From: Pocillopora verrucosa
Taxonomy: Eukaryota > Cnidaria > Anthozoa > Scleractinia > Pocilloporidae
NCBI RefSeq assembly: GCF_036669915.1
Contig: NC_089312.1
Span: 30,847,830-30,911,829 of the forward strand
Length of the DNA stretch: 64,000 nt
Reading direction: 5' to 3'
In this document: positions 1-64,000 of the stretch, in pieces
How the letters are laid out: each line of letters begins with the position of its first letter
Position numbering within the stretch: position 1 is the first letter of the stretch
Notes under the pieces: generated by a model
The model's input: the letters and a program-made list of their open reading frames with translations, nothing else
Databases searched by the model: none
Told to the model about the DNA's origin: nothing
Program-made: the position numbers and the translations under genes

Positions 1-442
1 CAAAATAAAATTGCAGGATCTTTTGAAGTGATTTGAACTTTTTGAAATTCAATTCGAATTTGTCTTTTGCGCTTTAACTTGTTTTTAAAGTTTACTTAGG
101 ATATTGTACTACACCTTTTGAATAGGCAGGTGTTTCAAAAAATTGCCGTTGTCATCAAAACAAGAAGTAGAATGATTGCTCATGTTTATTTTAAAATGCC
201 AAAAACGCACAAGCTTGATATCATAGGGAAGTGCTTTGTATTCGATATTCGCTTTTATGAATATAGGTGTGGGAAACCTAAATTAGAAATAGAAATTGAG
301 ACATTGGTCTTTGGTATATCGATTTTTTGTGTGAACGGATGTAACCAACTTAATGTACAGGCCAATATCGATTCATTTTAAAGTATAATCTACTCTTTTT
401 CCGCAGGTGTTTTTGATTAGGAAGCTAACTAATTATTTTCAG
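1..442. other. AT-rich DNA, probably intron
   Basis: An open stretch of 87 codons at 118-381 has no recognisable domain or splice context. Since the gene at 443 needs upstream exons, this is most simply intron. No repeats or RNA genes were seen. Confidence 0.3.
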
Positions 443-1047
443 TCTTGACACTTTTGACCTAATACCACTCTTGGCATTTCTTCCTGGAATTTCTAGGCTA
501 TTGATTCAGCACCATGAATTGGGTGTCTTTGCTATTCTCGTAATGAAGCCACGCCAGACTTGTTTGAAGCTGGTAATGCTTTTATTGTGGCTATTGTTTG
601 TCCATAACTTATTCCAGTAGTGTACCTTGAATACTGAGTAGTTTTCAATTAATTTATGAAAATAGGCCACCTACTTCCATATATCAACTGGAAACTAAGT
701 TTTTGGAGAAGAAGAACCTACCCTGTTTCTACAGGTACGTACTTCTTCTCCGAAAACGAACTATTTGCTCTTTTTGTAGATTGTTAATGCCCAATTGCCT
801 ATAACGACTTATAACCTGTACTATTGTAAACGTTCTATTGTTTAAACTTGAGCTTTTTTTCGATAAAATTGTGCCTTGTCGTTTTTGTATTGTTTATTTT
901 GGTTTATTTAGGCCATGCACATTACAAACGGCAGCGAAATTTTTAAAAGAAAAATATTTTGATAATGTTTACTTGGTAGAAGGAACATATGCTAATCGTC
1001 TTCATGTACGTGAGCAGTTTGGTTACAATATACTGCGCAAAGAATGA
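443..1047 (+). CDS. 3' end of an unrecognised multi-exon gene, cut by the left window edge
   Basis: Three open segments join in frame: 443-572 (after TTTTCAG, before GTAATG), 700-734 (before GTACGT) and 912-1047 (after TTTATTTAG, stop TGA at 1045-1047). The phases agree: the first ends in phase 0, the second adds 11 codons plus two bases, and the third supplies the base that completes an Arg codon. The joined peptide is about 99 residues and ends ANRLHVREQFGYNILRKE. The acceptor of the middle exon is weak (CTAAG at 696-699); another acceptor at 664-665 would also be open but would need a different upstream phase. The last segment has the look of an alpha/beta tail and faintly recalls the end of an acetyltransferase (GNAT) fold, but I do not recognise the family. 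A possible ATTAAA polyadenylation signal lies near 1214. The 5' exons must lie outside the window or in 1-442, where I see none clearly. Confidence 0.4.
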
Positions 1048-1593
1048 CGGGAGCATAAACTAATGATTGGTGATACTTTGATGGCTATGAATGACTGTCA
1101 ATCTCCTGTCAGAACTTGAGCAACAACCTCGTTTGCGGTTGAGTTACTGAATTGAAACTGACAGGTTGAAACATTAACTGTCCACACCAGAATGAATATT
1201 GTAGCTTTTCATCATTAAAGTAGTAGATCTGGTCCCCTCCAACATATTTTGGAAAATAATTGATAAACTAAGAAGGCCTTGATCGGCCGTAAACAAATCG
1301 TTTATTGTTCCGCTGAACTCATGGAGAAATTGGCGATTATTTTATACTCAAAAAAATAATTTGTAAATCGCAAGCCAGAGGTGAGGGATTTACAAACTTT
1401 TCAAGTGTTCTTCCAACATCCTCAATGGGTTATTACGCCGGTAAACTGATGGAAAATGGGGTCTATTTCTTAAACAAATCAATGAGCTGTAATATTTACT
1501 TTTAAACTTAAAAGATTAAAACGATGTGCACATAACAGGAGGTTAAAATAACATATGAAAAGAGAAGGCTGGTCTCAAACGTGTACAAACCCC
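1048..1593. other. Non-coding DNA after the left-edge gene
   Basis: This should contain the 3' UTR of the gene ending at 1047 (ATTAAA near 1214) and then intergenic DNA. No open frame or repeat stands out. Confidence 0.3.
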
Positions 1594-1786
1594 AGGGTAA
1601 CTAAGTATTATCAACTGAGTTGATAACGTAAATTGGCCACCATAAAGAGTTCCAAAGCTGACGTTTCGAGCGTTAGCCCTTCATCAAAGCGAAAGACTAA
1701 GGGCTAACGATCGCAATGTCAGCTTTGAAAGTCTTTACGGTGGCCAATTTACGCTATCAACTCAATTGACAACACTAAATTACCCT
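1594..1786. repeat. Fold-back element (MITE-like), nearly full-length inverted repeat
   Basis: The two halves are imperfect reverse complements. The left arm begins AGGGTAACTAAG and contains TTATCAACTGAGTTGATAAC, AAATTGGCCACC and AGCTGACGTTTCGAGCGTTA. The right arm carries GGGCTAACGATCGCAATG, GGTGGCCAATTTACG and AATTACCCT in reverse order. A spacer of about 18 bases separates the arms. Such a structure is typical of a non-autonomous DNA transposon. Half copies of the same sequence occur at 21868-21925 (GAGTTGAAAACATAAATTGG) and a core TCAACTGAGTTGATA at 42821-42835, so it is a dispersed family here. Confidence 0.75.
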
Positions 1787-4700
1787 GTTATACTCTCCCA
1801 CCGACGCAGCAGCAAAGTTTCTTTAAAAACTTATCCCATGTGTACAAACCCAAGTTGAGCCTCGCTTTCCAACAGAGTAATATGCTGCGATCAAATCACG
1901 TACTGTTACGATGTCCCTTTTTTTTCAGCTGGCTCTACGTGATAAGAGGAACACTGATTTTTCCGGGACGTTGAAAAAAAAAAAAAAAGTTTATGCATCA
2001 AAGTCAACCACAAAGGCACGTTCCGTAACAGGTACCTTTACCTAAGAGAAGTACCGGGTTACATTCCTTTGCGTACTTGACCAACTCAGGAAAAAAAGAA
2101 TAGAAAGATACATCTTCCCTTGTGACTGATTCATGCACCTTTTTGGCAAAAGGCCCTTCGTTTAAACAAGAAGTTCCCGCCTGGTCAAGCGTTGTAATTA
2201 ACGGGACACTCATGACTTTGAACAAGGAAACAGACACAATTGACTTGAATAACTGATGAGTCAGCATGTGTTGGTGCCACTTGTTTAATGTCAACAAATG
2301 CCACGTTTTCCCAAGTTGTGACAGCACATCACTACCCATCACGTTCAATTAAGTTGTAAAACCACACATTGAACAGGTGCCCATATAGTTCTAAGAGGCT
2401 GATTGTTTCTTATTCACCGGTTGGAGGACAGCCAAAACGGGCAAAGTGGGTCCCCCACGTCACGGATGTGTCGGATGTATGTCACTTCGACTCTGGGTTT
2501 AGCGCTTCGGTTTGTAGACAGCTTTCTTTCTGACACATAAAACAATCGTGACAATCAGTAATATTAAAATTAAAAGAAATTTTTTGTCCGAGGTATTAAA
2601 AAGCATTTCCAGACAAACCTTTCAATGACTATAGCCTAACTTTCATTTCCTTTTTTTTTTTAACTATTTCACTGAGAAGTAATACTATTTAGTGCCCTTT
2701 CAAAGGCCTCCTCTCTCTTTACGATGATATTTGTGTATTCAAACAGGCGCCTCGATCAGGATCCACGGAGTGCTGTGCCAGGGATGGGTGGCAATGGCAC
2801 TGACAGATCGCGATAGATTAAAAGTATCATTCTTTTCATAAATTTGATTCAATTTATTTGAAAATTTTATTTTTTATAATTCATTCTTGGAATAGTTGTG
2901 AGTTCTTTACGAATGAATTGAGAAGAAGTATAATTCAGAGAAGATTGGGGTCAGCGACTTAGAGTCAAGGCCCGACAGTTGAGAATGATCTTTATCTTAT
3001 CTCATAGAATCAAAACAGAACCAATTTATTTTCCACTAAGGCTGGTGGATAAGTTTGCTCGCTCCTTAAGAAATTATGGCCAGGTGGCCAGAGATGGAAA
3101 TTTTGTTGAAGAAGTAAGCTAGAAGGAGACAAGGGAACTCCTGAGAACTTTGTTAAGAGAGGCCCTCTCTCTGCAAATTGAAGCCCTTGCTTTCTTACTT
3201 TTTATCGGAGTCCACCTTTGTTGAGGTTAGCAAAGAGTTTATACGTGATGCGTGATTAAGCTTTGAATTCTATAGAAAGGCAAGCGTGATTCATGAATTT
3301 TTGAACCTGTGTGAGGCGTGACTTGCCTTATGATATTTACGTGACCCGACTATTCGCAAAGCGCTCTGCAAAGATAAATTCTTGCAGAACATAAAATTCT
3401 CAAAAAATGAAATGTAAATCTCCGCCAGAAAATTGTTTGTATTCATTAAATCTGAACTTAGTTAAACTATCCATAATCCAATGACTATCAGAAAATCGCA
3501 GAAGTTACTTCATTTAATTAAAAAATTGCGGTCATCTTCCAAAAATTTGGTCGATGATTAGTCAAATAATAAATGTTTATGACATAACTTGTTTGTAAAT
3601 TATCAATGTTTGTGATACGTTTTCTCAAGGAATGTAGGCAAACAACTCAGAACCATTGTCAAACCTTCTTAAACTAAAACTGAAAATCGTGAGTACGCGG
3701 GATTGCTTTGACACTGGAAAGGAAGTAAACATTAATTGTACAAGGTCTTTCCCTGAAATCATTTTCTATTACAAACAAGGTCAGAATCCGTGATCTGTAT
3801 TGGCCTGCGTAAAAAAGAGTACCGGAAATTCTTATCTTATGACTCAATGCTCTGTTAAGTTCGCGTGAGGCGGCGGTTTAGTGTTTAATGTTAATTGCAT
3901 CTGCTGAGTGAAAATCATTAGCTCTCAGACTGTGAGTAAGGAAAGAGTTCTGACGTAAATTGAACAATTGCGGAGTATTTCACTGTAATATCTTAGGTGT
4001 TAGCATTGCAAGTCATTCCTTTTTAAGAGAAGGTTTATGCGAAAGTCTGGCGAGCTGATCGCAGAGGTGAGTAATCAAGCAATTTCGTACAACTTATGCT
4101 TCACCAGTTATGTCAGATTGTTTGATCCCGTTGTTTGCTCAGCGCATAATTCAAAGCCGTGTCATCTAATGCTTTCCAAAAAAATCTTTGACCACTATCA
4201 TGACTGGATTAATTCTAAGACTACTAGGTTAAGCCTCACTTGCAAAACGTTTTAAGTTCTCGACCAAGATAGTTCAATCAACCAAGGAAATGGTTAATGC
4301 AATCGCATTTTCATCAAGAGTAACAACTCAATAAAAGTTAACCTAATAAAAATGTAACCTTCACCGAGTTCAAGTACGTAAATCGGAAAATATAAAGAGT
4401 ACAATACAAAACTAAAAAGTTTTATATAACAAAAGCGTTGTACATCTAAAAAAAATTAGCATTATCGTCCTATAAATTTGAAGTTAGTACAGAAAATAGG
4501 GGTCGAAGGAAAAACCGAGAGGCTCTATACTTTTCGGCCAGCAATGTCAGGAACGCTTTTTACGCACGGTTTTGTTGAAGATGGTTTTGATATTAACATG
4601 AAGGCAAAGTCTAAATCAAAGTCGGCTGACACTATTCTTTAATATCAAAAATAACAGGTAAATACACCTTAATACGAAATTAATTAATTGAGATAAACAT

Positions 4701-7600
4701 ACTTTAATTACTGTCATAGCAACTAAACATTTTTGTCATCAATTTATCACCATTCAAAATACTGGAAGCATTCCAATGCAGTATTCCCCGGATTTTCTAT
4801 TCAATTGCATTGGTCGGTTCGATTTCAGCCGCTTCGCAAACAAATTAAAATGATCGGTTTTAATTCCTTCGGAGAAAAATATTCTAAAAAAAACACAGTG
4901 ATAATAATGAGATGTCCCCTACAAAGAGTTCAGAGTGCAACTTCTGCGAATGAACAGCATATTTTCAGCAAGGCCGGAACAAAATTACAAGACATGATCG
5001 ACAACATCATAGAGTTCCTCTAAAGCTCAAGATGACAGGCCAGAGTATGCTAAGCTTAAACTATTTCCGTAACACGGCTCCGTCTGGTATTGAAGTCATA
5101 CAGTTCGAATCTAGTGACCGTTTCCGCGTTTACAGGTTAGGGAATTATTTTGGGGAAACAAGCAATAGTTGAAACCGATTACACATCTCGCTTTCAGATT
5201 GATGGGTGAAGCGTCCCTTTTATGAATGAGGTAAATGATGCAATATCGAGACTTTAAGACAAAATCAGTTAAAGTGCGCGAAAGCAATTCTGTTCCAGGC
5301 TAAAAGATATGCACGCACTTGAGATTTGGTGTATGGACGTAGGAGTAAATACCATGACATTAATCAATGAACATTATGATCAAAACGTCAAGGCAGAAAC
5401 AGAAAACGAAATTATGGTGTCCATAGATGAAAAATTACTCATCATGGAATGAAGGGTATGAAGGTATGAATCTCGATACAATTAAAGTCCCTCAGCAGGT
5501 CTGCATAGCTTCTCGACTCCAACGATATTAAGGTCTGATATCAAAGCTATAATTAAGATAAGATGGGATTTCTCGAATCGTTGAGATTTTTTAACCTTCA
5601 TGCTGACGTATGCATTATTGTATCGGTCATCAAGTTGACAGTATAACGCAGACGATGATTCTAGCAAAAATTTTATCATGCTTTTTTGTTATAATAAACG
5701 GAAATACTCTCATAGGACATCGATTGTTTGTTACATATCTATTTTGACCAAGCGAAAAAGAAAAACTCTCTCGTTTTCGTAGATCCTGGCTCGTGTCACC
5801 TTTAAGTCAGTCGCGTGCCCTACATTTGACACTGCATGTGTGGGGTTCGACAAACAATCTTCTTCATGCAAATTACAATCTTTTTGTAACTGTTTCTACA
5901 TTAGAAGGTTCAATACAGCTTTCCGATCCGGAACTAATTCATAAACAGAGAAAAGAAAAAAACGGAAAAACCGCTTAAGACGAAGAGGCACCAACAACAC
6001 CCACGAACTGTTTTGAATTCTATAAATAAGTAACGCAGTTCTCGATCAGATATCGAGATCTAAGCAAAATAAGCATGGGATGGAATTTTCCCTCAATTTC
6101 CAAAGCATCTTTTTGTTGTGCAAAGGCTAACTAGTTTTCTAGAAAAAAAATACTGCAAAACATCATAAAAAACAGTCTTCTCAAAAATAAATCCCTGATG
6201 ATGTAAATTTCTGTATGTGATCAAAATCGAGGTCGGGGGGGGGGGAAGGGGGGGGGGTAGCCATCAATACGTGATGATGAGAAAAAATAGCAATGAATCT
6301 TTATTTTCAGTCTAAAAGAGCAATGATAATAAAAGCAAAGAAAACGGAACAAGTTGTGACATGGGCACGCATGTGACTCACGCGATTTAACGCACTGATT
6401 GACAAGTATTTACAGTGTTTACCAAAACTTAGAAATTCGCACGAAATCAACAAATTTATCTGAATTCTCAGAGTCAACCCTTCGTTAAGAAATCTCTATA
6501 GAAATTATATTTATTTCTCTTTCAAAATGTTACGTTGCAATAAAGCAACGGAGGATGCCGTTTTAGCGAAAATACACACGTGCTTGCGTGTTGACGAGGC
6601 CTGAGTAAACTCATTGCCTCTAGAGTAGGAGGGCAACAACTCATTTGCGTTTTTTTTTTTTTGCATAATTTGTCATTCCTTCTGATATAACAGCTCATTA
6701 TCAAATGCCTTATATTGAATGTACCGCTATGGCGTAGAAGGCCAAATTGAAAAAATTCACTTGTTGGAAATATATTTATTTTTGAACAGTATTTCTCGAG
6801 TTATGTTTAGAAAACGCCAAAATTGGTTCCCGAGATTGGCACAAGTTCGGTAACCCGGGTTTGGTAAATTTCCATAAAAAGCCATTATGCGATTTCTCGA
6901 CAGTAACAAAATCTTGGTTACCGCCTCTACTAACTTTTAAATTATGTTTAAATCCTATTTTAACTGCGTAACAGTAGTGGATCAAGAAGCAATCAATTTA
7001 AAACACGATAAATTTCTGCTTCGCTCTGCATTTCTGCAAGCTTGCACACCTCTTATTTGACCTCTTACCGCCCGGCTATTGTGACGCTGTATTTTAAATA
7101 GCTCCACGCGAATTTCATCACGTACGCAGTAAACTTAACTCTAACGAAATTAGTTTTACACGCATATCACATCAAATACCATACTAGGAAAGATCCTGGA
7201 CTAACTGAAAACAAAATCGAAATTATTTTTGTAGTTTTATGAGCTGTCGTGTTGAATTTAATACATTATTCTGTGTGTAAGAAGTGTTCAAGAAAAACGA
7301 CGTCATCACATGCTTGTGCTAACGCCTTTGGCCTCTAGTCTTTCGAATTGAAAAAAAGAAACGCGTGGTGCATTGTGCAAGTTTCTCCTCTTGCCTGGTT
7401 TATTTTGTATCATGACCACTCTCACCGGAAACAGACGTCAAACACACTGACATCTCTGTTGCGTCATTAATAAACTAATAAATTTAATTCTTTTCATAGC
7501 AGCCAGTGACGTGATTGGTGGAGAACAGAACCTCAAGTTGATTGTACTATTTCATAGAAGACGCAGCTTCAGCAGGGCTAGTGAAAACTGACCGTTTGAA
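1787..7600. other. Long intergenic region, no gene identified
   Basis: No open frame in this 5.8 kb shows a domain or a coherent exon chain. A 114-codon frame on the minus strand (2004-2348) is the longest and is listed separately. Simple sequence includes a poly-A run near 1975-1988 and two poly-G runs at 6235-6257. The last 100 bases before 7601 carry ATTGG (reverse CCAAT) near 7515 and are a plausible promoter for the Bcl-2 gene, but no TATA box was recognised. Confidence 0.4.
2004..2348 (-). CDS. Unrecognised 114-codon open frame
   Basis: This is an open frame from ATG to TGA with a mixed composition and a Cys-rich end (GKGTCYGTCLCG). It has no domain I know, no obvious partner exons and no conserved neighbour. 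It could be a small gene, a terminal exon or chance. Low confidence. Confidence 0.12.
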   Translation of the reverse strand: MNVMGSDVLSQLGKTWHLLTLNKWHQHMLTHQLFKSIVSVSLFKVMSVPLITTLDQAGTSCLNEGPFAKKVHESVTREDVSFYSFFPELVKYAKECNPVLLLGKGTCYGTCLCG

Positions 7601-10031
7601 ATGGCCGAAGAGAACAGACTACAATCTTTTCGCAACATTGTGAATGACTACGTCGGTTACAGACTTCGACAGAAGAACATTTTCTTGCAAGGATATCATG
7701 AGAATTTGCCTCCATCGAAGGCAGCCCGTCATTTGCGACGGGTAGCAGACGAACTCATAGAAGAGAACAGCCAATTGTTTGATTCCATGTGCGACCAACT
7801 TCACCTCACTCATGCCACAACTTATCCTACCTTTGTGGGAATTGCGGATGAAATTTTCCAGAATGGTGAAAACTGGGGTCGCATAGTGGCGTTTCTGGCA
7901 TTTGGGGCCACTTTAGCTGTACATTGTGCGCAAAAAGAGGATCTTGCTTCAAATATTGACAACATTGTCGACTGGGTCTCCGTGTACATGAACGAAAAAC
8001 TTAGCCCATGGATCGACGACAACGGTGGATGGGTGAGTAATTTTGGATAGGAAAATTATCAGCGAAGATTTGTTTCGCAGAGAGTATTATAGATTTTAAA
8101 GAGAGGAATAAGGTTATACTTAGTATAGTAAACGTACTCAGTGGAGTATAAAAATCGCTGATTCACTCGTTATTGACACAAGACTGGTTTGATGAAGGGC
8201 GCGCTTTTATAAATAGTAAAATTGTAGAAAATATTTTTAAAAAATACAGGATTGCGTTGCTCTTTGAAGTAAATTATCAAAAAATATAGACAGTGACTTT
8301 GTCGACAAATCTAACAAGGTTGGAAAATTCTCGGGAGGGTTTCGTGAAAATTTCTTCTTAAATATTGTAAGCTTCTTACGGAAGGTAGCGGTTGAATCCC
8401 TCTCGGTGGCCTTACTTCGAAATATTTTTTGCCCATTTAAGGGAAATTACAAAAATCCACAAATGTTCCTTTGCGCCAGAAAGTGAAATATTTCAGTTCT
8501 GTGTGAGATAAATTTAAAATCCTTATTTCTTCCTGCCCGTCAGTGTCGTTCGATCGTGTATTTTCAAGAATAGCTCTTACTTCCCGGGGGACTTTATTCC
8601 TCGCTGGCAAGAGAAACTGTTTTCGTTTTTGTTGATGAAGAGGGTTGAATACGAAATATGCTATAAAAATAATGTGACTAGCTAGAGTTTTCGAAATACG
8701 TTGCTCAGTAATCTATATGTGGGGGCAGATCTTGGTTGTTCCAGTCGTTGAATTACCAATTCAATGTTTTGGAATACAGATTTGAATTAACAGATTGCCA
8801 GAATCATCTAGTCGGCGCCAAGATGTGTATCGGGGCCTCCAGCTAGTACTTAGACGTAAAAATGTTTGAAAAATTTCATTTGAAAGCGGCGGAAATCTCT
8901 CCATTTCCATATATGTAACATTTCTGGGGAGATATTCAATGCAGATTAAATACTCTCTTTTTTATCGCTTCCTTCCTTTTCCCCTCAATTACAATTCTCG
9001 GTGTCGTGGTAGGATTTAACGATGCTCTAGCAAGTTGATATGCGACAAGGTTACAGTTGGTTGGCTTCCAGCATTAACAACATTTTTTTGGTTCAAATTT
9101 TTTTCCTATGGGCGAGTCAATTCGACCATATTTCTGTAGTTTGAGTTGAAGGTTTTTAGCCACAACAGACCTCTGTACTACACTCAATATTTACCTAATG
9201 GAGAAAGCAGCTGCAGACGCTACATATAAAAATATAAGCAGCCATACTTAGTGCGACCATGCAGTTTTTATATTACAACTATATTGTTGAGATTCCATAG
9301 GTGGGAAAAGCCCTTCTTACAACTTAAAGATGTCTGTCTTGAAACCTCTTTTATGTGTCAAAAATTTTTCTCCTTTTGAACACTGATCTCATCAAAAGCA
9401 TGATGTACATAGGATGTTATAATAAGCACTGCTATCTTAATGTAGTAGGAAAGTTGAATGCTCGGATGAACAGTTATGTTACTTTCGGTCATTATAACAC
9501 TGTTCAGGAATGGTCTGCTCCTTTATGTTTGCCATAAATGTTGCCTAGTGACATTGTATGTGCTCTGGAGCACAACCAAATTGACTTGTATCGTATTGTA
9601 TGGTGAGAGCACTGCTATGTTCTTCAAGTCCTTTGTTGGATGGTCTCCTTAAACAGACACTTGAAATTATTTCCATTGTAAAAAATTCCAGGAATCTCCT
9701 ATAAATAAATGGAATGGACTGGAAAGGTTCAGTTAAGCATGGAAAGAATATTTATAGCTCACCAGCAACTAAAAGTTTTTTTTCCATTTTACTTTCATGG
9801 CTCGTATCTAGATACTTACCAGTGTAGAGAACAGGACAAACTACCATTGCAGGAGTGATTGGTTTTCCTATATGAGTGAAGTAACATGCTTCTGTTTTTG
9901 TTTTGTAGGATGGTTTCATTGCCTTCTTCAACAGAGATGACGAATCTCCAGGAGATGGGAATAAAGGCTGGCATGTCGCTGCTGTTGCTGGGCTTGGTTT
10001 GGGTGCCCTGCTCATGTTGGCATGCAGATGA
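7601..10031 (+). CDS. Bcl-2 family apoptosis regulator (Bcl-2/Bcl-xL-like), two exons
   Basis: Exons are 7601-8032 and 9909-10031, joined in phase 0 (donor GTGAGT, acceptor TTTTGTAG), giving 184 aa. The order of motifs is that of a multidomain Bcl-2 protein. A BH4-like helix spans about residues 8-27. BH3 lies around 41-55, with LRRVADEL holding the conserved Leu and the Ala-Asp pair. BH1 is ENWGRIVAFLAFG at 90-102, and BH2 is WIDDNGGWDGFIAFF at 137-151, interrupted by the intron right after GGW. That split inside BH2 is the usual intron site of the family. A hydrophobic tail at 166-183 (HVAAVAGLGLGALLMLAC) would anchor it in mitochondrial outer or ER membranes. Having BH4 and a strong BH1 suggests a pro-survival member; that role is inferred, as Bax-like proteins share the fold. 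Length is short for the family because the BH4-BH3 loop is brief. Confidence 0.9.
8033..9908 (+). other. Intron of the Bcl-2 family gene
   Basis: This 1.9-kb intron has a GTGAGT donor and a TTTTGTAG acceptor. No transposon termini or RNA genes were recognised inside it. Confidence 0.8.
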
Positions 10032-11164
10032 AAGGCATTAAAATTGTTGAAACATAGTTACTGTAATGTTTTATAGACCAGTTTTATCTTTTTCTTCTCT
10101 GCTGGTATTTTATCTTGCTAGTTTTTTTAGTTTGGTTGGACTTTGTTAATAATACAGTGATTACATAATCTCTATGTTGTAAAAAGAAACTGGATGAAAG
10201 ATTTAGAAGGATCAAGAATGTTTTATCAAACATTTTGTAGCAGGAAGAAAAATCATCCAGAAGATAGAACTACCATTATTACTGTAGAAAGGGATTAACT
10301 TATGAAAAGGGAGGTGGTGTCAGTTGTGTGTATCTTTTAGATCAGTGAGCATGTTACATTTTTAGCTTGATATACAGGACTGTTGATTATCCAAGAGTGA
10401 TGTATGTGAAATATATTTTCTAGCTCAAAACTGCAGATTACCTTGGGCATTAAAGCAGTCATTTGTAAAACCGATGCACAGACATCTTTGTATCTTCTGT
10501 GAAGAACTTATAATTATTATTATTTAAGTCAGTCTGTAATTAAAAGAATCTGTATGTGAATATACATGTACCAACACCGGATACTGCATATTTTGATTAC
10601 ATTCTATCTACAGTAACATGATACGATTACTTTAAGGTGATATAATGAAAAAGAATCTATTCCATGTTGATTTCAAAGTGTTCAAAATCCTAGAAGATAT
10701 GTGTTCTCTATGTTTCTAATAGCCAATGGCAAAAGAAAAAAGAAGCAAAATAAAATTTAAAAAACTGTTAACAAGGTATTTACGGAAAGGAAGAATATTT
10801 CGATATGTTTCGAGTTCATACATGCAAGTGTGTTGTTAGTTGATACATATTTTACATCAACTATTTGATGCCTGGGTGTTGTGTAACTAAAGTAAAAAAT
10901 ATTGGTGTTTTAATTTGATTTGGAGAGCAGCTGTGAGGGTTATATATTTATATATAGATTTGTTTTGAAACTACTTCCAGAGATAAAGATTATCTTAGTT
11001 TTATTGCAGTGAAACCATAAGGGTTATTGAAGATACAGCTCTGTTAAGGTATTTAAAGTTTAAGAAATTAAAAGTTTCAAAACAACAGAAAGGAACTTAA
11101 AGGAAATTACTCTGATATGACAAAGCAACTTTCTCTCACTATGAAATTAGCCTGAATGGAAAAG

Positions 11165-11182
11165 AATAAATGAAGTAATAAA
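11165..11182 (+). terminator. Polyadenylation signals, probable end of the Bcl-2 mRNA
   Basis: Two AATAAA hexamers at 11165-11170 and 11177-11182 lie about 1.1 kb after the stop codon. Earlier AATAAA copies exist (for example near 10749), so the true site is uncertain. Confidence 0.4.
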
Positions 11183-14100
11183 GTTGTGCCTGTCAAATCT
11201 GTCTTTTGATTTCTTAATCTGGATTTACTAAGATAAATTACTGGAGGATGAAAAATAGATCTTTTGCCCCATTTGCATTTATTTTTAAGGTCTTGAATCT
11301 TTCACTAATGAATTGTTTTCCTCTTACTTTAGGGAAATTCATGGGGAGGCAACCTATCAAGGAGAGGTGTTTTGATAACAGACAGTATGGTGCCCCCATA
11401 CAAAATTTAATTTGAAAAACAAACCCTTTCTTGTGATGAGTTATTTTTAGAATTTTTCAATTTTGTATGAATCAGCAGGTGTTTTTTAAGGGTTACATAA
11501 AATGTGACTTTCAGTCTCATCTTTTTAAAAAAATCAAAAGATTATCGAACAAATTTCCCCCAAATTCAGGAATCAATTAAAAAGAGGAATAGGTCAGTGT
11601 TCTGCTTTCTTCATTATTACACAAGACCGAAACTGAAAATTATCTCATTATTTTTCCTTAACACTTCTCTGGAATAGACATTCAAAACAATGTTTATTTT
11701 ATCTAAGTTAAAAACGTCATTGTGTGGGAGTGCTTGATATATGAATTTATGCTTGGACATGCCTGTCTTAGTCAATGCCTTATATGTCATTAGCAGGAAG
11801 CCTAAGGATGTCACATTTTAAGTACTTTATTTCTGGCCACCTCAATGTAAGTTTATATCAACCACCTCCTCCTCCACCCCCTCAAGAAAATCCTATTGCT
11901 TAAGTTGAATCAGAAATTACTTTGCACTCTACCAGAAAGAACTACTAGGGAGAGTTAGTGCACTTGACATCAGAAACACCATGCAGCCATTTTACAACAA
12001 AAAAAAGGAGAGACAAAAAATTGAAATCATTAGGGTTTAACACTGTCCTAATCTTACTAACTTCCTCTGAGATGGCCAGTACTAATAACCAGTACAAGAT
12101 TTTTTTTATACTTTTCAACTCTTAAATTGATGGTCTCTAAAAATTGCTCCTTAAAGATGCATTTTCCCCCTAAATTCCACAATAGTGGAAGCACCCAGGT
12201 CCCTGTACTGAAACAGAGAGATGGAGTACCACCCCCCCCTCTTTCTTTGCTTCCTTATGAAGTTGCCTTTTCCATTATCATCCTGAACAAACAGAACAAA
12301 TTTGACAAATGCCTCTTCCATTTTTTCATTGATGTTGTGTACAGTGAGTATATATAAACACCCATATTTCAACTACAAAATGGACCAGCACAACTTCCCT
12401 TTCAATTCCTTTCCATAAATTCATTGATAATAACAAGCTGAAGGAACCAGGTTTTAATTACCACCTAAACACAAAATGGGCTCTCTCCCTACTTATGTGT
12501 CCTTAAAAGTTTCAGATCATGATAAAAAAAAGAGCTATTTCCTTTTAAAAATATCTTCAAAGAGCAACTCTGGAGAATGAGATTTCTACATTTGATCTTC
12601 CTTTTTAATTAAAAAATTAAAACTGAAGATTAAGTTCTTGCACTTGCTTTGCTTGTATTAAGTGGTTTTAACCAATGCCAGTCACCTGCAGTTCACTAGT
12701 TCTCTTAAGGCCTCTTGCTGCCATCTTTAAGGATTTAATCCAAAGTGGTCACAGCAGTCTATTTTACCATTTACTTCACCAATTAATGAAAAAGTCATCG
12801 AAATCCATGGTCTACTTGATTTATGTTTTGCATCATGACCAACAAATTAATTGGAAAACGATGTTCTGGCATTTTCACTAGCTACTGGTTTTAAGGGATT
12901 ATGAATGCAGAAATACTAGGTCAGTAGAAAATAAACCTGCCTTCCTTTGGGATTTAAAAATAGCATGCCCAGACTATTATCCAAGCTTGCCCCTGCTGGG
13001 AAATCTACTAGCTCAGGACAATCAGTTAGGTTTTTATCACCCTTGAGGTGCACCTAAATTTAGATGATCACAGATGACTGTTTCTCATGAACAAGATATC
13101 TCATGAAGCTGTTGGGGATTTGAGATAAACTAAAATACTCTTTTCTTCAACATGATGCTATTGTGCCTAAAGCTTTCAAATAACTCATGGTAATGATCTA
13201 AACAATGCTCTAACCCCATGATTACAAAATAATATGTACCTCTCAGCTGAACAAAAATCATCACTTTTATCTCCCCTATCTATTTGTAGAGGAAATATTC
13301 CACCCAAGCTCACTCATTTCATATTTTCACTCACGAACAAGGTAGGTAAATATAGATTGCAAAACTACATGTTTAATAGGTGCGTATGTATAAATGTAGC
13401 ATATTTATGACTGGCCAAATGACTTCATATGCAACTGATCCAAAGCAACATAAATGTGTTTATTAATTGGGAGTGTGCTGAAGGTAGCTGCTTTTATGAG
13501 AACATAACTTTATTAATATCACCTTAAGCAAATTTACCAACTTAGAACTGCTCTTGCCTCGCAACATAGTAATGTCACTTTTACCCAAAGTTTAGGATTT
13601 ACCTTTCATCCTCACTGTTTGGGGAATCAAATGGATGCATTATTAATCAGCATTTCTAATCAGCATTTTTAAGTCCCACATGTTTTACTGAGGAAAATGA
13701 TTGAATCAACCTTAATATAAATGTCTAAGCCTCCATACCTTTTCCCATTTCATGGTTGCAATAAGTAAGCCAACAATTATAGTAAGTAATATGTAATTTT
13801 TAGATATATGTAACCCCTGATGTAATACCTATCACAGTGACTGCAACAAAATATTTTAAGGTATACACACTAGTGCCACTCAATACTAAAATCAAATCCT
13901 TAACAAAATCAAAAAGGTGTTTTCCTCTTTTGTCTATGGTTTATAAGACAAGCTTAATCACCTTCCACATAAAGAAAATCAAGAATGAAGACTTCCAATA
14001 AAAATTGAAACTGTCTAATTACCCTATTCAAATAGTCCATTTAGGACTTGTAAAGCTACTACGATCAAAATCTCATCCTCCAATATACTCACTAGTGACA

Positions 14101-14904
14101 CAAACGGTTGTTCTGATTGTAAAATCCTACAGTTATAAATTAGTTCAGATGTGTACTTCATTTTCACAGAAAAATTTGATTGAGTGTATGACATCAACAA
14201 ATCTCTAGTTTTTGTATGTTCACAACTTGTATATCTCTAGGAAGAAAACTAGAAACAGCATTGCACTCCTAAGGAATTTACCCTGATGTCTCTAAATGGC
14301 CTAGATTGAAGAGACATATATTTCATCAAAGCAACATCAACAATAAATGACAATGATGACAAGTTTTGATAAGAACTTTGGTTACATGAATTTGTTAAAA
14401 AATTATCTCACTATTGCCAAACCTTCCATACATGCATTTTTTAACAGCTTAGACATAAAGTAAATAAGTATACTTAGTACTATGATAATTAGGATGCTCT
14501 TTTCTTTGATAAATATGAATGGCTTTCATAAAATGGCTGGTTTTAATAGCTGGTACAGCTATATATACATGCATTCTATATCACCCCACCACAACATTAC
14601 CTGATAAAAAAAATAGCAGATTGTTGTGACAAGTTGAGAATGGTCGTCCAATATCTCACAAAATATTACTCTTTATATAATAATCTAAACTATCCAAATT
14701 CACACATTTTTATAAGTTCTCATCCCTATGATAAACGTGTTTCCAAAGACAACTCATTAATGATGTCGTCATTGCCAAAACCTTGCCCTCTCTATTAATA
14801 CATCTCAAAAAATTATACTCCATTTAGCTGTACCCCTCCTCTGTATTAATCAAAATGAGACATCAAAGTGTGGAAAGAACAATATAGAGGCATTCCCTTG
14901 TATT

Positions 14905-14910
14905 TTTATT
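14905..14910 (-). terminator. Candidate polyadenylation signal of the MANSC gene
   Basis: TTTATT on the plus strand reads AATAAA on the minus strand, about 95 bases after the stop codon at 15005-15007. Confidence 0.4.
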
Positions 14911-15004
14911 TCAACACTTTTGTCTATTGTCACCCTGACTTTTACTACTGAACAGCCACAGGCAAAGTGGATCACAATATTTACATAACAATTACATGGG
15001 AGCT

Positions 15005-18000
15005 TCAGAGTCCATTCATTAGATAATCCACCTTGGAATATCTTGGTCTGTGGAATGCAAACCACCAAGGACGACCGATCAAAACAACAGCAGCACAAAG
15101 GAACAAAAGACCAAATCCAAGAGCTATAACCAGGGATGGATATGTGGTGTGATTGTCACCATACAATTCTCTTTCCAATTTCTTTGGAAGGGATGTTCCT
15201 GAGACTAGAAAGAAACAAATAATTTCACAACCTTCATCCCAGAAGTGAAGATTATCACCATCATTTATCACCTTTTTTAGAAATTCAAATATTTCTTGAT
15301 AAATTTGACCTCTATGCACTCTGTTCTCAACCTTTTGACCCCTAAGAGTGTTTAGTATCTAATTTCTCCTTACCATACAAGCCCTGGATCACACAGTAAG
15401 GTCTCGAGAATAAATAAAAAGATCATCAACTACACATAAAGTACTTTTGATTGTTAAACAAGTTCTCCTCATCACCATCTTAGGAAATGTATCAAGAATT
15501 TATAAAATAGAGAATATGCATAGTAATGTTTGGGTGTGAAAGCTTAAAGCTTTTATGCTTAACTCCTTCTTCTAAACTCATTTTTGTTTCACAACTTGAT
15601 TGAAAAGTTTATGAAAACATACCCTGGTCATGTATATATTTGAGGGATACAACAAACATCATTTTGCTCTTAATTCTCAACACTTGCTTTCAACTCCATA
15701 CATCTCAAAAAGTCAAATTCTTGTTTTTATTTTCTTCACAGATTTGAGTTCTTGAGAGCCAATTGCATCCACTTATTTGTACAGTGATGAAACCTTCTTT
15801 CCAAGATTTCAAACCATTACCCTTATCAGGAAATTACCTTCAATTCCAACTTTCATTGTTACATTGAATGTTTCCTTCATTTCAGTACTATAAGCTGTGG
15901 TCTTTGGAAGAGGAGTTACAGATGTCTGGATAATAATAAAAAATATCAACAAATGTTTCTGAAGCACAAAAAATCCTTTCAGTCTTAAAAGGAAGATTTA
16001 AAGAAATGTGTTGACCAATAACAGACTAGCATCATCAGCTTGATGTTCAATCTAAAAGAAATACTTGAGTGGTTTAGAAAATAACAAAGATAGCAGTGGC
16101 TATCACTATACTCAGAAAATGAATTATGAAAGGGTGAGATGTCAAGGCTACTGATGTGTATTCACATTAAAGTTTTAGCTTTGATTAAGAAAGGTCATAT
16201 TTCATTTTTGTGGTTCACACACAGAAGGCACAGGGAAATCTTCAAGTATGCTCAGCAAAATTGGTGCAATGGACAGTGCTTCTCCTCTTAAGCAAGAGGT
16301 CACTGGATCAATACCAAGAGATAGCGTGATTTTTTAATTACCTTCTTCAAAAGCATAAAATAATTTAATTTTGCTTAAAGCACAACCATTGATTGTAATC
16401 AGCAATTAAGAACCCACAACTATAGCTCAAAGTGCAGCGTTTGTCTTTCCTTTCTTCAACAAAAATAAGGTGAAGGTTCAAGTGTACTTTTTGTGAGTCA
16501 AAAAGGTGTATATATGAGACCTTTACATTATAGAAATAATTTAAGGTTACTTCCCACCTTCGCAGGTATCCTTTGGGGAAAAAAATTTGTACACAGAAGA
16601 AAGCTTAATAACTGCAGATTATGATAAAAATATAATTTAGGTGACTTTTCTTTTGAGCAAGAGTCAGGAGCCAGTAAAGCATGAAACAACCACAGGTTCT
16701 TCTATTGAATTTATTGGGTATTGGATCCCGCAGCATGAGTAAAATGGCTGCAGAGTCTTATTCACAAGGCATCAATCAACAAAAGTGTGTCAAGCTTTTT
16801 TGATATTCTGATTGGTTGTCTAGATATTGGTGTCTAAAGTTGGAGTAACTGAAAATATGTGAGGTGTGTTACATAAATGGACAACATGGGACAAATACTT
16901 CAAATATCTAAAATTGTCTGCATCTATATACCCTATAAATTTGCTCAAAACCCCAAAAATTCTCCCAGATGACTTGCCGAGGTCCAAGATTATGACACCT
17001 TCCTCAATTATCAACTTTTATTTGAAAATACGTTTTTCTTAATATCTTGGGTACTTTTAAAGATTTCAGAGATTTTTTTTGGAAAAATTAGATTGAATGT
17101 TTGAATTCAGTTCAGTCAAATAAAAGAAAAATCATATTTTTCCACCTCTGAAGGTGGGAAGTAATCTTAAGTTATATGAGCTAGTCTGTGGATTTACTGA
17201 AAAAGTTAACAGAATTGGAAGGACAACATGATGGAGTAATGGATGAAAGTGAATTTTGAATCAAAACAACAACATACAAATGGCTTTCAGCTAATATCAA
17301 ATTTTAAAAAAATTGCATGATATCATAATAATCATTGTTAGGCTGCAATAGTCACCTTTACAGATGAAACATCAGCATGTGACTGATCAGTAGGTGCACT
17401 TATCACTTCAGAAGCTGGTTTTTCTGTGGACACATCTTTTAGTGCTTTTCCATCTGCTTGAAGTATAACTGCATTATCTGAAAGTCAGAAGAAACTCATA
17501 TTCAAAACATTTTATGACAATATTATTATTTAAAAAGGCAGTCTCTCTTCAAAGAGATTTTAATGCCAAATACTTTCAGTCTAAGGCTTAAAAGGGCTTT
17601 CAGTCCAACATCTCAAGTCTCTGGTGACTCAAGATTTAAATCTTGAATTTTGCTTCAAAGGGTATTACAAGCTTCCTTCTATGCAATCTAGTCTGTGCAA
17701 CTACTTTTGTTTTATTGATAATTGTTATGAGTGGCATGATAAAACATCAATTTCATGCCACATATCATAATATGAATTTAAACAAATGGTTGCTGGTTTA
17801 TCTTCACTTAAATCTACCTTATGTCCTGTTCCTAGTTTATTCTGTAGTCATACACTATTTATCATAATGTGCCACTGAACATTAGACAGTGGGAATGAGC
17901 AACATGTGACAATCAAGTCTTTCGCTCTAAAGCAAAAACATTTCAAATCCCCCAAAATGTCTTTTTTCACAGTGTTCCTAAGGTTACCAGGACTGTATCA

Positions 18001-21000
18001 ATAAAACTTACTAATCATATCACCAATTACAAAGAATGCAAGCAGCCAAAGTTGATTGAACCAAGCATAATTGGATTGAAAACCATCAATGCAAAACAAA
18101 CTTGAAAGGGAAAAGTTCCCTAGTTTTGCTTGCTTTGATTCTGTACAATGATTGGTTAATGTAATGGATGACGCAATGACGAATGGTTGCTTAATAGCTC
18201 GCTCCACAATACTATATCTCTTACTCATTTCTGCTCAACTTTGCTATCGTTCCAATGGGAAAAGCCTTCATAACAGCAAACTGGTTTTTTGCCCAAAATT
18301 CAGACTTACCTGGCCGGTCTACAACACGAGGTTTCTACACGATCCTTGCTTAACTAGCTCGTCCATCCGCCATCTTGGCAGAACTATCACCGTAAAAGGT
18401 TATTACAATAGACGCCTGAACTACTATCCTAATTCTTCGAGCTCCTACCAAGCTATACGAATACGTGTATCCGGAGACGTCTCCTTGAATCCTGGTCCCG
18501 ATAAATGTATTACTTGCAACAGGACTGTGGCGACAAACCACAGAGCGGTTAGCTGTGACTCATGCAATGGATGGACTCACATAAAGTGCGGGAACATTAA
18601 GCCTAATCAGTATAAAGCTATGCAATTGATGGATAACTTTGAATGGTTTTGCCAACCCTGTCTGGACGCTAGATTATCAAACAATGTTCCAGATAACACT
18701 GGTGATTGTGTACAACACAAAGACGACTACCTCGAAAGGTTTGCTGCCTCTTTGAATACTTCGCACAATGATCTACGCATCGCGCATCTCAATGTATGCA
18801 GTCTTCGAAATAAAATAGAAGATATTCGTCTTCTACAGAAAATTTGCAGATTTGATGTCCTAGCAATCGGCGAAAGCCATTTAAACGCCTCAATACCTGA
18901 TAATGTACTACAAATTCCTGGTCTTAAATTCATACGTTGTGATAGATCTCAACGTAAAGGCGGCGGCGTGATCATGTATTATGCTGAACATTTATCCGTT
19001 ACTCATCGCAGAGATTTGGCAGCCTCAGACATTGAAGCTCTCTGGATACAGGTTAAATTTCCTACAAACACTACTCTGTTCTCCGTAATCTATAGGTCTG
19101 AGCTAGAGTCCATGAATTTCTTCGAAAGCTTTCGTGGAGCCCTCGAAAAAGCTTGGCTTAAAACTGACAGCATCTTTATACTTGGCGATTTTAACTGTTG
19201 TTTATTAAATAGGGACCCTGACGGCATACCTACTTTGGGCAAAACGAAGAAGCTGATAGAGACCTTTGAAGACTTCAACATGCAAAACATTATCTCTCAA
19301 CCAACTAGAATAACATCCACAACGGAGTCCCTAATTGACCTTATTGTTACAACTAAAGCAAACATGGTTCGTCAATGCGGCGTGCTGCCATTGGGCATAT
19401 CTGATCACAGTTTAGTTTACGCCACTTTGAAGTTGAAATCCAAAAGACCCCCTCCGAAGATTGTCCGCTCAAGAAACTTCAAGAGATGTAACATTCAAGA
19501 TTTCAAGAAAGATATCGAACGAATACCTTTTCACGTACTGGATATATTCGAAGACAAAGACGACGTCCTTTGGGGCTGGAATCTTTTGTTCAACGATGTT
19601 TGTGATGTCCATGCCCCTTATAAAGACGTCAAGGTTCGCAGCGTCTGTTCACCATGGATTAACAGCGAAATAAGATTAAAGATGAACAAACGGTTTAAAT
19701 TATTCAAAGTAGCCACTCGCACAAAAGATCCGGTCAAATGGAAGGAATACAAAAGATTACGTAATGAAATCACCACGGACGTACGTCGGGCGAAAACTAA
19801 ACATTTCAAGAACCAACTACTTGAAATAAAAACCGCTGCGGAGTATTGGAATCTTCTTCGCAATGCCACTGCACCAAAACTCAGAAAGGCTATTGGACCC
19901 TTGAAGAGGGAAGACGGTTCTCTGGCAGTCGATAGTAAAGAAAAATCAAATCTGATGAATTCTTTCTTTTCTAATATAGGAATTAATCTAACAAGGAACT
20001 TTTCATTCACAAAAGTCAACGCTGCCACAACATTAAAGTCAGTTCCTGTTATCAAAGACGTTATTTTATCAAAATCCGAAATTGAAAAGTATTTATCAGA
20101 TCTTAAATGGAATAAAGCTACCGGTCCCGACCAGATTTCTTCTAGAACTCTAAAAACTGCCGGGAATACGTTGGTCCATCCATTATACCATATTTATTGT
20201 GAAAGTCTAAGATCTGGCTACGTGTTTGAACAATGGAAAGTGGCTAGGCTGAGCCCTATCCACAAAAAGGACGATGAGAGCGACATGAGCAACTATCGGC
20301 CAATTTCTATTCTCAGTATACCCAGCAAGATCCTTGAATCAACGGTCTCTCAGAGAATCGTCAACCATACATTCCACGAGCACAGTTTAGTCACTGAAAA
20401 CCAATGGGCTTATAGGAAAGGCTTTTCTACTGAATTAATGCTTATAAAACTGACAGAACAATGGAGACAAGCGGTTGATAACAGTAAAGTTGTCGGCGTG
20501 GTTTTTGTCGATTTTCAAAAGGCCTTTGACTGTGTATCGCATAAAATATTGCTGCATAAACTCGAGATTGACTTTGGGATCAAGGGCAACCTGGCTGCTT
20601 GGCTTCACAGCTACTTAAAGGGGAGGCGACAGTTCACAGTCATTGACGGCGCAGCCTCTGATTTTGCTCGCATTAATACAGGCGTTCCTCAGGGATCAGT
20701 CCTCGGTCCAACCTTGTTCGCACTTTACACAAATGATCTACCTGATAATATAACAAATGCAACTGTTTTTATGTACGCAGACGATACCACCCTGTTCTGT
20801 ATCGGAGACACCGTAGACATTGTTATTGCCGAACTGAATGCTGCTCTCAAGGAACTAGAGCTATGGTGCTTAAGAAATCAACTATTGCCTCACCCCAAGA
20901 AATGCGAAGGCATGCTAATTCATCGAGGAAACTTCACTGGTCCACTACAGTCATTAATACTGATGAATCATTGTATTAGATGGGTTAAACACACCAGGCT

Positions 21001-23050
21001 GCTTGGAGTCTATATTGATAATAGACTTAACTGGGACTACCATGTCAAAGCACTAAAGATCAGCTTTGCAAATAAGCTTAACATGCTGAAGCGCAGCTTG
21101 TTCTTACCAAGACCCATGCTACTGGACTTATACTTTAAAGTAATCTACCCATCAATTATATATGGTATCACCGTCTGGGGCGGCCTTACTAATAAGGAGG
21201 GCCTAATTGCATTAGAGTCTTTACACTGTAGAGCGGCAAAATTAATTTTTAACTGGCCATGGGATATGCCTAAGTCTGACGTACTAAGCAAAGCTCGATG
21301 GTCTTCAATTGAAACCACATATAAAGTTAATTTAGCTAAACTGATGTTCAAAATAGATAAGAAGACTTTACCTATATCCATCTTAGATACCACCGAAGAA
21401 GTTGACGTGAATACTAAGAAAAATCTAAGAAGTAATGCCAACATAAAAGTACCAAAATTCATTACATATTACATGAAAAACAGTTTTTCCAGAAGAGGAC
21501 CTATCGTTTTTAACACACTTCTCCAAGAATCAAATTTAAGAAATATAACCATTAAGCAGCTCTCCTCGTTAGCCTACAAATCAAAGGCACTTTTAAATTT
21601 GAACTTTAATTCCATTTCTCCACAGACAGTGAATTTTAAGGACCCCAATTTTAAATATTTTTAGATCTTCTAATTTTGATAGGCTACTTTAATTATTGTA
21701 TTTTACCACATTTCATTTTATTCCATTTTACGCACGACCCCACAAGCGTGTAGTCGCTTTAACAATTATCGTGCTTAAATAAAGTCTTTGTCTTGTCTTG
21801 TCTTGTCTAATCAACTGTATTGTGTGATTTGATTGGTTAGCTGTTCTCCAGTCAGGTAATTTTGCGTTAAAAACTGAGTTGAAAACATAAATTGGCCACT
21901 GTAAAGAGTAAAAAAGCTGACGTTTTTCCCAGTCACCTTGGTAACACCAGCTGTGCAGTAAAAATTTGTATATTTGTGCATTTTCTCTTCAAGCTCCTTG
22001 TTTTAATAAAAGTCTGACCAGTTGAACAAAAAACAACCATTGAACAACAATTCCCTACTACACATAATAATAATCAAATGATAGAAAATGGTTGCTTGAA
22101 AACAAAAGTAATTCAAATTTGATGTCAGAAAATAGTGTTAATTTCCTGCAAAGCAAACAGGAGATCATGTGACAGGAAATTCAAAGAAAATTATATCAAT
22201 TGAATTGGTTAATAATTGTTTCATAGCATTGTAAGACGCAACAATTAATTAGACAATTCATTAATAAATTGGGTATAACTACGAATATAATCCCTTGTTT
22301 CAACTGTTATTACCACATCTTCCTTCCTTCTAGATCTTCATTTAAAGGGAATTTATTTTAATTTGTATCCCTCAAGTTACCGCGGCCTGTTAACGCTTTG
22401 CTTGAATTGTTAACAGTAAGAATGATCTGAATATGTTTTGAAACGATACGACTAATATGACCGTGCAATGATGTATCAACCCCGAACCAATAATTAGCGA
22501 CCAGAACATGGAACTAAATAACTGTAGATCCAAGAGCAGCAACATAATAAAACTATGAACTTGTTACGCTATCCCACCCTCGCATGTACTGTCCTGTGCA
22601 TACGAAGAATTGGGTAATTCTACAGGCACCAGCTCATTTACCTTGTTGCAGATCTCGGATCCCAACCACAGATCCCTCCGCTTTATCGCTCACGTTAACA
22701 AAGGCCTTAGAGCACAACTCTTGAGGCCGACAGTTGAGGTAGAAACAGTTAAATTTTTTGTCCTCGCCAAGTGTTGGTGGTCGAGGGTAAAACAGGTAAA
22801 CTGTGCAGTTATCATAACTGCAGCAACCTTGTTCACACTGTAAGGAAGAGTTCACGGTAGATCCCTTAGGGACAGTGACAATTCCGTTATCTTGCTTGGC
22901 GTTTTCCTTGGCCTGTGCGATATTGACCATTTCGCCAGGATATCGCTGCTCCATTCGACAAGAATCTCCTTCTGCATTAGTACCCACCACCAGTGCAGCA
23001 ACCAAGTATATAATTAAAAGAGCCACTTCGTATCGTTTCTGTCGCTCCAT
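15005..23050 (-). CDS. MANSC-domain single-pass membrane protein (MANSC1-like), four exons
   Basis: Exons on the minus strand are 23050-22642, 17477-17356, 15925-15838 and 15204-15005. The phases are 1, 0 and 1, and the joined frame is 819 bases (272 aa) with no stop. Residues 1-26 form a signal peptide. Residues 28-118 form a MANSC domain with eight cysteines (31, 72, 76, 77, 82, 102, 107, 113), including the QCEQGCCSYDNC core and NCFYLNC. Residues 119-228 are a Ser/Thr/Pro-rich stalk with NxS/T sites. A transmembrane helix lies at 230-250 (SLVIALGFGLLFLCAAVVLIG), followed by a 22-residue tail ending YSKVDYLMNGL. The order matches type I membrane proteins such as MANSC1. Their function is poorly defined; the MANSC domain is extracellular and also occurs in HAI-1 and LRP11. 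Intron 1 (about 5.2 kb) holds an antisense LINE, and intron 2 a TTAA-bordered element. The start ATG is the first in frame and is followed directly by the hydrophobic signal. Confidence 0.85.
16220..16345 (+). repeat. Possible tRNA-derived SINE head
   Basis: GGTGCAATGGACAGTGCTTC followed by CCTCTTAAGCAAGAGG (hairpin like an anticodon arm) and CACTGGATCAATACCAAG resembles a decayed tRNA with A- and B-box positions. The arms are imperfect and the loop is one base short, so a functional tRNA gene is unlikely. Confidence 0.25.
16541..17170. mobile_element. Non-autonomous DNA transposon with TTAA borders, in MANSC intron 2
   Basis: Terminal inverted repeats of about 23 bp, GGTTACTTCCCACCTTCGCA on the left and GATTACTTCCCACCTTCAGA (reverse complement) on the right, are each bordered by TTAA (16541-16544 and 17167-17170). 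A TTAA target duplication is the hallmark of piggyBac-type transposition. No transposase is encoded in the 630 bp. Confidence 0.7.
18152..21664 (+). CDS. LINE polyprotein: 2A-like motif, PHD finger, APE endonuclease, reverse transcriptase (1170 aa)
   Basis: Domains in order: a hydrophobic stretch at about 17-31 (RSTILYLLLISAQLC); GDVSLNPGP at 108-116, resembling a 2A ribosome-skipping motif; a PHD-type zinc finger at 119-170 (CITC..CDSC..WTHIKC..WFCQPC); an APE-like endonuclease from about 208 (HLNVCSLRNK, then GESHLN, ILGDFN and ISDHS at 416-419); and a reverse transcriptase with NYRPISIL near 713, VDFQKAFD near 785, GVPQGSVLGP and the catalytic MYADD at 874-878. The protein nicks target DNA and primes cDNA synthesis from the nick. 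There are no stops or frameshifts, which suggests a young insertion. In the 2A core D-x-E-x-N-P-G-P, the Glu is replaced by Ser, so skipping may be weak or lost. Alternative starts are Met5 and Met9. Confidence 0.92.
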   Translation: MVNVMDDAMTNGCLIARSTILYLLLISAQLCYRSNGKSLHNSKLVFCPKFRLTWPVYNTRFLHDPCLTSSSIRHLGRTITVKGYYNRRLNYYPNSSSSYQAIRIRVSGDVSLNPGPDKCITCNRTVATNHRAVSCDSCNGWTHIKCGNIKPNQYKAMQLMDNFEWFCQPCLDARLSNNVPDNTGDCVQHKDDYLERFAASLNTSHNDLRIAHLNVCSLRNKIEDIRLLQKICRFDVLAIGESHLNASIPDNVLQIPGLKFIRCDRSQRKGGGVIMYYAEHLSVTHRRDLAASDIEALWIQVKFPTNTTLFSVIYRSELESMNFFESFRGALEKAWLKTDSIFILGDFNCCLLNRDPDGIPTLGKTKKLIETFEDFNMQNIISQPTRITSTTESLIDLIVTTKANMVRQCGVLPLGISDHSLVYATLKLKSKRPPPKIVRSRNFKRCNIQDFKKDIERIPFHVLDIFEDKDDVLWGWNLLFNDVCDVHAPYKDVKVRSVCSPWINSEIRLKMNKRFKLFKVATRTKDPVKWKEYKRLRNEITTDVRRAKTKHFKNQLLEIKTAAEYWNLLRNATAPKLRKAIGPLKREDGSLAVDSKEKSNLMNSFFSNIGINLTRNFSFTKVNAATTLKSVPVIKDVILSKSEIEKYLSDLKWNKATGPDQISSRTLKTAGNTLVHPLYHIYCESLRSGYVFEQWKVARLSPIHKKDDESDMSNYRPISILSIPSKILESTVSQRIVNHTFHEHSLVTENQWAYRKGFSTELMLIKLTEQWRQAVDNSKVVGVVFVDFQKAFDCVSHKILLHKLEIDFGIKGNLAAWLHSYLKGRRQFTVIDGAASDFARINTGVPQGSVLGPTLFALYTNDLPDNITNATVFMYADDTTLFCIGDTVDIVIAELNAALKELELWCLRNQLLPHPKKCEGMLIHRGNFTGPLQSLILMNHCIRWVKHTRLLGVYIDNRLNWDYHVKALKISFANKLNMLKRSLFLPRPMLLDLYFKVIYPSIIYGITVWGGLTNKEGLIALESLHCRAAKLIFNWPWDMPKSDVLSKARWSSIETTYKVNLAKLMFKIDKKTLPISILDTTEEVDVNTKKNLRSNANIKVPKFITYYMKNSFSRRGPIVFNTLLQESNLRNITIKQLSSLAYKSKALLNLNFNSISPQTVNFKDPNFKYF
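18152..21807 (+). mobile_element. CR1/L2-type non-LTR retrotransposon (LINE), apparently full ORF
   Basis: The element carries one long uninterrupted ORF (18152-21664), a short 3' UTR with AATAAA at 21778-21783, and a terminal run of TCTTG pentamers ending at 21807, instead of poly-A. A microsatellite-like tail and a single PHD-EN-RT polyprotein fit the CR1/L2/Jockey supergroup. The 5' boundary is not fixed: the coordinates begin at the first in-frame ATG, and some 5' UTR may precede it. No clear target-site duplication was found. The element lies in intron 1 of the MANSC gene in the opposite orientation. Confidence 0.85.
21868..21927. repeat. Half copy of the 1594-1786 fold-back family
   Basis: AACTGAGTTGAAAACATAAA, TTGGCCACTGTAAAGAGT and AAGCTGACGTTTTT match the left arm of the element at 1594. 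The second arm is absent. Confidence 0.5.
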
Positions 23051-23373
23051 CGTGGATTGGGATGTAAAAACCTCACAAAAAGGCAGAAAATTACAATTTA
23101 ACCAGCCCCCATTATGCGAAACAAAACACGTAGCGTCCTCTTAGGTGTGGTCACGTGCCTTATTTTAGTGACTCTTATTTGAAGTGAAAAGGCTACTGCT
23201 GTGCAAGAATACTGGAGGTGTTTTTCGTTAATATCGAAATCGGACCAAAAGCGGAAGGTGCGGAGGCCTGACCTTTATTCTGATTTCTTTCCAGTACGTT
23301 ACAGCCTTGAAAGTGTCGTGGGGTAGATATTAATTACCAGCAGTAGTTGAATTTACAAAAAAAATTGAGGAAA
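23051..23373. promoter_or_regulatory. Bidirectional promoter between the MANSC gene and WASHC3
   Basis: Only 323 bases separate the two start codons, which point away from each other, so the core promoters and both 5' UTRs must lie here unless a 5' UTR is spliced. The interval is less AT-rich than its surroundings and lacks an obvious TATA box. Confidence 0.6.
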
Positions 23374-26300
23374 ATGGACAGTGATGGTTTACCTATTGTA
23401 GGACCAAATGTCGATTACACCAAGGTACGTTCCTGTGTAAAAATTATTAGCTCATGCATTCTTATACTTTAAAATCAATAACTTTACTTTTCCGTGTGGT
23501 ACATAGGATTTTTTGTAGTTGAAAAAAGAAAACGTCCATTAAGAAAATGCTTTAATCTGGTCGTGTTCGGAAATGGCATTTTCTTGCTCAGGGGCATAAA
23601 TTAATTTCCAGTGTGGGTAACCGGAGTGTATACAGATCGTCTGCACAACAGAGTAGGGCAGACAATGAATTGACAGAAATCAGTGAAGCTAAGCCTGTGC
23701 TTCCTTGTCTCTTGTTCTGGTACAACTTGTTTGGGCTTTACCATAATCATTATATGATTCAAATGGTAAAATATTTTAAATGAAATGTGCGTAGTCCTGT
23801 TCAAATGTGAAATTGAATGAGTTATGTTTATTTGGTTCACAGGTTGGGCCTATAAACCACAAGAGAACTCTAGCATTCCTCAATCATTTTATTACTCATT
23901 CTGTTAGATTCCTGAACAGATTTTCATGTGTTTGTGAAGAGGTGAGTATCTATCACAAAAGTGAGTAATTAACTTTGTTGCAAAAATGTCTTCAAGCACA
24001 GGACCAAGGAAAAGGGTGTCTTTCTCCCTGAATAGGGGTGTCCCTTCAAAATAGGTGACGGATATAAGGATTATATGAACTTTTTTTCGGGACAAAAGTT
24101 TGTCTCCCCTGAATGGAGGTGTTCCCTGAATGGAGGTGTCCCCTGAATAGAAGTGTCTGAAGGGAGAGGTTCCACTGTATAAAGCAAGAACTGATTAAGA
24201 AATGGTGATTATAACTTAAGCAACTGAGAATATCAAATAATTGTTTGTACCTCATGTTTTTAATTACAGAAATTAGCAGATTTATCCAATAAGATCCAGA
24301 GAATTGAAATAATGATGAGCATTTTAGAAGCCAAGGTAGGACTCATTGCTGCATTTGCAATATTCGAAAAGTAGGAATTTAAAGTAGAGGTGTTATAAAA
24401 TGTTCAAAGCCTTGGAGAATCTTCAGGTCTTAGAAAAAAATTACTGGAATCCAATATGGACATAACCTGCTGACAAAATTTTGTCTCTAGGCTTATTATT
24501 TCAGTTTACCTAATAAATAAGTGAGAAGTACTCCTTCCTTTCCCTCGAAAAAGTTGCTTTGTTGTGTGTGTTACATCAAAAGTTTTATGTATCATCTTTT
24601 ATATTTTATGCTTTATATTTATCTAATTTTCATACAGATATTTTTGTTTTGTTGCCAAGTGTTTTATACATGAGCCTTGTTGCTTAGAATATTGGCCAAC
24701 CACTTCCCATGTCCTTGACAATAAATAAATTATTACATTACATTATGATCAAACCATGTTTTTTTTTATGAAAATACCAACCAAAAGCAACTTTGAAAAA
24801 GAGAAGTGGGTTAGGAAAGGTTTTATGCATACATTTGGAGTCAAAATAATTCTCCTTTAAGTGTACAGTAGTTTCCCAGAGAGTTTTGTCTACAAGTGAA
24901 TCTCTTTTAAATCATTGATCTTAACTGATTGGTTTTATTCTCAACCACTGGTCATGATGAGAAATAATTACACATCAATTTATCTTTTTCATTTGCATTG
25001 TAGTTAGCATCTATCCCAGGCCTTGAGGATGTAACAGTGTCAACACCTGCACCAAGTCAGCCTGACCAGGAAGCACCCGCTCCTGCTCCTGCTCCAGGCA
25101 TGGCTCCTCCTCCAGCTCCTGGTGCACCACAACCATCAGCAGAAGTATGTTAACCCTTTACACCCTAGAATCAGTATGCATTTTCTCCATAAAATTCTCT
25201 ATACATTTCCTAAGGTACTGACAAGGAGAATTTGTTTAACAATCAAGAGCTTCTTGAGTTGGTGTTCATTTCCTATATTCTCCTAACCTTAATGTGTGAT
25301 TGTGGGTTGTTATTATAAGAAGAAATTACATGCTAGTCAGTCTTAGAGATCAAAGGGTTGAGTTAACAAATAATAACAGCGTAATAGTGTAGCCTTAATA
25401 ATTAATAGTGGGATCTTGGTAGTGAAAGGGTTAAATGATACCCATACCTCAAACTTTTTAAGATATACCAGTAAGTCCCCCTTCTTATAATGAGGACTTT
25501 AAGAAAACCACGATGGCAACGGCAGTGAGAATGTAGCAAAATAAAAGCTATCTGCAGAACAGTAGCGAAACATGTACATTTTAAATTTTTGTACATTTCT
25601 TAGCTGTCCCATACAAATCTAAAACATGAAATTGCCAACTTTTACATCCTCTTAGCAAGGAAACCTCGACAGCAATTTGTTCATATTTTTACCTTGAACT
25701 CAACACTACATTCACATGTTATGCCAAAGTGAAGATGTTGTACTGTCAGAAACATTGAACGTATCTAGTTATCGGTGAAAGTCTTAGAGGAAAATAAATT
25801 ACATTTTTTCAGCAATGTTTTATCACAGGTCACCATAGTGACATCTTAAACTCCCTATTTATGCATCGGAATGCATGAGACATTTTCTCAATTGGTGGGT
25901 TTGTTGGACTCCTCATTATAATGCCCAGGTTCAAGTCCTGGTGGAGTCACAATCTTGTGTACTTTGGAAAATATTTTACTTGTGCTACCCAAAAGAACAA
26001 GTTTGTGTAGCTAAAGCAACTTTCTCCCCCAAGAGAAACTTTCTCTTGAGGAGAAGCCTTGCATGACATCCCAAAGAATGGCTAGGAAGCAGACTTAAGC
26101 CTTTAACTCCCAGAAGTGATTAACATAAAACTTCTCCCTACAATATCCATACATTCTTCAGCAAACAAGTAATGAGAATATTCAAACTTACCAGGTAGAA
26201 TCTGCTATCTTGATCTAGCACCAAGTTCTCATAACTAATTTACAAGGAAATGTGTAACAGCTACAGGGGAGAATTAACAATCAGATCTTGGGAGTTAAAG

Positions 26301-28549
26301 GGTTAAGGAACAGAGGATTGGCCCTGTGATGGACTGGAGGGCCATGTAGGGGGGGAGGTGAGGGGTGCTAATATTGCTGGTGAGTTAATGCAATAAAAGC
26401 ATGAAAACCTGGATGGCCCTTTTGGCCATTGAGTTGGCTTGACCAAGTTATCTTGATTATCCACACAGGCATCCCATCCACCCACCACAGAAGAACCAGG
26501 TAGGAATCAAAATATTGGCAACTTAGTTGGAGTATTTTTTGCTAAAAATTGTAAAACAAGAACTTTTAAATAGTTTATGATGTTTATCAATATCATGATA
26601 ATTAATTGTGCTGCTGTAAAAACAATGTGATAATTGCAAACTCTCAGTAGGGGAACACTGATATATTTCTAAGTTTTCTTTCTAAGGTGGTCAGGATGGG
26701 TTCATCTTCTGTATTAGAGAAATAGATTTGTCATAGTTTGATAATTCTTGAGATGTCAATAGCTAATAGACTTAGCATTTATGATTTAAAAAGAAATGTC
26801 CTGGTCCCTTTATCAGAATAGAAGGTTGGTCTCCTAATCTCAGCCAAATGGAGCTTGCACCAACCATTGAAACTATCCCCAAGTGTTATTCTCTGTTCAG
26901 CTAGCTCAATTCACTTACTACTTGTTTTATCCTTTTTTAATTTTCTATGAAATTTACTGATCAGCTCCAGAACCAGAGAAACCAGGTAGGCTCAGCAACG
27001 GATACAATTGCCATACTGTCAATTTACTTAAAAGAAAGGAAAGTGTACATTACAATTAGGCACTTTGCCTTAGAAAAAACTGGAAAAACTTTATTCAAAA
27101 TCCAATTTAACTAACTATAGACTGCTAAATTCAACACTTTTCAGGCTCAGCTGGACTGTATATAATATGCTTGACGAAGGGCTTATGCTCAAAACTTCTG
27201 TCAGTGTTAGAACCCCTAAAATTGTGAGGTGTCCTTGTTAAAAGATAACTTGGCATAAGGGATAAGCAACTCAGAACATTGTGACATGGTGCTTTTATGT
27301 GTCAACCACACAAATAAGTCTTTTTGATGTCACCAAAAAAAATGTTGAGGAAAACAACCAGTAGATCATTTATCTTTTCTTTTTTTCTGTTTTTTTAGCA
27401 ATGACTGTTTCCAAAGATCCTAGATATGCTAAATACTTTCAGATGGTTAAAGTGGTGAGTATTTTTCCATAATTAAAGGCAAAGGCAAAATTAGAGGAAG
27501 AAAATAAAATGCAAATGTTATGATAATTCTTACTGCGACTTGCTACTTTTGTCACATTCTAAAGACTGTATATAGTAGGTGCTTCTCTTTCAAATATACC
27601 CCTAATTTGGGACTCAGTAAACAATTAACACTTTGATTTGATGCTGACACCTCAATTGTGTACTGACAAATTACATGAAAGTTCAGGACACAGAAGCAAA
27701 CCCCAAAATCATGTACAAATGGCAGTTACTGTAGGGGATTTAGTTTTGTAAGAGTATGATTGGCATTTTCCTTGAAATGGGTCAACACTCCATCAATATT
27801 TCTCATGTGAACAGTTCTCTTAAGTTTCATAGTGAAATGGAGAGGATTCAAATAGAAATCTTAACCTGCTTTTTTATTCTTGTCTCAAATTGTCCCAAGG
27901 TTCCATCAGGCTTGTTTAATTCTCTTGATTAAGAGGGTGTAAATTCAGTATAAACTTGTGGGGGCACTTTTTCATTTTTTAGGGTGTCCCACTGATGGCA
28001 ATTGCACCCAAAATGCGAGCAGAGGGCCTTGACCCAAGTATGCTGGAGTAAGTATCATGAAAATCTTCCTTTTATTGTCCTCTCAGCCAGTTTTCAAAGT
28101 TTTTTTTTATTTTTGATTATTAACCATCACAAGCATTTCATACACACAAATGATTTACATGTTCTGCATACAGCATAGTAGGAGGTGGGGTGGGTGAGTG
28201 GAGGGGGTACTGGACTTGTATTCTGTCCTCCATCCTGCTACTCAATGGATTTTTGATTTGTTTATGGTTGCCCCATCTTCAACTCCTTAGCTGTGCTGTG
28301 TAAATAGCCAACTGGTCTGCCTCCTGCCAGTTGAGATTTTCTAGCACTTTGCAAAGTACTGTTTCTCTCTCTTTCATTTTGTATAGTGCTTAGAGGCTTG
28401 CAATAAGAGTTATATGATTCTTTTTTTTCATGGCATTGTTTTCCAGAAATCCTGATGCCCCAGCCCCAGATGGTGGCCCAGCACCAGCCCAGGAGGATGA
28501 CTCTGACTCAGAGATGTCATCAACGTCTTCCTTTAGTGATGACGATTGA
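23374..28549 (+). CDS. WASHC3: WASH complex subunit 3 (CCDC53), nine exons
   Basis: Exons: 23374-23424, 23843-23941, 24270-24335, 25004-25144, 26469-26499, 26965-26985, 27399-27454, 27983-28047 and 28447-28549. They join to 633 bases (210 aa) in consistent phase, against about 194 aa in human. The protein starts MDSDGLPIVGPNVDYTK, and the core HKRTLAFLNHFITHSVRFLN plus KLADLSNKIQRIE forms the conserved helical segment. The middle (SIPGLEDVTV and an Ala/Pro-rich linker coded by exons 4-6) is variable. The C-terminal block AKDPRYAKYFQMVKVGVPLM in the family appears here as SKDPRYAKYFQMVKVGVPLM, then EGLDPSMLENPDAPAPD, and the tail is acidic (DDSDSEMSSTSSFSDDD). WASHC3 is a core subunit of the WASH regulatory complex, which activates Arp2/3 on endosomes for cargo sorting. 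Exons 5 (31 nt) and 6 (21 nt) are micro-exons; exon 6 has two possible acceptors six bases apart. Confidence 0.93.
24109..24182 (-). mobile_element. Terminus of a DNA transposon with subterminal repeats, in WASHC3 intron 2
   Basis: Read on the minus strand, the sequence starts TACAGTGGAACCTCTCCCTT and then repeats a unit of about 18 bases (ACACCTCCATTCAGGG) three times. Further diverged units occur at 24015-24055. CAGTGGAACCTC is a common outer end of animal DNA transposons. A matching opposite end was not found nearby. Confidence 0.45.
25150..25434. mobile_element. TTAA-bordered MITE(s), in WASHC3 intron 4
   Basis: The sequence begins TTAACCCTTTACACCCTAGA directly after the exon 4 donor GTATG and ends TGGTAGTGAAAGGGTTAA at 25434, an imperfect inverted terminus. 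An internal CAAAGGGTTGAGTTAA at 25351-25366 suggests either two elements side by side or one with an inner repeat. TTAACCCTTT termini also occur at 26095-26306, 56175 onward, 62271-62488 and, in reverse, at 33950-33962, so this is a local family. TTAA borders point to piggyBac-type mobilisation. Confidence 0.55.
25870..26060 (+). repeat. tRNA-derived SINE, in WASHC3 intron 4
   Basis: CCCAGGTTCAAGTCCTGG holds a perfect Pol III B box (GGTTCAAGTCC at 25928-25938) in a paired T arm. Upstream, TTGGTGGGTTTGTTGGACTC could be a decayed A box and D arm. The tRNA cloverleaf is not complete, and the sequence continues into an unrelated body, so this is better read as a SINE than a tRNA gene. Confidence 0.4.
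26095..26306. mobile_element. TTAA-bordered MITE, in WASHC3 intron 4
   Basis: Left end TTAAGCCTTTAACTCCCAGA and right end TCTTGGGAGTTAAAGGGTTAA are inverted copies, each bordered by TTAA. The 212-bp element encodes nothing. A related copy in the opposite orientation lies at 62271-62488 in a CSTF3 intron. Confidence 0.65.
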
Positions 28550-31525
28550 TAGATGGTCATTGGATGAAATGCTTATGATCCCTGTGTACTACAGCCTAAA
28601 ATGAACCTTCAAACGATCTTAATACTTTGAAAGGGAAAATGTGAATTTTTATTTGCCAATAGTACTTTCAAGAACCAAATTAAGAATTTGTTTTTCATTG
28701 TGATGGATGCCAGCTGAAAAATATTCTCTTTCTTCCTACCTGACGCAATACATCACCAATCATGACTTTTTTCTATGTCTTTTGTTTCATTTTATCATTT
28801 CACTTTGTCCTCTGCCTGTTAAAGTCCATTTGACAAATAGATCCCATGTTTCTGTGAGTCAGTTTAGTAACAGACAATGTCAAAATGTGGTAAGGGGCAC
28901 ACAAGGTGCCGCTGAGCATGTCACTATTGTTCTCATTTTGGTATCTTCTGTGATCTATTACTGTACAGACAACAACAACATACCATCTACATTTGTTTTA
29001 CATGAAGAAAAAGCAACATGTTGTTTTTGTTGATATCTATTATGTGTCTGTCCTCCAACAGATCATAAGTAAGAACCAGTCAAAATTCCCGCATGATTCA
29101 GCTTATCATATAAATATGTACATTTTTGATAAAGCCTTTCCTTTGTTTGATTGTGCAATTACAAAGGTCTTTAGTATGTTTTCATTCTTTTTCACATCTT
29201 ATGTTATATCTTATATACAAGATATGATTTTAAAAATGTCCTTTACAGATCTTTGAGGCAATAGATAAAGAATGCAATGTGCCTGCTTCCAAAATTACAG
29301 TGTTGAATAAAATTTCTAAGTTAAAAGTCTACTTGAGTAGAATTTGTAGAAGCGTAGTGGGTATTACATGCAATTGATACCCCCTGAATTCTATAGTCAT
29401 CATCGTTAGAGTCTTTGTGTAGGTATTTTACAAACAAAGATATAATTATTTGTAAATATAAATTGATGCAAATTTTTACCAGCAATAAAGCTTGTCATGT
29501 CGATGAAGAATTAATGTTGTTTTCAAATTTGACACTGAAGAAGAGAATACTGTGTTAAAATCGCTTAATATTTAACTTCTTGTTCTCCCCGAGATGCACT
29601 CTCGATGCCCCATTTCTGATGAATACTGTTAACTGCCGCTTGCAAGCTTATAGACGGAGGTGCTTATACCCGAAAGGGTGGTGACTTTTAATCGGATGTA
29701 TTTTTCGTAAGGCTATAACTGGGAGAGGAGCTTGGAAGCGGTAGTTCGCGGTATGAGCACTAGTCGGAGTAAAAACTGTGAATTGCGTGGTGACAGAATG
29801 TCGTGAGTTAAGATTTACGCGCCTCTTTGACTTGTATCAACTATTTATGATAAGTTGAGGTTGGGCAGACAAATTCATTCTTAGGGGCTTTTCCCTTGAA
29901 GACAGGGAGACCTCCGTATCCCCCTTCAGTTCGAGGGAAAAGCCCTGGGAACTAGTTTAATGGGCTAGGGTTTCTCTTTGAGCCAAAGAAAGCAAATTGC
30001 CGAAACTTATTCCGGTTGTTAATGGCATTACTCAATTATTAGTATATCTAATCCTTCCTGGGTGCGCGGGCGGGCGCGCGTCCATCTCACTGCTATCATT
30101 CCGGTTCTAACTTAATTAGAGTTTCTCGACAGTTTGTAAGTACTCTTTTGAACTTCTTAGCGGAGAAAGGAAATGCGTGAGTTACGCGTCCAAACCTCCA
30201 GGCCATTCGTGAAAAGAGCTTAGTAATAATTCCTCAATCAATATTCATTACTGACGCGCTTTTACATTTCACTCCAGCCTTTTCAAGCACGCTCAAATTA
30301 ACATCTTGCGGTTGACGTTGCGAAATGAACTTGAGAATAATGACCGTCACTCTGATTGGCTGAAGTCTGCATCTAACAGCCAGTTGCCACATAAATTATA
30401 TGCAACTAGACTAATGATTAATTGAACTCATCAACATACATCTTGGTAGCGGTAGAAACTTGCAAAGCTGTGATGCGTTTATTCATGTATATCATTCCAC
30501 AACGTCGAAACTAATGGTACTCGCGATGATTTAAGTTTGCTCAATGCGTAAAATAATTCCTTGCCTCGATAAGGGAAGCCATTCAAATGGTTCTAAGTAC
30601 ACCTGAGCCGGTAACGCAGTTGTATTTTGAGCCTGAAATCCGTTACCTTTCAATAATAATTGATCTTACAAATTAAATATTTTTTTTTTTTCATCCTCTA
30701 TTGCCCACTTCTAGTACCCCTTTGAAGTGTGGGCATGAGAAATGATCCTTTCCATTGCAACCTAAGGTTTTAGTTCTTGCTGTTTCTAAAAATATCGACT
30801 TCGGTAATACCCTTGGTGCACGATTTGGGCTGCGGGTGGTACTAATAAAGCCGACATACGAATTATTTACTTTAAAAATATATATTAAGGTGATATTCCA
30901 GAAATATCTTCCACTCTTTCAATAACCATTGCCTTACAAAGGTGTTGGAATATTTGAGCAAAAACTCTGAACCCACTTGCATAGTTGAATAAAGCTCTGG
31001 GTGTTTGCTTTTGTCTGAAATTTTCTTACGAAATTTGAATTTAAAACAAACTGTTACGACAATAACTTAATAAATTATGCAAAAACGTTATGTTCATCCT
31101 TATTGAAACAATAGCACTGGTACAACTTCTTGACTATAACTGTTCCTTGTAACAACATTGGGTGTATTTGAATGTCTCAAAGAACTTCTTGACAATTAGG
31201 AACTATTTCACGCAAAATTTTCATCCCTTTGCAGTTAGGGGCACCACTTTGCTCACAGGACCAAAATATATCGACATCTGAAACTGCTTTTAATTATTTA
31301 TAACGACTTACGTAAAGCTAATATTGAATTATCAGGTATGTGGAAGTTGTTTTGATATCCGTTCAAACTCACGCAGTGTTCTGCTAACAAAAGTGAAAAT
31401 TACTGTTTGATGTATTGCCCAGAAAGTTCTTAGCAACATAGCAAGGTGATGTTACCATCTCGACACATCACTAGCCTTTCTTCTGTAAAGGTTAGAGAAT
31501 CTCGACTGCAATAATTCCTTCCACG
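28550..31525. other. WASHC3 3' UTR and intergenic DNA
   Basis: After the polyadenylation signals near 29306-29489 there is about 2 kb without a coherent open frame. A short GC-rich stretch (GCGCGGGCGGGCGCGCG) lies at 30064-30080. The 5' UTR and promoter of the gene at 31526 should be in the right part; no motif decides its start. Confidence 0.35.
29306..29489 (+). terminator. Candidate polyadenylation signals of WASHC3
   Basis: AATAAA occurs at 29306-29311 and 29484-29489, giving a 3' UTR of about 0.75-0.95 kb. The open frames at 28707-29256 lie inside this UTR and look accidental. Confidence 0.45.
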
Positions 31526-33235
31526 ATGTCAAGGAAGAAAACAACTGCAAAAAAGCCCGGAATCATTCAACAACGAAACTTCCAACAGCAATTGAAAACT
31601 GTTAAAAGTTTAGTCGAGGACATCGCTGATTCAGAACATCCTGAGGATCACGAGATTAAATTGAAAATCAAGGAGAAAACTGATCAAGGCTCTCCATCCT
31701 TTACTCAAAACTTCACACGAAACCGGGGACGAGAAAATACGTCAAAAACTCAGTCAGGCACTTCTTCTTCTGACGCATTCTTCGATAATAATGGTTTTTT
31801 TAACGGATTTGACAGCGACTCGGAGAGCGAAGACAGTGGGGAAGATTGCGTTGAACAACAAACCGAGACTCGTGAATTAACAGAAGTCGAGAGACTCGAA
31901 GAGGTTCAGACAGACTTGGAGGAAAAAATAAAACAAACTAAGGAACTGCTCCAGAAAACAGACCGAACGAGAAATCAAAGAATGCATGGCCAACAGAAGT
32001 TGAGGCGACTTGAGCTAAAAGTTGAAAAGTTGGAGCAGCGTCTGGAAAAGGAGAGAGCAGGAAAAACTCGATGGACTTTTGTGCGCAAGAACGTAAGAAA
32101 GCCTAGGGTTGGATTTCACAGCAGCGATTTGTTAAATCGTAAGGTTCCACTGGCCGAACTGTTAGTAGCTTCATCAGAAAGCCGACCTCATCTGGCCGAT
32201 GTTGTTCTCCAAGAGATGCATCGCGATGTTGCTGGTCAAAATCAAGTCGACGATGACCCCTCACCAAAGCCGAAAAAGCTTTTCAAATCGAAAGAACTCC
32301 ATGAATTTGAGAAAAGTCTTCAAGAAGACGACTCCCAACAGCACAAGAAATTGACAGAATGTACAACCGATGACTTGTCGCCGGTTGAGGCAGCCAAACA
32401 GGGACTGAAACAAGACGAGAATGAAGAAGAATCTTTGGAAAGCTTCAACATAGAGCAACTAAAAGATCGAAAAGAGATGGATAAGGGATGGCTTCGAATC
32501 AGTGACAGGCCTGACGGTTTCATAAAGAAGATTCAAGATGTGTCAGAGACAAAGCAGTCCAAGCAGGCTTGGGTTAGCATCAATGACCAAGGAAGTCAAA
32601 TGTTTGCGAGGAAAGTGTTCCGGGCTCAGGTGAATGGTGACTCATTCCTCGCGCGTTCATTGGACGGGAGAAGAAACACGCTTAGCAATCGCGGAAAAAC
32701 ATTGAACGTTGATAAAAGAATGTCTGTTTGTGGTTCCGGAGAGACTCGTATCAACAGTAAAGACAAAAACACAGTCAAACGTGCCGGACGATCATCATCT
32801 GCGCAGTCCCAGCGAAAAGCGATGGTGGTGAAAATGGACACCGTTACTGGGACGAATACTTTTCTGCCCCCGATTCCAAAGTCTGAAGCGAAGAAACGCC
32901 CAAAAGACGAACAAGTGGAAAAAGTAAAAGATGAAAACGACAGTGAGCAACAGAAAGAAAAGATAATACTGATTCCTAATCGAAGGCGACTGGCCAGAAG
33001 AAGAATCCAGATTTACCTAAAACAGCTGGAATTTGTCAAGTCACACAAACTAGACGAAAAGGAGGTTGTAGAGAATATAGCATCCTCAGTCGAGGACTAC
33101 CACGGCGGCAAATCAAAAGAAGGAAAGAAGGAACATGACGCAAAAACAACTCCACGGAAAACTTTGTATTTAATTGGAGCATTGTCAAAAAATCACCTTT
33201 ACCCTCCCACAGCGCTGCCGAATGATCTATTATAA
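31526..33235 (+). CDS. Intronless coiled-coil protein of unknown function (569 aa)
   Basis: A single open frame begins at an ATG preceded by CCACG and runs 569 codons to TAA. I do not recognise the family. It is highly charged. The N-terminus is basic (MSRKKTTAKKPG); residues 97-107 are an acidic run (SDSESEDSGED); residues about 118-177 form a coiled coil rich in Glu, Lys, Leu and Arg (LEEKIKQTKELLQ, LRRLELKVEKLEQRLEKE). The middle is Ser/Asp/Lys-rich and probably disordered, and near the C-terminus there is an Arg-rich helix (RRRLARRRIQIYLKQLEF). There are no signal peptide or membrane segments. The length and lack of stops argue for a real gene. A single large exon among intron-rich neighbours could mean a retrocopy or a young lineage-specific gene. 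A nuclear or cytoskeletal role is possible but not shown. Confidence 0.7.
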   Translation: MSRKKTTAKKPGIIQQRNFQQQLKTVKSLVEDIADSEHPEDHEIKLKIKEKTDQGSPSFTQNFTRNRGRENTSKTQSGTSSSDAFFDNNGFFNGFDSDSESEDSGEDCVEQQTETRELTEVERLEEVQTDLEEKIKQTKELLQKTDRTRNQRMHGQQKLRRLELKVEKLEQRLEKERAGKTRWTFVRKNVRKPRVGFHSSDLLNRKVPLAELLVASSESRPHLADVVLQEMHRDVAGQNQVDDDPSPKPKKLFKSKELHEFEKSLQEDDSQQHKKLTECTTDDLSPVEAAKQGLKQDENEEESLESFNIEQLKDRKEMDKGWLRISDRPDGFIKKIQDVSETKQSKQAWVSINDQGSQMFARKVFRAQVNGDSFLARSLDGRRNTLSNRGKTLNVDKRMSVCGSGETRINSKDKNTVKRAGRSSSAQSQRKAMVVKMDTVTGTNTFLPPIPKSEAKKRPKDEQVEKVKDENDSEQQKEKIILIPNRRRLARRRIQIYLKQLEFVKSHKLDEKEVVENIASSVEDYHGGKSKEGKKEHDAKTTPRKTLYLIGALSKNHLYPPTALPNDLL

Positions 33236-35066
33236 TGTTAGATTGCTACAGTAAATATCAATTTGAGTGTCGAAAGAAATCCGGATTTGCTTTGGTTTCG
33301 CTGTGCTGCAAGTATTAACTGGTCCAGACTTGCGCCACTTTTTCAAACAATCAGATGCAAAACTAAAACCAATCGCGACTTGGTCGCCCGCGTTTTCCCG
33401 CGCTTAAGGCAATTTGGTTGCTGTCACTATGAGCTCTCATTGGCTCTTAAAACAAATTAGAGCTCCTTTTTCCTTTGTTATGATTGGCTCTTGTGATTGC
33501 CTTGGTTTTGATTTTATGGCACTTCGATTAATACGGAGGAATGCAACCTTCGATCCAAATGATGACGGTCTTCAGCACAACCGTAAAATTGTCGATACAA
33601 ATGTGACAGCGAACGTCTTAAAGCATTGTTGTAGGTAGCTTTTATACAACTCTTTCAAAATAATCATACATTGAGCCAGCGACAAAATTTTCCAGGGGTA
33701 TCGTTGCAGCTAAAATGAGCGTTTGTATTCCAATTCCCGACGATTTGCAAAGGAACTGATTTCTGATCACAACCCTTAAATCTCTTATGGTGAAGAGCAT
33801 CACTGTGGTTTTCCTAATGAATCAAACTTAAGGCTCTTGAAAATAAGGAAATGGTCAAAAACTTAAAAAAACTCCTGATTTTTTCTAAATTCTCCTTGTC
33901 AGTGCTATAGGAAGTGTATAAAGAACTGTATGGAGAATATACATGCTGGGTGTAAAGGGTTTAACGCGCTATATGCATTTTGAATATATCATTCATGTCA
34001 AGCCGAGGTTTTGCGTTTTATTTGATAAGAACTAAGCGTGCAACTTCACTCGAATCTGTACTGTGTACATGTAACTATGTACATGTGTCATGATGGTCGT
34101 TGGAAAGCACTTGGATTAAGAGATCGATTGTGTTACGTTAGCGAACTCAGGATCCAGTTTTCCAAAAGTTGAACTAGCCGCGAAATGCTGTTTGTAAATT
34201 TTCTCTTTAAAATTGCATTTTTAGAGATGCGTGGTACAAATTACGAAGAATAGTCAGTCTTCTATGAGAAATACAGATCTTCCCACTGCAAAAACCCGGT
34301 AAATCTTATTTTGCATCTTGAAGGTATAACGAAAGCCAATTCCACTTTCGGTTTGCTTTACCCAAATCACTTACAAAACTTTTGCCTAGACACTCTTTAT
34401 TTACGTTCTATCAGAGAATGACATAACGAAAATGATAAATTTAAGATTCAGGTGTTTTAACAAGTGGAATTTGTGATCAATTATGTTTCTCTGTTGCCGA
34501 CGTCATCAGTTAAGGGAAATGTTCGTTGCAATCAGTTTGTGCGTGTGTGTACCCACTCAGTTTCACTGTAAGCCCAACATAATGCACTAATTAATTGAAA
34601 ACTTCGAAACCTTGAACACAGTAGTGTCGGAAGTACACGAATTATCAATCTTAGCAAATTAACGGGAGTCGATCATTGATATACATATCACGTCACCTAG
34701 CACGTTCCAAATACTCGACATTAAGATCTGTCCTTCATGAGAAATACCAATCCCAAAATTGACTCTTCCCAGACAAAATTAACCCCTTTATTGGTAAAAA
34801 TTTTGCCGTAGAAAAATATAAGTTTGAAAGTTTTTATACCCTTTCTTGACTATGAGGACCGTGCATGTCATTCTAGTGATATTTCCCAAACCTTATCTCT
34901 TGACCTTCACTTCACCGACTAATCCTAAAAAATTGTGATAAAAATTGTCTTTTGCTGACACGCATTGTTGAAATGTGTTATACAGAGGTTATGTTTCGTG
35001 AGCTAATTGCTAGATATGAAACTAATGGATGAGTTGGAAATCCAAGGAAAAAGTTCTCTATTAGCA
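33236..35066. other. Intergenic DNA between convergent genes
   Basis: No coherent exon was seen. ATTGG motifs near 33437 and 33482 are noted. A reversed end of the TTAACCCTTT family (GGGTGTAAAGGGTTTAA) lies at about 33949-33964. AATAAA on the minus strand at 34787-34792 could end the left CPQ transcript. Confidence 0.35.
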
Positions 35067-38000
35067 TTAATCTCGTGGCAGCATTTCATCTAGATCGGCA
35101 ACAGTGTAAGCCACAACAGTCCACACCGCAGCACACAAATCCATGGCATCAGGGTCTTGTACAGTCATGGTGTCACCATTTGTGTGGTGAAACAAGAAGT
35201 ATTTACTGTTTTCATTGTCCAAGCTTCCACCAGGTACCCTATGTCGGATCCAAGGATCGATATCCCCACCGAGATTAACAGCTTTGAGATTGGTGGCGTT
35301 AATTGGCTTCAAAAGCTTCACTACCTCCCTCATAATATCTGCTGCTTTTTTACTGCCTTGAAAGGCTATTCCTACAGGCTTAAAGGTTCCATAATCAGAC
35401 TCCATCACTAAGCTGAATTTTCCAGCGTTTTTTTTGTGAAGGTTATACTGTTTTCCTCCAAGGATATTCTCTTCTTCTCCTGTCCATAGCACCATGCGCA
35501 TTGTACGTTTTGGTTTGAGACCTAATCGTCGAATAACTGACAGTGCTTGCCAGGAAATGAACGCCCCGCCCCCATCATCCATTGCGCCTTGACCGACATC
35601 CCAGCTGTCTAAGTGACCGCCAACAAGAACCACCTAAAAGTCAAGAAAAAAAGACATGATCATTGTACACTGACGAAGTTTTTGCTACGAAATTAATAGC
35701 GGGAGATCAGTGTGACCCAACAAGATAATATTATCCTCGTCTGAATAAAAGGAAAGAGATCTAGCCATCAAAATTGAGCTGGGGGATTCTGCGTAGCGGC
35801 TAGAGAATTCTCATATCACCCAAGTAAATGAACATCTTGTTCTTAATTTTGTCTTTTGAACCATACTGTTCACTAACGCTCTTCTTGTTTGAGTGAAGTG
35901 AAATAAAAGCTATTTAGAGCACAAAAGCCAATCAGAGAGAAAGTATATATGAAGGATATAGCCTTGCCTATACCGAATTCCTATAACTGCGACGTGCTCA
36001 AAGAACAGGAAAATGCAGGCGACCTATTTTTTTGGAATCCCTTTGGTTGCCAGGGTGGGACCGGGTGGTTGTAATATTAAAATGCACAATACAAAGCGAG
36101 GGATGGTTTTAACAACCAGGGGTATTAGATTTGTAATAGAAGCCTTAGGGAATAACTTGTAGACGGAAAAAAGCAAATGATTGGAGAGAAAAAGAAGACC
36201 GGATGAATCATTTAGAAGAAATAGTCTTTGTGGGGCGAAGAACAGGCAACGTGACATAAAAATTTAAATCAGTCAAGTTCGAAGCATCATATGGAACCCA
36301 GCTCGACTTTGAAAATTTTCCAGATAAACTCTTCAGTGTTTGACCAAGCAACATTATCGACGAAACTACGCTCAGACGTAACCTGCTGCACTTTTACAGT
36401 GACGTGACTGGCCCCAATCCAATACTGTTGGATTGGGGCCAGTTGTCCCAGCCTAAAAGAAAGTTTTGAAAAGCACTTACCTGCTCTGGATACACGCTAC
36501 CTTTTATTTCAGCAACCGTGTTCCTAGAAATTACAGGCGGCAAATTTTGGGCTTCCATTTTCAAGTTGACGATTATTTTCGTTCCTCTTGCTGCCATCCT
36601 GGCCATCATTTCTGCATCTTCTATTGTAATACAGGCTGTGGGGATTTTCTTTACTCCTATGAAACACGACATCAATATATATATATGAATGGGAATGCCA
36701 TATCTAGCATTGTAATCAATCAAATATTTTCTGCTCGCGCGCGATTAGTCTAAACGCATCACATGACTGAATACTTCCCAGCTAAAAATGGGGAATATCC
36801 GAGGATATACCTCAAGGGATATTCCACAATTTCAAACCTTACGTCAACTACGATGAGCCTCCATTTAAAAGTTTATTCAAGATGACAGAGCGTTTTGGGG
36901 TTGTTACAGAAAAAGGGACATTTTTGTTTGTTAATGAGATCATACCGGAGAGTACTGAAAAGTGAACATCCCGGGCAGCAAACAGTATTTTTTTCCCGCG
37001 TCGCAAATATTTGAAGGTATATATTTGATGATAAACACTATAGCCTCTTTTTGGCGCGAAAATACGCTCGTATATTTGTCTTTGGACATTATCTGTTCCT
37101 CGAAGCTTGCAGTTTTCCACCAGCTTCGCTCCCGGAAAACTGTTGAAACAGTTGAAACAGATAATGTGCACGCACAAATATCAGTGTGTATTTTCGCGCT
37201 AAATGGAGACTATTGTTTATTCTATAGCCTATTACTGATATGAATGAGCTGCCAGGAACAAAATTTCCTACCTGTAACTCTGGTATCTGCAAGGATCTGT
37301 TCTTGACCTTTAAAGTTTTAAAGTCTTACATGGTTGTCTGGTTGATGACCGATAGGTAAAAGATATGTAGGTAACACAGGCATACTATACCTTCTTTATA
37401 AACTTGCCAACCAGTATGAGGACTGTAAATAGAAAATGGAGTCACAGAACGGATGAGGGAGGCAAGACCACCAACCTTAGCCACCTCTATAGCGCCATAT
37501 ACTCGATAAGCCACTGTCTTTCCATAACTGATCCACTTCTCATTAAAAACCACAATTTTACCCTTTGCCTGCAGGGGAAAAGAAATGACATAATCTAGAT
37601 ATACCAGGGAAGTGAAAAAGTGCTATAGTTACCCCGTTTGCTTTACTTTTTGGCATTTTTTAAGGGTAACTTGACATTGACTTTCACTGCAATCATCGAA
37701 AGATTTTTCTCTTAAAATAATTCAGAGGGAACAACCTGCTGGCCACCTCTTTAGCCCAGAATCATGACAAGCATTTTAGTTGGAGGATATGATCTTCCAC
37801 GGCTTTTGTCACTCTCATCACGAAGTTTGCCAGTTCTTGTTGGTGGCACCAGGCTAATTTACATTGTCATTTTTTGTGGAAGTTAAAGTGGCTTTAAGGT
37901 TTGAACGAGCTCGCTGCATTTCGAATAAGTCCCAGTGGGTTCTCGCTGAAAGTTTGTCTCTTCACCCAGTAGTCTGAATGGGTACAAGCGAAACCCAACC

Positions 38001-38664
38001 AGATGCGGATAGTAGGTTTGGAGAGACGTCGCAACTCTCTTTTTTGAAGATCCTATAAGCATACTTCTTGTATTAGGGATATTACTGAATTTGGGCAACT
38101 GAAACTATGAAGTACAATTGATCTGTTAGTGATCCGTTCGATTTGTAAAGTACGTTAAAGTGTACGATGTACCATATACCTCTAAGGCCTGGCATGAAGT
38201 TCATCAAATGAGCCCACAACCAAAACTTCTGCAGTTATACCTTCAGGCAGAGTACTTACACTGCCTCCGAGGCCAAGCAGGGCAATAGAGTGATTCCTGG
38301 GCATAATCATTTGGGCTGATTCCTTACCACGCACCCAGTGGGTTACATTCACTTCTTCACCATGTACATTATCAAGTTTGTCCTCTTTCAGTTCATCAAG
38401 CATGTAATCTATAGCATGCTCCAGATTGGCAGAGCCTGCAATTCGACTGCCAAATGTATCAACAAACGTTGCAAGTCTATTGTAAACTTGATGCTTTCCT
38501 GGTCCTTTTGTTAAGAAGTCTATAATCTTGTTTGCATTAGCTTGATGATCTGCCATCTCGTTCCTTACCATGTTTAAAGCTTTGTTAACATCCCTGGCTG
38601 ATTCTGACATTAATGACAGTGAGCAAATCAGAACAACATGCAACCAAATAATCCTTAGCTCCAT
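35067..38664 (-). pseudogene. CPQ: Carboxypeptidase Q copy A, frameshifted in exon 1
   Basis: The four exon-like blocks are 38664-38180, 37568-37391, 36656-36481 and 35633-35067, with the same splice sites and phases as the intact copy at 40516-43345. Exon 1 is 485 bases against 486: one base is missing in the codons for Ala-Lys near 38190, so the frame hits a stop just before the donor. Exon 4 is one codon shorter. Zinc-site motifs remain (GGHLDSWD, GAMDDGGG, WTGEE, MESD, FHHTNGDT), but the loop GGDIDPWIRHRVPGG departs from the family GGDI.FWIQ.GVPG. Either a young pseudogene, or an assembly error, or a gene rescued by other splicing. If translated correctly it would be a secreted M28-family metallopeptidase like its neighbour. 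Confidence 0.75.
36407..36443. repeat. Perfect 16-bp inverted repeat with 5-base loop, in CPQ copy A intron 3
   Basis: ACTGGCCCCAATCCAA at 36407-36422 and TTGGATTGGGGCCAGT at 36428-36443 are exact reverse complements around TACTG. It is GC-richer than the surroundings and absent from the corresponding intron of copy B. It could be a tiny hairpin insertion. Confidence 0.7.
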
Positions 38665-38727
38665 GTTAACCCTAAAATTGCACAAGAAAAAAAAATTAAG
38701 AAAAATCTAAACATGACAGTGCAAACA
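38282..38727. repeat. 446-bp tract identical to CPQ copy B (42963-43409)
   Basis: By eye, every base matches the copy B tract except one A in a poly-A run. The tract covers the 5' three quarters of exon 1, the start codon and about 60 bases upstream. Left of it (38180-38281) the copies differ at about 10 of 103 positions; right of it similarity stops abruptly. Confidence 0.85.
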
Positions 38728-38809
38728 TGTAATTTATAGCATGCTCCAGATTGGCAGAGCATGCAACTCGACTGCCAAATGTATCGACAAATTTTGCAAG
38801 TCTGTCGTA
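38726..38809 (-). pseudogene. Relic of a CPQ exon 1 middle segment
   Basis: Beginning CATGTAATTTATAGCATGCT, this 84-base stretch matches the part of CPQ exon 1 at 38521-38440 region in content (the segment for ANLEHAIDYM and the residues before it), in the same orientation, with about 8-9 differences. It starts exactly where the identical tract ends. The divergence level equals that of copy A's own exon 1 end, so it is probably what is left of the original copy A exon 1. Confidence 0.7.
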
Positions 38810-40515
38810 GCATTTCTGAGGCATGGAAGTCTTACAGGGCTGATGTGACGTGGAACATTTTGCTGTCGCGGGAAGGTGATTCGGTGAAAACTGACGTTAG
38901 AAGACTCTTGTTTTTAACTGCCTCGAGAGGTAAGATATCTCGGTATTTCAACATTTCGCTTCAGCGGAGTTAGATTTTCAGACCAAGACACGCATCATTT
39001 AGAGTTTTATTCGTAACTTTCATGCATTTCTTCATTTCAGGGTACTCGTAGGGTGGTTGACCTGTGTTTTGAAGGAGACAGGTGTTTTTAAACGTCGTGG
39101 GGGGGGGGGGGGAGAGGGGGCGGGGTCAATCCTTGAGAAGGCAGTAGTTCCAAAAGCTCCTACTACGTATTATCCTAATGAAACGATTCGCGAGAAGATC
39201 ATGAGGCGGTTTATTTCACCAAACCAATTTATAACTCGCAGGCGATAGTTCCTGCATTGAAAGAGGGAAGGAGCGAGGTCTGCTCCTACCCGACAGCCCC
39301 CCTCGCTCCCTGCTGTTCGGTTTAGTTTTTGCTTTATCAATTAAACTTCCATGTGGTTTAATTTTAATTTTGGAGGTTCTCAGTGAAACCAGAAGAGTTT
39401 TGAAATATTGGTCTTTTGGTTCGCCTAAATTATCCCTCGGCGGTTTAAAAATTAACATTTTAGTAGTTTCCGTTGAAAAACAATTCTTTTATTTGAAAAA
39501 TTCTGTCAATTACAAATCTTCCTCAAAATTTTGAAAGAGGGATTATCCCAGAAATAGAAAAATCCACATGTTGTTACGTCCAGACAAGATTTTCCCCACA
39601 GAGATTAGTAAGCTTCAGCTATGAGTCAAAGCCTCCAAAGGCAGGATGGACTTTGATATTTGAAAAAATGACAAAGGACCCATCTTCCCTGAAGGGGAAT
39701 AGAGTATGTCTAGAAATAGTGACAGTAGTTTCACTTTAACAAGGGGAATCAACACCTTTTGCTGATGTCTATGTCAGCTTGGGTGCTATTGTGCTTGTGC
39801 CATATGACTACATAGTAGAGCTATTAGGAATCCTCCTTGTACAGGAATTTGTTAAGTTGTCCTAGGGAAGCTATTGAATAGGATTGTAATGCCCCAGAAG
39901 ACTTTTTCTTTCCCTGTACAGAGGACCATAACTTGCAAAACAGTAAGGAGTGAAATATTTCCCTACCTAAGTTTCCTAAAAAAACCTACAACTACAAATT
40001 AATTCACACCTTCAAAACCTGTTGATTTAAACCATGTTTAAGAGAACTCATAAACCAAATTTCCCACAGGATTCAAGAAATGGCCAACTTCTGTTTTCAA
40101 CGTGCTTCATTTAACGTCAACAAACATCAATTTAAGCAGCTTCCATGAAGAAAAAAATTTTAAACCATGCTTTGGTGTGAATGGGGTATCATTTTAGTAG
40201 TATATACTTGTGTTTAAAAAAATATACTTTAACTACTAGAATCAAATTCCAATGAACTATTCTATCTGGTGAAAGGCATGCAGTAGAATTAAAAAAAATG
40301 TTGTCCTGTCTCTAAAGTACAGATCATGTCACCCTCCCTCTCCTTTCCTACCTGAATATTCATCTCATCTCACACTAAATTATATTTAAAAAATATTATT
40401 TCATTTGCTTTAGTGTCTGTGTCTTGAGCTCATTGCTACCTTAAAAAAGTAGTAAGACTTTTTACAATACTGAAAATGAAAGAGAACTACATTGGTAATC
40501 ATAGTTCTGCTGTTA
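38810..40515. other. Spacer between the two CPQ copies
   Basis: No gene was recognised. There is a poly-G run at 39101-39113. The 3' UTR of CPQ copy B should occupy the right end. Confidence 0.35.
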
Positions 40516-43345
40516 CTAGTTTCGAGGCAGCATTTCATCCAGATTGGCAACAGTGTAAGCCACAACAGTCCACACTGCAGCACACAGGTCCATGGCATCA
40601 GGATCCTGTACAGTCATGGTGTCACCATTTGAGTGGTGGAAATAGAAGTACTTGCTGTTCTCATTCTTCAAGCTTCCACCTGGTACTCCATCTTGGATCC
40701 AGAAGATGATATCCCCACCAACATGAGTAACTGTTAGGTTAGTGACATTAATTGGCTTCAACAGCTCCATCACATCCTTCATAATGACTGCTGCTTTTTC
40801 ACTGCCTTGAAACACTATCCCTAGAGGCTTGAAGGTTCCAATATCAGACTCCATCACCAAGCTGAAATTTACTGCACTATCTTTGTGACGGTTGTAGTAC
40901 TGTTCTGCTCCAAGAAGACCCACCTCTTCTCCTGTCCATAGCACCATTCGCATTGTGCGTTTTGGTTTGAGACCTAATTGTCGAATAACTGATAGTGCTT
41001 GCCAGGAAATGAATGCACCACCCCCATCATCCATTGCACCTTGACCAACATCCCAGCTGTCGAGATGGCCACTGACAAGAACCACCTGAAAGACAGAAAA
41101 AGAGGACATCACAAATAGATGTTAAATACTATGATAAGATTCAAACATAATTGAGAAATCAGGCCCTGGTTATTCGCAAGGTGGATATAGCTATCCATTG
41201 GATAAATATCTAACTGGTGGACAGTGAAGTCTGTTTTGTTAACACTCATCCACTGGACAGTGAATTATCCTTTGGATAGTATTAAGCACCCTTTGACCAA
41301 CAGGGCCCTGGTAGCCATTAAGGAGAAAATGAGCTCCATGAAATGCAGATACCTGTTCTGGATGCACACTGCCTTTTATCTCAGCAACTGTGTTCCTAGA
41401 AACTACTTGTGGCAAATTTTGGGCTTCCATTTTCAAATTAACTATTATTTTTGTTCCTCTAGCAGCCATCCTGGTCATCATTTCTGCATCCTCTATTGTA
41501 ATACAGGCTGTTGGGATTTTCTTCACTCCTGTAACAAACGACATCAATATCCATTGAATTGCCATGCCCTACCTTGCATTATATAGGCCTGTTTCTAATA
41601 AAAGTTAGATGCTTGTAAAATAATTTTCAACCTGCATACTGCAGGTATCTGTTTGGTACAACAATTAATGCTTCTTTGTACATTATTCAAAAGATTGTCC
41701 AATTATAAATTTCAAAATTTTAAAGTCAAGTGACCCAAAGGGTTTTCTTCCCATTCACAGACGTTTTTCTCTTTTTCTTATAACTAATTCTTGATTTGGT
41801 CAAGGCCTAGATGAAGATGCTTAAAGTTCTGAGATTTTGCCTTAATTTGTGCTTTCAAAAAATTAGAATTTAATCTCGAAGAAATTAATCTGACTCTCTC
41901 ATGGTCTCAATTCCAGCATTTCTTTAGCATTGCCCTGTAGGTGAGAGACACTGGAGTATGGTGAGACCACATGACCACTGCAAAAAAGGCTAGTAGGCTA
42001 ATTAAAAAAAAAGGCTTATCATATCTTATCATTTTCATGGTTGGTTAAAAAGCAATAGGTAAATATAGAGAGGTAATATACTTAAAAGTATTGATAAGTT
42101 TACCTTTCTCATAATATTGCCAACCAGTATGAGGACTGTAGATAGAAAATGGTGTCACAGAACGGATGAGGGAGGCAAGGCCACCAACTTTAGCCACCTC
42201 TGCAGCCCCTTGTGTACGATAAACCACTGTCTTCCCATAACTAATCCATTTCTCATTTAAAACCACAATTTTACCTTTAGCCTTTATGGAGGAAAGTATA
42301 TTGCAATAAAGATATCATTATGACAACTTGAGTAGAGAAAATATTTGTTTTTTACACAATATATTCTTTTGTAATATATATTTACTAAACAATGTCTCTG
42401 CCTTAATCTTCAAATTAGTTCTCATGCAAATACCAGTGAGTAAAGTAAGTATAGCATAGAAGTAGCATTTATGAATGATACAGTTTCCTATGACTTTTAA
42501 ATAACTGAAACTTCTGATGCTAGAAGTTAACTGGGAGCCAGTAGGGGGCAAGGGGAAAAAGAAATTCAGGAAGGATATGACTTGCTGTTTGGCAAGGAAA
42601 GTGACAATTCATTATGATGAAACAACAGTAGCATTTGCCCCCAAATTCCAGATCTAGGTCCTAAACAAGAGAGCCACCACTTTAATGGTAAGTCCTGCCT
42701 GATTTCTTATGAAGTTTTGACTTAACTATGTAAAAACAGAAAAAAGGAGGTAAGTTCCTAAAGAAACTGCATCGTTGCATCAGTAGGGAGAGGAAGGGGG
42801 GGGATTATAAGTTAATTTATCAACTGAGTTGATACTACATAAAAAGATGTACCATATACCTCTGAGGCCTTGGCATGAAGTTCGTCAAATGAGCTCACAA
42901 CCAAAACTTCTGCAGTTATACCTTCAGGTGGAGTACCTACACTACCTCCAAGGCCAAGCAGAGCAATAGAGTGATTCCTGGGCATAATCATTTGGGCTGA
43001 TTCCTTACCACGCACCCAGTGGGTTACATTCACTTCTTCACCATGTACATTATCAAGTTTGTCCTCTTTCAGTTCATCAAGCATGTAATCTATAGCATGC
43101 TCCAGATTGGCAGAGCCTGCAATTCGACTGCCAAATGTATCAACAAACGTTGCAAGTCTATTGTAAACTTGATGCTTTCCTGGTCCTTTTGTTAAGAAGT
43201 CTATAATCTTGTTTGCATTAGCTTGATGATCTGCCATCTCGTTCCTTACCATGTTTAAAGCTTTGTTAACATCCCTGGCTGATTCTGACATTAATGACAG
43301 TGAGCAAATCAGAACAACATGCAACCAAATAATCCTTAGCTCCAT
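40516..43345 (-). CDS. CPQ: Carboxypeptidase Q (plasma glutamate carboxypeptidase), intact copy B
   Basis: Exons 43345-42860, 42281-42104, 41528-41353 and 41085-40516 join to 1410 bases (469 aa; human CPQ is 472). A signal peptide spans residues 1-20 (IIWLHVVLICSLSLM). The M28 di-zinc peptidase domain follows. The family's metal ligands and catalytic Glu are visible: His287 in SGHLDSWD, Asp299 in GAMDDGGG, Glu333/Glu334 in WTGEE, Asp361 in MESD and His431 in FHHSNGDT. NxS/T sites fit a secreted or lysosomal glycoprotein. CPQ hydrolyses dipeptides with free N- and C-termini. An upstream in-frame ATG at 43396 adds residues MFRFFLIFFFLCNFRVN, but Met at 43345 sits right before the hydrophobic signal and matches family length. 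Copy A lies 1.9 kb downstream in tandem. Confidence 0.92.
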
Positions 43346-43446
43346 GTTAACCCTAAAATTGCACAAGAAAAAAAAAATTAAGAAAAATCTAAACATGACA
43401 GTGCAAACACTTCACCCTACGTTGATTCTGTGCAAATGCTAGCCAG

Positions 43447-44194
43447 GAATTACAGTTAGATCACACCATGGTTCGATTGCTCCCAGTTAGATTGCTCCAA
43501 CCAAAAGTTAGATCGCTCCACTTGAAAGTTAGAAAGTTACAAAGTTTCATCAAATCAGTTACTTTGCCACTAACATAAGTTACTTCACTCCATGTAGAAA
43601 ACTAAGATAATGGCAGCAAAACTAAGGTATTTAAATTTATAGTTCATTAAATGACGTACATATTTTACTGAACAATTGATTGATATTGCTTGTGCATACT
43701 TGAAATAAATCCGAGCTACTCAGAAAGAACAAATAAAGCCTCATGAAAGGTATTCACAAAGTGTAATCTACTTTATTAATTAAAGATGGCAGATATCAGT
43801 TTCCTTATATCAAACTGCAAAAAAAAGCCACACTGGATAGTATTGGTATTTGAATGATCTTTTTCAATACACTTCAGACTATAACGTTATAATTTATTCT
43901 ATGATCATTTATTCCATCATCACTGTACATCATACATCAGTAGCTCGGTGGCTAATATGAAGGACAGAGTGAATACGATGTACTTGAATTGTCTCAAGAC
44001 ACATCATCACCTATAAACTTTAAAGATCATTGGTAAGTAATACTTCACTTTACAACATGAACGAAGTAACTTATGTTGGTAGCGAAGTAACGTATTTGAT
44101 GGAGCAATCTAACTTTCGAGTGGAGTGATCTAACTTTTGGTCGCAGCAATCTAACTGGGAGTGATCTAACCATGGTGCGATCTAACTGGATACC
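43447..44194. mobile_element. Non-autonomous inverted-repeat transposon with 8-bp target duplication
   Basis: The outer ends GAATTACAGTTAGATC and GGTATCCAGTTAGATC (reverse complement of the right end) open imperfect inverted repeats of about 130 bp. Both arms carry repeated motifs of the form AGTTAGATYGCTCC and GTTACTTCRCTMC. The direct repeat CTAGCCAG flanks both sides (43439-43446 and 44195-44202). An 8-bp duplication fits hAT-type (or P-type) transposition. The 0.75 kb encodes no transposase. It lies just upstream of CPQ copy B. Confidence 0.75.
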
Positions 44195-44202
44195 CTAGCC
44201 AG

Positions 44203-47069
44203 CCATTAATCTTTAATGCTCTAACATCAGTTGATATATTCTTTAAATTCTTCTCGTTGACAACGAGAATTTGTTTAACATCAAAGCTTCTTAAGTGGGC
44301 TATCATTTCCATTTTTCTCATGCTTTAAAAAAATGATTCTGCATTAATTATTGTAAGGAGGTATTGAGAGGTATGCTGTCACTTTGATCACTTTTCGGGC
44401 GGAAGTTATAATTTGCAACATTTCAAATTCAACGGAATCCGTACTACTGATAGTGTCGCGGTTGTTTAAAAGTCGATTAGAATATTGAAAAATCTGGCAG
44501 ATTTACTTGTGGCTTTCTACCCATTGCCATTTCGTAATTTTGACAATTCTAACCTCATGAATTAGTTATCGCCGTGTGGTCGTTGCTACGGAAGTTGAAC
44601 AACACCTTGCAGTCAGCATAGGTTCGAGAGTTAGATTAGGAACCGAAGTCGGTTTTATTCACTAAATGGAACAAGATTACCCGGACCTCCAACGTTCATG
44701 GACATCCACCCACTCAGCTGTTAGTGATTATGCAGATTCTTTCTAGCTTGTTACACTGCTTTGAAAAAGATCTGCAGCTCGTAGCAAAAACGACTAAGCT
44801 TTTTAATCCTAAGTTGCGAATAATTTTAATTTTACATTCCGAAAGACGATTAGTTTTCGCTTACCTCTACCTGTAGTACTGTGAAGTCCTTTTCCTCTTG
44901 AATTGTTTAAGATTCAGTCAGCGCTTTCTTATACCGTAAAGGTTTCCTCAGTCTTTCACGCTTCTGAAAGACACTAATCGCTTCTGTGTACTCATGACCA
45001 GTAGCTGTATTCATCTTTCGTCAATATGTACCTCTCGACCTGCATCCTTCCTCATTTTCATTGGTTAGCACTTCTGTTCCTTTGCAATTGGCTGCTGTCC
45101 GATTTAGCCTGTCTTAATCTAATGGATGGGTGGACTACTAGAAACATTGTAAGTGATGTCTACATTCTTACAAAAGGAAAGAAGTGTATTAGCGTGGAAA
45201 AGAACGAAAATGTCGAATTAACTCACACACAGATATTTTGTGGTACATTGAGTGTGTTGTGCGAATAACTGTGACCAAAACTAAAATATTGGTGCCACGG
45301 GTACCTGTTAGTACAACATGCAGACTGCAGACCGGATAAAAAACGTAGACTAGGTACAAAATGTTGACTGCACACTGCAGAGTGGGTACAAAATGCAGAC
45401 TGAGAATCTAAAGAGTTTTTTCGTCTGGTATGTGGCAACATGTCATCTTGCAACTTACCGAGCGTCACGCAATCGCTTTTCCGCGATCAGCTTCCACGAT
45501 TATTTGCGCTATCGTGGAATATTCCAGCCCGTTTCATGATGAAAATCGATCGCAATATAATTTCAAGCCTTCATAGAGTCTTCTCACTTTGCGCGCGAGG
45601 TGGTTGGTGTGATTTCTGTACAGATTTTACCAACGTAATAAAAGTAGAGGTAGATGTAGATGTAAACGAGATGTCACTATTGAATATTTGACACGCGAAA
45701 CATTCGAGAAGCAATTGACGGCTTTGCACGTGGTCCGTATTATCATCCTTTTTAAGTGTTTAATGTGTTTATTTTGTTAACATAAATGCGGACCGAGACC
45801 AAAACTGTTCCTTCGACTTGATATATTTTCGACGTTTGTTGATTACATCATATTAACTATTCATTCCAGATAACAAAATCAAATAAATATGCTAACGATG
45901 GTATCTGAATTCGTCCTTGGCCAAACACAAGCGACTCCACAAGATCACTTTCTCCAGGCATCGAAAATATACACAAAATCGTCCAGAATTAATTTTAATG
46001 AAACATTGACCCAGAGATAGCACCGAGCAAACTAATCCAGAAAAATATAATCGGCACACTCAACAAATCATGAATCTTGCGACACAGTTTGCCGTTAAAG
46101 AACTGCTCAAATAAAAAATGTTTGGTACAATTCATCAACACCTCAAGTAGTATTTGATTCAAAATTTTTCCACTCACTATCGTCGTGAAGGAACAATAAC
46201 CATGATCGCGCTACAGTGCACAGAACTCCACTTTCTCTCGAACAACTATCCACCATTTCCACAGCACGAGTAACACGTTTACTGTAGGTAATCTGATATT
46301 TTTCATCTGTCCAGTAGTATCGCATTTTCTCATAAAGCGCGATAAAATACATGTACACATTAAAAACACAGAAAAGCCAACATTTCTCATTCAAAAAGAT
46401 GATTCCATTTAACGAATCGCTCTCTCCGAATCCCCTATTACTTTGTTGAAATTTTAACTAAAAAAACAACACAAAAACCCGAGAGTTATAAGAGTTGTTA
46501 GCTAGTACATGCCACACAAGTGAATAATGCTTTTCCCGCGCGTTGATTGTTTAATTCGGAAGTGAATAACAAGCGCTCTTGACCTCCACTTTGGTGAATA
46601 AATATTAACTATTCGGGAGCCTACATCATTTCGTCCCAATGGGCATACTAGTATGGCTACTTTCGCACAATCCAAAACTTGTGAAGTCGGGCAATACTTA
46701 GATCGATTTTAATGCTTCTAAGTGTTGAGGTAACCTTATCATGACTGTGATGAGTGAGTTATCCTCCTTGGGTACAGCGTTAGAACATTTTATACTCGAG
46801 GAAAATCCCTCTCTCGTAGATTGGTTGGAAATGCAAAACTTAATCAAGAAAGAAAGCAAATTATGATCGAGTAGGGCTGGGTCTCACACTCCCATCATTC
46901 CTTGCTCGCCTACATGATAGCTCACCACCACGCGTTCCACCATGTCTTCCTAAATTGTGTTTCTGATTCCTCGCTTTACCTCTAAGTCGTGTGGTGACTT
47001 AGTTATAGGGCTTTCCACTCTATCCATATAGGTTTAAGGAAATGTTTCAAATCACTGTTGGAGCGTAAA
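44203..47069. other. Intergenic DNA upstream of CSTF3
   Basis: No gene was recognised. A short imperfect repeat of GTACAAAATGCAGACTG-like units lies at 45310-45410. A 41-codon ATG frame at 46741-46866 (MTVMSELSSLGTALEH and on) precedes CSTF3 exon 1 and could be an upstream ORF or chance. The CSTF3 promoter should be in the right part. Confidence 0.35.
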
Positions 47070-50000
47070 ATGATGCAAGCAGCGGGACAGGTAGTTGGTA
47101 ATGGTGCAGTAGAAAGGCGTATGAGCTCTGATCATATCAAGGTAAACCCGCACAGAAATTCAATTTTGGGGCAAAGTTGTCGTAGTTAAGAGCGTAATAA
47201 GAAAGTGATGAGCAAAGTGCCTTCCAAGCTTCACCGAGTTTTGTTAAATTAAGTAAACTTCAGGGTGAATTTAACTGCCAAGGCATATTTTGCAAGCTGT
47301 GAAATCTGTTTCCTAGAGATCTGTTGATTTGACGTAGCTCAGTGGCCGATACATTTCTGTTTCTTAATCATTGTCCGCTCAGAATTATCAATTCAACTTA
47401 TTATGAGCATTTGAATTATTTTTTTTGTTTGAAATTAGCCGTTTTTTTGGTTGTTCAGTTTGTATGTTAATTTTAAATTTGAGCTTTTCCCAATCGATGA
47501 AATTGGTTTTGCTTGTCAAGGATGGAGGTGTCACATTTTGGAGCACAACTGAACGCGGAATAAAAGCAGAACTACGGCTACAACATCATCCTTACGACAC
47601 AGAATCATGGGGAGTACTAATAAGAGAGGCACAGGTAAAAACGGGATTTTTTTTTAAACAAATCAGCGCTAAAAACTTATTGCAAGGATGCGAATTATTC
47701 ATTGTTATTACATTAGCTGTAACCCAGATGTAGAACTGCCCGAAATTTTCTAATATTGAAGAAAAAGGCAAGGCTGATAATGTAAAATCATTGCCAAACC
47801 AAGTTTTAGTTTTTGTAAGATTTAATTTGAAAATACCGTATTTCACATTTTTTCCAGAGTCAAATCATGTAGTCATTAAACTACATGATTATGTATGCAA
47901 AATGGCTTCCTTTCAGAATTCTTGGAAAGTGCTAAAGAAATTAGATTGCTTCATTTGTAAGATTATTTTTTAATGGTATGGAATCTAAGTTAAAACATGC
48001 AGACTGACATCATCCATCTGAAACTCTCTGTCTAAGGAACATTTCTATCATTTTTACTCCTCCTTTGATTGAACTATTGTTTGTGATTAACATGAATAAA
48101 TACTTATATCTTCACCATCATTTAGCCTGATGATAATGTAACTTAAAGGGGAACTAAAGCCTTAAGTTGTATTTTTTTTCTGAGTTCATTTCTAGGTAGA
48201 TTTTGTGGAAAAAGATAAAGTCTTGGTTTTTATTTTTATTCACTTATTATTTACGAGTAAAGTTGATATGGAGTTGCCTTTTTACTGCTTTTGTGGTTGT
48301 AAAACCACAAGCTCGAAATGATTAGCAGCAGTTAAATGGTGGGGAAATGAAACATTTCTTTTTCTTGCAAAAGGTGCATATCAGTACATAATAAGTGTAT
48401 ACATTACATTTATTGGTCTTTATTTTGCAAGTATAAGTGGTTTGTCGCCCTTCTAGTGTGAGCTTACCGTAATTTCCAGTCGTTTATCTGTGGGTAATCT
48501 GTTGATTTTGCATTAAATGTGCACCACTGCAGGTGATAGGGAGGTGCAGGTTATGTGACAATTTTAAAATCTACTGGGAGTTGAATTGAAAAAATTCTCA
48601 CCTACATGCGTTTCCACCTCTCAAATTAATTTTATAGTATTAAGAGTGCCACAAAGCAGCACGAAAACATGATGCCAACTTGAGTTTATTTCACACATAA
48701 TTTGTTGTGTGACAAACAAATTATTATTGGCACATGTGAAAACAAAACCTTGATGGTGACAAAAATAATCCAAACATATCTGGTGCATCAATAACAAATT
48801 TCCATTTAACACTAGCTTGAGCTAAAGAGAATTTTCCTGTATTAAGGGACTTGTTAGGCTCAAGAGAACTGGAGATATCTATTTTTTTCTGAAATCGTCA
48901 ACCCAGCTTTCTTTCAACAAATCAACATGATGCTGAACGATCACTTGCACAAATTGTGGCCACAAATTTGCATTCTGTCAAGTATGAAACATTGAGATTT
49001 GGGCATGGGCCGCTAGTGTTTCTACTGTATAATTTTATTGATAAAGAACATGCTAATATTGACACAGAATTGTGCACGCGTCTGAATTTCTTCGACCTTT
49101 AAACTCGACAAAGAAGCTTTAAAGCTTTCGAAAGTTAGATTAGACAACTTTTAAAAGACTGAAATGTATCACCTTAATGTCACGTTTTCACCACCAAAAA
49201 GTTCAATAACATACCGTGCGGGTTATCCACCAGTGTGGGTAATCTGTTGACTTTTTTTTCGCCGTATGCAATAATTGGCTGGTGCAGGTAATCGGCCGTG
49301 TGGGTAAACGGCTGGAAATTACAGTAATTACTCTTCAGGCAAAGAACTGGTCAACTTGGAAGAAGACATTGAGGAAACAGAAGCTGTGATTGATCATTCT
49401 ACAAGAATTGGAAACACTGAAAGATCAATGTCTTTACAGCAGACATTTTGAAGCTATTTTTTTGGCAGACAAATGCTTTTGTTGTCAAGAGCTGATTGAC
49501 CTACATAGGCAAGAAACTGGCAAAAGACATAGGCAGTTTTATTCCTTTCACTCACAGGTCTAACTGAAACACATAAAATACAGACATTCCTGCCACACAG
49601 TGAAAAGCTATGGTAAATTATAATCTGAGTCCCCTGATAAATGATACTAAGGTCAATTGAGTGTTTTCATAATACACATGTAAATCCTCTTTTCACTTGT
49701 GTGCGGTGACAGTTTTGAGATGATAGCTGAGGATTTGTTTTTGGGTCTTAAGGAATTATTTTTGGGATGGTGTCCTCCTTTGGCTTGTACTTTGCAGGTG
49801 TTCAAAGAATTTCAAACTTGAGTTATTGTTTGTAATGAGGTGCTTTGCAATTTCCTTGAGAAATTTTGCCAGCTATTTTCTTTTGAAGATTTTGGTGTGA
49901 CTTCACTTATGCATATTCTGTGCAACACACCATAAGTAAATTACTGATGATTAGAAACTAAATTGAAGAAAGCCTGAAAACACTCTCCATCTCTTTCTCA

Positions 50001-53000
50001 AAATGACATTAATTCTAACTCTGAAAAAGTTCACACTGTGTTTGCAAAAAAAGTACAAAAGCATACCATACAAACAAACATATCACTTTACATAAACAAA
50101 TGAGACAACTCAATTGTGTGATTTAATGACTTACTAACTGACTGTGCTTGGGATTGTGTACAACCACGTTGAGTTTTTCCATAGATCTCTTGCCCACAGA
50201 CTACTGGGCTGATAAGGTTTCCAAACAACTTCTATATATGAAAGTATGGAATATTTAAAGTGTGATGACTAGAGAAAAGAAATTAGAAAGTATATGACCA
50301 TACAAAACCGTTCATGGGAAGTCAAGGGATGGCTAAATAAACAACACAGACATATTCATTGATTGATTTAGGACATTCTCAGCCTGAAGTCAAACATTTT
50401 CTCAGTGTGAGAAACATGCCCTATCATTCCCCTTTTTTATTTTTCATTATAAGAAGCCACACAACTTCAATAAACCTACTGAATGCAAGTTTTGAGGCAA
50501 CAGTGTCTAAGGGTTCTGATCTTTCTTCCATATCAGTGACTGATATTAACCACTGACATTGATTTTCTGAGCCATGGTACTGCTGGGTAAAAAAATATTT
50601 TTTCAAAGAGAGGTTCAAACCAAAGACTGAAAAAAGCTTTTGAACATTTATATTTAAGCTGTAAGCCGCAATTTTAAAATGGTTAAAATTTAGAGCTTCA
50701 GTTTCCCTATAAACTTTGAAATTTTATTGGTTTTTATCTTAAATACAAAAAAGTTCTTAAAAATAATTTTCTCAATTTGTTAGTTTAAAACTTTTTATCA
50801 CTGTTTTTGCTGTTGAATGTTAAAAGTCACTTTGGATTAATCAGTTCAATTCTTTTAAACTGTAGGTTCTCAAGTTTTATTATTATTAATTTTTAATTTT
50901 CTCATCATTAATTTCCATGTATGTATCGTTAGAACTGATAATACAACAGAGATGTTTGAGTTAATTCTGTGTTAAGAGCAAATATTTTTTCTGTTTTATT
51001 TGCTTTAGAATACTCCTTTGGAAACATCTAGAGTTCTGTGTGAAAAGCTTGTAAGACGATTCCCTAATGCTGGTCGTTACTGGAGATTATACATTGAGCA
51101 AGAGGTTTTTAGAATTTGTAGTTTCTTTAAGATTTGTTAGCTCTGAAAATAATTTTACTAGTCTCTCTCTTACAAATTCAGATCTTGGTATCTGGTGCAC
51201 TTGTGTCTATAAATCCATTCTTAGTCTCTGTAGACCCTGTGATGTAGTGTTAACATATTGCACTGTGATTTTGAGCCTAATTTTTGGGCAACCAGAGATA
51301 ACTTGTGTAAATTGCTAGTAATTTTGCCACAAATTTAGGTGATTTTTTTGCCCAAAGAATTACTAGCAGTTTGTACAGGAACTCTAAGGAAATAGTGTCT
51401 GCTCATAGTGCAGGACAAAATTATTTGACTAGGGTTACAATTGTGCAAAAGCTTGATTTATTTCATAAGATATATGACGTGACCATAAATAAGGGAGGTT
51501 AAAGGTAGGCACAAAAGGTCACCTAACTGTTGGCACAATTGCCACAGAATAAAGGTTCTTGGTTGAGTTCTCTATTTAAAGTGAAATGCTATGTTTGTTT
51601 GCTCTGTTTAAGAGCGAAATAAATGGGCTTTTTCAATACTGTGTCCTTTTTCAGACTAAACAGAGATTTGACTCTCAAAAATGTTTGTGTTGTGTTTGCA
51701 TTTGTGTGCAGTCTCTTTATTTGCCTCAAGTGTCATTTACTTAACGTAGTATCCTCTGGGGTTCTTTTTTTAGATATCTCAGTTGTTATTTCTGTATTTA
51801 AACCGTCCAAATTCCTCTTCATTTTAGAGTAGAATTTGTTTCTGAGACCATTTTAAAAATATTATAATTTTTTTTTAAAGTATCCATATCAACCAAAGAA
51901 ATATCACATGCCACTTAAATGCAGTAAAACCATTACCGGGGCTGTCCATAATATTGTAGCTGGTTCAATGCCAATAAGCACAAAATTTTACTCTCCACCA
52001 GGAGGATACTAAGGCATGGTCCAAAACTTGAGAGTACTTTTTTGACGGGATAAAAAGAAAAATTTAACCCCCTTAGAAACAAAAAAAAAAACAAAAATTT
52101 TACAACTGAAGAAATAATATTGCATTGTTTCTGTCCAGAGGTTAATCTGGTGGTCAAAAGTGTTGGTATAGTTTCCAGTTTGTGCCCATACATAAAATGT
52201 TCAATTGAATCCAGGTGATCGTTACATATTGATATAGGTGGAGACAGTTTCCACTTCATTACTGCGCTTAGATGATCCGTCACAGTTGGCTTACAAAACC
52301 ATCCTCTTGTGACTGTTCCTCTTTAAATACAGTTCACACCCCCAAGGACTATGGTTTGTTGAAAGGGCTCAATTTATTATCTTGTTCCTGTTCAGTCTTC
52401 TTCATTTTCTCCCTTTCCCCTGTTTAGTTTATTTTCCCCTTGTTTCTTAGAATCAATGAAGAGCCATGGGATATCAACCTTTTTCTCCCTGATTAGAGGA
52501 TTTACAACCTGTTGGTGGATTAGAAAAGTAGAGTTTATGTTTGCAGGCATAACTAGTTTTGGGTGAGGGTTAAAATACTGTGCAGTGCCTAGCACAGGGT
52601 GAGGTTGGCTGTTAAAGAGAAAAGAAGCCAGTTGGCCATTTTAACCATCCTCCTCCACCATTTTCTGCTTTATTTAATGGTCTATTTCCTATATTTTCAA
52701 TTCTTTTTTTCTTGATTGTCATGCCTTTGAAATCACTCTGTGTTAAGATTTTGAAGGTAGCATCTGTTGATCTGTTGAAATACTCAAGACTTGATAATTT
52801 AACCTCATGCTCTATCCTCCTCTTCCAACCACTCAACCTCAATGGCATCAGTTTTAAGACCTTTTTTATTGCCAACTTACTCAGCTTGGATGACTCCAAC
52901 ACCAAACAATTATTTATGGTACTGGAACCTCCCATAATGACAAACACAAATCAAGAAATGGAATCTGTGAACTCTTAGGACTTTTTTTCCATTACCAATT

Positions 53001-56000
53001 TGACAAGCTTCCGATTTATATTTAAGAAGACAAATTCAGTTTTCTATTTTGGAAAGAGTTGAAAATGCAGAATATTGGGGTTATTAACTAGGATAATTAC
53101 ACTTTTACTCAATTATTATCCTAGACTGCTGTGTTTTTAAAAATCTTGATTAATTTCAAGGTGGACAAATCTAAGTTGTTCCTCATCTTGCCCCCCTTCC
53201 CTCCATCAAGGGTATTTTTTCCACTACTCATATAAGGGAGGGGGCTGTGATGGAATGGGGGACAGAGGTTAACCAAGTGGAAACAGATTCTTCCATATTG
53301 GTTTGTTGCTAAAAACCCCAATTCTTGTACGCTTAAAACAAATTATAGTGTTAATTTACCTCCTTGCTCCCTTCGCACAAATTGTGTGCAGTGGTGTGCT
53401 TGTAAAGCATATTGGCTACCTAGTAAATCTTAGCTCCATTTGAAGCCAAACTGTTATGTAAGATAAGTGGAAATTAGTTGGTTGTAAGTTTGATACTCTT
53501 GCAGTGAAGAACTGATGCCCTTTTCCATGCCAAAATTTAAGGTGCCTCCAAACTTCACTTGAGCACTGTCACTTGTCTCTTCCTTGCCAAGAATAATGAA
53601 GAATAGTCCCCAAACAATGAAGGCTGAATATAAAAACAACTGTTGTTTGGCAAAACCTTCTTTTGAATCAGTTTTAATATATCCAAGGGTTTGATTTAAA
53701 CATGGATTTGAGAAGTGTCAAGAGGGTTGATGGCTAACAGAAAAACATTTAATATTTACTTCAAACAATCCTTGACACTATTCCAAGAGATCCTTTGAAT
53801 GTGTTAAACTGCAGCATATAATGGCTGAATATCTTGATTTTTAAGGATCAATCTGCATCAGTTCCTGTATTTTTCCCCTATCAAGGGTACTAGTGAGAAA
53901 TGTATTTCGAAACCATTTTTTTATGTGCATGGGGCCTGTTTCTTGAAAGTCCTGGTGGCTTAACAGGCCTGAAACCATATTTTAAAATGAAAATTTAAAG
54001 AAAAGAGGAGCAGGTTCTAGCCCCCTAAGCAATACATTTTGTTTCTTTGGCTGAAAGTTTTATTGTACAATTTTCAAAGCTGTTGAAACCCCATTTGTGA
54101 ATGAAGACAGAACAGCTATACAGACCCATTAAATAAGTTACTGGGACCTTCAAGAAACAGGTCCCTGCTCTTAAAGCTGAAACTGGTTTGGAACAAAATA
54201 AATTTGTCCATGTCAAACATCTGTAAAAGTCTTCAAATTAGCTCTTTGTGTCTATCAAAATTGGCAATAGGAAATGCATTGTGCCACTGTTAGGCATTTG
54301 TACTGTCCAAAGTATTCATAATTTGATTTTGGGTAAGAGAATGTTACTCAAGTTTGGTTAGATCACTTAGTATCAATATGGAGATGTGCACATCTTATTT
54401 TGTCAAATTAGTTTAAGAATGTTTTGAGTGAAGTCTTCATGGTTGATTTTCTTTCAGATGAAACATAAGAACTATGAACAAGTAGAAAAGGTACTAGAAT
54501 AATCTTTTTTTGATAGACCTAACTGAGACAGGTTAATGTTCTTGGCTTTGAAGGAGTTAATATGATTTTCAGTTGAACAAGATGAAACGCAAGTTTGGTG
54601 ACCACATTTTGACTATAAAATTGTGGTGTTGTCACAGGCAACTGGCACCATTTCCAATGGCAACAAGTTGATTGACTTCTTTTGGCAGGCTTTTGAGGCT
54701 TGGTTAACCATTGGAAATGAGCTAGGGCCAGAGGTTGCCTGTGACAACACCATTATTTTATGGTCAAAACCTTTGCCAAACCTTGTCCATGCCTTACTCA
54801 ACTGGTAATCATAGTACTTTGTAGAGATCTGAAATGCAAATCACCCTTTTTCTTCTTAATTATCAGTTGTGGTTGATTCCAATGGCAGTGATAAATTTCT
54901 TTGTTCTACAACCTGTGAAATATGGGAAAACTTCAATCTCATTCCGCTGTACTCAGTCAACGCTAAATCTGCTTCAGGTTTCGATTACCGGGAGGATGTG
55001 GAAAGGGGCATTTAAGAACTTGAGGGAAGGGGGACCTAACTTTTAAGTCTTCAACTAACTGATCAAGACAGTAGTTCTCCTTATAATGGTAATGCATTTT
55101 AAAGCAGACAAGTGATGAGAAAAAAGCCATTAGGACAAAATATCAAATAGGGGATTTAGAACTAACATCGTGAGAATTTTTATGGTAGACAGTAAGGAGA
55201 ACTACTAATGAGATCTTGGGAGTTAAAGGGTGAAAGGAGACCTCCACTGTTAGAACATATTGATAGAATAAAAAAATAATCCTCACAGTTAAAATTTGAT
55301 CCTTGCAGTAATGAACACTACTTGAGCAGTAGTGGAAAAAGGGCCTGAAAAAAAATTTGGGCCTGTATGGGATTTGAACCCAATTTAAAATTTGTCTACA
55401 CAAGTAGAAATGAATTGTTTACAGCAATAGAAAATTGAAATAGATGACTTATTTTATTTGAAGCTGGAATGTTTTGTTCACCCCTATCTTGGATTGTATG
55501 GCATTTAACGGTGACCACTACAATTTGTGTTATCTCCTTGGTGCTCATGGAAATAAAAGAGCCACTTTTGATTATGATAAGACATGAAATATGATATCAT
55601 ACAATCCATACTTGTGCCTCGCAAAAAATTCAAACAAATTTCTAAGATAGCTTAAATTTGGTCAGTTTTTGTGCATTCTGTTAAGGGAACTTCATATTTC
55701 AAATCATTTTTGTAGTGGTAAACAACAATTTGTTCAGCAGTGGAGGCATCCATCTGGGACTATAAGATGGGTGATGTTGTATTGTATTCCTTTATAAAGC
55801 TGCGTGTTGTGATGATTTCAACTGAGATTTTTGTTGGAAAGACACCATTATGTTGATGTATACCTTTGAAGTGTCAGTTACTTCTACCTCTATTGAGCCA
55901 GTTAGGAAAAAATGATTCTGTGAGATATTTCAAATATCAATCATTGTTTGCATAGATAACTCAGTAAGCTGGCCTTTTCTTATTTATTACACCTGTTTTC

Positions 56001-59000
56001 TCTTGACTCTTGTTATTTCAGCTCTTCCAGAAATGCTTGATCAAGGTGTTAAACATTGATCTCTGGAAGTGTTACCTGTCATATGTAAAGGAGACTAAAA
56101 GCTCTCTTCAAAATTTTAGGTAGGCATGCATTTCAATTTCATTAAAGAAATTTTTATTTGGTTGAAGCTAAAGGAAATAACCCTTTACACCATAACATCA
56201 GTAACCATATTTCCCAAAACCCTTCTCTCCACTTTTCCTTTGGTACTGACATGAAGAGTTCATCTATCAATTAAAGCATCTTAGGTTCGTGATTAATTTC
56301 TTTATTCTCATGATCTTAATGAATAATTTAGCAGTATTACCGAAAGGAGATGTTAGATGGAATCAACTGCTGAGATTCTATGGATTTAATTTAAATCCAT
56401 AGAACTTCTGCATTTGATTCCAAATAACTCTAACCATTAGGAGCAGTCAGTCAGTGTTATATATGGAGAGTGATAGGTACTCAAAGGATGGGCAGAAATG
56501 ATTTTAAATATCAAACAGGGAATTCAAAATAATTTTCATGATCAATTTCTTTCCAAACAAGAAGGACTTGAGTTTTGGTGAAATTACAAAGAAAATCCAG
56601 GAAGAGTATTATTAAATTTACTTTAGAGCAAGAGTTGCTTGTTTTACTGGTAGTCTTGGGAAAAACCATCAAAGGAATTTAGGGCCTTTTGGGTGGATGA
56701 GGGAAGAATGGGTTAGTTTTCTTTGTTAAAAGTGATAGTTAATCACAAACAAACAGGAGAGGATGTAGCCAACACTGAACTTGTTACTCAGCAGTCCAGT
56801 AGAACCCTGTGTGCATGAACTAAAACTGCCCTGAGAAACAAGCTCAAGACACAGGCTAGCTTGAGTTACACTTGAGGTGTTGGTAAATAACAACAAATGT
56901 GCTCTAAAAGGAAGTGGTGGAAGGGTTAAGAAGTGCAGGACCAGACATCTGTCCTGAATTAGCAAAGCTCCACCATATAATTTACCTCTTTCCATCTTGT
57001 CAATAGCTCATCACCAGTTCCACTCCTGTTTTCTTTGAACTCTCTTTTAGTTTTTCATTGTTGGGGTTTTTAATCTTTAACCTTAAATCTCATTGTGTGT
57101 TCCCTTGCACCTGGCTATGACCCCTCACTCCATGTTCAACCAACAGTGGGATAGATTAATTGTCAACTCCAGTATTAAGGAGGAAAGTTGTGGGACTAAT
57201 TGAGCCAGTGTTTGCTTTATGCAGAATTTCACTTTTAATCTACATATTAAAGGTTTTGCTGTTGCTAGTACATTGTATTCCTTCTTCTTCTTCTTGCTAA
57301 TCAGTACATTTTCAGCCTCAGCTGGTAGAGCCCTTTGTGCTAAAGGTGTGGTCTTTACTTTACAGAGATAAAATGCAGCAAGCTTATGAATTTGCCCTGG
57401 ATAAAGTTGGAGTAGACTTCAACTCTTACCAAGTCAGTCAATATAATATTGCAATACATCTTATATTGATTTTTTTTTACCTGGTTGTTTTATTGATAAT
57501 ATGTTTATCAAGGGTATGTTGAAGGTTTAATCTATCTCAGTAGAGAATAGCAGTATCCGTACAATAGACAGAACTTTTTCCAAAAAACATGTCTTTGTGA
57601 ACTCAAAACTCAAATTCTATGTGCAGGTTAATTACACATAATTTATGCACAAAGCAAAAAAAAAACGAAAAAGTGTGCTTTTTTTTTTTCTTGCTATTTT
57701 CCCATAAATGGTATATTTTGGCATGAACAGGCATGTTCCTGTCAATCAAGACCATGATAGATATTCCAGCAGTTTTCATATTCACATGTAGGTTAAATGC
57801 ACACATGCACAAAGTGAAACAACTTAATACATTTTTTTCATTTGTTAAGGGGAATAACATAATAATTTTATTAAATACAAAGGATATTGTTCTTGGATTT
57901 TTCTTTCTATCTATCTGATAATTCTTGTTTTGGTTTTGATTTGTCACTTTTTTCATAGATTTGGTTGGATTATGTCAATTTTTTGAAGTCAGGGTAGGTA
58001 TATAATTAATAGACAAGTTACTAGGCACATGGCTTCTTTTTCACTTTGTCTTATATTGGTTTATGTTAAGTGCTTAAAATTTGTAAATGCGTTCTTCCAA
58101 TTGTTTTAATTTCAGTGAAGCAGTTGGCAGTTATGCAGAAAACCGCAAGATAATCAACATTAGAAAAGTTTATCAGGTAACTTATGTAACACTTCACTGC
58201 TGCCACAACATTCCATGGGGAGCTCTCATTCTTGATACTGACTCTTTCCAAGAATTAAAAAAACACCTTTTCAAGTATCACTATCAAATTGAGTGCTTTT
58301 CTTTATAGAGAGCTGTGGTGACTCCTATCATAAATTTGGAGGCACTTTGGAGGGAATATAATGCTTTTGAACAGGTAGATATGATTTTTATTGGTTAAAG
58401 GTATTGTCTGAACCTCTGGTCCTCATTTTATGAGCTAGTCATCTGACTGTGTTTTTTTTAAAATCAGTATTCATAGATATTATCCATAAGAAAGAGAAAC
58501 ATTTTTATGTTGACATCTCAGTTCTAAATGCACAATAGAATACATACAAATTTTTAGAAAATTATCGTAAATTTTACAACCGCCCAATCTTGTTTACATT
58601 TCAGAGTGTAAACAAGCTGTTAGCAAAGAAACTGATTGATGATAAAACAAGAGATTACATGAATGCCAGGAGAGTTTCAAAGGTAAACAACTACCTTCCT
58701 AAAGTAACATTAAGTTAAAGGAAAACATTAATATTGATGACAATATTGTACAAAATACATAAAGTACAGATTTAAGGGACATAACTTCCAGTACAAACTT
58801 GGTTTGGAATTGAAGCCTCCCTCTCTGGTCTGCTCCAGTTCCTGTAAAATGGATTTCAGGTATAAATGATTTCAAATCAGGTTGATTTGTATTTTCTTCA
58901 ATTCCTTTAAATTGTGGTCATTTAACTGCAGCAAATGGAAATACACACTGAAAGTTTTCAACCTCTTTTTTTTCCAGTCCCAAGGGAGCAAACATTTTCT

Positions 59001-62000
59001 TGGTGACACGATGTTCTTTCAAGACTTGTTCATCAAATTGAAGTCTGAATGAGTTTCCTTTCTTTACAGGAGTATGAAGCCATTACCAGAGGACTGGTCA
59101 GAGGAAACCCTTCAGTTCCTGTTCAGGGAACTGCTGATGAAATTAAACAGGTACCGGTATAGATAAATTGTCTGGATCTTGGTTTCTCTTGGACATATCT
59201 TTGACTTCAACCTTTACAAATTACAACTTCTTTCGATTCAACACAACTGTAACAATTGATTGGCAGCAGGAGTGATTTTAATTTTTTTTTATTCAATGGC
59301 CAGCTACAAATATGGAAGAAGTATATTGCTTGGGAAAAGAGTAACCCATTGAGGACAGAAGACACTGCCCTTCTTACTAAGAGAGGTAATACTTAAAAAG
59401 TGATTCTGTAAATGCTATAGGGTTACAGTTAACTTTATCTCTATCACTGTAGTGGAAACACTAGCTTGCTATCTCCTACATACCTCACCAGAGAAGACAC
59501 ATTTGGCATAGTTATTATTTTTGATTGGATTGTGCATAACAAACAGAATCTAGTCTATTGTATTTTTCTAACATTTTTGGGCATTTTTTGGCTGAAAAAC
59601 AAACAACAGAAAATTGCTGGTGGAACGAAAAACTCTCTCTCGAAATTTTCTCCTGACTACCAATTTTGGTGGGTGAAATAAGTCTTTTGAGCTTTGTCCG
59701 ACAGGCATACCTTGGTTAGCTAAAAACCTTTTCAAATTGAGAAAGAAGGTGTATTTAGAAATTGTTGTGTAGTTTGAAATTGCTGTAATTATTTACCAAA
59801 CCTGATCCTGGCTGCAAGCCATTGGACTTAAAACTCTTATTTTCTGGCACAATGTACAGGTAGTGCCAGGTTTATGAGACTGGTGATTTCATTCTGTTGG
59901 CATGGTACTCCTGCATAAGATGTGAGAGTTAGTTGGCATGTATATTTATTAGGTTCAGTAGTGTCCCAGCTTGACTAAGGAAATGGTACTGTTTTCATAC
60001 CTTAATGTTTATTGATATGAAGCATCACTCTGTGCTTTTGCAGTTGTGTATTCATATGAACAGTGCTTGCAGACAATGGGGTTTCATCCAAACATCTGGT
60101 GTGAGGCATCATTGTACTTGGAAAAAGTCAGTCAGAAGTTGATGGATAAGGGGGTAAATTGACTTTATTTCCTCCATTGTTTTGGAGTTTTCTTCATATC
60201 AAACTTACCCAATTGATGATGTTCATATCTCCTCTAGGTTAGCTATCCTGTAGTCACTTGAAGCTTGCAGGTCTGAAACTTGGCTTTGGGTGGGATGAAG
60301 GGTTTGGTCAAACTATAGAAAGACAAGTTTTCATTTAATATTAGTTCAAGTAAACTGCTCTGACTTGGGGCTTGACTGGTTATTCTTTGCTCACAGTTTA
60401 CTCCTGAAATTCTTGGTTTTTCTCTTAATTCCCATTTTTTATCTCCCTACTTACAGAATTTTCTCTACATTTGTTGTTAAACCAGTTAATTTAAAATGCT
60501 GATTTGACATTATTTGTTTTTGCCTTTGAAGCATCAATTAATTTCTCTGTAATTTATGTTTTTGGAATTACAGGACATGCAGGGATCTAAAGTACTTGGA
60601 GATGAGACTGCTGCCATGTATGAAAGAGCCATCACAGGGATCATGAAACACAGCATGCTATTGTATTTTGCATATGCTGACTTTGAAGAGGTAAAAAAAA
60701 AAGTTACTTGACAATATGACTTTTAGAAAAACCACTATTAAAATAAGTCCTTGAATGAGTTCCTGCAAGGCACTTATTTCAAATTTCAGCAGAGAGAAAG
60801 ATCACTTATTGATAGGTGGGTGCTTTGTAAAGAGGGTTGCTGATTATTCTCTTGTACTGATTCTGCTGTTGTTGAAGCCTAATAGTTATAATAAAGTGGC
60901 AATAGAAACAGGTTTTCCTTGTATCCCTACTATTTAGGATGGTGAGATGGGAGTGGAGGGAGGGGGGGGGGCATTTGTGAGAGGTGCTTGTTGGGGTGGG
61001 CACATATTTTGGGGGAGGGTGCTTATCAGAGGAGGGGTACTTGTTTGAGAAAACACAGTATTTCCATAATACACAGTACTAGTAGTGGTGGTCATGAACT
61101 GTTATTTCCTTTGTATTTCCTCTGCTTGGATAGGGGAGAATGAAGTTCCAGAAGGCAAAGGAAATTTATGAAAAATACTTAGCACTTGAGGATATTGACC
61201 CAACTTTGGTGAGTATAATTTGTGTAGGGTTAGGGGTAGTATTGTTTTAATTTGATCTCCCTAATCTGATTATAGTAAATAAATTAAAAGATCATAATAT
61301 AAAAAAAGTGGGTAGTGTTTGAAGAAACAAACAAATTTGTACTGTGATGAACCTGGATAGACAAAAACTTTATCTTGGGCTAGATTATAATTATCCATTG
61401 AAACAATTACCAAGGTGTTGGTGCTAGTTAAGTTAACAGTGGAATTTCCAGTGGATTATCATTATTATTATATTTTTCTCCCAGGTTTATATTCAATTCA
61501 TGAAATTTGCAAGAAGGTCTGAGAGTGTCAAAGAAAGCAGAGCAATTTTTAAGAAAGCAAGAGAGGATTCAAGAACAAACTTTCATGTAGGTGTAGAAAA
61601 AGCAATTAATTAATACTCCTTCAGTGATGAATGAGAAATCTTGGATCAATGTTGAAGTATCTGAGGAACCATGCATGTACCCCTTCTCAGTCCAACATTA
61701 ACTCTAACTTACAGACATTGATGCAAAATCTAGATAGGTGACATGTTATTTTATTTTATATTGAATAATTTACTGGTCCCATATTTGTTTTATGGGATAC
61801 TCACTTTTTTGATTGTCTGGTAATTTGCTGTTAGGTGTTTATATCTGCTGCCCTCATGGAGTACTACTGCAGTAAAGTAAGTCCTGTTACTAGTAAATTA
61901 TTCAAAAGTTATTTGTGAAATTATTTCAATAGCAAATGCAAAGTTTCTAATCGCTACTAGCTGAACTGGGCTTTCAATTTTGTTCCAGGACAAAGCAGTG

Positions 62001-63678
62001 GCATTTAAGATCTTTGAGCTGGGCTTGAAGGTAAGGCTGGCAATCAAATGCATGCAGACAAATTTTGTTTTGATCTGACACTGATGAATTACCAATTGAA
62101 AGTGTGGCTCGATCAGTCAAATGTTGGTCAGCATGTAGGTTGCTTTATTGTTTTTCACACAAACTTTGAATATATGTGCTTCTTTTTCAGAAATATATGA
62201 ATGAAACAGACTATGTACTGGCTTATGTTGATTATCTATCACATTTAAATGGTAAGTTAAGCACTCCAATTAACTTTTTAACTCCCAAGATTTGATTCTT
62301 AATTCTCTCTTTCAGCCACTACACATTTCCTTGTGAATTAGTTACAAGAAATTTGTGCGAGATTAAGATAGCAACTTCTACTTAGTGATAACTTTGAGTA
62401 TTTTCATTACCCTTTTGCTCAATAGTGTATCCATGGATATTATAGGGAGAGGCTGCACTTTAATCACTTCTGGGTGTTGAACAGTTAAAACAACATCATT
62501 TTATTAATAATGCTGAATGTGTTATGTCAATTTTTAACAAAAGGAAAAGGTTATTTAGGGCATACTAATGAGATTGTTTTATCCAATTTGATGTGTCTCT
62601 TTTTGTTTTAGATGATAACAACACAAGAGTACTGTTTGAGAAAGTTCTGAGTTCCATGCCCAAAGACAAAGCAAGGTTTGTCACAGTTTTAACTGCAGTG
62701 AAAATCTCCCCTCCAGTTACTTTGCGGGAGATTGTTAATGCAATACTTCTAATAAAATTCAAGTTGATGTATTTGTTTATTTACACATTGTTAGTGAAGT
62801 TTGGGGGAAATTCTTGGAATTCGAAACCACAAGTGGTGACTTGGCCAGCTTAGTAAAAGTAGAGAACAGGAAACTTGAAATCTATCGAGAGGTAAGCTAA
62901 GGCTAGCTGTCAGACTTCATGGGCCTATGAGTATTTCCTTACTTTTCCTTGCACATGAAACATGTATTATTATAAAAACTATGTAAATGATGTACTTAAA
63001 TTGTTTGTTCCCAGTACATTGATTACCATCTGACAGACCTTAGTCATTCAAAAATCAAATAAAGCGAAGTTAAATTAATTTTAATCTGAAACCTACTTAA
63101 TTATTTTAAGCTACAATATGTACTCTGCTCTTTTCTGCATGTCACTTTGCACAGCCAAAAGCAAATGCATATAAATCTGGATTCTGGTTGTTCTTTCAAT
63201 TTTACTCACGGTCTATTTTTTAAATTTTCTTTTTACAGGAACTGGAAGGGCATGAAACATCAGTGCTTGTTGACAGATATAAATACTTAGACCTTTTTCC
63301 TTGTACTTCTTTGGAACTAAAAATAATGGGCTATGTGGTAAGAGTCATTTTCCTAGAAATCTCTTCCTACTATGGTGCCTGCATCAAAAAGTATTAACTT
63401 TGTAATTATTTTACAGTAACCTTGTAACTCGGGGTGAAAACCAAAATAATATGTTGATGTCCTGTTTGTTTTGATTGTTGGATCAAAATCTTGAGTCCAA
63501 TGCTAACATTTGATTTTCAAACATTTTAAACTTAAGGGCTCAACAAAACAGAATGGCAATGCACCAAGCATGCTGTCCTCTGTTCCTTCTCAAAGCGAAC
63601 AGAATGAAGAAAAACCGGTGAAATATCCTCGCCCAGACACATCACAGATGACACCGTTTAAACCAGCTGCAGGAGCTG
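47070..63678 (+). CDS. CSTF3: Cleavage stimulation factor subunit 3 (CstF-77), 5' 23 exons, continues past the window
   Basis: Exons: 47070-47141, 47521-47634, 51009-51104, 54458-54490, 56022-56119, 57366-57432, 57959-57993, 58116-58176, 58309-58374, 58605-58682, 59070-59150, 59304-59385, 60044-60153, 60574-60690, 61134-61208, 61485-61586, 61835-61876, 61989-62030, 62191-62251, 62612-62675, 62795-62891, 63239-63337 and 63537-63678. They give 611 codons plus one base in frame (human protein 717 aa). HAT helical repeats run through most of it: [63 protein letters not shown]-type [51 protein letters not shown] and [12 protein letters not shown]. The protein is the dimeric scaffold of CstF, bridging CstF-50 and CstF-64 in pre-mRNA cleavage in the nucleus. 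Exon 23 codes the start of the Pro-rich hinge ([15 protein letters not shown]). Exon 1 and the first 10 codons of exon 2 are the least certain. Exon 3 and exon 20 use weak donors (GTTTTT, GTTTGT). Confidence 0.93.
47635..51008 (+). other. CSTF3 intron 2
   Basis: This 3.4-kb intron holds the TA-bordered transposon at 48467-49324. Otherwise it is AT-rich with no coherent exon. Confidence 0.6.
48467..49324. mobile_element. Non-autonomous DNA transposon with TA borders, in CSTF3 intron 2
   Basis: The left end CCGTAATTTCCAGTCGTTTA and the right end read in reverse, CTGTAATTTCCAGCCGTTTA, form an inverted repeat, each flanked by TA (48465-48466 and 49325-49326). Inside both ends, TGTGGGTAATCTGTTGA recurs as a direct repeat (48490 and 49235 regions). 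TA target duplication fits Tc1/mariner-type mobilisation. No transposase frame is present in 0.86 kb. Confidence 0.65.
51105..54457 (+). other. CSTF3 intron 3
   Basis: This 3.35-kb intron contains open frames on both strands (for example 51933-52283 and 52612-52947 on the minus strand) without domains or splice logic. No transposon ends were identified. Confidence 0.5.
54570..54804. mobile_element. Fold-back element (MITE-like), in CSTF3 intron 4
   Basis: Left arm CAGTTGAACAAGATGAAACG through GGTGTTGTCACAGGCAACTG is mirrored by the right arm, whose reverse complement reads CAGTTGAGTAAGGCATGGAC through GGTGTTGTCACAGGCAACCT. ATTTCCAATGG occurs in both arms. Because the arms mirror each other, long open frames with similar N- or C-terminal peptides appear on both strands; neither is likely a gene. 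Confidence 0.65.
55300..55400 (-). repeat. Possible tRNA-derived SINE fragment, in CSTF3 intron 4
   Basis: On the minus strand TTGGGTTCAAATCCCATACA contains a B-box-like GGTTCAAATCC (within 55369-55381) in a paired T arm. The rest of a tRNA is not recognisable. Confidence 0.3.
56172..56380. repeat. Degenerate member of the TTAACCCTTT family, in CSTF3 intron 5
   Basis: AACCCTTTACACCATAACAT, TTTGGTACTGACATGAAGAG and TCTCATGATCTTAATG follow the same order as the element at 25150. The right end is not clear. Confidence 0.4.
62271..62488. mobile_element. TTAA-family MITE, in CSTF3 intron 19
   Basis: Begins TTAACTTTTTAACTCCCAAG and ends CACTTCTGGGTGTTGAACAG TTAA. In reverse it resembles the element at 26095-26306 over most of its length, including TCACTTCTGG, CAAGGAAATGTGTAGTGGCT-like and AGATTAAGATAGC-like segments. 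Confidence 0.5.
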
Positions 63679-64000
63679 GTAAGAGTTTACTCAAAGTCTT
63701 TAATTTAAATTTGAAAATTTAGGATTGTGATGAAATTGAAGTCATATTTACATGAGTCTGTGGAACTCTGATTTGCCATGATCCAGTTTTGGGCCAACAA
63801 ATTTTGATTTGATTCAATCAATGGGGTGGTTAGATTAACAAAGTCACATATTGCAGAATGACTCTAGAGGCTTTCAACTCATTGGATTTTCATTTAAGTT
63901 ATGCATCATTGTCACAATGGCACTCCATCAACAAATTCAGTTTCTCTTAGGACTTCTGACTTATTTTTTAGCCATATTTGTATTGCTCTTTATTATGGTC

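Follow-up and report, generated by a model that had tools for sequence, protein, structure and literature searches.

Interlocus (ectopic) gene conversion between tandem duplicates leaves a near-identical tract between otherwise diverged paralogues, with sharp edges and with homology on both sides. Repair in which homologous and nonhomologous mechanisms are coupled is another known kind of event, reportedly described by Richardson and Jasin in 2000. In a mouse-cell reporter for the non-canonical termination of recombination, every cloned breakpoint carried microhomology or added bases (PMC5104497). Two Drosophila studies indicate that aborted recombination, with repair synthesis from a homologous template, can be completed by end joining (PMC3330096) and that end-joining junctions, largely in Rad51-mutant flies, contain microhomologies of 1-3 and 5-10 bp (PMC2895639).

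The locus described here lies in a window of 64,000 nucleotides (the whole stretch of DNA that was analysed) of Pocillopora verrucosa, whose assembly comprises 353 Mb in 52 contigs, the window being located beyond 30.8 Mb in its contig. It contains a tandem pair of CPQ genes, copies A and B, both on the minus strand; the name, which fits the human protein, was taken over from the original prediction. The gene models used were as follows.

35067 to 38664, minus strand: CPQ copy A, with exon 1 at 38180-38664, exon 2 at 37391-37568, exon 3 at 36481-36656 and exon 4 from 35633 down to the stop at 35067
40516 to 43345, minus strand: CPQ copy B, a 469-aa model with exons at 42860-43345, 42104-42281, 41353-41528 and 40516-41085

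The three introns of copy A are all of the GT...AG type and the frames of its exons 2-4 are open; its frame is broken near the end of exon 1. Both copies encode M28 peptidases, as exon 4 matches Pfam Peptidase_M28 with scores (102.9 bits for B and 86.7 bits for A) above the curated cut-off of 21.3, and comparison of exon 4 of copy B with solved structures gave Peptidase M28 3iib as the best of 24 chains (E 6.6e-29). Exon 1 of copy B alone produced no Pfam match. A genome-wide search with exon 4 of copy B returned six matches, corresponding to B itself, to A (78% identity) and to four weak ones (28-32% identity). Over exons 2-4 the two copies differ at 136 of 915 compared bases, with a dS of 0.467, a dN of 0.095 and a pairwise dN/dS of about 0.2, and the splice sites are intact. 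To the left of the pair, 31496-33235 on the plus strand is an open reading frame encoding 579 residues, many of them charged, and a long G-rich run is located between the copies at 39097-39125.

Exon 1 of copy A is a mosaic, in which a tract matching copy B adjoins a remainder of the original exon. The parts concerned, including the source in copy B, are these.

38180 to 38281, minus strand: what is left of the original exon 1 of copy A at its 3' end, with 9 substitutions and a 1-base gap relative to B 42860-42962
38282 to 38727, minus strand: patch in copy A, 446 bp corresponding to B 42963-43409, with 383 coding bases (ATG at 38662-38664) and 63 bp upstream
42963 to 43409, minus strand: source tract in copy B, delimited by base-by-base alignment and column counts

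The original prediction was that the left remainder differs from copy B at about 10 of 103 positions and that the following stretch is identical save for one A in a poly-A run, and both statements were borne out by the alignment and the column counts. Divergence between the copies was not uniform along the exon: beyond the 9 substitutions and the one-base gap of the remainder, 446 columns contained no substitution at all, with A one base shorter in the poly-A run, and then the match ended. The identical run is beyond chance: when the 1,554 gap-free columns of the A/B alignment (exon blocks and their short flanks) were permuted 10,000 times, the longest mismatch-free run was 132 columns and the median 49, so that 446 was never attained. 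The left boundary of the patch (38281/38282) falls inside exon 1 homology, whereas the alignment of A with B ceases beyond 38727, in such a way that a homologous flank exists on one side of the patch only. Therefore, although the near-identical tract and its sharp edges resemble those of interlocus gene conversion, the homologous flanks on both sides that ordinary conversion presupposes are not present today, and one edge is instead a non-homologous joint with a displaced piece of exon. As the patch includes only 63 bp upstream of the ATG, the promoter of copy B was probably not carried over.

Regarding the surroundings of the source tract, a further in-frame ATG is present in copy B upstream of the likely start (VMFRFFLI...), within 43343-43411, and the same ATG is out of frame in copy A owing to the shorter poly-A run. 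An interspersed repeat of about 750 bp with long inverted ends (43447-44194) is located just upstream of copy B and starts 38 bp beyond the end of the copied tract. At least 128 genome pieces matched it, self and part matches included (40 of 392 candidates scored), and it is flanked by the 8-bp direct repeat CTAGCCAG (43439-43446 and 44195-44202), as expected of a hAT-like miniature element.

The right edge of the patch and the sequence beyond it were resolved into three features.

38722 to 38727: joint, in which CA (38726-38727) is shared exactly and, extending leftwards, CAAACA of B and CAAGCA of the in-place exon equivalent agree at 5 of 6 bases
38726 to 38809, minus strand: displaced relic of the middle of exon 1, 84 bp or 28 codons with an open frame, differing at 8 of 84 bases from B 43082-43165
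38810 to 40515: spacer between the relic and the 3' end of copy B, in which nothing resembling the 5' part of exon 1 was recognised

The relic, which had been noticed from the letters alone as 84 bases in the same orientation and about 10% diverged, was thus recovered as such, and the CA attributed to the joint is indeed found there. A repeat search delimited the relic at 88 nt, with 38722-38809 matching 38397-38484 at 90%. It lies on the same strand as exon 1 and is diverged to a similar degree as the left remainder: in the codons compared, 8 of 84 bases differ in the relic and 7 of 84 in the remainder. The dN/dS of the relic is 0.51, based on 8 changes. Taken together, the exon 1 remainder and the relic differ from copy B at 15 of 168 bases, vs. 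136 of 915 in exons 2-4 (p 0.04; p 0.02 for silent sites), a weak indication of lower divergence in the former. When the protein encoded by exon 1 was searched genome-wide, three places were found, namely B, A and the relic, so copy A is the obvious source of the relic.

The joint microhomology is weak evidence by itself. Among random position pairs (200,000 drawn, of which 147,724 were kept after dropping those whose next base also matched), 7% shared two exact bases and 0.6% reached 5/6, figures to be read with a six-base length that was picked after seeing the joint and a template that is a stand-in for the original exon of A, now gone. The relic is present after the joint, yet its own right edge at 38809/38810 is also in the middle of the exon.

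Sequences that could represent A's own 5' part of exon 1 were searched for to the right of this edge and elsewhere. Local alignment of 38810-39400 with B 43166-43600 scored 26, vs. a shuffle mean of 25.3, with 44 of 100 shuffles as high; a loose tblastn with the first 73 residues of B hit the patch and the relic and otherwise yielded only fragments, none better than E 1.5; and in the genome-wide search with exon 1 no further remnant of A's own 5' end came up. No tandem-duplication junction was recognised when 38810-40510 was compared with the 3' flank of A and the 5' flank of B in two orientations each (2, 60, 1 and 43 of 100 shuffles as high), the low figures of 2 and 1 corresponding to long gappy alignments and to shuffles in which dinucleotides were not kept, for which reason they were not taken as evidence, though a real match may underlie them.

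The age of the tract can be bounded from its identity. With 0 substitutions in 446 bp, the divergence since copying would be at most about 0.7% per site, so that the copying is recent by this measure; for silent sites the bound is about 1.9% (a rough count over some 161 silent and UTR sites), that is, about 4% or less of the silent divergence between A and B.

The direction of copying and the constraint on each copy were analysed by residue comparison with 74 bacterial homologues, selected by patterns from exon 4 of B and 44-50% identical in that exon (80 loci matched, of which 6 were not used, no open frame of at least 350 residues having been taken from them). Columns to which bacteria contributed fewer than 20 residues were left out of the count, as was the one-residue gap of A. 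At all five amino-acid differences of the relic the residue of B was the commoner one among the bacterial homologues, and BLOSUM scores favoured it 4 to 1. Two of these changes, G77C and D86N, affect residues conserved in 100% and 99% of the bacterial homologues, respectively, and the patch keeps the conserved forms. In the exon 1 remainder, the B residue was also favoured by residue frequency, at 3 of 3 sites. As the patch keeps near-invariant residues that the relic had lost, transfer from B to A is favoured over the opposite direction. Provided that the displacement of the relic is recent, exon 1 of A was probably decaying before it took place.

A general decay of exons 2-4 of copy A, which had been expected, was not seen in the same comparison, the A residue being the commoner one at 26 sites and that of B at 16, with 7 ties. 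Two nearly invariant glycines have been lost from A in these exons (G336N and G413R). How much each copy contributes to the pairwise dN/dS of about 0.2 is not separable, but a copy A unconstrained since the duplication would be expected to have added far more amino-acid change. This ratio, the intact splice sites and the fact that A is no further than B from the bacterial homologues make it probable that copy A worked as a gene during a large part of its history.

To account for the mosaic, we give roughly even chances to a single repair event, starting from a break in exon 1 of copy A, in which one end was extended by copying from copy B and then joined by microhomology to the other broken end. 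A double-strand break or a broken fork would have occurred in exon 1 of copy A, and the end carrying 38180-38281 would have invaded the homologous exon of copy B. Copying would then have proceeded for 446 bp through the middle of the exon, the start codon and the 5' UTR, seen today as identity, and would have come off the template at the point where A offered nothing that matched. Finally, a short microhomology would have served to join the copied end to the opposite broken end, the first part of which was A's own exon middle, seen as the joint and the relic. Along this path, about 119 bp of the A exon between 38281 and the relic would have been lost and replaced, and A's own 5' part would have disappeared earlier or during the same repair. 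The tract, the joint and the relic are legible in the DNA itself; the break, the invasion and the enzymes would be their presumed antecedents.

Such a coupled repair is supported by the position of one edge inside homology (38281) and by the other edge being a non-homologous joint with a short microhomology. It also fits a relic that is on the same strand and as diverged as the left remainder, and the conserved residues of the patch, which point to B as donor. The original prediction of a templated insertion or replacement from copy B that duplicated part of the exon is kept as the simplest reading, although a displaced relic does not call for a new process: one-ended invasion followed by end joining gives one, and an older rearrangement followed by conversion could do so too. 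Three points weigh on the one-event model. The model requires that copy A no longer had its 5' part beyond 38809, or that this part went during the repair itself, although the copy had probably been a working gene for a long time; the joint is exact over just 2 bp, as found by chance in 7% of random pairs; and the dN/dS of 0.51 in the relic could mean that this fragment was idle before the recent copying.

An alternative is a two-step history, which we regard as unlikely, though likelier than the other alternatives. In it, an older rearrangement left the relic in front of an exon 1 of copy A that was still complete, and ordinary gene conversion from B has recently replaced 38282-38727 as far as homology reaches, a course that would leave the same layout and account better for the constraint seen in exons 2-4. 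Copy A would thus have stayed complete for most of its life, matching the dN/dS of about 0.2 in exons 2-4, the changes at invariant residues (G77C and D86N) would fit a long-idle fragment, and the end of a conversion tract at the homology limit would be natural, as the relic beyond it could not convert. This history still requires an earlier event like that of the coupled repair to make the relic, and a very old idle fragment would be expected to differ at more than 8 of 84 bases, given the dS of 0.467 in exons 2-4.

The mid-exon edges on both sides of the relic could also be produced by serial template switching (MMBIR/FoSTeS-like), in which B was copied, a microhomology switch led to the A exon on the sister chromatid or homologue for 84 bp and a second switch led to 38810 onward. 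Complex breakpoints with template switching are described for two clones in PMC5104497. We consider this course of events improbable, as it requires a second switch although a single joint, together with an older loss, would suffice, and microhomology at 38809/38810 cannot be judged with the original sequence of A gone. An assembly artefact, either a haplotype hybrid or a misjoin of A and B, is about as improbable: a chimeric consensus could yield 446 identical bases, but a collapse predicts neither the relic nor its joint, and the assembly is contiguous, with the window beyond 30.8 Mb in one of only 52 contigs.

Compared with the described systems, the coupled repair proposed for copy A shares with the non-canonical terminations of PMC5104497 a homologous start, a copied tract and a second end rejoined by microhomology or added bases. 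The latter were reporter experiments in mouse cells, mostly with long tracts from the sister chromatid, whereas the present case is a natural sequence with a diverged tandem paralogue as donor, a tract of 446 bp and a displaced piece of exon with a cut of its own at 38809. The aborted recombination of Drosophila (PMC3330096) resembles copy A in that homologous repair synthesis can be finished by end joining, and differs in that the breaks were experimental. No report of this mosaic was found among the papers listed for templated insertion with gene conversion, or for carboxypeptidase Q in corals or tandem duplicates, a scope too narrow to call the case unreported.

The consequences for copy A depend on two further features of the exon 1 remainder.

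38189 to 38190, minus strand: 1-base gap of A relative to B, after which the frame meets TAG (HARP*) just before the splice donor
38254 to 38259, minus strand: donor-like GTAAGT (phase 0) in A, GTAGGT in B

Since the gap near 38189 gives a stop before the splice donor, copy A is not intact by the ordinary splice pattern: its standard splice model stops at codon 161, after 160 residues, whereas B is open for 469. At the level of the DNA, the patch did supply copy A with a new start codon, as claimed earlier, but this model of A does not read through, and copy A is probably not functional. There is a possibility that GTAAGT at 38259 serves as the donor, its strength having been judged by eye against the consensus, in which case the frameshift would be skipped and an in-frame product of 441 aa is predicted. 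That a paralogue without a 5' end regained its start codon, a signal-peptide-like start and its N-terminus in one repair, with the remaining frameshift bypassed by the new in-frame donor (GTAAGT at 38259) to give a 441-residue variant peptidase, seems to us a long shot.

The mosaic is informative about repair but belongs to an already known kind of event, as coupled homologous/end-joining repair leaves such a relic, and it looks like a well-preserved natural footprint of a repair that began by copying from a paralogue and ended by end joining, the same process studied with engineered breaks in PMC5104497, PMC3330096 and PMC2895639. For the gene pair of P. verrucosa, it means that a start codon and an N-terminus identical to those of the intact neighbour do not make a gene intact, and that copy A could be annotated as a gene because of its patched exon. 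Were the 441-residue reading true, a decaying gene would have been brought back in changed form.
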